The notes below the pieces were generated by a model. That model was not told the DNA's origin. It made no database searches and worked only from the letters and a program-made list of their open reading frames with translations. From the IMG/VR virus record IMGVR_UViG_3300047440_000588, positions 1 to 43,484 of that record: a DNA stretch of 43,484 bases; one strand, given 5' to 3'. The position numbers and the translations under genes are program-made. Positions 1 to 43,484 of this stretch are shown here, in pieces (position 1 is the first letter of the stretch; each line of letters starts with the position of its first letter). This stretch comes from a virus.

Positions 1-6696: not shown

Positions 6697-6881
6697 GCCC
6701 GGAACCCCCCGAGGGGCAGGTCACCAAACCGGCCTAGCGCGTATCGCCGACGGGCCCGGCTAGACCGGCCGCCAAGAGGGAAGTCCCGTAGGAAGCCGTT
6801 TAGGCGGCCTCGCGGAGGCAGCGGGCCTCGTGCTGCTCGATTGGATGCGGCGCGGCGTGTAGGCGCGGGTGGATGTCGAAT
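6697..6881. other. Intergenic region before first leaderless promoter
   Basis: No open frame that looks coding. The region is GC-rich with partial inverted repeats (for example CCGG-CTAGA-CCGG near 6760), which could be a weak terminator for the upstream operon. I looked for a tRNA and saw no T-arm or acceptor pairing. Confidence 0.4.
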
Positions 6882-6913
6882 TGTCTAGACACGATGTCTA
6901 GACACGATAGAGT
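6882..6913 (+). promoter_or_regulatory. Tandem-palindrome leaderless promoter, copy 1
   Basis: Two TGTCTAGACA palindromes occur at 6882-6891 and 6895-6904. A -35 (TAGACA, 6886-6891) lies in the first palindrome, the second palindrome fills the 16-base spacer, and the -10 is TAGAGT (6908-6913). The ATG follows six bases later, so the transcript should begin at or next to the start codon. The layout fits repressor binding that blocks RNA polymerase. Confidence 0.85.
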
Positions 6914-6919
6914 CTACTC

Positions 6920-7180
6920 ATGAGCAACGCAACCGATAACCGAATCAAGGTTCTTGAGGGTTACTACGCGGAGATCGATGTCGCGATCGCGCTCCAGGAG
7001 CGGGTCCTCGACACCTACGGTGGGATGCTCTCGTACTGTTCCGACGGCGAAGGCTCGGACGGTATCGTCGCGGGACTCGATCGGGCCGAAGGCGAGATCG
7101 CCCAGCTCGTCGCCCAGCTCGTTCGGGACCGCGCCGAGATCGACCGACTGTGGAACGAAGACGTGGAGGGACTCCGATGA
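6920..7180 (+). CDS. Hypothetical protein, leaderless, 86 aa
   Basis: ATG six bases after the -10 box, with no Shine-Dalgarno, so it is probably translated from a leaderless mRNA. The product is acidic and helical with coiled-coil tendency (EGEIAQLVAQLVRDRAEIDRLW). Function unknown. It heads an operon of small genes that continues through ATGA overlaps to at least 7837. Confidence 0.75.
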   Translation: MSNATDNRIKVLEGYYAEIDVAIALQERVLDTYGGMLSYCSDGEGSDGIVAGLDRAEGEIAQLVAQLVRDRAEIDRLWNEDVEGLR

Positions 7181-7356
7181 TCGATTCGAACCAGATGCGG
7201 GATCACTCGAATTGGACCGCGATCGAGGTCGCGTGGTGGGACGGGAAGGCGTGGCGACGAAAGGTCGTCCGGACCGAGAAGGCCCTCGAGCGGCTCGTCG
7301 AGAAACTAAACGAAGCGGGTGTGTCGGACATTAGGACGCGGGAGGCGGACGTATGA
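7177..7356 (+). CDS. Hypothetical protein, 59 aa
   Basis: ATG overlaps the preceding stop by 4 bases and its own stop overlaps the next ATG. A beta hairpin (WTAIEVAWWDGKAWRRKVV) followed by a helix (EKALERLVEKLNEAG) makes a compact alpha/beta fold. No family assigned. Confidence 0.65.
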   Translation: MIDSNQMRDHSNWTAIEVAWWDGKAWRRKVVRTEKALERLVEKLNEAGVSDIRTREADV

Positions 7357-7550
7357 ACCAGAACGAGAAACCCAAGTGTGTTTTGATCGGCCAAGACGGT
7401 AACGTTTTCAATGTTGTCGGGCGTGTGAGTGCCGCTTTACGAAAGGCGGGACGCCGCGACCTCGCGACCGAGTTCACGAGTCGAGCGCTCTCATCGTCGT
7501 CCTACGACGCGGTTCTGGCGTTGTGCTCCGAATACGTCGAGGTGTCGTGA
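7353..7550 (+). CDS. Conserved small phage protein (LIGxDGNxFNxxGRVS type), 65 aa
   Basis: The sequence CVLIGQDGNVFNVVGRVSAA, a helix, and the ending YDAVLALCSEYVEV match a small protein pattern I recognise from many phages and prophages of diverse bacteria, annotated only as hypothetical. Length (65 aa) is typical. The family has no established function. Four-base overlap with the previous gene; the stop shares one base with the next start. Confidence 0.8.
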   Translation: MNQNEKPKCVLIGQDGNVFNVVGRVSAALRKAGRRDLATEFTSRALSSSSYDAVLALCSEYVEVS

Positions 7551-7837
7551 TGAACGAGTTCGAAACCCAGGAGATGCGGAACCGAGTCTCGCTCGTCGTG
7601 CTGGCCGCGAACCGGCTCCGGGAGGTTCAGGAGGCGACGTTTGGAGAGCCAACGTGGCGTTACGGGCTCGACGAATTCGAGCTCCGGATCCAGTTCCTCG
7701 TCGACCACGTCGTATACGTGGTCCGGATCGCGGGCCTCGAGGAACGCGCCAGTTCGCCCGACGCCGCGATCGAGCAGCTTCTGCTGAGGATCTCGGCCGT
7801 GACCACGAACACGCTTTCGCTCGATCGAATCCGATAG
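7550..7837 (+). CDS. Hypothetical protein, 95 aa
   Basis: ATG shares one base with the preceding TGA. The protein is helical with a central beta stretch (FELRIQFLVDHVVYVVRI). No family recognised. It ends 35 bases before the DUF932 gene. Confidence 0.65.
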   Translation: MNEFETQEMRNRVSLVVLAANRLREVQEATFGEPTWRYGLDEFELRIQFLVDHVVYVVRIAGLEERASSPDAAIEQLLLRISAVTTNTLSLDRIR

Positions 7838-7872
7838 AGTCAAAAAACGTTTAACGAAAGGTGGAGGCCAAG

Positions 7873-8859
7873 ATGAGTCACGAAGTTGAATCGATGTTTT
7901 ACGTGGGCGAGACGCCCTGGCACGGGCTCGGGGTTCAGCTCGAGAGCGCCCCGACGACCCGCGAGGCGATCGTGGCGGCGGGTCTTGATTGGGAGGTCGG
8001 CCAGAAGGAACTCTGGACGGTTCAGAGTAATCCGGACGTGTTCGATTCGAATCTATATGCGGACCAAAAGGTCCCGGCGCTCGCCAACTACCGAACCACG
8101 GACGGCCGAATCCTCGGGGTCGTGGGGCCCGGCACGCACCCGCTCCAGAACCGCGACGCGTTCGCGTTCTTCGATCCCTTCCTCGCCTCCGGTGATGCCG
8201 TTCTCGAGACCGCGGGGTCACTCCGGGATGGCGAACGGATCTGGGCGCTCGCCCGCATCAACCGCGACCCGTCGGTCGTGGTGCCGGGCGACGAGGTCCT
8301 GAAGTACCTACTGCTCTCGAACAGCCACGACGGGAAGGTCGCGGTTAGGGTCGGGTTCACGCCCATCCGGGTTGTATGTGCCAATACACTCGCGCTCGCG
8401 CACGGCGCCGGCGACGCGCACAAGACGCTCCTGAAGCTCCACCACACCCGGAAGGTGAAGGAAGCGGTCGTGGCGGCCCGCGACGCGATCAACCTCGCGG
8501 ACCGAACCTTCGAGGCGACGGCGGAGCGGTATCGGTTCCTTGCGAGCCGACAGATCGACCGACCGTCCCTCGAGCTGCTGGTCCGCCGGGTTCTCTCGCC
8601 GGCGCCCGGTCAAGAACTCCCGGGGGCCTCCAAGATCACGCTCCCGAAGGTCGTCCGGCTCTTCGAGCAAGGTCGCGGCAACCAACTCCCGGGAGTCGCC
8701 GGCACCTACTGGGCCGCCTACAACGCCCTGACCGAGTACCTCGCGTACGGACGCGGGAAAGACCGTTCGCGTCGTCTCGACAACCTCTGGTTCGGCAGCG
8801 CCGCGAATCAAAACGACCGTGCCCTTACGATCGCGCTCGAGATGGCGAAGGCCGCCTGA
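7873..8859 (+). CDS. DUF932 / phage-plasmid-like protein (TIGR03299 type), 328 aa
   Basis: ATG at 7873 is preceded by GGTGGAGG with a five-base spacer, clearly the start. The N-terminus (FYVGETPWHGLGVQLE), the central PLQNRDAFAFFD and the motif VRVVCANTLALA-like (residues about 168-180) are hallmarks of the DUF932 family found in phages and plasmids. Length (328) is typical. The biochemical role of the family is not established; it is usually near replication or recombination genes. Here it follows a leaderless operon and precedes small genes and a sigma factor. Confidence 0.9.
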   Translation: MSHEVESMFYVGETPWHGLGVQLESAPTTREAIVAAGLDWEVGQKELWTVQSNPDVFDSNLYADQKVPALANYRTTDGRILGVVGPGTHPLQNRDAFAFFDPFLASGDAVLETAGSLRDGERIWALARINRDPSVVVPGDEVLKYLLLSNSHDGKVAVRVGFTPIRVVCANTLALAHGAGDAHKTLLKLHHTRKVKEAVVAARDAINLADRTFEATAERYRFLASRQIDRPSLELLVRRVLSPAPGQELPGASKITLPKVVRLFEQGRGNQLPGVAGTYWAAYNALTEYLAYGRGKDRSRRLDNLWFGSAANQNDRALTIALEMAKAA

Positions 8860-9059
8860 TGGAACGCTGGGACGTAAAGCGCGAGGGACAAGAGGGGTCC
8901 TTCGCGCTCACGAATCATCAGGCTGATGCGGAGTTGCTCGTGGAGCGCCTGAACCGTACGGTCGCGAGCGCCGTTTTGTCGGCCAAGTTCTACGCGCGCC
9001 GCAGGACCGCGGTCGAGCTGCTCCGACAGATCGTAGAGATCGGCCGAGGTGGAAAGTGA
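8859..9059 (+). CDS. Hypothetical protein, 66 aa
   Basis: ATG shares the A of the preceding TGA. A short beta hairpin (WDVKREGQEGSFALTN) is followed by helices (AELLVERLNRTVAS; AVELLRQIVEI). Four-base overlap downstream (GTGA). No family recognised. Confidence 0.65.
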   Translation: MERWDVKREGQEGSFALTNHQADAELLVERLNRTVASAVLSAKFYARRRTAVELLRQIVEIGRGGK

Positions 9060-9283
9060 AGACCCACATTCCGGTCCGGGTTCCGTTCGGCACGACGACG
9101 ATCCTGACGTACTGCGGACGGGTTATGCCGGTCGTACTGTGTATCGACAGAACGCGGGACTGCATGGAAGATGCGACCTGCCGAGCCTGCCGACGATCGG
9201 ACGACCGGCGCGTGATCGAGGCGCACAACCGAGATCGCGCCGCCGCGAAGGCGGCCGGCAAACCGTTTCCGGAGGACCAGTGA
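9056..9283 (+). CDS. Small cysteine-containing protein, 75 aa
   Basis: GTG overlaps the previous stop. Cysteines at about 20, 29, 36, 42 and 45 (YCGR, LCID, DCMEDATCRACRR) suggest a zinc site; the tail is basic, then acidic. The pattern resembles short zinc-ribbon proteins common in actinobacterial and other phages, but no function follows. It overlaps the next gene by 4 bases. Confidence 0.65.
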   Translation: MKTHIPVRVPFGTTTILTYCGRVMPVVLCIDRTRDCMEDATCRACRRSDDRRVIEAHNRDRAAAKAAGKPFPEDQ

Positions 9284-9594
9284 AAGACGATTCCGACTAC
9301 TCGCGAGCGCTCGCGCTCCTGATGACCGACCAGGCCCGGATCGCGCGCGAAGCCGGATATCCGGTTGGTTGTAGTCAGGTATGCTGGTGGGGCTCGATGT
9401 GCCCGCACGGCGGTCGGCTCTTGCTCGGTCCGAACGTATACGGGCGTCCGAACCGTAGCGGCTGGGCGAAGATCACCGAGGCGTGGAAGACCGCGATTCG
9501 TTCGCGCGGCGGCGTGCTCGCGGTCGCCCACACCGAGTTTAGGGATGAAGACATCATCTACGGGTCGACCGACCAAGAGCCAAAAGGTTCGTAA
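9280..9594 (+). CDS. Hypothetical protein, 104 aa
   Basis: GTG start with a 4-base overlap; the stop shares one base with the sigma gene start. The N-terminal half is helical, with a CSQVCWWGSMC cluster in the middle, and the C-terminus is alpha/beta. No family recognised. It may be translationally coupled to the sigma factor. Confidence 0.65.
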   Translation: MKDDSDYSRALALLMTDQARIAREAGYPVGCSQVCWWGSMCPHGGRLLLGPNVYGRPNRSGWAKITEAWKTAIRSRGGVLAVAHTEFRDEDIIYGSTDQEPKGS

Positions 9595-10421
9595 TGGAAA
9601 ACACACGGCGCTACCTGTACGGGCCGACCGCCCCGCTGACGCGCGAGCAGGAGCAGGAACTCTTCAGGAAACTAAACCAGCGGGATAGGAGTGCGCGCGA
9701 CGAGCTCGTTCGACGCCACATTTGGGTCGCGTCCCTGACGGCTCGCCGGTACCGGTTCTTCGGGATCCCGGTCGACGACCTCGTCCAGCACGCGGTCGAG
9801 GGAATCCTGATCGCGCTCGAGTCGTTCGACCCGGCCCGCGGGATCCGGTTCTCGACCTACGCCGGAACCGCCTGCCGCTCGAAGGTACAGGATGCAGTCT
9901 TCCGACTTCACCGGTGCGTCCGGATCGGCCAGAGCGCCCGGGAGCGGGCCGCCCTTCGATGGTGGCGGAAGACTAAGAGCCAGGTCCCGGACGAGATGGC
10001 CCGCGAGGTCGGGATGCCGATCGGGAGGGCTAGGGCGCTCCTGCCGCTGCTCGCGACCCAGTCGATCTCAACCGAGGGCCCGGCACGGCGTGGTCTCGAT
10101 GGCGTGACGTTCGGCGACTGCCTCGAGAACCCGTCCGGGAGCCCCGAGGACGCGCTGGGGGATCAGGAACGGCTCCAGCTAGGCCGGGAGGCCATCGGGC
10201 GCTTCCGCAGGTCGCTCGGGAAGCGGGACCGGGCGATCTTCGACGCTCGTTGCCTCGCGGAGGACCCGCCAACACTCCAGGAGCTCGCCGAACAGATGGG
10301 GTTATCGCGGGAACGAATCCGGCAGATCGAGGTTCAGCTCCGGTGTAGGCTCCGGGAAGCTGTCTTGGAGGCGACGAATTGTCTAGACATCGTGTCTAGA
10401 CACGCTAGTATCGGATCATGA
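9594..10421 (+). CDS. Phage-encoded sigma-70 family RNA polymerase sigma factor, 275 aa
   Basis: The protein shows sigma region 2 (RDELVRRHIWVASLTARRYR, then DDLVQHAVEGILIALESFDP and RGIRFSTYAG) and region 4 (LQELAEQMGLSRERIRQIEV) near residues 232-255. A middle region resembles region 3. There is no region 1.1, so it is like group 3 (RpoH/FliA-size) factors. It would direct host core RNA polymerase to phage promoters. The last residues (CLDIVSRHASIGS) are encoded by the tandem-palindrome promoter of the next gene, whose ATG overlaps the stop. The promoters in this window are natural candidate targets, but that is inference. Confidence 0.93.
   Translation: MENTRRYLYGPTAPLTREQEQELFRKLNQRDRSARDELVRRHIWVASLTARRYRFFGIPVDDLVQHAVEGILIALESFDPARGIRFSTYAGTACRSKVQDAVFRLHRCVRIGQSARERAALRWWRKTKSQVPDEMAREVGMPIGRARALLPLLATQSISTEGPARRGLDGVTFGDCLENPSGSPEDALGDQERLQLGREAIGRFRRSLGKRDRAIFDARCLAEDPPTLQELAEQMGLSRERIRQIEVQLRCRLREAVLEATNCLDIVSRHASIGS
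10380..10411 (+). promoter_or_regulatory. Tandem-palindrome leaderless promoter, copy 2
   Basis: TGTCTAGACA at 10380-10389 and 10393-10402; -35 TAGACA at 10384-10389; 16-base spacer; -10 TAGTAT at 10406-10411; ATG at 10418. The whole module lies inside the 3' end of the sigma gene. Confidence 0.88.
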
Positions 10422-10720
10422 CCGAAGACACTATCGAGAAACGAATCAAGGCGTTCGAGGCGGCTCGCCGGAAGGCTTCGCGCCTCATTCACGCGGTCGC
10501 GGACGGCGCGGACCCGAAGCCGCTCTACAGGGCCGTCGAGGCTGCCTACCGGGCCGGTAACCGACTCGTCGGGCACGAGCCTTCCGAGGTTCGGGACTTC
10601 CGCTGGGCCCAGATGAGTGCGATCCAGTCCCGGATCGGCTGGGCGATTCAACAGGGCGCGGTAGCGCGTCAGCTCGCTCGTAACGCGGAACTTCGCGAGA
10701 TTCTCGGGAGGGCCTCGTGA
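10418..10720 (+). CDS. Hypothetical protein, leaderless, 100 aa
   Basis: ATG six bases after a -10 box and overlapping the sigma stop by 4 bases, so it can be made from its own leaderless mRNA or by coupling. Highly helical and basic (EKRIKAFEAARRKASRLIHAV). No family recognised. It starts an operon of small genes up to 11637. Confidence 0.75.
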   Translation: MTEDTIEKRIKAFEAARRKASRLIHAVADGADPKPLYRAVEAAYRAGNRLVGHEPSEVRDFRWAQMSAIQSRIGWAIQQGAVARQLARNAELREILGRAS

Positions 10721-10986
10721 GGCTCGCGGACCGCCCCTACCGACTCGTCGTGAATCCGGTTCCGGCCTACGGGTTCGCGTTCGACCTTCGGGTCGAGTCG
10801 GTCCACCAGGCGAAGGAAGCGCTCGTACGCTGGCAGACCGAACGCGGGATCGGTCCCGCCGACGTCCGGCGCGGCCGCGGCGACTACACCGGGCACGGCG
10901 ACGTCCTGGACCGCGAAGGGTGTTTGGTCGCCCGGGTCAGCTACGACGGGCGAGTTCGGTTCCACCGACCCCGGAGGTCCGCGTGA
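10717..10986 (+). CDS. Hypothetical protein, 89 aa
   Basis: GTG start with a 4-base overlap. Beta-rich N-terminus (YRLVVNPVPAYGFAFDLRV), a helix, then basic strands (LVARVSYDGRVRFHRP). It overlaps the next gene. No family recognised. Confidence 0.65.
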   Translation: MRLADRPYRLVVNPVPAYGFAFDLRVESVHQAKEALVRWQTERGIGPADVRRGRGDYTGHGDVLDREGCLVARVSYDGRVRFHRPRRSA

Positions 10987-11138
10987 TCCCGCGGAAGCTC
11001 GACTGGGCGCTCTGGGGTCAACTCGGGGGCTTTACCCCGTACCGACAGCTGATGGCCGAACACGAGTGGCGTCGCCGGCAGGTCGAGGGCGCGTGGGTCG
11101 AGCAGCGTGGCGGTATCTCGTTCCCGAGGTTCCGATGA
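10983..11138 (+). CDS. Hypothetical basic protein, 51 aa
   Basis: GTG start overlapping the previous stop by 4 bases, with ATGA at the end. Short, Trp- and Arg-rich (LDWALWGQLGG; EWRRRQVEGAWVEQRGG). Too short to classify; overlap geometry is the main support. Confidence 0.55.
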   Translation: MIPRKLDWALWGQLGGFTPYRQLMAEHEWRRRQVEGAWVEQRGGISFPRFR

Positions 11139-11356
11139 CGGCGCGTCTTCTCGCCCAACTCGGGTGGGTCTTCAGCTGCGACGCTGAGGCGATTCGGGAC
11201 GACTACGCGTTCCCGCGGAAGGTCCTGACGGACCACGACATCGAGCAGGCCGAGCACCTCGAGCGGACCGCTAACGAGATCTTCGACCGCGTCGCCGCCG
11301 CGGACCCCGAGCAGGGGACCGGAACCGACTACTGCTTCAACCGGGAGGGAACGTGA
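11135..11356 (+). CDS. Hypothetical protein, 73 aa
   Basis: ATG overlaps the upstream stop and its stop overlaps the next GTG. Acidic and helical (HDIEQAEHLERTANEIFDRVAA). No motif recognised. Confidence 0.65.
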   Translation: MTARLLAQLGWVFSCDAEAIRDDYAFPRKVLTDHDIEQAEHLERTANEIFDRVAAADPEQGTGTDYCFNREGT

Positions 11357-11637
11357 TCGTTGTCGTTTCGGTCCTCGAGGACGTCCTGCTCGTCGTGACG
11401 GACCGCGAGAACGATCCGCGGGGACGGTACGTGACGAAGGGCGGTCGCTATGCTGGGTCGTTCGCCGCCGGCGACGAGTGCGTGCTCCTCCACGACGGCG
11501 AGGTGGTGCTCTCGCCGAGGGAAGCGATGGCGTGCCGGTTCGTGCTCCGGAACGCGCTTGGGTTCCTCAGCGTCGCGCGTGGAGCCGCTGAGGCGGGAGC
11601 GAATCTAGTCGACCACGAGCTCCGGAAACCGAACTGA
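11353..11637 (+). CDS. Hypothetical protein, 94 aa
   Basis: GTG start in a 4-base overlap. Starts with hydrophobic beta strands (MIVVVSVLEDVLLVVTD), then a small barrel-like region and a C-terminal helix. It is the last gene of its operon; a structured element follows at once and the next genes are on the opposite strand. Confidence 0.65.
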   Translation: MIVVVSVLEDVLLVVTDRENDPRGRYVTKGGRYAGSFAAGDECVLLHDGEVVLSPREAMACRFVLRNALGFLSVARGAAEAGANLVDHELRKPN

Positions 11638-11691
11638 GTTGTCCCCAAGAGGGGTGTTGCGCATCTCGCGCAACAGGGCGCCATAGACAAC
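11638..11691. other. Multi-branched inverted-repeat element between convergent operons
   Basis: GTTGTC (11638-11643) can pair with GACAAC (11686-11691), enclosing a CCC/GGG hairpin with an AAGA-containing loop (about 11643-11654) and a perfect 8-bp hairpin TGTTGCGC/GCGCAACA with loop ATCTC (11655-11675). The fold would be a three-way junction. It starts just after a stop codon and lies between converging genes, so a bidirectional terminator is the simplest reading, although there is no T-run. Confidence 0.55.
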
Positions 11692-11775
11692 TAAGGCGTT
11701 GGGGCCGCGCCTAGATTCGACCGGGTTAACCCACCTCCCGGAACGAATGAAGGTGTGCAGAACATCGGCCCTGCT

Positions 11776-12135
11776 TTACCCGACGACGGTCCAGCGGATC
11801 CGGGGGAACTCGCGGACGAGTGCCGCGACGAGCGCGCGACCGCCGGGCGTGACGGTCCGGACCCAGACGGCCCGCGGGCGTGTCTTCCGGAGCAGGTACC
11901 GCCAGAGCTCCGCGGCCGCTCCCCTGCGGCGTTCGGTGCTCGCGACCCACGTGCCGGCCGCGCAGAGCTGTCCGGTGCGGTCGAACTCGTACCGGAGGAA
12001 CCCAACCGTCTTGCCTTGGTGTCGGCGTACGACCGCGAACTGAACCGGGTCGAGCTGCGGGAAGTCGCCCGAAGCTTCGGGCGGTAGGATGTTCCGTGGG
12101 ACGTCGTGGTCGGGACCGACGAGCCGGGTCTGCAT
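11776..12135 (-). CDS. GNAT-like acetyltransferase (tentative), 119 aa
   Basis: Minus strand. I chose the ATG at 12135, with AGTAGGG directly before it; a TTG at 12171 would add 12 residues. The order is a strand ending FAVVRR, a hairpin GKTVGFLRYEFD, then CAAGTWVASTERRRGAAAELW (strand 4 and a helix start), then VWVRTVTPGGRALVAAL. This order, with an R-R-x-G-A/G motif before a helix, matches a compact GNAT N-acetyltransferase fold. The substrate is unknown. It is third in a minus-strand group of small genes. Confidence 0.6.
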   Translation of the reverse strand: MQTRLVGPDHDVPRNILPPEASGDFPQLDPVQFAVVRRHQGKTVGFLRYEFDRTGQLCAAGTWVASTERRRGAAAELWRYLLRKTRPRAVWVRTVTPGGRALVAALVREFPRIRWTVVG

Positions 12136-12180
12136 CCCTACTGGGTAGCGGGCCGCGCCCGGGCCCCGCAACCCGGTCGG

Positions 12181-12372
12181 TCAAAACCGCGTAACGATTC
12201 GGGCGAGCCGGGCGGCATCGGCCGCACGCCGGCGCTCATCTCGCTTTAGGTCCGCTTCCTGGCGCTGAACCGCATACCGAAGATGAAGCTCGTACCCCCG
12301 AACCTTCTGGCGTCGGAACAGCCAAGCGGCCGCCGGGCACGGGGCTTCGCTGGTGCATCCACACGGCAGCAT
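12181..12372 (-). CDS. Small Cys-containing helical protein, 63 aa
   Basis: Minus strand; ATG at 12372 follows two bases after the TAA of the upstream gene. The N-terminus has CGCTSEAPC, then a long basic/acidic helix (QRQEADLKRDERRRAADAARLA). The longer upstream frame runs through the neighbouring gene and is not used. Function unknown. Confidence 0.6.
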   Translation of the reverse strand: MLPCGCTSEAPCPAAAWLFRRQKVRGYELHLRYAVQRQEADLKRDERRRAADAARLARIVTRF

Positions 12373-12374
12373 CG

Positions 12375-12662
12375 TTACGGCTTGGCTCCCAGCAGGAGCG
12401 CCCGGATCACTTCCGCTTCCGCGGCGTCGACGTACCGCTCGTTCTCGCAATACCGGCATGGGTTACAGGACGGGCACGGGACCCGCGTCACCTCCTCGTC
12501 GAGTTCGAATGGCGCTTGGCCGTTTTCGACCATCCAACGGCGCCGGACCTCCTGGTCGACCAGACAAGCCCCACCGCAGAGCCCGCAGGCGCGCTTCGTG
12601 TATCCCCGCGGGTCGTGCTCCTCGCCGCTCGCGAGGCACTTCGGGCAGATCGCGATTCCCAT
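12375..12662 (-). CDS. Zinc-finger protein (DnaJ-like cysteine motifs), 95 aa
   Basis: Minus strand; I prefer ATG at 12662, with GTAGGG about five bases upstream, over an in-frame ATG at 12710 that would read through the palindrome. Cysteine pairs CPKC, CGLCGGAC, CPSC and CRYC give eight cysteines, enough for two zinc sites, in the pattern of DnaJ-type or rubredoxin-like ribbons. It is the first gene of the minus-strand trio. Confidence 0.7.
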   Translation of the reverse strand: MGIAICPKCLASGEEHDPRGYTKRACGLCGGACLVDQEVRRRWMVENGQAPFELDEEVTRVPCPSCNPCRYCENERYVDAAEAEVIRALLLGAKP

Positions 12663-12675
12663 CCCGCACCCTACC

Positions 12676-12695
12676 ACCGCGCCGCGCGGCGCGGT
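12676..12695. repeat. 20-bp perfect palindrome, copy 3 (between divergent genes)
   Basis: Identical copy in the 57-base interval between the minus-strand zinc-finger gene and the plus-strand gene at 12720. On the minus strand it is flanked as TG-palindrome-GGT, matching copies 4 and 5. Confidence 0.95.
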
Positions 12696-12719
12696 CATCC
12701 GGGGCGCCATCCCGGGGCA

Positions 12720-13031
12720 ATGGAACAGAACCCGTGCTGCCGAGCGTTCGTCGGAACTCTAAAGACGGAAGATCTTTACGCTGCCGTTTATCTCGCGTGC
12801 CCGACGTGCGGAACGACGATCAAAGATCGAATCCAAACGGCAGCGCGCCCCTCGCTTGCGCCGCGGGACGCCTGGCATAACGCCGGAGCCGCGATCTCGT
12901 TTGTGAGTCTGCTTTCACCACCACCTCCCCCGAGCTGGGCGAGCTCTCGCGCGGCGGCGCTTCATCACCGAACGCTCGGGAAGGTTCGGAGGCGACAGCG
13001 CCGCCTTCACACGAACTCGAGGGCATTCTGA
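12720..13031 (+). CDS. Hypothetical protein carrying a phosphoesterase-like fragment, 103 aa
   Basis: ATG at 12720, with weak GGGGC just before it. N-terminal part has CC and CPTCG cysteines (a possible zinc knuckle). Residues 45-54 read SLAPRDAWHN followed by AGAA, nearly the same as TLAPRDAWHNGAA in the metallophosphoesterase encoded at 18808-20322. The rest of the C-terminus is low-complexity Ser/Pro/Arg. The C-terminal half may be a recombination product and its reading quality is poor. It overlaps the next gene (ATGA). Confidence 0.55.
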   Translation: MEQNPCCRAFVGTLKTEDLYAAVYLACPTCGTTIKDRIQTAARPSLAPRDAWHNAGAAISFVSLLSPPPPPSWASSRAAALHHRTLGKVRRRQRRLHTNSRAF

Positions 13032-13363
13032 TGACGTTCGAGGTCAGCGGGATCGGCCGCCGGGTCGGGGCGATCGGAATCTTCCACGCCTTTTCCTGTA
13101 CCGTGGAGGCGCAGGACGACGCGGAAGCTCGCCTCAACGTGTACGGGGGGTACGAGCACATCACGGAGATGAAGGTAACGCCGGCGCTGGAACGCCAGAC
13201 GATCGTCGTGTCGCCGAAGGAACTCGTCCGGTGCTGCTGGTGCGGGGCCGAGGAATCCCGGCAGGTCGCGTTCTCGATCGGGTGGCTCGAACACACGGAC
13301 GAGAACGGGCGAGCGTACGGATGCCCGAACCACCCTCAGCGTCTTCTGCCGGCCCGCCGATGA
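13031..13363 (+). CDS. Zinc-binding hypothetical protein, 110 aa
   Basis: ATG overlaps the preceding TGA. A beta-rich N-terminal half (IGIFHAFSCTVEAQDDAEARL) is followed by CCWCGAEE and, after 30 residues, YGCPNHP, giving a C/H zinc site. Four-base overlap downstream. No named family recognised. Confidence 0.7.
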   Translation: MTFEVSGIGRRVGAIGIFHAFSCTVEAQDDAEARLNVYGGYEHITEMKVTPALERQTIVVSPKELVRCCWCGAEESRQVAFSIGWLEHTDENGRAYGCPNHPQRLLPARR

Positions 13364-13746
13364 GCCGACAAGCACGTAGGAGACGCATCGCGAAGCAGGT
13401 TGAGTATTGTGGCCTTACGTACACGGGGCCCTTCCGGAACACGTGGCTCGAACCCGGTCCCGACACGATGCCGTATGGGGCCCGGAAGCGCCTCATGATG
13501 TTGATCGTCCAGGCCAAGATTCTCGCGAAGCTTCTGCCGCTGAAGGGGACCCAAACCATTCCCGACTATCGGGCGGCTGCGCGCGAAGCGTCCGCCGAGT
13601 CGATCCGCGAGACGACCCAGACGCTCAACTACCGGTGGCTCATGCGGGATCCGAAGGATTCCCGTCGCCGTCGAGGATCGAAGGGTCGTCCCGAAGCGCT
13701 TCCGCGATTGCCTCTGCCCCGCGTGCCTGTGCCTCGGCCGCGCTGA
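13360..13746 (+). CDS. Basic hypothetical protein, 128 aa
   Basis: ATG overlaps the previous stop by 4 bases. Basic N-terminus (MSRQARRRRIAKQVEY), central helices, then a C-terminal Arg/Pro tail (PLPRVPVPRPR). The last 107 bases lie antisense to the 3' end of the convergent transglycosylase gene. The tail composition suggests the frame there is not under strong selection, or that the true end was lost. Confidence 0.6.
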   Translation: MSRQARRRRIAKQVEYCGLTYTGPFRNTWLEPGPDTMPYGARKRLMMLIVQAKILAKLLPLKGTQTIPDYRAAAREASAESIRETTQTLNYRWLMRDPKDSRRRRGSKGRPEALPRLPLPRVPVPRPR

Positions 13747-14371
13747 CGTCGACGGGCGCATCCGGAACATCGACGCGAGGATTCTGCGCCGCCCGCGACT
13801 GAACTTCTCGGATCGTTCGGCAGACGTCGCCTCGGGTGACGAACCCGGTATCGCCGGAGTCGAACCCGGCGTTCTGCCGGTAGATGGCCTTTGAGCGATC
13901 CCGCTCCGCCGGCGTAACGGTGTCGTGGTTGTTCAGCTTCGACCCATCGCGGGCCGCCACGACCCACGAATCTTCCTGTCCGATCGCGGCCGGGTAGAAG
14001 ACCCCCAGGTACGTGTTCTCGAGCGAGTCCATCCGGCCGCGGTACGAGCCGAGGTATCGCTCGACGAACGGGAGCTGCTCCAGGACCGTCATCTGGGCGA
14101 GCCCGTAGGGGGACGTGCCGAGCAGCTTCGCGGTCGAGGGCATGAACTGGATCAGCCCGACGGCCCCCTGATACGGAACGCCGCGCTTCTGCGCGTCGAT
14201 GACGGCCCACCGGTTCCGCTGACTCGGGCTGAAGGTCCCGGCGGTTTCGAACGAGACGACGCATGCGAGCCAATCCGGCTGTATCGAGAGTTGGTCGGCG
14301 GTCCCGCAGAACCCCCGTAGTTCGTCCGGCGTTAGGTGCTCGATCCCGGGGGCCCCGCAGATAGTTCGCAT
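13640..14371 (-). CDS. Lytic transglycosylase (SLT/goose-lysozyme-like fold), 243 aa
   Basis: Minus strand, ATG at 14371 with GGGGGAGGA seven bases upstream. Residue E42 in VVSFETAGTF is the likely catalytic glutamate, followed at 69-80 by GAVGLIQFMPST, the G-L-x-Q-x-M-P signature of soluble lytic transglycosylases. The enzyme cleaves MurNAc-GlcNAc bonds in peptidoglycan. There is no signal peptide, and the C-terminal 60 residues are Ala/Asp-rich and probably disordered. It could be the endolysin or a virion-associated wall hydrolase. Its isolation on the minus strand favours separate (late) control. Confidence 0.88.
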   Translation of the reverse strand: MRTICGAPGIEHLTPDELRGFCGTADQLSIQPDWLACVVSFETAGTFSPSQRNRWAVIDAQKRGVPYQGAVGLIQFMPSTAKLLGTSPYGLAQMTVLEQLPFVERYLGSYRGRMDSLENTYLGVFYPAAIGQEDSWVVAARDGSKLNNHDTVTPAERDRSKAIYRQNAGFDSGDTGFVTRGDVCRTIREVQSRAAQNPRVDVPDAPVDVSAAEAQARGAEAIAEALRDDPSILDGDGNPSDPA

Positions 14372-14421
14372 GACCGGATCCTCCCCCGGTCCCCCAGGTA
14401 GGTCAACGGAGGCTGTCGAAT

Positions 14422-14453
14422 TGTCTAGACACCGTGTCTAGACACGCTAGTAT
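14422..14453 (+). promoter_or_regulatory. Tandem-palindrome leaderless promoter, copy 3
   Basis: TGTCTAGACA at 14422-14431 and 14435-14444; -35 TAGACA 14426-14431; 16-base spacer; -10 TAGTAT 14448-14453; ATG at 14461 seven bases later. It lies upstream of the transglycosylase on the other strand, so it is also in a divergent position. Confidence 0.9.
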
Positions 14454-14460
14454 GAGGTTC

Positions 14461-14784
14461 ATGAAGACGACGAATTGTTCGTGTGGATGTTCGGCTCCCC
14501 ATATCATCTTTTCTCGCCGAACGGCTGATAACGTGCTCGTCCAGGGCTGGTCGGACGGGTACCTGACGACCACGATTATCGGCCAGGTCGTTGCCCGCTC
14601 GTTGCCCACGAATCTACTTTGGATTCTCGCCGACGAGATCGGACTATATGAGAAGTCGGAACTCCGCTCCCTAGTTAAGGGAGCTCGGAAAGCTCTCGAT
14701 AAGCACGTCCGAGAGCCCCATCGCACGCGCCTATCCGACCTACCGCGGCTCGTTCGTGCCTATGCACCGGCGGTGGTCTCGTGA
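14461..14784 (+). CDS. Hypothetical protein, leaderless, 107 aa
   Basis: ATG at 14461 follows the -10 by seven bases with no ribosome site; an in-frame ATG at 14452 lies in the -10 itself and would not be transcribed. N-terminus CSCGCSAPH may bind metal; the rest is alpha/beta with a basic helix (ELRSLVKGARKALDKHV). It overlaps the clamp-like gene by 4 bases, so the two are probably co-expressed. Confidence 0.75.
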   Translation: MKTTNCSCGCSAPHIIFSRRTADNVLVQGWSDGYLTTTIIGQVVARSLPTNLLWILADEIGLYEKSELRSLVKGARKALDKHVREPHRTRLSDLPRLVRAYAPAVVS

Positions 14785-15467
14785 AAACGACGGTAGACGA
14801 ATCGGGGCGAACGACCTGGCACTTCTCGAAGCAGGAGCTCGTCGCGCTCCTCGCGTTCATGTCGACGGATGTTACGCGCCCCGGGATATCGATCCTGGTG
14901 CTCGACCAGAAGACGGGTCGCTGCTGGGCTACGGACGGGCACCGCGGCGCGATCCTGAAGGGGGAGCGGGTCGACCACGACCGCGCGATCGAGCGCCCCG
15001 TCGAGGGCGTTAAGCGCGAGACCGTCGAGAGCGCGATCAAGCATGCGGCTCCGAAGGACGAGATCCGGATCACGGGGCCCGGTTCCGCGTCCGAGATCGC
15101 GAAGTGCCGCGTCGAGGTGATGGAGCCCATCTCGCCCGGATCGAACTTCTGCCGCGCCTCCTACGAGGCGTTCCTGTCGGACGAAGCGCCGAACCATCTC
15201 GACGCGGTCGTACCGGAACGGCGCGACCCGAAGCACAAGGGGGGCGCGACGGCCTGCTTCAACGGTCCGTACCTGGCGGACCTCGCGCTTGTGACGAAGG
15301 CGTGCCCGCCGACGATCATTAAACGTTCCGACCGGGGGACCGATAAACTCTACCCGGGAGTCGAGATCCAACCGCCCGCGAGCGATCTGGATCCGCTCCT
15401 CGGGACGGTCCGGTGTCCCGCGAATGGGTCCGAATGGTCGATCGTCGTCATGCCGATGCGGATGTAG
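14781..15467 (+). CDS. Short DNA sliding clamp-like protein (DnaN-like), 228 aa
   Basis: GTG start overlapping the previous stop. Residues 50-55 read ATDGHR after a strand (ISILVLDQKTGRCW), the conserved loop of bacterial beta clamps, and the protein ends VVMPMRM, nearly the classic beta-clamp C-terminus VVMPMR[LM]. Bacterial DnaN is about 366 residues in three domains; this protein is about two thirds of that, so it might form a trimer instead of a dimer. It would tether a DNA polymerase or repair factor to DNA. It sits in an operon under a palindromic leaderless promoter. The clamp call rests on two short motifs. Confidence 0.72.
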   Translation: MKTTVDESGRTTWHFSKQELVALLAFMSTDVTRPGISILVLDQKTGRCWATDGHRGAILKGERVDHDRAIERPVEGVKRETVESAIKHAAPKDEIRITGPGSASEIAKCRVEVMEPISPGSNFCRASYEAFLSDEAPNHLDAVVPERRDPKHKGGATACFNGPYLADLALVTKACPPTIIKRSDRGTDKLYPGVEIQPPASDLDPLLGTVRCPANGSEWSIVVMPMRM

Positions 15468-15525
15468 GCGCAAGTTTTGCGGAAGAAAAGTACGGTTGCT
15501 GTGAACCAAAAAAGGAGAGAGAACA

Positions 15526-15777
15526 ATGCCTAAACCGACGGTAGGGTTGTTGATTGCACTCGCACGCCTAATCGAGCTCGAAACGGGTCGGAAGCCCGAA
15601 GCGCTCTTGGTCGGCCATCTCGTGATGCATGATGTCTGGCGGGAGCTCCTTCCGACGATCCAGGAGTCCCAACCGGGCGCCCGGATCGACGTAACCGACA
15701 CCGTCCACCTCGGCGGGACTGCGATCCGGTGGGGCAGTCATCTTGAGCTGAACACGGTCCAATTCAAGATTCGTTAG
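15526..15777 (+). CDS. Hypothetical protein with strong ribosome site, 83 aa
   Basis: ATG is preceded by AAAAAAGGAGAGAG, the strongest Shine-Dalgarno in the early half of the window, after a 58-base AT-richer gap that may hold a conventional promoter. N-terminal helix (GLLIALARLIELETGRKPEALLVG), then beta strands. No DNA-binding motif is evident. High expression is likely; function unknown. Confidence 0.72.
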   Translation: MPKPTVGLLIALARLIELETGRKPEALLVGHLVMHDVWRELLPTIQESQPGARIDVTDTVHLGGTAIRWGSHLELNTVQFKIR

Positions 15778-15791
15778 GGGGAGATGCGAAT

Positions 15792-15823
15792 TGTCTAGAC
15801 ACGGTGTCTAGACACGCTAGTGT
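15792..15823 (+). promoter_or_regulatory. Tandem-palindrome leaderless promoter, copy 4
   Basis: TGTCTAGACA at 15792-15801 and 15805-15814; -35 TAGACA 15796-15801; 16-base spacer; -10 TAGTGT 15818-15823; ATG at 15830. Confidence 0.88.
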
Positions 15824-15829
15824 TGGATC

Positions 15830-16063
15830 ATGAAGACGATGACGACGGCAGCCAAAACGACGGTTCAGAATCCCAACCTCTACGTGGTCCGCTCCTGTAA
15901 CTTCTCGTGGCACGAGCCGATCGAAACCGCTTCCTACGAGGAGGCCCTGACGGCTGCTCGCGGTCGCGGGTTCGAGGCTCGGATCGACCGCGCTGGGACG
16001 CTCGTCGCGACCTGGAGCCCGCTCTACGGGACCCACACGTACTCGCGCGAGCTCGCCCGATGA
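15830..16063 (+). CDS. Hypothetical protein, leaderless, 77 aa
   Basis: ATG six bases after the -10. A compact alpha/beta sequence (LYVVRSCNFSWHEPIE, a helix EEALTAARGRG, then strands ending TYSREL). Overlaps the next gene by 4 bases. No family recognised. Confidence 0.72.
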   Translation: MKTMTTAAKTTVQNPNLYVVRSCNFSWHEPIETASYEEALTAARGRGFEARIDRAGTLVATWSPLYGTHTYSRELAR

Positions 16064-16332
16064 GGGCCGCGTTCCCGCCCCGTAGGGCTTCCGAGCCGAC
16101 CCGAACGATGGGGGGCGAGCTCCCGGGCGGCATCGAGCTCGAAGTTCGCTGGTGGGCCGGCTCCGGCCGGGTAGAGGTCGATCAGAATGTTGCGGGCGAG
16201 TGGGTTGGGTTCGCGGTCGGCTGCTGGGACTACGAGAGCGACCGGGTCATCTGGTCCCGGCACGAAGGGTGCTCCCCTACCCGTATCGCGGGCGCCGTCA
16301 CCGATATGATCCGGATCGAGGCGCAGTCGTGA
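16060..16332 (+). CDS. Hypothetical protein, 90 aa
   Basis: ATG overlaps the previous stop. Beta-rich core (IELEVRWWAGSGRVEVDQ; WVGFAVGCWDYESDRVIW) with a C-terminal helix (RIAGAVTDMIRIEA). The stop overlaps the next GTG. Function unknown. Confidence 0.65.
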   Translation: MRAAFPPRRASEPTRTMGGELPGGIELEVRWWAGSGRVEVDQNVAGEWVGFAVGCWDYESDRVIWSRHEGCSPTRIAGAVTDMIRIEAQS

Positions 16333-16817
16333 GCGCGTTCCCTACCGGGAAGGACATCGCTCACCTCCTCGGGGTCGAGACCGGCATCGCGTCGTCTATC
16401 TCGTGGGCGTTCGACTGCATGGGGGTCGCGGAAAAAGAGATCGCGCGCGCGAAGCGGGCGCACCCGAAACGAGCCGATGCGATCCACGGGGCGTTCCGGA
16501 TCCTCTACCCGGGAATGCTGTCTGAGTTCCGGAACGAGCGCCTGTACCGGCACCACGTTCAAGAGCTCCTCGACCGCGTAGCGCGCGATGAAGATCTCAA
16601 GCCTGGGACGACCGCCGAGTGCCTCGCTAGCCTGTCGAAAACGAGCCTAGTGGCCCCGCTCCGGGCCGACCCGACGAACCTCGCGTACCGGTTGTTTCAG
16701 CAGGTACTGGGGCGCTCCATCGCCGGCGAGACCATTCGGGAGTCGTTCCCGGGAGCGCTCGACGAACTCGAGCAGGATATGCGGCGGAAGCTGTCGAGCG
16801 AAAGGGATCCGGCGTGA
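16329..16817 (+). CDS. Helical hypothetical protein, 162 aa
   Basis: GTG start with 4-base overlaps on both sides. All-helical and charged. The N-terminal segment TGKDIAHLLGVETGIASSIS could be a helix-turn-helix-like pair but is not convincing. No family recognised. Confidence 0.68.
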   Translation: MSAFPTGKDIAHLLGVETGIASSISWAFDCMGVAEKEIARAKRAHPKRADAIHGAFRILYPGMLSEFRNERLYRHHVQELLDRVARDEDLKPGTTAECLASLSKTSLVAPLRADPTNLAYRLFQQVLGRSIAGETIRESFPGALDELEQDMRRKLSSERDPA

Positions 16818-17140
16818 TCGAACGACGCGCCCACCTGTACCGGTGCATGTTGCGGGACTGGCGCGCGGGCCGCGCGTTCTGGGACCAGCGTGGGTTCTAC
16901 CGGATCTTCGCGCTCGTCCGGGGGACCGACGGAGTCGTCCGGAAGTCGAGCTCGGCCCGGAAGGCACCTTGGTCGGACCTCGCGCTCGAGTTGTTCCCGG
17001 GGTCATCCGGGGGACTTCACGCGGCGGCCGAGCTCGAGTACCCGCTGACTCGTAGGACCGCATTCGGACGCCTTCACGCGCTCGACCCGGTTGCGTCAAA
17101 ACTGCTGTGTGAGATCGCGAAAGAGGAACTCGATGTGTGA
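16814..17140 (+). CDS. Hypothetical protein, 108 aa
   Basis: GTG start in a 4-base overlap. Arg- and aromatic-rich N-terminus (CMLRDWRAGRAFWDQRGFYRI), helical C-terminus. It overlaps the next frame by eight bases. Function unknown. Confidence 0.65.
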   Translation: MIERRAHLYRCMLRDWRAGRAFWDQRGFYRIFALVRGTDGVVRKSSSARKAPWSDLALELFPGSSGGLHAAAELEYPLTRRTAFGRLHALDPVASKLLCEIAKEELDV

Positions 17141-17612
17141 AGACGAATCCTACCGGGTTATCGGGACGCACCACCGAGAGGGAAGCCGGAACGTGACGCT
17201 GACCCGACAGGGTGGGTTCGTTGACCTCGCGGTCTCACAGCTCCGCCGGATCGGCTACCGCCGGATCCTCGTGAGGCCAGCGGGCGCAATGTCGTCCTTT
17301 CCCCCTCCCGCGATGCCGCAAGAAAGCGTTAAAGGTTGTCTAGACAGCGCCGTTCCTAAGGGGCATGGAACGAACGCAGGAGGGACGGAAGATGGAAACG
17401 GAGTTGATCGCGGGGTTGCAGGAGGAGTGGAAGCTCGCGATGCGGGCGGGGCGAGCCGAGGACGCGGGCCGGATCGCGGCTCGGATCTGGGAGATCCGAA
17501 GATCGTCGGCGAAAGTCCGGGCGGCTCGTACGACGACCCGCCTAGCTCTCGCGTCCGTCCTTCGTTAGTACCCCGCGCCCTCTGGTACTGGAGGGGTGTA
17601 CGGGAGGGTTGA
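17133..17612 (+). CDS. Hypothetical protein with suspicious C-terminal extension, 159 aa
   Basis: Starts with ATG at 17133, eight bases before the upstream stop. The first 60 or so residues look like a normal alpha/beta protein (RVIGTHHREGSRNVTLTRQG). From about 17330 the frame continues through a TGTCTAGACA palindrome and then through the whole of another gene in a different frame, reading as Gly/Asp/Arg-rich low-complexity sequence. The original stop may have been lost when regulatory DNA was inserted. The N-terminal part is more credible than the end. Confidence 0.45.
   Translation: MCEDESYRVIGTHHREGSRNVTLTRQGGFVDLAVSQLRRIGYRRILVRPAGAMSSFPPPAMPQESVKGCLDSAVPKGHGTNAGGTEDGNGVDRGVAGGVEARDAGGASRGRGPDRGSDLGDPKIVGESPGGSYDDPPSSRVRPSLVPRALWYWRGVREG
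17337..17346. promoter_or_regulatory. Single TGTCTAGACA palindrome (lone operator)
   Basis: One exact 10-bp palindrome, the same as the promoter half-sites, but without a partner and without a -10 box 16 bases downstream. It lies just before two small genes, one of which encodes a ribbon-helix-helix protein, so it could be an autoregulatory site. Confidence 0.6.
17392..17568 (+). CDS. Small helical protein, 58 aa
   Basis: ATG at 17392 is preceded by AGGAGGG with a seven-base spacer, better than the in-frame ATG at 17365. Helical and Arg/Ala-rich (EEWKLAMRAGRAEDAGRIAA). It overlaps the dubious end of the previous frame; the good ribosome site supports this one. Function unknown. Confidence 0.6.
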   Translation: METELIAGLQEEWKLAMRAGRAEDAGRIAARIWEIRRSSAKVRAARTTTRLALASVLR

Positions 17613-17631
17613 AAGCCCGTATAGACATCCC

Positions 17632-17817
17632 ATGAGAACCAAAAAACAGAAGTCCGTTCCGCCGGACCCGACTCCGCCGACTCCCGAGAGCTCGAAGATG
17701 AGAGGGTTCCGGTTCCGGCATTCCGAGTATGAGACCTGGCGGGTCCGGGCCCTTCAGGAAGGCATCGGGATCACGGATCTGATCCGGAAGGCGATGTCGT
17801 CCTACCTTTCTTCTTAA
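17632..17817 (+). CDS. Ribbon-helix-helix (Arc/MetJ/CopG-type) DNA-binding protein, 61 aa
   Basis: After a disordered basic/proline N-terminus (residues 1-23), residues 24-59 follow the RHH pattern: strand RGFRFRH, helix A SEYETWRVRALQE, turn GIG, helix B ITDLIRKAMSSYL. RHH dimers insert the strand into the major groove of short palindromes and bind tandem sites cooperatively. This is the only clear candidate regulator near the TGTCTAGACA sites, with one copy upstream (17337) and a pair downstream (17865). A TATAGA six bases before ATG may be a leaderless -10. Binding to these sites is inference. Confidence 0.75.
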   Translation: MRTKKQKSVPPDPTPPTPESSKMRGFRFRHSEYETWRVRALQEGIGITDLIRKAMSSYLSS

Positions 17818-17842
17818 CCGCGCCCACTCTCGTCAAAAAAGA

Positions 17843-17859
17843 AAGCGCTTACGGCGCTT
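17843..17859. terminator. Possible terminator hairpin
   Basis: AAGCGC (17843-17848) and GCGCTT (17854-17859) form a six-bp stem with loop TTACG. An A-rich run precedes it on the plus strand, so a T-run follows only on the minus strand. It may end the RHH transcript before the next promoter, but it is not a textbook plus-strand terminator. Confidence 0.35.
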
Positions 17860-17864
17860 AAGAT

Positions 17865-17896
17865 TGTCTAGACAACGTCGTCTAGACAAGTATGAT
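17865..17896 (+). promoter_or_regulatory. Tandem-palindrome leaderless promoter, copy 5 (variant)
   Basis: TGTCTAGACA at 17865-17874 and CGTCTAGACA at 17879-17888, one base further apart than in the other copies. The -35 TAGACA (17869-17874) and -10 TATGAT (17891-17896) still have a 16-base spacer. ATG at 17904 follows seven bases later. Confidence 0.85.
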
Positions 17897-17903
17897 GAGA
17901 GAC

Positions 17904-18491
17904 ATGAAGAAGATGATTCTGGTGGCGACGATGATGCTGGCGAACGCGTGCGCCTACGGGGCCGGCCCGGTCCCGACGGTCGACCCGGCGCCCCAGGCCG
18001 GGCAGGTAGTCGCGAGGGCCGCGGACGTCATCGTGGAGGCGGACGAGACCTTTTTTCAACCGGTCCAGGAAGCCGCGACCGAGTGGTCGGCCGCGACCGG
18101 GATGTCGTTCCTCGTCGTCTCGGTTCCGGCGGGGTCGGAGTGGCACGACGGGACCTGGCGGGTCGAGTCGGAAGCGGTAGCGCCCCACTTGGCCGGCACG
18201 GGCTGGCGAGCCGAGAACCCGGAGCCCCTGACGGCCCACATCGGGATCGACCCCGCGATCGTGGCGGGGTTCGGGTTCACGGAGGACGAGCTCCGCCGGG
18301 CGATGCTTCACGAGTTCGGCCACGCGCTCGGGCTCCGGTTCGCCGGTGGCGACCTTCACTACGAGGGCCCGCTCCCGAGCGTGATGTATAGCGGGCTCCG
18401 GGACGGCCCGAACTGCTCGCTTCACCTCGGGACCCCCGAGCTCGACGCGTGGGACGTAGCGTCACCGGCCTTCCCCCGAACGGCTCGCTAA
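17904..18491 (+). CDS. Exported matrixin-like zinc metalloprotease, 195 aa
   Basis: I chose ATG at 17904 by promoter geometry and because it gives a clean signal sequence: MKKMILVATMMLANACAYG, with a possible lipobox-like ANAC. In-frame ATGs at 17892 and 17895 overlap the -10. HEFGHALG at residues 136-143 supplies two zinc histidines and the catalytic glutamate; VMYSG around residue 161 resembles the metzincin Met-turn. The usual third ligand (HExxHxxGxxH) is Phe here, so another residue, perhaps H in DLHY, must serve or activity is altered. An exported protease under a phage promoter could act on envelope or extracellular proteins. Confidence 0.8.
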   Translation: MKKMILVATMMLANACAYGAGPVPTVDPAPQAGQVVARAADVIVEADETFFQPVQEAATEWSAATGMSFLVVSVPAGSEWHDGTWRVESEAVAPHLAGTGWRAENPEPLTAHIGIDPAIVAGFGFTEDELRRAMLHEFGHALGLRFAGGDLHYEGPLPSVMYSGLRDGPNCSLHLGTPELDAWDVASPAFPRTAR

Positions 18492-18538
18492 CCTGGGGAT
18501 AACTTGTAGGGGTCCGGTGGGGGCGTCATAGACCCCTC

Positions 18539-18922
18539 GTGGCGAAGCTGAAGCCGGTCTTCTGGTTCGGGTTCCGCGACGACCGCCACCGCGCGTGGCG
18601 GGTCTACTTCGCGACCCCCGAGATAGTCGCCGGCTTCGGTCGTAACGCTGACGGGATCGACGACCACGCGTTCGTCGAGTTCACCGCCCGGCGGATCTAC
18701 CTGAATCCCCGGGCTCCCCGTGGGACCTGGGAAACGACGCTCCTCCACGAACTCGGGCACGTTGCGCTCGAGGACACCGGGTTCGAATACAAGGAGCAGT
18801 TCATCGAATGTCACGCCGTTCATCAGCTACCGATCCTAAGGTCCGTCGGGTTCCGGTTCCCAAGTCCTCCGCGGGCAGCGTTCACGCTCCGGAGGCGGAA
18901 GTCTCCGCGACCCCGTTCCTAG
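18539..18922 (+). CDS. HExxH metallopeptidase-like protein, 127 aa
   Basis: GTG start at 18539; no strong ribosome site. LLHELGHVALEDTGF around residues 68-82 carries the HExxH zinc motif (H70), and a downstream ECH may give the third ligand, as in compact gluzincin-like peptidases. There is no signal peptide, so it is cytoplasmic or virion-associated. It follows the exported protease by 47 bases. Its last 115 bases overlap the metallophosphoesterase start in another frame. Confidence 0.7.
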   Translation: MAKLKPVFWFGFRDDRHRAWRVYFATPEIVAGFGRNADGIDDHAFVEFTARRIYLNPRAPRGTWETTLLHELGHVALEDTGFEYKEQFIECHAVHQLPILRSVGFRFPSPPRAAFTLRRRKSPRPRS

Positions 18923-20322
18923 GGGTTCGGCGAGGCGGAGTGCCGAGCGCGAGCGTCGGCGAGCTCGAACAGCTCAAGCAGTTCGTCACGACTCCAACGC
19001 AGCTTGCGAAGATCGACCTTACGATTGAGTGCGGTGGGAACGCGCACGAAGCAGCGCGCCGCATGGGGATATCGCCGTCGAGCATCCTGCACGCGCTCGG
19101 AGTCGTCCGGAAGTTCGCAGCCTCGCAGGGGCTCGCGCCCGCGTACGGATGGCAGAAGCCGGTTCCGGAACCGATGCGGCTGAAGGGGAACTCGGACCAT
19201 TACGAGAAGGGAAAGCTGACGAAGCAGTGGGTGAAGAGCGAGCGCGGCCCCTCGGGGAAACCAAAGGTCGATCCGCTCCCGCCGAACTTCTCGCTCGAGC
19301 GTGTCTCGACCATGTATGGGCGTCAGGGCGAGGTCCTGATCCAGCACCAGCGCGCGGTCGCGGACAAGAACCAGAAGAACCTGGAGGAGTTCTGGCGACA
19401 GGCGAAGCAGCACGCGAAGCAGTACCGGGGGCTCTCGAAGCCTTCGAAGCCGATGCCGATGAAGCGTCTCGACCTCCTGAGCACGTACGTGCTCGGCGAT
19501 CCCCACATCGGGATGCTGGCGTGGGGGCGCGAGACCGGCGGCCGCGACTTCGACTTGAAGATCGCGCAGGAGCAGCTTTACCGGTGCGTCGAGATGCTGG
19601 TCGAGATGGCCCCGCCGGCGAAGGAAGCCTTCATCGTCGATGTCGGAGACTTCTTTCACGCCGATGACGACAACCAACTGACGCCCCGCGGTCATAACAA
19701 GGTCGACGTCGACTCCCGCCAGGGGAAGGTGATCCGGGTCGGGCTCGACCTGTTTCGTCGCCTCATCGACCTCTGCAAGCAGAAGCACGAGCTCGTGACG
19801 GTCGATATCCGGCGGGGCAACCACGACCCGAAGCTCTCGACGGTCCTCCAGATGTTGCTGCTCGAGATGTACCGGAACGACGACCGGGTCGTGATCGAGG
19901 AGAACCTGAATCCGTTCGCCTACAAGCTGTTCGGGAAGAATCTGATCGGGACCTGCCACGGCGACGAGACGCGGCCCGAACAACTCCCGGGCGTGATGGC
20001 GACCGACTGCGGTCCGAACGGGATCCCGGGTTGCCGGAGCTACTGGGGTAAGGCGAACTACAAGGTCTGGATCCTCGGGCACATCCATCACAAGAAGGTC
20101 GTGAAGGTCGAGGAATACCCGGACGTAAAGATGGAGTACTTCAACACGTTAGCCCCACGCGACGCTTGGCATAACGGAGCCGCGTACCGGTCGAGCCAGT
20201 ACCTCCAGGTGATCAGCTTCGACCGCGAGTACGGCGAATGCCATAGGGCGACGGTCGACGCGCGGCGCGTTGACGCCTACATCGAGCAGCGCCTGAAGGG
20301 CGCGAAGGAACGAAAGCGATGA
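18808..20322 (+). CDS. Metallophosphoesterase with N-terminal helix-turn-helix, 504 aa
   Basis: The calcineurin-like metal-binding motifs are all present: GDPHIG (about residue 230), GDFFHADD (280), GNHD (337) and GHIHH (424). An N-terminal segment, about 65-100 (GNAHEAARRMGISPSSILHAL), looks like a helix-turn-helix. The enzyme would hydrolyse phosphodiesters, as nucleases (SbcD/Mre11) and cyclic-nucleotide phosphodiesterases of this fold do; the substrate is not readable. ATG at 18808 overlaps the previous gene by 115 bases; a later start is possible. The next gene overlaps by 4 bases. Confidence 0.88.
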   Translation: MSRRSSATDPKVRRVPVPKSSAGSVHAPEAEVSATPFLGVRRGGVPSASVGELEQLKQFVTTPTQLAKIDLTIECGGNAHEAARRMGISPSSILHALGVVRKFAASQGLAPAYGWQKPVPEPMRLKGNSDHYEKGKLTKQWVKSERGPSGKPKVDPLPPNFSLERVSTMYGRQGEVLIQHQRAVADKNQKNLEEFWRQAKQHAKQYRGLSKPSKPMPMKRLDLLSTYVLGDPHIGMLAWGRETGGRDFDLKIAQEQLYRCVEMLVEMAPPAKEAFIVDVGDFFHADDDNQLTPRGHNKVDVDSRQGKVIRVGLDLFRRLIDLCKQKHELVTVDIRRGNHDPKLSTVLQMLLLEMYRNDDRVVIEENLNPFAYKLFGKNLIGTCHGDETRPEQLPGVMATDCGPNGIPGCRSYWGKANYKVWILGHIHHKKVVKVEEYPDVKMEYFNTLAPRDAWHNGAAYRSSQYLQVISFDREYGECHRATVDARRVDAYIEQRLKGAKERKR

Positions 20323-20477
20323 TCAAGAAAACGAAACAGGGGCACCAGGTCACGAGCGAAGCGGGGAAGCCGCTCAGCCGCCCGGACCTGACGATGAGCG
20401 AGGCGAAGGAACGGTTGGCCGAAGTCGAACACTTCAAGCGAAAGGGAGCGGGCCGTGGCGCAAAGAAGGCACGCTAG
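20319..20477 (+). CDS. Small basic phage protein, 52 aa
   Basis: ATG overlaps the phosphoesterase stop. The pattern SEAGKPLSRPDLTMSEAKER followed by LAEVEHFKRK resembles small phage proteins of the type 'KPLS...EEAxxRLRxVEYFK' that are common near structural modules and have no known role. The C-terminus is basic. Confidence 0.65.
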   Translation: MIKKTKQGHQVTSEAGKPLSRPDLTMSEAKERLAEVEHFKRKGAGRGAKKAR

Positions 20478-20694
20478 AGGCAGCGCTCCGAAGTCCCGGG
20501 GGCCGAAGGAGCACGAGTGCGCGGTCCCGCCGGATCGCCCTATTCCGTGGGAGGCGACCCGGACGTCGTGCGGCCAACCCGTCGAAGGGTCGGCTCCGTT
20601 CCGCGTGATGGCCCAGACGTGGTTCGAGGCCCGTAAGGCTGCGCTCATTCACTTCGGGGTCGGGCAGGCCGAGATTACGGTCCGGCAGGTCTGA
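20455..20694 (+). CDS. Hypothetical protein, 79 aa
   Basis: GTG at 20455, preceded by AAAGGGAG; overlaps the previous gene by 23 bases. Basic N-terminus, then an ordered region with two cysteines (HECAVPP, TSCGQ) and a helix (FEARKAALIHFGV). The stop TGA shares its A with the palindrome that follows. Function unknown. Confidence 0.65.
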   Translation: MAQRRHARGSAPKSRGPKEHECAVPPDRPIPWEATRTSCGQPVEGSAPFRVMAQTWFEARKAALIHFGVGQAEITVRQV

Positions 20695-20713
20695 CCGCGC
20701 CGCGCGGCGCGGT
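20694..20713. repeat. 20-bp perfect palindrome, copy 4 (overlaps stop codon)
   Basis: Begins at the last base of the upstream TGA and is followed by GGTTGAAC, exactly as at copy 5. A second GC hairpin (CCCCCC/GGGGGG) follows at about 20723-20734. The position suggests a transcript-end or mRNA-processing role. Confidence 0.95.
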
Positions 20714-20750
20714 GGTTGAACGGCCCCCCGGGGGGTGCGAGGCTCCCGAG

Positions 20751-20981
20751 ATGGCAGATCCCCGCGACGACCTCGACCCGGCCGACGGCGGGGAAGTTCA
20801 CGACCTCGAGATTCGGAAGATCACTGACGACGAGTTCGGGCTCGTCGTCACGCTCAACGAGGACCCGGGACCGGACGAGCGGAAGGGATTCTGGATCCAG
20901 CTCGATCGCGAGTCTCTCGAGGAGCTCGTTCAAGACGCGACAGAAGCGCTCCGCCGGGATCCGCCCCAGCGCCCCAACTGA
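20751..20981 (+). CDS. Hypothetical acidic protein, 76 aa
   Basis: ATG at 20751, after the palindrome and GC hairpin. Acidic N-terminus, two strands (EFGLVVTLNED; KGFWIQLD) and a helix (ESLEELVQDATEALRR). Possibly a small structural or regulatory protein; no family recognised. Confidence 0.65.
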   Translation: MADPRDDLDPADGGEVHDLEIRKITDDEFGLVVTLNEDPGPDERKGFWIQLDRESLEELVQDATEALRRDPPQRPN

Positions 20982-20984
20982 GCC

Positions 20985-21365
20985 GTGGCTTCCGACTTCG
21001 AGGACGTGACGCTCCCGTACCGGGACGGGAAGAAGGGGTACGGGGGGAAGATCACGCGTTCCCAGTTCGACGCCGCGGATATTCGCGACGTGCCGATCCG
21101 GGATCTTCACGCGGTCCAGCACACGGTTCGAAAGTCGCGCGTCCAGCACTACGTCGAGCGGGGCGGGAAAGGCGAACCGGACGACGTCTCGAAGAACGGT
21201 TTCGCGCAGGACCTACCGATCGTGGTCGCGAGCGGGGGCGTCCTGTACCTGCACAACGGTCATCACCGGGTCGAGGCCAACCGGATTCTCGGGAACCGAA
21301 CCGTCAGGGCTCGCGTCGTCCGGGTCCCACGGCCGGGACTCCAGGCCTGGGCGGAACGCGAATAA
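20985..21365 (+). CDS. ParB-like N-terminal domain protein, 126 aa
   Basis: GTG start three bases after the previous stop. Residues about 36-112 match a ParB/sulfiredoxin-like domain: VPIRDLHAVQHTVRKSRV, then DLPIVVASGGVLYLHNGHHR (residues 76-95) with GHHR in the place of the ParB GERR/GHRR nucleotide-binding box. Phage ParB-like domains can bind or hydrolyse nucleotides or act as nucleases. Without a DNA-binding domain this is not a partition protein. Its 3' end overlaps a convergent minus-strand gene. Confidence 0.8.
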   Translation: MASDFEDVTLPYRDGKKGYGGKITRSQFDAADIRDVPIRDLHAVQHTVRKSRVQHYVERGGKGEPDDVSKNGFAQDLPIVVASGGVLYLHNGHHRVEANRILGNRTVRARVVRVPRPGLQAWAERE

Positions 21366-21645
21366 CGACGGGGGCGATCGCTTTTTCTTTCCCGACCGAT
21401 ATCGGAGTGATTACGATCTGATCATCAAGCGGGAGCTCGCGCAGAAGGGCCCAGGATCGCCACTCGATGACGTCCTGGTAGCAGAGGTCGCAGAGCTCCG
21501 GCATATCGTCGCCGCAGCCCTGGCAGAAGCCGCGCCAGCGCTCGCACCCCCCGCAGAGGAATTCGAGGCATCCGCGGCAGTCCCCCTTGTGGACTTCGGG
21601 ATGAAGGGGTAACTGCGCGGAACGGTGAAGCTCTTGCGTTGCCAT
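21304..21645 (-). CDS. Cysteine-rich zinc protein, 113 aa
   Basis: Minus strand. Residues about 23-55 contain nine cysteines (CRGC, CGGC, CQGC, CDLC pairs), enough for two zinc sites. The upstream ribosome site is weak (GGGG). It fills an interval with no plus-strand gene and overlaps the ParB-like gene by 62 bases at the 3' ends. The C-terminal tail (RPGVPAVGPGRREP) is antisense to that gene and may be unconstrained. Confidence 0.6.
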   Translation of the reverse strand: MATQELHRSAQLPLHPEVHKGDCRGCLEFLCGGCERWRGFCQGCGDDMPELCDLCYQDVIEWRSWALLRELPLDDQIVITPISVGKEKAIAPVVIRVPPRPGVPAVGPGRREP

Positions 21646-21679
21646 TGACCCCGGATGGCGCCCGCGGCATGGTCGGGCG

Positions 21680-21955
21680 ATGGCGAAACGATTCGAAGAA
21701 GTACATCAGGCGCCCCAGGAACAGAGCGCTCTCGCGGAGCTCAAGATCCTGAATCAGAAGGTCGACGAAGCGATCGCGACCGACACGAGACTCGCGGACG
21801 AATGCGCCCGACTCGAGTCGCACCGAAAGCAGGCCTGGGATGACTTCCAAGCCACGAAGCAGATCCTGACCCGGATGGTCACGGCCGCTCAACGGTCGAA
21901 GGACTTCCCCCCCTCGCTCTGCGAGGAAGCAGCCGACTTTCTCACCCGGAGGTAA
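21680..21955 (+). CDS. Helical coiled-coil protein, 91 aa
   Basis: ATG at 21680. Almost entirely helical with heptad-like spacing (ALAELKILNQKVDEAIATD; RLESHRKQAWDDFQATKQIL). Short spacing to the next gene. Function unknown; possibly a virion or assembly component. Confidence 0.65.
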   Translation: MAKRFEEVHQAPQEQSALAELKILNQKVDEAIATDTRLADECARLESHRKQAWDDFQATKQILTRMVTAAQRSKDFPPSLCEEAADFLTRR

Positions 21956-21957
21956 CG

Positions 21958-22665
21958 ATGCTGATCGCGATCCTGAACAAGTCGGCGCACTTTACCGGAC
22001 TACCGAACCTCGTCGAAGCGATGGCGGAAGCGGTCCAGCAACAGATTCAGCGCCACGCGAGCGTCGCGTGGGGACGAGCCGCCTGGGCGGTCCAGTACTT
22101 CCGCGACGTCACCGCGGTCCCGAAGTCGGCATCGCGGCTCTGGTTGCTCGACAATCCGGATGTCGCGGGCGCCCTCGGGTATCACGACCAAGATCCGCAC
22201 GGGTATCCGTACGGGAAGGTTTTCGTCGATCTGATTCTCCAGAACGGCGGGACCGAGATTGATGGTCCGAATTCCGTGTCCGTGACGCTCTCGCACGAGG
22301 CGCTCGAGATCTACGGGGACCCGATCGCGAACCGCTGGGCCCAGATGCCGAACGGAACCCTGATCGCGCTCGAGCTTTGCGACCCCGTCGAAGGCGACAG
22401 CTATCCGATGAAGCTCTCGACCGGGACCTCACCGGTGAGCGTGTCGAACTTCGTGTTCCCCGAGTACTTCGACGGAAAACCAACGAGCCGAAGATTCGAC
22501 CAACTCGGAAAACTCGCGGCTCCCTACTCGATGGACGCGGGTGGTTACCAGATCCTGATGGACGGCGGCCAGGTCCGGAGCGTCTTTGGGGCCGCGTTCC
22601 CGGCCTGGAAGCACGGCGCGAAGCAATTCGCCGGTTCCCGTACGGCTCGCCGGCGCCATCCCTGA
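21958..22665 (+). CDS. Conserved phage protein with SHExxE motif, 235 aa
   Basis: ATG two bases after the preceding stop. The region VSVTLSHEALEIYGDP, followed by ELCDPVEGDSY and VSNFVFPEYF, matches a phage/prophage protein pattern I recognise from alphaproteobacterial and other phages, always of about 240 residues. The HEALE with a nearby Asp resembles a metallopeptidase-type metal site, but activity has not to my knowledge been shown. It lies among probable virion accessory genes. Confidence 0.72.
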   Translation: MLIAILNKSAHFTGLPNLVEAMAEAVQQQIQRHASVAWGRAAWAVQYFRDVTAVPKSASRLWLLDNPDVAGALGYHDQDPHGYPYGKVFVDLILQNGGTEIDGPNSVSVTLSHEALEIYGDPIANRWAQMPNGTLIALELCDPVEGDSYPMKLSTGTSPVSVSNFVFPEYFDGKPTSRRFDQLGKLAAPYSMDAGGYQILMDGGQVRSVFGAAFPAWKHGAKQFAGSRTARRRHP

Positions 22666-22669
22666 CCTG

Positions 22670-22813
22670 ATGAAGCTCGACCGAGCCGCCGACGACGCAG
22701 CCTGGATCCTCTTGGCCGTCTTCGTCGTGGTCGCGTACGCGGGCGCCGTGACGGCCCTGACGGGCTTGGCGCTCGCGTCCTGGGTCGAGGAAAAGGCAAA
22801 GGGACGAACATGA
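22670..22813 (+). CDS. Small single-pass membrane protein, 47 aa
   Basis: ATG four bases after the previous stop. One long hydrophobic helix (WILLAVFVVVAYAGAVTALT) with a short charged N-terminus and a basic tail (EEKAKGRT). A holin is conceivable from size and topology, but the transglycosylase is far away, so this is only a possibility. It overlaps the next gene by 4 bases. Confidence 0.6.
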   Translation: MKLDRAADDAAWILLAVFVVVAYAGAVTALTGLALASWVEEKAKGRT

Positions 22814-23370
22814 GCAACCAACACGTTGTACTTAGCGATCCGACGGGGAACTTCTGGAACGGCGCGTTCGTCTCGCGCGAGAAGGCGACCGCGCTCGAGG
22901 CGATGGGGGCGACGACGATCCCGGTCGTGCCCGAGATGATGCTCCGGAACGGCGCTGGTGGTTACGTGGTGCGGTCCTGGGGAGCCGGGTGGCCACTCTC
23001 GCAACATCCGTCGGCGGTCGCGAAGCTTTTGATGTTCTGCGACCCGGCGTTCCCGCGGTTTCACTGGCGAGCCCGTGTGCGGCTCAACGCCGGCGTGAAG
23101 ATCGAGGACGTCACGCAGGACGCGTCCGTTAGGTTCGCGCCCGACGGCGCCCAGCATATGTCGATGCTGGTTGGGGTTCAGGCCGGTGGGGAGCAGGGGG
23201 CGCTCGCCCGAATCTCGGACGCCGTCACGATTCACCCGAGCGATGATTCTTGGATCGTCGGGGGAGAGGTCGCGATGGCGGTCCGGACGATCGGGTACGC
23301 GGGGTTCGCGCTCTTCGGCCACGGCAAGGGCCTCTCGGTCGAATGGGCAGCCGTCTCCCAGACGGCGTAA
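22810..23370 (+). CDS. Probable structural protein, 186 aa
   Basis: ATG in a 4-base overlap. Beta-rich with few charged stretches (GGYVVRSWGAGWPLS; IVGGEVAMAVRTIGYAGFALFG). The composition resembles virion proteins. I do not recognise the family. It precedes the baseplate/fibre-type genes. Confidence 0.62.
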   Translation: MSNQHVVLSDPTGNFWNGAFVSREKATALEAMGATTIPVVPEMMLRNGAGGYVVRSWGAGWPLSQHPSAVAKLLMFCDPAFPRFHWRARVRLNAGVKIEDVTQDASVRFAPDGAQHMSMLVGVQAGGEQGALARISDAVTIHPSDDSWIVGGEVAMAVRTIGYAGFALFGHGKGLSVEWAAVSQTA

Positions 23371-23379
23371 CATCCCGGG

Positions 23380-23763
23380 ATGGAGCAGAAGGACATCTCG
23401 TTCCCGCGCGGCGACACGTACGCGTTCGAGGTCGTCGCGAAGCGGCCGGATCCCGCGACCGGGTTCCTACAGGTAATCGACCTGACGGCCGGCAAGGCGT
23501 GGTTCACGGCCAAGCGGACCGTATCGGACCAGGACGCATCCGCGACGATCGCGCTCTCGACCACGACCTCGGGAGTCGCGATCGTCGATGCTCTCGGGGG
23601 CCGGGTTCGGGTCACGATCCCGCCGGCCCCGACGCTCGCGTTGCCCGATAACCCCGTGAACCTCCGGTACGACGTCCAGGTGATGGACTCGACCGGGAAC
23701 GTCACGACCGTCCAGACCGGGATCTGTTCGGTCGTACCGGACGTCACGCGCGCTACCTCCTGA
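23380..23763 (+). CDS. Baseplate/fibre-associated protein (BppU-N-like), 127 aa
   Basis: ATG nine bases after the previous stop. ISFPRGDTYAFEVVAK, then VIDLTAGKAWFTAK, and near the end NLRYDVQVMDSTGNVTTVQ follow the pattern 'RGDT ... DLTG ... WFTAK ... YDVQ ... TV..G' of a widespread small beta-sandwich phage protein found next to adhesin genes (BppU N-terminal-like). It probably links or supports the receptor-binding apparatus. The stop TGA overlaps palindrome copy 5. Confidence 0.72.
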   Translation: MEQKDISFPRGDTYAFEVVAKRPDPATGFLQVIDLTAGKAWFTAKRTVSDQDASATIALSTTTSGVAIVDALGGRVRVTIPPAPTLALPDNPVNLRYDVQVMDSTGNVTTVQTGICSVVPDVTRATS

Positions 23764-23782
23764 CCGCGCCGCGCGGCGCGGT
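23763..23782. repeat. 20-bp perfect palindrome, copy 5 (overlaps stop codon)
   Basis: Starts at the last base of the TGA and is followed by GGTTGAAC as in copy 4, so the two share about 30 bases. It lies between the small beta-sandwich gene and the adhesin group. Confidence 0.95.
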
Positions 23783-23818
23783 GGTTGAACGCCCGCGGGG
23801 CGGCTGCCACGGTAGGGG

Positions 23819-24649
23819 ATGCGATTCGGCAAGGCCTTCAGCCGCTCCGTCGGCGCCGCTACGTTTCCGACGCTCGGGACCGACTCGGCCCCGACCGACG
23901 CCCCTCAGAACACGTCGAACAACCCCGAGTTCGACTGCGTAATCAGCAACATCAACGGGTTCCCGATCCAAAACATCGTGGTCGGGTACCAGTACGTTGG
24001 GTCGGGAAGTCCGAACTCGATGTCGGTCGCGCTTTACGTGTACGACGACATCACGCAGGCCTGGTACCTGAGCGCGACCCAAACGGTCGACCCCGGGAAG
24101 CTCTCGTACTTCACGGTGCCGGCGCTGACGAACAGGGCCGAGAATTCGGCCGGATCGATCAGCGCGTTCCTGCTCGTGACGCCTCCCGGGGGAGACGCCA
24201 CCGGCACCTATACGTTCACGATGGGGGGAGACCTCGGGGCCGGAACCGTCAACGTCACGGCGACTGTTTCGACGGCGGGACTCGCGACGAGCGCGCTTCA
24301 GACGAGCGCGAACACGAAGCTCGATACCCTCCATGCCGACCTCGGGACAACCCTTCACACGGATCTCGCGACGACGCTCGCGGGAAAACTCGATACCCTT
24401 CACACCGACATACTCGCGCTGAAGGACCCCAACACCCTTACGGCGATCACGCCGAGCGATTCTACGGACGTCACCGCTACTTGTACCAAGGGGCTGTTCG
24501 TAGCCGTGACGGGCAACGTCAACGTCACGGGCGTTGGCGGAACTGCTCAATCGCTCGGTACCCAGGTTGCCGGCACGCGGATCCGGATCGCCCTCAGCAA
24601 GGTCAATGCAGCAACGACCGCGACGGTATTTGGTCTATCGGGGCCCTGA
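23819..24649 (+). CDS. Virion/adhesin-associated protein, 276 aa
   Basis: ATG at 23819 after GGTAGGGG. The N-terminal 150 residues are beta-rich (NIVVGYQYVGSGSPNSMSVA; ALYVYDDITQAW). A helical segment (about 160-205) has repeated KLDTLHADL-like units, probably a trimeric coiled coil. The C-terminus (GNVNVTGVGGTAQSLGTQVA) is a beta domain typical of small phage adhesion proteins. Likely part of the tail tip or fibre. The next ATG shares a base with its stop. Confidence 0.7.
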   Translation: MRFGKAFSRSVGAATFPTLGTDSAPTDAPQNTSNNPEFDCVISNINGFPIQNIVVGYQYVGSGSPNSMSVALYVYDDITQAWYLSATQTVDPGKLSYFTVPALTNRAENSAGSISAFLLVTPPGGDATGTYTFTMGGDLGAGTVNVTATVSTAGLATSALQTSANTKLDTLHADLGTTLHTDLATTLAGKLDTLHTDILALKDPNTLTAITPSDSTDVTATCTKGLFVAVTGNVNVTGVGGTAQSLGTQVAGTRIRIALSKVNAATTATVFGLSGP

Positions 24650-25369
24650 ATGCCGCAAGACTGGCAAGACTGGCGGGGTTGGTCTCCGTTTGATGTCCCC
24701 GAAACAGTCGCGTGGTTCGGGGCACGTGAACGCGTTACGAATGTTTCGGGCGCCGCAAGCGCATGGGCTACAACGGCACCACCCGCTGCTTTCACGGGCA
24801 CACAGAGCAACGCTAGCTTGCGCCCCGCAATCGCGAACGGTATTAATGGCCGACCCACGATCGCTTTCACTATCGGCAGTAATCAGCTCTTAGCCGACAC
24901 CACCGACATCCTAGCGGCAGGAGCCCCTCGCTACGCGCTAGCAGTCGCGAAAGCCAGCACCTCGGTAGGCGGCACGATCTTTCAATTCAGAACGACGGGT
25001 GCAGTATCGATCCTATACCCTACCAACATAGGCGGTGCTTGTTACTATTGGAACGACGGTGTCGGAGGACTTGCTTCCGAACTCACGGCGACCGCACCAG
25101 ACATCACTCAACCATTCTTGATCGAATGGGAATTGACAGTAGGCGCTCCAGTAGTCGTGCGCGTGAACGGCGTAACGCGCGTATTGACGTCGTCAAATGT
25201 GTCGTCGGATATTGGCACGTCTGGGTTTAAGATCGGCGAGAGCTACGCCGGTCAGCCGTGGGGGGGTGACGTCGCCGATATCTACATCGCGTCTGGAATC
25301 CCTTCTGCATCGGACCGCGCAAAACTTCGAACATTCTTCTCTACAGCGAACGGATTGACACCCCTATGA
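24650..25369 (+). CDS. Lectin-like (LamG/ConA-fold) adhesin, 239 aa
   Basis: ATG shares the A of the previous stop. The pattern WFGARERVTNVSG, then INGRPTIAF, ALAVAK, PFLIEWELTVGAPVVVRVNG and IGESYAGQPWGGDVADIYI (a strand plus 'G-x-I/V-A-D-I-Y') is that of a concanavalin/LamG-like carbohydrate-binding domain in phage tail proteins. It probably binds a surface glycan. Codon use is visibly less GC-rich than in the head genes. It overlaps the tail spike start by 4 bases. Confidence 0.75.
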   Translation: MPQDWQDWRGWSPFDVPETVAWFGARERVTNVSGAASAWATTAPPAAFTGTQSNASLRPAIANGINGRPTIAFTIGSNQLLADTTDILAAGAPRYALAVAKASTSVGGTIFQFRTTGAVSILYPTNIGGACYYWNDGVGGLASELTATAPDITQPFLIEWELTVGAPVVVRVNGVTRVLTSSNVSSDIGTSGFKIGESYAGQPWGGDVADIYIASGIPSASDRAKLRTFFSTANGLTPL

Positions 25370-28300
25370 GCGGCGCTCATTTCACGGTAAGCCAGGAAGA
25401 CAGTCCCGGTACACAGGATATCGCACGCGTCGATCTTCGGTCCGGGACTACGATCGACTTCGTTGCGCAATCGTCGAGCGGGCAGACGAATCCGATCTGG
25501 ACCTTCACGGCGTGGCCTGCGGGAGCCGCCCAGACACAACCGTCGAGTCCGAACTCGTTTCACGCTACCTATTTGGCGACAACGCCCGGGACCTATCGAG
25601 CGCAGTTGACGGTCGGAGATGGGCTTGGGGCAAACCTCAAAAGTTTCATCTTCGCGGTAACGCGCGATCCGAACGGTCTATTGTGGGATGATGGTGGGCG
25701 CGAGCCGGCATTTCGAGAAGTTTTGGGTGAGGACAATTCCTCCTCAAACGCTCGTGGGTGGGCTCAAGCGACGGAAGGGGATCGCACTGCCCTCACGCCG
25801 ACGTTCGCGACGATCGCGGCTCTTGTGGGGGCTCGATCCAACAGAGCCAAAACCGTCGAGGTCGCGAACTTCGCAGCAGCGGGCGATAACGGGGGTGGGA
25901 CGTTCCGATGGAACGCGACCTCGACCGCACTTCACGACGGCGGAGTCGTAATCCAACCAGGGTTCGGAACCGCAGCGGCTCTTACGACGGGGCGCTGGGA
26001 GCGGCAGTATTCGGGAGCTATCAGCACCGCTTGGTTCGGGGCAGGTCGTGGAATCGACGCTGCCGATACAGCGGGAATTCAAGCTGCGATCAATCTCGCC
26101 GCGACTCTGACGAGTACGAAAAGTCTCGAGATCCGGATTCCGTTTCCTGTCGCGGGTTCGGGGTTTTACGGCATCAACCAGACGCTTACGATTCAGGGTC
26201 ATCCGAATCAAACAATTCGACTCATAGGTGAGACCGCGTCGGGTGCGGGTAACATGGGCGTGCGGCTCCGTTGGACAGGCGCGACCGATGGCACGTTATT
26301 GGATTGTCCGGGAGTGAATGGTCTACGGATTCAAAACCTATGGTTAGACGGTGCGGGCGTTGCTAAGCGCGTCCTTTGGATCCGTCCCGACCAAGTGAAC
26401 GCGATCGGCGCATCAGGTGTCGACATTCACGACTGCCAGATCACAAGCCCCAGGAACGTGGCAGGCGGCGCCGCCGTAGCCCTCGGTCCCAACACCGGAG
26501 GTATCACCCAAACAGACAACATCCGTTTTTACGGATGCACGATCCAGACGACCTACTTGGTCGGGCAACTTGCCGACGGCATCGTGAACCTAGCCGGGAA
26601 CAATACGAAAAACGTTGCGCTGTTTGGAAGCGCACTCAACTACTTTCGCTATGGGCTTAACATGGCGTTGTCGTCGGGCCCGACATCCATGTTCGGTGGC
26701 GTAATCAACGGATGCGTGGGGGCGGCGGTTCTGGCGGGCGGTAACGCGCGCCTTGCCCTGTACGATGTCGAAGCCGAGGGCAACAACGCAATCGTGAATA
26801 GTGGAGGCGGAGTCGGGTCGGGCGCTGGCTCGATTCTGATGAAGAATTGCGAGTGGTACATGTCACCCGTCAACGCCAGCGCGTATACGGGCGACTGGGA
26901 CGTCGCGATCGACTTTCTCGGTGGTGCCGTCGATATCGAAGGTGGTTTGATCTGGAACCAACGTAACTTTGCCATTACGGCTGCGACGAACACAGCCCCT
27001 ATCGTATGCACGGCGGCGGCGCACCTTCTCAAAACAGGCGATCGGATCGAAGTCTTCGGAGCGCTAGGCAACACCAGCGCCAACGGTTTCTGGACCGTGA
27101 CGGTGTCCGATGCCAACACCTTCACACTCGTTGGGTCTGTCGGCAACGGTACTTATTCCGGGTCTGGTTTCGTGTACGTCGAAGCCAAAACCCAGATCGG
27201 TTCGCAGGAGCTCCCGACCAATTCGGCATTCCGCGCGACCGGGTGCCAGTTCTGGATCTCGCAGGACCACCCGTCGGTGTACGACACGCAAGGGAACGAT
27301 CTGTTTGGGTCTGTTTACGCACAAGCCCACGACGTCCGGGTCGCGTTGAAGTCTTGTATCGGCGCCAGTATCGCGTCTTCTGGTAACTCGACCGCGATGC
27401 CCGATATCGATATGCGGGCGCAGCGGCTTGGTCGATACGGCGCGGGATCGTTGATCACCGACACAACAGGTCAACTGGTCGTCAGTGGTCCCGTGGACGT
27501 TCTGAGTTTCGGAGCTATCTCCGATGTCGCGGGGGCCGCTGACGGTGTGTTGTCGGGCGGAAGCGTCAACAACCTCCAGTCGACCGCGACGACCTTCACG
27601 GCGGCCGACGTCGGCAAGATCGTCCTGATTCACACGCCGAAAACTGTCGGGACCGGAACCGTCACGACTAGTACTTCGTTCGTCGCGAATGAAGGCTATT
27701 TGCTCACAGGGTCCGGTACTCTGTTCACGACGGAGTTTTTTACGGGCCAGCGGATCAAGATTGCGTCTGCCGAATACAACGTCGTCTCGGTCGCGAGCAA
27801 CACCAGCGCATACATCTACCCGGCGCCGCCGAGTCTTTCGGGGCAGACGTTCTACCGGAGTGTTCAACACGCGGCGACGATCTCTGCGCTCGTCAACTCG
27901 CACAACGTCACGATCTCCCCAGGTGCAACTGTCGCCGGGAGCTCCCTGCGATTCTGCTACGGCACCGACAATCTCGCGTCGTTCAACGACGCGATCGCCT
28001 TCGCACAGGCTCGAGGTAAAGAGGTTCTGATACCGGGTAGTGCGCGCGCGTACGCGCTGTCGGGTCCGCTTGATCAGATTACGATTCCCGGGCTTAAGAT
28101 CAGCGGACATGGCGCCGCTACACTCGCCCAGTCGGTATTTGGTTCAGACGACTGGCTAAGAACCGATCTGCAATACGGCTCGACCGTACGCGTGTTTTCG
28201 GGTGGTTTCTTAGAAGTGGACGGCCAACCGTACGTGGGACCGACGCTCGCGCACTTCGCCGTTGTTGGACCGGGTTATGGTACGGGTACCGGACTTGGAC

Positions 28301-29655
28301 GGAATACAGGACTCGCTCACGATTGGGTCAATTGCAAGTTGACCGATGTCATATTCGCGAACTTCAAAATTGGTATCGACTTCGACACAACGTTCGCCTG
28401 TACGCAAGACGATCTTGCGGTCGTAGGGTGCGGGCGAGGGCTTCACTACATCGGCTCGAATACACACAAGTCGATCGGCCTATCGGCCCAAGCATGTGGG
28501 GTCGGTCTCGATCTGGAGGGACTAGGTGAGTCGTCTTTTACTGGTGCGCTGTTTCAGGCGAACATCGGGCAGGCCAGCACGTTCTTTCGACCGGCCGATA
28601 ACAACAACGCCTGTAACCAGCTCAAGTTTCAAACGTGCCATTGGGAGAACAACGCGGACAGCCTGCACCTAGGCAACTTTATCCGCATGCATGCGGCGAA
28701 CAATACGACCATCGCGGCGATCGAGTTCGACATGTGTCACTCGGGGGACCTCTATACGTTCGAACCTACGCAGGCCGGTACTGGCACGATCGTACACATC
28801 ACGACGATCGGGTCGCAGTTCGCCGGTACCGTTAAACCGCGTTGGTCTGTCTGGACGAACGGTGGGTCGTGGTCTCTCGTCGATCTGTCGAACATGACGG
28901 ACACAACGATGCAGCTTCTCTCCAAGGGGGGAAGCGCAACCCCCGACGGGACGTTCGGAAACTACTACCTGTGCCCGATCAACACCGGGCCGACGCCTGA
29001 TGAGATCTCGCCCGATCTACTGAATGGGTTCGAGCAACACGTCATCTATTCCAGCAGCCTCAAGGTCAACCAGCCGAAGTTCAACGGTGTGAATCCTCCA
29101 CTTTGGTGGACGCTCACACTTTACTTCCGCCCTCAAGCCGGGGGAACCGAAATTACCTGGAATGGGAACTTCATCACGAACCCCTGGACCGATGCCGGTT
29201 CGGTATCGGGCAAATCGTCGTTCATCACCTGGATCCATATCGGGTCGGGTGTGTGGGTCGTTAAGGAGTATCAGCAGTTTGACGGTTCCCAAGTTCCGCC
29301 GGAACTTCAGGTACAGATCATCTCGGGCGATACATCCGCCGGCTATGGAACCACACACGACATTCGCCTGACGGCATCGATCACCGAGCTCGCGCTTTCA
29401 CCTGATGGCGAGGGGCACATCGTTACCTTCTACAACGACGTTCCGGTTAAACCGGGGGCGATCGTCAAGATCTTCAACTTCTCCGGACTCTTCGACCTGA
29501 CGATCAAAAACGCGGGGGCCGTTACGCTCTGTCACGTTCCGGGGGCTCCTACGTTTGGACCCGGGTACGCCGAGATCGTCTATACGATCAACGCAACCCT
29601 CGGAGGCGGTGCCGCCAACTGGGTCCTGATGAATCCGGGAAACTGCTCGACCTGA
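25366..29655 (+). CDS. Tail spike with two beta-helix domains, 1,429 aa
   Basis: ATG overlaps the previous stop. About residues 1-100 form an Ig/PKD-like or head-binding domain, followed by LLWDDGGREPAFREVLGE-type linker sequence seen in phage fibres. From about 222 (WFGAGRGIDAADTAGIQAAI) a pectate-lyase-like beta-helix begins; a second start of the same kind is at about 711 (FGAISDVAGAADGV), with DNLASFNDAIAFAQARGKEV near 870. A C-terminal beta domain follows after about 1205. Spikes of this type bind and often depolymerise capsule or O-antigen. Catalytic residues cannot be assigned by eye. Confidence 0.88.
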   Translation: MSGAHFTVSQEDSPGTQDIARVDLRSGTTIDFVAQSSSGQTNPIWTFTAWPAGAAQTQPSSPNSFHATYLATTPGTYRAQLTVGDGLGANLKSFIFAVTRDPNGLLWDDGGREPAFREVLGEDNSSSNARGWAQATEGDRTALTPTFATIAALVGARSNRAKTVEVANFAAAGDNGGGTFRWNATSTALHDGGVVIQPGFGTAAALTTGRWERQYSGAISTAWFGAGRGIDAADTAGIQAAINLAATLTSTKSLEIRIPFPVAGSGFYGINQTLTIQGHPNQTIRLIGETASGAGNMGVRLRWTGATDGTLLDCPGVNGLRIQNLWLDGAGVAKRVLWIRPDQVNAIGASGVDIHDCQITSPRNVAGGAAVALGPNTGGITQTDNIRFYGCTIQTTYLVGQLADGIVNLAGNNTKNVALFGSALNYFRYGLNMALSSGPTSMFGGVINGCVGAAVLAGGNARLALYDVEAEGNNAIVNSGGGVGSGAGSILMKNCEWYMSPVNASAYTGDWDVAIDFLGGAVDIEGGLIWNQRNFAITAATNTAPIVCTAAAHLLKTGDRIEVFGALGNTSANGFWTVTVSDANTFTLVGSVGNGTYSGSGFVYVEAKTQIGSQELPTNSAFRATGCQFWISQDHPSVYDTQGNDLFGSVYAQAHDVRVALKSCIGASIASSGNSTAMPDIDMRAQRLGRYGAGSLITDTTGQLVVSGPVDVLSFGAISDVAGAADGVLSGGSVNNLQSTATTFTAADVGKIVLIHTPKTVGTGTVTTSTSFVANEGYLLTGSGTLFTTEFFTGQRIKIASAEYNVVSVASNTSAYIYPAPPSLSGQTFYRSVQHAATISALVNSHNVTISPGATVAGSSLRFCYGTDNLASFNDAIAFAQARGKEVLIPGSARAYALSGPLDQITIPGLKISGHGAATLAQSVFGSDDWLRTDLQYGSTVRVFSGGFLEVDGQPYVGPTLAHFAVVGPGYGTGTGLGRNTGLAHDWVNCKLTDVIFANFKIGIDFDTTFACTQDDLAVVGCGRGLHYIGSNTHKSIGLSAQACGVGLDLEGLGESSFTGALFQANIGQASTFFRPADNNNACNQLKFQTCHWENNADSLHLGNFIRMHAANNTTIAAIEFDMCHSGDLYTFEPTQAGTGTIVHITTIGSQFAGTVKPRWSVWTNGGSWSLVDLSNMTDTTMQLLSKGGSATPDGTFGNYYLCPINTGPTPDEISPDLLNGFEQHVIYSSSLKVNQPKFNGVNPPLWWTLTLYFRPQAGGTEITWNGNFITNPWTDAGSVSGKSSFITWIHIGSGVWVVKEYQQFDGSQVPPELQVQIISGDTSAGYGTTHDIRLTASITELALSPDGEGHIVTFYNDVPVKPGAIVKIFNFSGLFDLTIKNAGAVTLCHVPGAPTFGPGYAEIVYTINATLGGGAANWVLMNPGNCST

Positions 29656-29713
29656 TTCGTTGCGGCGTCTGCCGGGCTCTGACATCATTGGGTACTCCCG
29701 AGGAGAACCCAAG

Positions 29714-30475
29714 ATGGCGACCTACTTTTTGATCAACACCGTCACGTTCGCGGGCGGCAAACTGCTTCCTGGTGTCACGCTCGATAGCGTCGTCGACGCG
29801 TTCTCCTACAGTCAGGCCACCGGGGCTGGCGCCTTGCTGGTGCCGACAACGGACCCGACGGTCGCGGCAGCAGCCGCCAAAGCGGTTGCGGCGCACGCAA
29901 AAGGGGCGAACGAAGTCGAACTCGAAGAGATCATGATGGTCGGGCTCAACGCCAGCCTCGCGTCGACCGCGACTGGTTCGGGCGCCTCAGCCGTCGGAAT
30001 CGAAGATGCCGGTTCGCTCTTCACGGCGCAGAACGTTGAGACCGCACTCGCGGAAGTGAAAGCATCGGCAGACGCCGCGATTGCGCTCCAGAAGCGCACC
30101 GTGACGGTGACGGACGCGACCCTGACGGACGCGGTCGCGGGCGAAGCCCAAGTAGTCGCGATCGGCGCTGCCCTGCCGGCGAACGCGATCGTGCTCGCGC
30201 ACGAAGTACTCGTCACGACCCTGTTCTCGGGCGGCTCGGTCTCGGCCGTGAAGCTCGACATCGGCGGCACCGTCGCGGCCGCGATCGTGAGCCAGATGGA
30301 CGTCTTCACGGGCGCCGCGACCGGTTCCCTATCGCCCCGCACCGGTGCTCACGCGCAAGGGAAGTTCTCGGCCCAGCAACTCAACGCGACCTTCACGCCC
30401 GATGGAGGCCACACGCTCGCGGCTCTCACGGCCGGTAGCGTCACGATCACGGTTTGGTTCTCGGTCCTCGCCTGA
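29714..30475 (+). CDS. Structural protein, 253 aa
   Basis: ATG preceded by AGGAG with an eight-base spacer. An N-terminal domain (YFLINTVTFAGGKLLPGVTL) with Ala-rich helices is followed by VGIEDAGSLFTAQNVETALAE, a motif common in phage head decoration or fibre proteins, and a C-terminal beta-sandwich. Probably a virion protein, at the border between fibre and head modules. Confidence 0.72.
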   Translation: MATYFLINTVTFAGGKLLPGVTLDSVVDAFSYSQATGAGALLVPTTDPTVAAAAAKAVAAHAKGANEVELEEIMMVGLNASLASTATGSGASAVGIEDAGSLFTAQNVETALAEVKASADAAIALQKRTVTVTDATLTDAVAGEAQVVAIGAALPANAIVLAHEVLVTTLFSGGSVSAVKLDIGGTVAAAIVSQMDVFTGAATGSLSPRTGAHAQGKFSAQQLNATFTPDGGHTLAALTAGSVTITVWFSVLA

Positions 30476-30516
30476 GCCGTTTGAGTCCCCGGTCCCCGGG
30501 GGCTAGAAGGGAACAG

Positions 30517-30795
30517 ATGAGGTTCAGGACGCTCGTCGGCGACGTCGCGGGACTCGCCCTGTACGGGGCCGGTCTCGCGCTCCTCGAGGTTGGGTGCCGG
30601 TTGTCGCCGGCGCTCGACCGGGCCGGTACCGCGCCGCGCGGCGCGGTCGAGGAGCCGGACGAGATCCTCGGCGTATCGCTCTCGGCAGAAGCCGAGCGAA
30701 TGATCGAAGAAGGACGAGCCGAACGCGCGCGTCCGATGCCGGCCGCTGCCGCGCCGCTCGCGGGCTCCGCGGCCGCCCGCGCGAGGGCCCGGTGA
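30517..30795 (+). CDS. Hypothetical protein with palindrome insert, 92 aa
   Basis: ATG at 30517 with AGAAGGG seven bases or so upstream. A hydrophobic N-terminal segment (VGDVAGLALYGAGLALLEVG) may be a membrane or core helix. The 20-bp palindrome is read in frame as TAPRGAV, followed by an acidic helix and an Ala/Arg tail. Stop and portal start overlap (TGATGG). Function unknown. Confidence 0.6.
   Translation: MRFRTLVGDVAGLALYGAGLALLEVGCRLSPALDRAGTAPRGAVEEPDEILGVSLSAEAERMIEEGRAERARPMPAAAAPLAGSAAARARAR
30628..30647. repeat. 20-bp perfect palindrome, copy 6 (intragenic)
   Basis: In frame inside the gene before the portal, encoding TAPRGAV as in copy 1. It is the only copy not followed by GG. 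Confidence 0.95.
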
Positions 30796-32621
30796 TGGCG
30801 GACGACGACTTTAAAGCATCCGCGATCATCAAGAGCGAGCGGTACTTCGAGCTCACCAGGATGCTCCAGTACTTCGACTGCACCCAACACGATTACAAGC
30901 AGTACGACTTCGACGGCCGAATTCAGCGCCGCGGCTCGGAGGCCATGCAGCCGCTCATCACGGCCGAGGTCGCGAGCTTCTACATCCCGCTTCGTCAGCG
31001 TCGGCCGTCGGCGCCGATCCGGATCGGCAAAACGATCGTCGAAGCCTTCACCAACATGCTGTTCGGGGAAGACCGCTGGCCCCGACTTCTCTGCTCGGGC
31101 GACCCCGACACGCAAGATTACGCGGAAGCGCTCGCGAAAGAAGAGGGCCTGAGGGTCGCGATGGTGCAGGCCCGAAACCTCGGGGGCGCCACCGGGTCCG
31201 TCGGAATCTCGTGGGCGTTCGACCGCGGTAAGCCGCGGGTCGAGGTCCACAACGTCCGGAACCTTTACGTGCACGAGTGGGAAGACCGGAAGAAGCAGAT
31301 CGTCGCGCACGTCTCGGAGTTCACCATCACGCACGAAGACGAGTACGACGCTCTGAAGAAGCGTATCGTTCGGAACTACTACTGGCAGCGTCAGGACTGG
31401 ACCCCGGACGCGACGGTGTCGTTCTTGCCGGCGCCTTTCAAACCGGGCGTCGAGCCGATGTGGATCGAGGATCCCCAAGGTAAAGTCCAACACGGGTTCG
31501 GGTTCTGCCCGTTTGTTTGGATTCAAAATCAGCCGTCGAGCGACCCCGAGGGGGTTCCGGACTACCACGGGCAGTACGACGCGATGGACTCGCTCGACCT
31601 CCTGAACTCCGTCATCTCGCGCGGCACGATCCTCAACCTCGACCCAACCGTGGTCCTGAAGATGAACGCGATCGTCGCGGGCCGGACCGGGATCAAGAAG
31701 GGGTCGGACAACGCCCTGACGGTCGGCGAGAACGGCGATGCCCACTACCTCGAGATTGCTGGCTCGGGCGTCACGGCCGGACTCGCCGCGAAGGCGGACG
31801 CGCGCGCGTCGATCCTCGAGGCCTGCCAGTGCGTGATCCCGGACCCCGATCAGGTCGCGGCGGCCGGTACGAGCTCGGTCGCGATCAAAGCGATCTACGC
31901 TCCGATGCTCGGGAAGGCAGCCGTTCACCGAGAGCTCTATGGGGCCGGGATCAAGCTGCTCATCGAGCAGCAGCTCCGGGTCGCGCGCGAGCGTAACGGC
32001 CGACCCGTCACGATTCAGGTTCCGGCCGACCCGAAGTCGGAATCAGAAAGCGAATCTTCTGAGGCTGAATCCAATTCGGTCGAAGCAGTCGAATCGATCG
32101 ATCTGCCGCCCAAGATGGTGCCGGTTCCGAAGCCTCCCCCGGACCCCCCGAAGATCGGACCAGACGGGATCCCGGAACCGAAGTCAGAAGAACCCGAACC
32201 CGATATCCCGATGTTCGAAGAAGTCGAACGGGTTCCGGGCAAAGGCGAGCGGATCGACCTCGGGTGGGGCGAATGGTTCCCGCTGACGGCCCAGGACAAG
32301 AACCAGGCCGTACAGGCAGTCCAGCTCGCGTCGGGCGGCAAAGCGGTTCTGTCGCAGCAAACGGCGGTCGAGGAAGCCGCGACGATCTTCAACCGCGACC
32401 CCGCCGAGGAGTGGGGGAAGGTTCAGAAGTCGAACCAAGAAGACCAGGTCCGGCAGGCCACGATGTTCCCGCCCGCGGGTGGCCCGGTTGGGAAAGACGA
32501 CGCTCCCGGGGAAGATGACGACGAGGACGACGAGAGCGAACCCGAGCCGAAACCCGGGATGCCCAAAAGGCCGCCGAATCCGTTCGCACCGAAAGCTCCG
32601 AAGCCACCCGGTTTGAAGTAG
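30795..32621 (+). CDS. Portal protein, 608 aa
   Basis: ATG at 30795 shares a base with the previous stop. Features of the SPP1 gp6/phage portal family: an N-terminal helical part ending in a wing domain, LYVHEWEDRKKQIVAHVSEF, the region GVPDYHGQYDAMDSLDLLNS (beginning of the stem and crown helices), and a long Pro/Glu/Ser-rich C-terminal tail (residues about 420-608), probably disordered. Dodecameric portal forms the DNA entry vertex and anchors the tail. Position before the Mu gpF-like gene supports the call. The terminase usually encoded upstream is not present. Confidence 0.86.
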   Translation: MADDDFKASAIIKSERYFELTRMLQYFDCTQHDYKQYDFDGRIQRRGSEAMQPLITAEVASFYIPLRQRRPSAPIRIGKTIVEAFTNMLFGEDRWPRLLCSGDPDTQDYAEALAKEEGLRVAMVQARNLGGATGSVGISWAFDRGKPRVEVHNVRNLYVHEWEDRKKQIVAHVSEFTITHEDEYDALKKRIVRNYYWQRQDWTPDATVSFLPAPFKPGVEPMWIEDPQGKVQHGFGFCPFVWIQNQPSSDPEGVPDYHGQYDAMDSLDLLNSVISRGTILNLDPTVVLKMNAIVAGRTGIKKGSDNALTVGENGDAHYLEIAGSGVTAGLAAKADARASILEACQCVIPDPDQVAAAGTSSVAIKAIYAPMLGKAAVHRELYGAGIKLLIEQQLRVARERNGRPVTIQVPADPKSESESESSEAESNSVEAVESIDLPPKMVPVPKPPPDPPKIGPDGIPEPKSEEPEPDIPMFEEVERVPGKGERIDLGWGEWFPLTAQDKNQAVQAVQLASGGKAVLSQQTAVEEAATIFNRDPAEEWGKVQKSNQEDQVRQATMFPPAGGPVGKDDAPGEDDDEDDESEPEPKPGMPKRPPNPFAPKAPKPPGLK

Positions 32622-32646
32622 AGGCGCCGCGTGTTCACGATCGTGA

Positions 32647-32847
32647 ATGCGTCGCCGCGTTCAACCGCCTGCTCCCGAGCAGATCGAGATCGACAGGCTC
32701 ATCCGGTTAATCTCCGACCACGCGGCACGCCGGTGCCAGAGCGGGGTCCTGAAGACCTGTCTGTGCGACCTCTGCTGGGCCGCGACCCGCCGACTCGAGA
32801 GGATCCGTAATGGCCAAGCGGGACGAGGCCCTACTCGACGTCGTTAA
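32647..32847 (+). CDS. Small Cys-containing protein, 66 aa
   Basis: ATG 25 bases after the portal stop. Helical (EQIEIDRLIRLISDHAARRC) with CLCDLC near the middle, a possible zinc knuckle. The last 38 bases overlap the next gene in another frame. It may be a small head accessory. Moderate support. Confidence 0.5.
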   Translation: MRRRVQPPAPEQIEIDRLIRLISDHAARRCQSGVLKTCLCDLCWAATRRLERIRNGQAGRGPTRRR

Positions 32848-33829
32848 GCGCAACCGCGCCGAGGCGATCGACCTTTCGAGCCGGGTCGGGCAGAAACGAC
32901 TTCAGAAGCTCCTCGACCGGGCCGCGGCCGACCTGACGAAACGGATCGCAGCGTCGACGCGTGCCGGTGGAGGGCCCGGTCAGGGGTCGTTCACACACGA
33001 GCAACTTCAGGCGACGCTCCGGCAGGTCCGGGATGTCTCGAAGGGACTCCAGAAGGGCCTGGGGCGGCTCGTGGTCGACCAAGGGCACGACGCGGTCGAC
33101 CGGTCCGTCGGTAACCTCGTCGACTACCTCGGACGCGCCGAGAAGGCATTCAGGGGGGTTGGGGCGCGACCGCTCGCGCTGAAGGAAGCCGCGATCCTCG
33201 ACCGTGCCTATTCCGGGACCGATTCGTCGATGCTGCGCCGGCTGATGTCGACCGGCGATGAGACGCCTGAGCATCCGGCCAAGAAGGGGATCCTGGACCG
33301 GTACGGCGAAGAGGTGGTGGGGCAGTTCGAGGAGTCGCTTCAGGTCGGGCTCGTGGCCCGCAAGTCATGGGCGGAAGTCCGGCAGGACCTCGTCGAAAAC
33401 TCGCCTTTCCTCCAGGGGGCTCCGAAACACTGGGCGGAACGGATCGTTCGCACTGAGTCGATGTACGCGTACAACGCTGCCGCGCACGAGGGGATGCAGG
33501 AGGCGGACAAGCAGCTTGGCGATATGACGAAGATCCTGTGCGCGGTGTTCGACGACCGCACCTCGTGGGACTCCTACCAGGTTCATGGCCAGATCCGTCG
33601 AATGCAGGAACCGTTCGGTTGGTACCTCGGGCTTTACCAACACCCACCGAATCGACCGAACGATCGCGAGACCGTCATCCCGCACCGGGTTTCGTGGCCG
33701 ATCCCCGCGACGCTCGCGTGGCGTCCGGCCGAGCAGGTAAGCGCGCGCTGGCGCGCGGAGGGCCGGAAGGGCCCCGTACCGCCGCGGCCCAAGATGACGA
33801 CGATCCCGCTCGAGAAGTTCGGAAAGTAG
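32810..33829 (+). CDS. Mu gpF-like minor head protein, 339 aa
   Basis: ATG at 32810. The C-terminal half carries the diagnostic order RIVRTESMYAYNAAAHEGMQ, then ILCAVFDDRTSWDSYQVHGQ, then HPPNRPNDRETVIPHRV, matching phage Mu gpF/SPP1 gp7 minor head proteins. In relatives the protein is ejected or helps DNA entry and is needed for proper head assembly. The N-terminal half is helical. Position directly after the portal is typical. Confidence 0.88.
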   Translation: MAKRDEALLDVVKRNRAEAIDLSSRVGQKRLQKLLDRAAADLTKRIAASTRAGGGPGQGSFTHEQLQATLRQVRDVSKGLQKGLGRLVVDQGHDAVDRSVGNLVDYLGRAEKAFRGVGARPLALKEAAILDRAYSGTDSSMLRRLMSTGDETPEHPAKKGILDRYGEEVVGQFEESLQVGLVARKSWAEVRQDLVENSPFLQGAPKHWAERIVRTESMYAYNAAAHEGMQEADKQLGDMTKILCAVFDDRTSWDSYQVHGQIRRMQEPFGWYLGLYQHPPNRPNDRETVIPHRVSWPIPATLAWRPAEQVSARWRAEGRKGPVPPRPKMTTIPLEKFGK

Positions 33830-33858
33830 CGCCCCTTGCACCGCTCCCCTGGGGGCGC
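33829..33858 (+). other. Intercistronic hairpin after minor head gene
   Basis: GCGCCCC (33829-33835) pairs with GGGGCGC (33852-33858) around a 16-base loop; inside the loop an alternative CCCC/GGGG hairpin exists. There is no T-run, so it is more likely an mRNA stabilising or processing structure than a terminator. Confidence 0.4.
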
Positions 33859-33869
33859 GAAGCTACGGG

Positions 33870-33889
33870 ACCGCGCCGCGCGGCGCGGT
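33870..33889. repeat. 20-bp perfect palindrome, copy 7 (before ribosome site)
   Basis: Intergenic copy ending one base before GGAGG, the Shine-Dalgarno of the next gene. A hairpin here would sit directly beside the ribosome site and could influence initiation. Confidence 0.95.
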
Positions 33890-33899
33890 GGAGGCCAGG

Positions 33900-34145
33900 A
33901 TGGCGACGAAACCTTACAAGCTGAGAGACGCAACCGGACTACGGGACCACACGGGGCAGTACTCGCTCAGCGGGAAACCGGCACCCGGCAAGATGCCCGA
34001 CCCACCGGCCGCCGTTGCTCCAACCAAGGTCTACCCGGGGTATCCGCCCGGCGAGGTGAAACGTGACCCCGGCCCCGACGGCGAGACCCCGCTCAAGCCT
34101 CCCGCGAAAGAAGCCCCCAAGAAGTCTTATCGGTTGCGTGGTTGA
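33900..34145 (+). CDS. Disordered proline-rich head-operon protein, 81 aa
   Basis: ATG preceded by GGAGG with a six-base spacer. The sequence starts with KPYKLRDATG and ends with KKSYRLRG; the middle is Pro/Gly/Lys-rich and probably unfolded. The KSYRL ending is shared with the next gene product. Location between the minor head and scaffold genes suggests a role in head assembly or as a peptide ligand, by inference only. Confidence 0.65.
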   Translation: MATKPYKLRDATGLRDHTGQYSLSGKPAPGKMPDPPAAVAPTKVYPGYPPGEVKRDPGPDGETPLKPPAKEAPKKSYRLRG

Positions 34146-34188
34146 ACCACTCCGCGCCCCCATCCATGATTGGCCTGCGAGGTGACAG

Positions 34189-34548
34189 ATGAACGCTGAC
34201 GGCAAATATCCCGGTACCGGTAAAGAGAGCCCCTTCGGAAACGGCAAGGGAGCCTCGACCGCGACCGGCCCGACGACCGGTGGAAACGACTTCGTCAAAA
34301 ACCCGGGCGGCGTCAAGACCGGCGCCGGCAACGACTTCACCCGCAATCCGGGCGGTATGAAGACCGGCGAGGGCCGCGACTTCACGAAGGGTGAGCAGAA
34401 GAAGCAACCCCAGGGTGAGTCGTCCGACCTCAATACCGAAACGTCACCCTCCGGCGAGCTCCTGAAAAAACTCGACGCGCCGGCGTCCCCCGAGCGCGGT
34501 GCTGGCTCGATGGGGAATCCCCGCAAATCGTACAGGCTCGGGAAGTAA
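34189..34548 (+). CDS. Disordered Gly-rich protein with 15-residue repeats, 119 aa
   Basis: ATG with GAGGTGACAG upstream. Residues 32-69 hold two full and one partial 15-residue repeats of GNDF-x-(K/R)-NPGG-x-KTG. It ends RKSYRLGK, echoing the previous gene. Low sequence complexity implies an unfolded or extended polypeptide. It may be a capsid-associated or tether protein. No homologue recognised. Confidence 0.68.
   Translation: MNADGKYPGTGKESPFGNGKGASTATGPTTGGNDFVKNPGGVKTGAGNDFTRNPGGMKTGEGRDFTKGEQKKQPQGESSDLNTETSPSGELLKKLDAPASPERGAGSMGNPRKSYRLGK
34282..34395 (+). repeat. In-frame 45-nt tandem repeats (coding for 15-residue units)
   Basis: Two and a half units of 45 bases encode GNDF(V/T)(K/R)NPGG(V/M)KTG(A/E). 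Codons differ between units, so the protein repeat is older than a recent slippage. Confidence 0.8.
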
Positions 34549-34551
34549 CCC

Positions 34552-34971
34552 GTGTCGATCGCGGTCCTGGACGGCAGTCTCTCGGTCGGACCCGACGTGG
34601 TCTCTGACTCGTCGTTCCCGTCCGGGACCCATACGGAACCGCTTTCGCTCGCCCCGCAAAAGAAGCTCGTCAACGCCTCAACCGGAACCCTCGAGCGGAA
34701 CCTCGCGAGCGCCGGATCGTTCGCAACCCTCTCGGGGGTCGGCCCGACCGATACGGTTCAGCAGGGGACGCTCCTGTACGTGAGGGTCGCGGGCGGGTCG
34801 GGGTTTCAGATCCGGCTCACGCTACAGGACCCGGGGGGCGGATCCGATATCGTGTCGATCCTTCCGATCGACGGCACGCAGATGTTCGAATTCCCCTCGA
34901 ACGGCTACCTGAAGGGCCTCGAGGCCAAGGGGAACGGCAAGATCGTTTACTTGATCGCCGGACCGCAGTGA
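34552..34971 (+). CDS. Probable virion protein, 139 aa
   Basis: GTG start three bases after the previous stop. All-beta composition rich in Ser/Gly (LASAGSFATLSGVG; TLLYVRVAGGSGFQIRLTL), consistent with a head decoration or spike-like protein. The assignment comes from its position in the head operon. Confidence 0.65.
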   Translation: MSIAVLDGSLSVGPDVVSDSSFPSGTHTEPLSLAPQKKLVNASTGTLERNLASAGSFATLSGVGPTDTVQQGTLLYVRVAGGSGFQIRLTLQDPGGGSDIVSILPIDGTQMFEFPSNGYLKGLEAKGNGKIVYLIAGPQ

Positions 34972-35008
34972 ATCACGTTCTGGGGGCCCACCCCGAGGAG
35001 AATGCCCA

Positions 35009-35689
35009 ATGAGCCTGAAGGACGCTTTCAACCGAGCCAACCCGAACCATCTCGCTGACGAGTTCCGCACCGCAAAACTCGGCGACGTCCTGCGGTCCCT
35101 CTCGGTTCACCTCTACAAGCAGGCCCCCAGCGCGCCCGTGCCGCTCGACCAGATTGCCTCGACCCACACGCTCAAGCTCCCGAACGACGCGAAGGCGTGT
35201 CGGATTCATCGAGCGGTCGCGGTCGCGGGTTCCGGCACTCCTGCCGAGTTGGTGATCGACACTCCCCCGATGACGAGCGCCACCGCCGCCGGTCACATCA
35301 ACATCTCGGCCGCCGGCGACCTGACGTTCGCGTCCGCTGACGCCTGGACTCGCGTCGACGTCGACTACTTGCCGGCCGTCATGGATACCGTAACGCTCAC
35401 GCTCCCGGTCGTGACGAGTGATATTGCACTCCCGACATCCGTGACCGCGATCGGCGCCGTGATGTTGCTCCGGGCCGTTCTGACGGTCGGGACCGTGACG
35501 GGTGAGGGCAAAGTGATTGCGCCGGGTTCGCGCTCCAGCACGACCCTTCAGTGCAACCTCAACCTCGCGAAGGACACGGTTCAGTTCGTTTCCGCCGATG
35601 CCGTCACGCAAGCGACCATCACGCTCGGTCTCGTGCCCGGTACGAACCTCGATACGCTCCTGAAGGCTTCCGAAGGCGTCCTGACCTGA
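35009..35689 (+). CDS. Probable virion protein, 226 aa
   Basis: ATG with CGAGGAG upstream. N-terminal helix, then beta-rich sequence (ACRIHRAVAVAGSGTPAELV; ALPTSVTAIGAVMLLRAVLT) with the tone of phage surface proteins. Good ribosome site suggests substantial expression. Family not recognised. Confidence 0.68.
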   Translation: MSLKDAFNRANPNHLADEFRTAKLGDVLRSLSVHLYKQAPSAPVPLDQIASTHTLKLPNDAKACRIHRAVAVAGSGTPAELVIDTPPMTSATAAGHINISAAGDLTFASADAWTRVDVDYLPAVMDTVTLTLPVVTSDIALPTSVTAIGAVMLLRAVLTVGTVTGEGKVIAPGSRSSTTLQCNLNLAKDTVQFVSADAVTQATITLGLVPGTNLDTLLKASEGVLT

Positions 35690-35755
35690 GAGGGTCTCGC
35701 GTGTTCGCCCCGCGGGGTCGGGGGATAAACGACCCCTGACCCCGTGGAGGAATCA

Positions 35756-36610
35756 ATGGCTGAAGAAGAAAAGCCGGTTGAGAAACCGGTCGAGAAGACG
35801 CTCGAAGAGAAACCGAAGGATCCCCCGAAGGCTTCCGAAGAGAAGCCGAAAGATCCGCCGAAAGCCGCGAAGGGTGACGACGACGATCTCGTCCCGGATG
35901 ACGACGGCGTCTACAAGATCCCGCAGGCCCAGTTCCTCAAGCGGGTCGCCCAGATGTCGGCGAAGGAACTCCGCCGGATCTTCGGAACGAGCGATCTCGA
36001 CAAGATCGCCGAAGAGCGCAAGGAAGCCCAGTCGCTCAAGAAGGCGAAAGAAGCCGCCGACGCAAAGGCGGATGAAGAGCGCCGGGCGAAGCTCGACGAG
36101 GAGACGCGACTCAAGGAGGACCTCAAGAAGAAGGAGGACCGGATCGCGGAACTCGAGCGCCTCAATTCCGAGAAGGAAGAGGGGATGTTGGCCGATCGCC
36201 AGGAGCAGGTCCTGACGAAGATCGCCGCGAAGCTGTTCGAGGAAGACTACGTCGATGTCGCGCTCGACCGATTCCGTCGCCACGTCCGGGGGCTCTCAAG
36301 CTCGAAGGTCAGGGCGATGGACGAAGAAGATGTTTCGACCTGGTTCCGGCAGTACGCGGAGAAGCACCCGAAGATTGCGCGCGGGGCCGATTCGACCGAG
36401 ACCGACGACGACAAGAAGAAGCGCGAGACGGCCGAGGCGGCCAAGAAACCGAAGGTGCCGCTCGATACGAAACCGAAGGACCGCAAGACCGCAACGTCTT
36501 CTCTCGACATGGGGAAGTTCGGCGGTAAGACCCCGCGGCCCGGTCAGCCGAACTCGATGAACAGCACCGAGCTCGCCGAGTACAAGCGGGCGCGCGGTAT
36601 GTCCTGGTAA
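35756..36610 (+). CDS. Capsid scaffolding-like protein, 284 aa
   Basis: ATG preceded by GTGGAGG. The N-terminus is repeats of acidic/lysine PEKP-type sequence; residues about 85-150 form a long charged coiled coil (EERKEAQSLKKAKEAADAK; LKKKEDRIAELERLNSEKEE); the C-terminus is basic with KFGGKTPRPG. This acidic-coil-basic layout, just before the major capsid gene, is that of phage scaffold proteins, which guide procapsid assembly through a basic C-terminus. No protease domain is visible. Confidence 0.82.
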   Translation: MAEEEKPVEKPVEKTLEEKPKDPPKASEEKPKDPPKAAKGDDDDLVPDDDGVYKIPQAQFLKRVAQMSAKELRRIFGTSDLDKIAEERKEAQSLKKAKEAADAKADEERRAKLDEETRLKEDLKKKEDRIAELERLNSEKEEGMLADRQEQVLTKIAAKLFEEDYVDVALDRFRRHVRGLSSSKVRAMDEEDVSTWFRQYAEKHPKIARGADSTETDDDKKKRETAEAAKKPKVPLDTKPKDRKTATSSLDMGKFGGKTPRPGQPNSMNSTELAEYKRARGMSW

Positions 36611-36632
36611 CGAGGACGTCCTGATCCCCGGA

Positions 36633-36672
36633 GGGGCAAGCGATCGAGAGGTCGTTTGCCCCTTCTGCTTTT
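36633..36672 (+). terminator. Rho-independent terminator after scaffold gene
   Basis: GGGGCAAGCGAT pairs with GTCGTTTGCCCC (with G-U pairs) around a short GAGAG-type loop, followed by TTCTGCTTTT. It ends the upstream head transcript, at least partly, so the capsid gene may have its own promoter. Confidence 0.8.
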
Positions 36673-36846
36673 GGGGGCGGCTTGCGCGGGCTCGGGACGA
36701 ATGCCACGGTTCCGGTGTCCAGACGCGAACAGGCAGACCCAGTCCCCCAATACGCGCACGACGGCGGTTAACGGTCGGTCCCGGGAGGAGTGGCAGAGGC
36801 CCAGTAGCGAAGGCTACCAGAACCCCCACCCGAAAGATCCATCCCA
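36673..36846 (+). other. Untranslated leader before major capsid gene
   Basis: About 170 bases without a convincing gene. It contains a perfect GTAGC-GAAG-GCTAC hairpin at 36804-36817 and an isolated GGGAGGAG at about 36783-36790 not placed for the capsid ATG. No clear -35/-10 pair is visible, although the capsid gene should be strongly expressed. Confidence 0.4.
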
Positions 36847-38256
36847 ATGGCCATCCAAGGCTCTATCGTCTCTGCCCTCCCGGAGGGCATTCAGTCGCTC
36901 ATCCAAGAGGGGATGCTCGAGAGGGCATTCCACGACGGTCTTGTGCCGGCGCTCCAGTACCGCGCCGAGGGTATGTTTCAGCGCTTCGAGGGTAACCTCG
37001 GCACCGAGAAGCTGGAGACCCGCCCGGGCCTTCTGCGCCCCAAGACAACCCCGCTCGTCGCGGGCGTCGACCCCAATCCCCAGGCCCTGACGTACGAGCA
37101 GTGGTACGCGCGCATCGACCAATACGGCGATTCGATCGACACCCACATGCCGACCAGCGCCGTTTCGATCGGCGACCAGTTCGGCCGGAACGTTCACCAA
37201 CTCGGCATCCAGGCCGGTATGTCGGTCAACCGAATGGCCCGCAACGCGTTCTTCAAGCCCTACTTGGGAGGCTCGACGAACCTGATCGCCGCAACCGGTA
37301 CCGGCGACACCACGATCCGGGTCGCGGCCCTCAACGGGTTCACGACCGTCATCGGTTCGACGAACGCTCAGGTTCGCCCGGTTCCGATCGGTCCCTCCTC
37401 GCCGCTCTCGATCACGATCATGAACGGCGCGACCCCGATCGTCCGCAACGCGATCGGTTTCGCTCCCGACGACCCCACGGACCCGTTCGGGCCCGGTACC
37501 TTGACGCTCTCCGCGACCGTCGGGTCGGTCGTCGCGACCCGCTCGCCCGTGCTTTCGGCGCTCCGCCCGAAGATCCTCCGCAGCGGCGGTGGTGACTCGG
37601 TCGACGCGCTTTCAAGCTCGGACACGATCGCGCTTCAGGACGTCATCAATGCCTGCGCGGAACTCCGCCAGCGCAACGTGCCGCCCCACGAGGACGGGTT
37701 CTATCACGCTCACCTGTCGAGCCTGACGAACGCTCAAGTGTTCCAGGACCCGGTCTACCAGCGCCTTCAGCAATCGCTGCCCGAGAACGCCCCCTACAAG
37801 CAGGCGTACATCGGGACCGTCGCGGGCGTCTCGTTCTACATGAACACCGAGTCGCCTGACTCGGGGAACTCCGGGACCCTGACCGGAACTTCGGCGAATG
37901 CGTTCTACGCGGCCGACATCGGCGCCGAAGTCGTCAACAACGGCGGCGTAAAGGTCGGACGCGTGATCGTATGTGGCCGCGGCGCCCTCTACGAGCACGG
38001 GCTCGACGAGTCCGCCTACGTGAGCGAAGCGGGCGTCAACGGGAAGATCGGCGAGTTCGACATCGTGAACAACGGCGTCCAGATCTCGACCGACCGTATC
38101 CGGCTGATCATCCGGGCTCCCGTGAACCGCATGCAGGACCTCGTCAGTTCGAGCTGGTCCATCACGGCCGGCTGGTCGGCCCCGACCGACTTCACCGCGC
38201 AGGGTGGCAGCGAGCTCTACAAGCGCGCTGTCGTGATTGAGCACGCATTGGGCTAG
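36847..38256 (+). CDS. Major capsid protein, 469 aa
   Basis: Sits between scaffold and neck genes and is flanked by strong terminators on both sides, as for a highly expressed gene. The product has HK97-fold-like features: an N-terminal arm and helix, a beta-rich insertion (residues about 140-235), then RNVPPHEDGFYHAHLSSLTN and IGTVAGVSFYMNTESPDSG, the P-domain/A-domain region of P22/N4 gp56-type capsid proteins. It forms the icosahedral shell. No Shine-Dalgarno is visible before ATG. Confidence 0.85.
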   Translation: MAIQGSIVSALPEGIQSLIQEGMLERAFHDGLVPALQYRAEGMFQRFEGNLGTEKLETRPGLLRPKTTPLVAGVDPNPQALTYEQWYARIDQYGDSIDTHMPTSAVSIGDQFGRNVHQLGIQAGMSVNRMARNAFFKPYLGGSTNLIAATGTGDTTIRVAALNGFTTVIGSTNAQVRPVPIGPSSPLSITIMNGATPIVRNAIGFAPDDPTDPFGPGTLTLSATVGSVVATRSPVLSALRPKILRSGGGDSVDALSSSDTIALQDVINACAELRQRNVPPHEDGFYHAHLSSLTNAQVFQDPVYQRLQQSLPENAPYKQAYIGTVAGVSFYMNTESPDSGNSGTLTGTSANAFYAADIGAEVVNNGGVKVGRVIVCGRGALYEHGLDESAYVSEAGVNGKIGEFDIVNNGVQISTDRIRLIIRAPVNRMQDLVSSSWSITAGWSAPTDFTAQGGSELYKRAVVIEHALG

Positions 38257-38285
38257 CGCTTAGTCGCTTCCCGTAAGCCGCGAAG

Positions 38286-38315
38286 GGCCACCTGGTTTAC
38301 GCCGGGTGGCCTTTT
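38286..38315 (+). terminator. Rho-independent terminator after capsid gene
   Basis: GGCCACC (38286-38292) with an extended CTGG, a short loop and GGTGGCC (38305-38311), followed by TTTT. A strong stem with a T-run, 30 bases after the capsid stop. Confidence 0.85.
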
Positions 38316-38367
38316 GCTTGTCCGCCCTTCGCGGGGGCGGTAAAGGAACCGCGGAGGTACAGACGAG

Positions 38368-38691
38368 ATGGCCAGATCAGCACCGAAGCCGCAGCAGGCC
38401 CAGCAGGCAGAATCCCAGATCCCCGGGGGAAGTTCGGGGGCACCGTTCGTCGAACACGACTCGGCAACGATCCCGCTCGCGCCCCCCGACCTCGTCAGGG
38501 CCGCGCGCGAGGAACGCGAGCCCGATGAGCCCGTCGTACCGGTCGCCCGCTACCGGGTCCTTCAAGAACGTCGGATCATGCACCGCGGTTCCCTGACGAT
38601 GCTGAAGCCCGGCAAGATCGTCGACGAGTCGAACTACCGGATCGAGGACCTCATCGGTCAGGGAGTTCAGCTCCAGAAGCTGGAGGAGTAG
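38368..38691 (+). CDS. Head-proximal protein, 107 aa
   Basis: ATG with GCGGAGG upstream. Proline/glutamine-rich N-terminus, then a small folded C-terminal domain (RYRVLQERRIMHRGSLTMLKPGKIVD). Position after the capsid gene suggests a neck or decoration role. Not recognised at family level. Confidence 0.65.
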   Translation: MARSAPKPQQAQQAESQIPGGSSGAPFVEHDSATIPLAPPDLVRAAREEREPDEPVVPVARYRVLQERRIMHRGSLTMLKPGKIVDESNYRIEDLIGQGVQLQKLEE

Positions 38692-38692
38692 G

Positions 38693-39103
38693 GTGGCGCT
38701 TTCGGAGGACGAACGGGTCCGGATTCGGCATCACCTCGGCTACCTCAACGTCGCGGAGGTCGCGACGTTCGTGTTAGGTGTCCCGGCGTCGGTCCAGACC
38801 CAGTTCATGATCGAGCCCGCGATGGACAAGATCCTGTTGCCGGCCGAGGCGAAGGCGCGACAGCTCCTCGATCAACTCGACGCGGTCGAGTTCCAACTGT
38901 TCGACGACACCGAGACGCTCGTCGCAAGCAAGGTCGGGTCGATCGACCTGAACCCGGACGAGTTCGAGAAGGTCATCCAGCGGTACGACTTCATCCGGAA
39001 CGGGCTCGCCAACATCTTGGGTGTGATCCCGAACCCGTACGACAAGCGATTTTGGCAATCCGGTGGGGGAGCGGTCGGCATCAACGTGCCGATCGTTCAC
39101 TGA
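38693..39103 (+). CDS. Head-tail connector (adaptor-like) protein, 136 aa
   Basis: GTG start, one base after the previous stop. All-helical (MALSEDERVRIRHHLGYLNV; AKARQLLDQLDAVEFQLF; DEFEKVIQRYDFIRNGLANI) with a C-terminal extension. Size and position match the helical head-completion/adaptor proteins that extend the portal in tailed phages. Role is inferred from order. Confidence 0.7.
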   Translation: MALSEDERVRIRHHLGYLNVAEVATFVLGVPASVQTQFMIEPAMDKILLPAEAKARQLLDQLDAVEFQLFDDTETLVASKVGSIDLNPDEFEKVIQRYDFIRNGLANILGVIPNPYDKRFWQSGGGAVGINVPIVH

Positions 39104-39106
39104 CGG

Positions 39107-39640
39107 ATGCCGAAGGTCGGACCGCTCCCGCCGGGTAAGGTCGGCCGAACCCTCATCGACAAGCTCGTCGGGAAGGCCGACAAGATTCGTCAGCTCGCGA
39201 CCAAGCTCGGGATCCGGCCATACCGGGTATTCTTGGTTCACTCGGGGTGGACGGGGGAGGAACGCGGCGAAGGACGCGAGCGCGAGCTCAGCCGGGTAGA
39301 GCTGCTCCCGACCCCGCGCGTCAGCCCGCTCGACGCGGTCTCGCGGGTACCGTTCCACGCCGGCGCGTACCCGGTCGGATCCATCCGGGTCGACGAGATC
39401 TCGATGCGGTACACGGAGGACCAGCTCAATGGGCTCGGATACCCGCGCACGGGCGCGGACGAAGTTCCGGAGCGGTTCGACTTCTGGTACGAGCTCGTCG
39501 AGGACGGTCGCTCTGGGGGGCCGGTTCGACCGCAGAAGTACCGGATCCTGGGGCAGCCGTTCCGGAATGCCGAGCAGGTCTTTTGGGCGGTCGCACTCGA
39601 GAGAATCTCGGACGACCCACCGGCGCGTCAGCTGCCTTAG
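39107..39640 (+). CDS. Neck/head-closure protein, 177 aa
   Basis: ATG three bases after the previous stop. Basic N-terminal helix (TLIDKLVGKADKIRQLATKL), then a beta-rich domain (RVFLVHSGWTGEERGEG; GAYPVGSIRVDEISM). The gene is in the slot of the head-closure protein, between adaptor and gp10-like genes. It overlaps the end of a minus-strand gene by 4 bases. Confidence 0.68.
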   Translation: MPKVGPLPPGKVGRTLIDKLVGKADKIRQLATKLGIRPYRVFLVHSGWTGEERGEGRERELSRVELLPTPRVSPLDAVSRVPFHAGAYPVGSIRVDEISMRYTEDQLNGLGYPRTGADEVPERFDFWYELVEDGRSGGPVRPQKYRILGQPFRNAEQVFWAVALERISDDPPARQLP

Positions 39641-39885
39641 CTGGTGAGCCAGCGCTGGACGGCACCGCCGGCGCGCGCCGCGCCCGAGATAGCCGCGAAC
39701 AAGACCATCACGAGCACGATCCCGAACCAGACCGACGCCTGAAGGACCAGGAGCGGTCGGTCCCACCGCCCGTGCTCCACGAGGTCAGCATCCCAGTGTT
39801 GGTAGAACCCAAACGCGGCCGCGACGTAAACGATTAGCGTAACCATCGTTGAACCGATGGCGCGGGGCCGCCAAGCTTCCGGCAT
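39637..39885 (-). CDS. Two-pass membrane protein on the opposite strand, 82 aa
   Basis: Minus strand. Two hydrophobic segments: about 14-28 (MVTLIVYVAAAFGFY) and about 46-66 (LLVLQASVWFGIVLVMVLFA). Start ATG at 39885 overlaps the start of the plus-strand gene at 39884 (CATG). An internal ATG at 39846 would also begin at the first segment. A membrane protein gene inverted inside the neck operon is unusual. It might be a moron or a holin-like protein. Confidence 0.6.
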   Translation of the reverse strand: MPEAWRPRAIGSTMVTLIVYVAAAFGFYQHWDADLVEHGRWDRPLLVLQASVWFGIVLVMVLFAAISGAARAGGAVQRWLTS

Positions 39886-40432
39886 GCCCTCGACCGTTAT
39901 CCCGATCGAAGAGGCCGGCGCCTGGGCGGCCGGGATCGGGCGCGCGATGCCGGATGCGGCCCGGCGGGGACTCTTGGCGGCCGCTTACCGAATCGTAGGG
40001 GCGATCAAAACCCTCGACCTCCCGCTCGACCGCGGAACCGCGCGAGCCGGGTGGCGAGCCGAACAGGTTCCGGCGGGAGCCGCGATCTTCAATACGGTCC
40101 TGGAGGCGGTCCTGATGGAAGGTGGGGTCAGGCCCCAAAACATCAAGATCGGTCGGAAGATGATCGATGCCCTCGCGGAGTGGGCCCGCCGAAAGGGCAT
40201 TGGGTCTCAGCGAAACCAGACCGCGTCCGGCAGGGTCACGAAGGGCCGGCCTGCTGATGAACTGTACCGGTCGGTCGCGTGGGCGATCGCGACCAAGATG
40301 AAGCGGACCGGCATCTTCCACCCCGAGAAGGGGGGCCTCCAGCCGCTCGCCAAAACGACTCGTCGACTCGGTCCCCAGTACATTCGCGAAGAGGTCGCGC
40401 GCGAGCTCCGCCGGGCCTTCGGGGCAACCTGA
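39884..40432 (+). CDS. Neck/tail-completion protein (HK97 gp10-like), 182 aa
   Basis: ATG at 39884. Helix and beta pattern (AGAWAAGIGRAMPDAARRG; GTARAGWRAEQVPAGAAIFN), with GTLRRGW-like GTARAGW, matches HK97 gp10-type proteins that form the neck or tail connector. Basic C-terminal half. Shares a base with the next ATG. Confidence 0.72.
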   Translation: MPSTVIPIEEAGAWAAGIGRAMPDAARRGLLAAAYRIVGAIKTLDLPLDRGTARAGWRAEQVPAGAAIFNTVLEAVLMEGGVRPQNIKIGRKMIDALAEWARRKGIGSQRNQTASGRVTKGRPADELYRSVAWAIATKMKRTGIFHPEKGGLQPLAKTTRRLGPQYIREEVARELRRAFGAT

Positions 40433-41139
40433 TGAGTACCCGCGAACGAGCCCACGACCTGATGAACGGCGCGACGCCCAACACGGCGCCGTGGCCGGCC
40501 CGCCCCGAGGTAGCGCTTCAGGCGGTCGACGGCCGTACGGTCGCGCTCAGGATCCTGGCCCGCTACATCTCGGAGCTCATCTTTCAGCTCCCGGGTGACA
40601 AGGGATCGCCCGTCACGATCCCGTACCGGATCAAACCGGAGGACGTCCACATCGAGCAGCCCGACAACGTCGACAAGCTCCGGTTCCCGTCGATCGTATT
40701 CTTGCCGGGTGCGGGTGAATACCAGCCGGTCGGTCTGACCCCCTACGTGGTTGAGTCGACGCGAGACGAGGAACGGAAGGACTGTGCGCTCCAGGTGATG
40801 GGGGAGTACTTCGAGGCCTTTACGGTCGAGTGCTGGGCCGACTCGATGCCGCTCCGGCGGTCACTCGTCGCGGCACTCGAGGACGCGTTCGTCCCGTCGG
40901 AAGCGATCTACGGGCTCCGGTTCCGGATGCCCGACTACCACGACCAAACGGTCTGTTTCACGCTCGCGACCTCAATGCGGCCCGACGACCCGGATGCGGT
41001 CCGGAACCGGCGCTGGGCCCACCTGGGGCTCGAGATGAGGTTCGAGGTCGTCAAACTGGTTCCGGTCGAGGGGTTCCGACCCGAAGTCGAGGTCGGGACA
41101 TTCGAGTTTGGCCTCGGGGGTCCCGACTCGGACGTTTGA
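40432..41139 (+). CDS. Tail terminator-like protein, 235 aa
   Basis: ATG overlaps the previous stop by one base. Mixed alpha/beta with a core resembling tail-completion proteins (LRFPSIVFLPGAGEYQPVGL; EYFEAFTVECWADSMPLRRS; LGLEMRFEVVKLV). It directly precedes the sheath gene, the place of the tail terminator in myoviruses. Longer than the usual 130-180 residues. Assignment mostly by order. Confidence 0.65.
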   Translation: MSTRERAHDLMNGATPNTAPWPARPEVALQAVDGRTVALRILARYISELIFQLPGDKGSPVTIPYRIKPEDVHIEQPDNVDKLRFPSIVFLPGAGEYQPVGLTPYVVESTRDEERKDCALQVMGEYFEAFTVECWADSMPLRRSLVAALEDAFVPSEAIYGLRFRMPDYHDQTVCFTLATSMRPDDPDAVRNRRWAHLGLEMRFEVVKLVPVEGFRPEVEVGTFEFGLGGPDSDV

Positions 41140-41191
41140 AGCCTGGGAGCGTGCGTGCCACGATTCGATCGCGCGCGAGGGAAACCGAACC

Positions 41192-43393
41192 ATGGCGAAC
41201 TTCATCAGGCGTTTTACGACCGATCCCGGCAACGATATCCTGCTGAACATCGAGTCGGTCAACGTGATCGACCGGGATCCGCCGGCCGCCATCACGGGGG
41301 TCGGGACCGGCACCGCGATGCTGGTGGGGGAGTTCGAAAACGGACCCTTCAATCTCGCGACCGAGATCACGGGCGCCGAGGACATGCAGCAGACGTTCGG
41401 ATCACTCGGCTACACGTACGGGGGAACGACCGGCCAGAATCCGTCGGCCCGCACCCGCAATGCCGACTCGGCCGTCGCACCCGAATACTGGAACGGCAAC
41501 GGAGCCGTTCAGCTCTCGGGGAAGCGATTCAGCCGACTCGTGCTCGTTCGGGTCGACACGAGCGTTGGGAGCGTCAGCTTTTCGCGGCTCGGCTCGTCCA
41601 CAGGAGTCGCGAAGCCGAGCTACCAGATCACGACGGCCGACACGCTCTCGTTCAAGATCAACGGCGCCGGCGCCGTAACCGCGACTTTCACGGCCGTCGC
41701 GGCCGTCACGACCGGAGCATCGGCCACCTACGCGATCGTCGGGGGCGAGACCGTCACGCTCCAGTACGACTCAGCGCCGGCCTTCACCGTCACGTTCCTC
41801 TCGACCGACACGACCCAGGCCGCCGTGATCGCGCGGATTAACCAGTACGCGGGTTTCACGTACGCGTCGACCTCAACCACCGAAGTTCGGCTGACGTCCC
41901 GCCAAAAGGGCAGCGGCGCAAAGAACGTCGTCGTCGGGTTCGACACCGGTGCGACCGCGGCGAAGCTCGGCCTGACGGCCGGCACGGTCAGTGGGTCCGG
42001 GAACGTAGCGAACTCGAACGCCGTGACGTTCGCGGAGCTGAAGCTGATCGTCGAAACCGCCCTAACGGGTACGACGATGGACCAGACTTCGAGCGGCGCA
42101 CCGCGCCTCTCGAGCAACACGGCCCTCACGGGGACCGTCGAACTCAGTACGCCGACGACCGCGACCGACTTCGGGTTTTCGGCCGGCGTCGGCACCGCCG
42201 TAACGGGTGACGCTGGGAAGATCCCGGCCGGGACGGTCGTCAAAACGAGCGGTCCGGTCAAATACGTCACGATGCAGGACGTCGCCGTGACGGCGGCATC
42301 GGCCGGACCCTACACGGTCAAGGTGCGGCACGCGACCGACGACGGGACCGGTACGGCATCGATCGCCGGCTCCATCACGCTCGTCGACTCGGTTTCGCCG
42401 ATCGACCTCGCGGCGTTCTCCGTTATCAACCTCACGCCGACCGTCGCGGCCCTGACGGAATCCCAGATCGACGCCGCGTACTCGGCTGCGTTCGACGCGA
42501 CCCTCGACATCAACACGGTCGCGAAGGTCATCAACGTTGCGTGGTCGGCTCGTCAGTCGAACTCGGTGCGCCGCAAGGGCAAGGACAACGCACTCAGCGC
42601 GAGTGCAAACGGCTGTTTCGGCCGCATGTTCCTCGCGCGGTCCCCGATGGCACTCGCGAAGGCAATCGCGAAGGGCACCTCTGAACCGGGCGTTGGCCCG
42701 TACCGGGATCAGCGGGTCGTCTACTGCTACCCGAACGCTCGCACGAACGTACCCGGGATCGCACGCCTCGGACTCTCGGGCGGCACTGGCTTCACGGTCG
42801 ATGGCAACGTCGACGTGGGGGCCGACGGGTTCCTCGCGAGCGTTCTGAGCCAGCTCCCGCCGGAGGAAAACCCCGGCCAGGACGCGGGGCTCCTCGGGAA
42901 CATCATCGGGATCGAGTCGGGGCTCTCGTCTCAATCCCTAACGATGTCGGACTACATCGCGTTCAAGGCCGCCGGTATCTGCGCGCTCCGGATGGACGCC
43001 GGCACCGCGAGCTTTCAGTCGGGCGTGACGTCGGTCGATCCGCTCGCGTACCCGAACCTGAAGAACATCGCGCGTCGCCGGATGGCGGACTTCATCCAAG
43101 ATACGCTCGCGAACCGCATCACGGGCTTCGGGAAAAAGCTCTCGACGATCCGTCGCCGCAAGGCTCTTTTGGCCGAGGTTCGCGGATTCCTGAAGGGGCT
43201 CTTGTCGCCGGACGATCTCGCGAGTCAGCGGATCGCGGCGTTCTCGGCTTCCGACAAGCAGGGCAACACGCCGACGACGCTCGGCCAGGGCCTCTATCGG
43301 GTCAAGGTCGCGGTCACGACGATCTCGTCACTCGATTCGATCGTGCTCGATACGACGATCGGCGAAACCGTCGACGTAACGGAAGCCGCGTAA
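41192..43393 (+). CDS. Contractile tail sheath protein, 733 aa
   Basis: ATG at 41192, with GCGAGGGAAACC upstream. The N-terminal part (PPAAITGVGTGTAMLVGEFE, then PFNLATEITGAEDMQQTFGS) and the C-terminal part (MRMADFIQDT-type region, LANRITGFGKKLST and VTTISSLDSIVLDTTIGETV) are characteristic of sheath proteins, whose C-terminal domain joins neighbouring subunits. The middle (about residues 115-460) is a Thr/Ala/Gly-rich beta region that looks like inserted Ig-like domains exposed on the sheath surface. This gene defines the phage as contractile-tailed. Confidence 0.87.
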   Translation: MANFIRRFTTDPGNDILLNIESVNVIDRDPPAAITGVGTGTAMLVGEFENGPFNLATEITGAEDMQQTFGSLGYTYGGTTGQNPSARTRNADSAVAPEYWNGNGAVQLSGKRFSRLVLVRVDTSVGSVSFSRLGSSTGVAKPSYQITTADTLSFKINGAGAVTATFTAVAAVTTGASATYAIVGGETVTLQYDSAPAFTVTFLSTDTTQAAVIARINQYAGFTYASTSTTEVRLTSRQKGSGAKNVVVGFDTGATAAKLGLTAGTVSGSGNVANSNAVTFAELKLIVETALTGTTMDQTSSGAPRLSSNTALTGTVELSTPTTATDFGFSAGVGTAVTGDAGKIPAGTVVKTSGPVKYVTMQDVAVTAASAGPYTVKVRHATDDGTGTASIAGSITLVDSVSPIDLAAFSVINLTPTVAALTESQIDAAYSAAFDATLDINTVAKVINVAWSARQSNSVRRKGKDNALSASANGCFGRMFLARSPMALAKAIAKGTSEPGVGPYRDQRVVYCYPNARTNVPGIARLGLSGGTGFTVDGNVDVGADGFLASVLSQLPPEENPGQDAGLLGNIIGIESGLSSQSLTMSDYIAFKAAGICALRMDAGTASFQSGVTSVDPLAYPNLKNIARRRMADFIQDTLANRITGFGKKLSTIRRRKALLAEVRGFLKGLLSPDDLASQRIAAFSASDKQGNTPTTLGQGLYRVKVAVTTISSLDSIVLDTTIGETVDVTEAA

Positions 43394-43427
43394 GCGACAG
43401 GGAAGCGAAGAAGGAAGGAACCGGACA

Positions 43428-43484
43428 ATGCCGACCCCGCAGAGGATCAAGGGCCAAGAGGTCGTGATCAACATCGTTTCGGAT
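43428..43484 (+). CDS. Probable tail tube protein, 3' end outside window
   Basis: ATG preceded by AAGGAAGGAACC. Only 19 codons are visible (MPTPQRIKGQEVVINIVSD). Position directly after the sheath gene is that of the tail tube, and the start resembles short tube-protein N-termini. Assigned by order alone. Confidence 0.6.
   Translation, partial: MPTPQRIKGQEVVINIVSD

Follow-up and report, generated by a model that had tools for sequence, protein, structure and literature searches.

The tryptophans and the glutamine of region 2.4 of sigma-70 proteins handle the -12 and -11 positions of promoters. Phages can encode sigma factors of their own and use them in cascades, as with gp28 of SPO1 and gp55 of T4. 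Among repressors, the ribbon-helix-helix (RHH) family acts at tandem palindromic boxes that overlap a promoter, an arrangement that recurs at the phage promoters described below. Operators and stoperators of L5-like mycobacteriophages are 13-bp asymmetric sites, and the corresponding repressor is a two-domain HTH monomer (PMC9283540). BguR, a GntR repressor of Streptococcus pneumoniae, uses the operator AAAAATGTCTAGACAAATTT, which is a single palindrome overlapping the -35 element (PMC3585215). Sigma factors encoded by phages of Bacillota are the subject of a further report (PMC9429907).

The window analysed here, a virus record of 43,484 bases, contains a sigma-70-family gene whose last codons are also a promoter, one of five that are each combined with a pair of short palindromes (Table 1). 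The best explanation for these features is a combination of gene packing and leaderless, repressor-controlled promoters, with an Arc-like protein as the candidate repressor and a sigma factor that would belong to the regulon and act elsewhere. We assign this reading a probability of roughly 0.6. If it is right, it would provide, for an uncultivated family of ~90- to 100-kb phages, a wiring diagram composed of an operator, a candidate repressor, a sigma factor and two promoter sets that are probably leaderless, and it would clearly illustrate how a promoter can dictate the tail of a protein. Should the packing part alone hold, the locus is an example of ordinary genome compaction.

As in the SPO1 and T4 cascades and in Bacillota phages (PMC9429907), a sigma-70-family protein is encoded among non-structural genes, and a separate late promoter set is a possible target for it. 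The present phage differs from the known cascades in that its sigma gene contains a promoter of the repressor-type set and not of the late set, and in that a second sigma-like protein is encoded.

Table 1. Coordinates of the sigma gene, the two promoter sets and neighbouring features in the window
Feature	Position	Strand	Details
Sigma-70-family gene	9594..10421	+	275 aa; Pfam, PHROGs and PDB sequence matches
Sigma region 2	9738..9908	+	residues 49-105; PF04542; region 2.4 reads FSTYAGTACRSKVQDAVFRLHRCVRI
Sigma region 4	10212..10358	+	residues 207-255; PF04545; SRERIRQIE recognition helix
Promoter-encoded sigma end	10380..10421	+	last 14 codons including stop, CLDIVSRHASIGS plus stop; same peptide from other copies
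Gene behind copy 2	10418..10720	+	100 aa; ATG overlaps sigma stop
Copy 1	6882..6913	+	palindromes 6882-6904; -10 TAGAGT 6908-6913; ATG at 6920
Copy 2, palindromes	10380..10402	+	TGTCTAGACA-TCG-TGTCTAGACA
Copy 2, promoter	10384..10411	+	-35 TAGACA 10384-10389, N16, -10 TAGTAT 10406-10411; ATG 6 nt on
Copy 3	14422..14453	+	palindromes 14422-14444; -10 TAGTAT; ATG at 14461
Copy 4	15792..15823	+	palindromes 15792-15814; -10 TAGTGT; ATG at 15830
Copy 5	17865..17896	+	palindromes 14 bp apart, second is CGTCTAGACA; -10 TATGAT; ATG at 17904
Single perfect palindrome TGTCTAGACA	17337..17346	+	18 nt before ATG 17365
Arc-like ribbon-helix-helix protein, candidate repressor	17632..17817	+	61 aa; phrog_6506 Arc-like repressor, 2.6e-5
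Second set, TTGACC-N17-GAGGAT	14378..14406	-	6 nt before transglycosylase/baseplate-hub-like gene 13640-14371 (-)
Second set, TTGAAC-N17-GAGGCT	20716..20744	+	6 nt before ATG 20751
Second set, TTGACC-N17-CATGGT	21645..21673	+	6 nt before ATG 21680
Second set, TTGAAC-N17-CACGGT	23785..23813	+	5 nt before ATG 23819
Second set, TTGCGC-N17-CACGGT	36682..36710	+	upstream of major head protein gene
Second set, TTGAAC-N17-CAAGCT	39849..39877	+	6 nt before ATG 39884

Judged by its domains, the sigma reading frame is a real gene and a member of the sigma-70 family. Pfam matches to Sigma70_r2 (5e-9) and Sigma70_r4 (1e-8) are both above the cut-off, and the PHROGs match is to phrog_351, RNA polymerase sigma factor (3e-29). 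The RpoS, RpoH and SigA chains in the PDB align with most of the protein, and the alignment stops at about residue 255-259. Region 4.2 is canonical in the alignment, with the recognition helix kept. In region 2.4, TACRSKVQD stands opposite WWIRQTIER of RpoS, so the usual WW and RQ positions, whose residues normally read T at -12, are missing from it in the RpoS alignment. A 90% identical sigma protein is encoded by the relatives G001 and G002. The AlphaFold model of the window's sigma is poor (pLDDT 52, from two sequences only), and disorder of the tail therefore cannot be claimed.

A first-pass annotation of this DNA had located a promoter within the final 14 or so sigma codons, had noted that the sigma stop overlaps the next ATG, and had proposed that the promoter shaped the C-terminal tail. 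These points hold. Counted from its first palindrome, the promoter block spans the last 14 sigma codons exactly, with the stop codon as one of them; at its end, ATGA (10418-10421) contains both the next start codon and the TGA that ends the sigma frame. The tail NCLDIVSRHASIGS is the in-frame translation of this block. When the sigma protein was used in tblastn, the intergenic promoter copies yielded near-identical peptides in frame, SNCLDTVSRHASM from copy 3 and NCLDTVSRHASVGS from copy 4, which supports a promoter-shaped tail. In the strain whose sigma is 90% identical, both copy-2 palindromes and the -10 element are unchanged; the two differences between the strains in these 42 bp (14 codons), one in the spacer and one just after the -10 element, are too few for a test of selection.

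The C-terminal length was compared with that of other sigma factors. The window's sigma has 29 residues after RIRQIE versus 14-26 in six other sigma factors of the phage collection, and is thus slightly long, if not strikingly so. Without the promoter-encoded part ~15 residues would follow, which is within the normal range. The overlap can be understood as gene packing, in which copy 2 lies directly behind region 4, the sigma frame runs on through the promoter, and the ATGA end of the promoter block supplies the stop codon. A sigma gene that ends in a promoter is, on this account, neat but ordinary packing. The 100-aa protein encoded behind copy 2 had no match in Pfam and PHROG searches.

Exact matches to TAGACA-N16-TAnnnT begin at positions 6886, 10384, 14426, 15796 and 17869 of the window, all on the plus strand; with one mismatch allowed there are seven matches, versus 1.1 expected in shuffled sequences. 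Every copy is combined with two TGTCTAGACA palindromes; their spacing is 13 bp except in copy 5, where it is 14 bp and the second palindrome carries one change. The exact palindrome occurs 10 times in the window versus not at all in 100 third-order Markov sequences. All five -10 elements keep T at -12, and in five of five copies TAnnnT ends 6-7 nt before an ATG. Thus, a transcript initiated at the usual distance would have the start codon at its 5' end, and the copies probably give leaderless mRNAs, the first base of which would be the A of the next ATG. The tandem palindromes overlap the -35 element and fill the spacer, so that dimers bound at both would keep polymerase out; they look like a putative repressor operator. 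Because the sigma gene is the last in the same-strand run of genes behind copy 1, it is itself a likely member of the regulon.

Two other genes near these promoters have features that were recognized separately. The product of the gene behind copy 5 (17904-18491) has a signal-peptide-like start, the sequence HEFGHALG and a weak match to matrixin-like metallopeptidases. The protein encoded at 14781-15467 has, by eye, the ATDGHR of DNA polymerase sliding clamps, although its PHROGs match is a weak one to RusA-like proteins.

The ends of the IMG/VR relative G001 (96,054 bp) overlap by 127 bases, which makes it probable that the assembly is complete and circular. Over 26 kb its sequence is the same as that of the window, and most of the remainder is 78-98% identical. 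The paired promoter occurs six times in G001, in one orientation, corresponding to the five copies of the window and one ~10 kb upstream of it. The additional copy precedes a gene that reads as helicase-like, and is followed by a short leader with a Shine-Dalgarno-like sequence. All six copies are in the non-structural part of the genome, upstream of non-structural genes. The element is carried by relatives so close (78-100% identical DNA) that they provide little evolutionary leverage. In more distant relatives, found through the exonuclease gene, no sigma gene is present within the fetched flanks. The pattern TGTCTAGACA-N3-TGTCTAGACA was also considered as a widespread operator and was rejected; it has five matches in 84,980 species genomes, with no convincing shared context. 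Three of these are streptococcal, lie downstream of the same gene beside a T run and are terminator-like, whereas one of the others is part of a tandem repeat and one is near a TetR-like gene.

The leading candidate for a repressor that binds the palindromes is the Arc-like protein of the phage, which we consider to be the best candidate ligand of the tandem operator. Its gene sits between the single palindrome and copy 5, just upstream of the latter, and is immediately preceded by a degenerate site, CGTATAGACA (17618-17627). A single-sequence AlphaFold model of the protein shows strand-helix-helix (mean pLDDT 69, and 86-89 over residues 31-50); many of the Foldseek matches to this model are RHH proteins (among them NikA, CopG, Arc and AvtR), all with weak E values, and the Pfam match to the RHH-type NikA-like family reaches 13.4 bits, under the cut-off of 27. 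The candidate thus resembles the Arc, CopG and MetJ repressors in being a small strand-helix-helix protein; it differs from them in that its sequence match is weak and that its binding to boxes 13-14 bp apart is putative. The 13-bp spacing of the two palindromes counts against it, as Arc-like proteins are not known to accommodate this distance. In having several copies of one repressor-type site across the genome, the phage is similar to the L5-like system (PMC9283540). However, a comparison with the asymmetric 13-bp sites of that system finds 10-bp palindromes in the window, which stand in tandem pairs at promoters, and the candidate repressor is Arc-like.

A second promoter set, TTGnnC-N17-[C/G]AnGnT, precedes the late genes, and several of its sites lie 5-6 nt before an ATG (Table 1). 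With a spacer of 17, 10 of the 14 sites fall in intergenic DNA, which makes up 12% of the genome, versus 0-2 at other spacers; the pattern was aligned by eye after some sites had been seen, and this control compares spacers and is not blind. When the DNA upstream of late genes was searched by EM without bias, no clean motif emerged. A bare count of the late pattern in 20 relatives, which is a weak test, gave no clear excess over a reversed control.

The binding of the palindromes by a host regulator of the GntR/HutC type (DasR/NagR-like), which would tie early phage genes to host sugar metabolism, is an alternative to the Arc-like repressor. The core GTCTAGAC of the phage site is the centre of the NagR dre sites GTGGTCTAGACCAC (PMC4333415) as well as of the BguR operator, which likewise overlaps a -35 element (PMC3585215). 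The host would have to supply this regulator, because a search for PF00392 in G001 and G002 found no GntR protein above the cut-off, the sole weak match being in the sigma gene. However, NagR makes its sequence-specific contacts at positions 4-7 from the centre (PMC4333415), where the outer bases of the phage site partly differ, and a tandem pair stands in the phage in place of a single site, so closely spaced at 13 bp that two HutC-type dimers would be crowded. In addition, the phage itself encodes an Arc-like protein beside copy 5. We regard the host regulator as unlikely. Less likely still is that the window's sigma recognizes TAGACA-N16-TAnnnT and drives, or competes at, the five promoters with positive feedback on its own regulon. 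The first-pass annotation had suggested such a role, for which the present data offer no support. The canonical region 4.2 helix could read a TTGACA-like -35 element, and the sigma gene belongs to the same regulon. Several points speak against this reading. The usual WW and RQ positions are missing from region 2.4, whereas the TAGACA promoters retain T at -12; transcription from copy 1 would be required before any sigma factor could be made from the gene behind it; the tandem palindromes suggest a repressor; and there is a second promoter set that the sigma could use. The promoter set and the regulon can be explained without the sigma factor, whose gene is likely to be part of the regulon and whose reading of these promoters is hypothetical. 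A better account than the functional link that had been proposed would be a repressor-controlled regulon with the sigma gene among its members.

In the favoured reading, with packing and repression, the sigma factor would be expressed from copy 1 and would probably act elsewhere, perhaps at the late promoters. The late set is a more plausible target than the TAGACA set, and its -12 base would fit the altered region 2.4. It could also be read by the second sigma-like protein or simply by the host sigma, with the window's sigma serving something else. The second protein is conserved and has a region-2 match only (93942-94628 in rotated G001 coordinates), and homologues of it are present in several relatives in which the window's sigma was not found. 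Sites like TTGnnn-N17-CAnnnT occur also in G007, G008, G010 and G014, and just before start codons in G007, G010 and G014. The window's sigma was not found in G010 and G014 although these sites are present there; the search of the relatives with the sigma protein only had no positive control, whereas the Pfam searches included G001 and found its sigma. G007 and G008, the two closest of these relatives, are fragments that do not cover the sigma region. Moreover, the relative G012 has a repeated promoter set of its own, nine copies of TTGACAGAAAC, with the -10 elements CATAAT, TATCAT, TACTAT, CATATT or GATATT, so that a single promoter family can have C, T or G as its -12 base. Against this stands the sharp spacer-17 peak of TTGnnC/nAnGnT, which is seen only in G001, the genome that carries the window's sigma (11 intergenic sites versus at most three elsewhere at this spacer). 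A different reader for the late set is possible, if doubtful. The full two-tier leaderless circuit, in which repressor-controlled early promoters, one of them inside the last sigma codons, would lead to a sigma factor with changed -12 recognition and from there to leaderless late promoters, is a tentative proposal that we rate as a little more doubtful.

A 20-bp perfect palindrome, ACCGCGCCGCGCGGCGCGGT, is dispersed seven times in the window, at positions 2253, 5279, 12676, 20694, 23763, 30628 and 33870; there are 14 exact and two near copies in G001. Of nine relatives tested, eight each contain a different repeated palindrome, such as GAAACCCGGGTTTC (16-18 times) or GCGCATCGATGCGC (5-13 times), and many of the copies are in intergenic gaps immediately after the end of a gene. 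These elements look like putative phage-specific binding sites, comparable to stoperators or parS. In two late promoters, ACCGCGCCGCGCGGCGCGGT ends 2 bp before the TTGAAC of the -35 element (20694-20721 and 23763-23790), and it may therefore regulate the late set. A conserved protein of 358 residues in G001, ParB/KorB-like by eye, is encoded next to the second sigma-like gene (94654-95730 in the rotated coordinates), and is a possible ligand of the dispersed palindrome.
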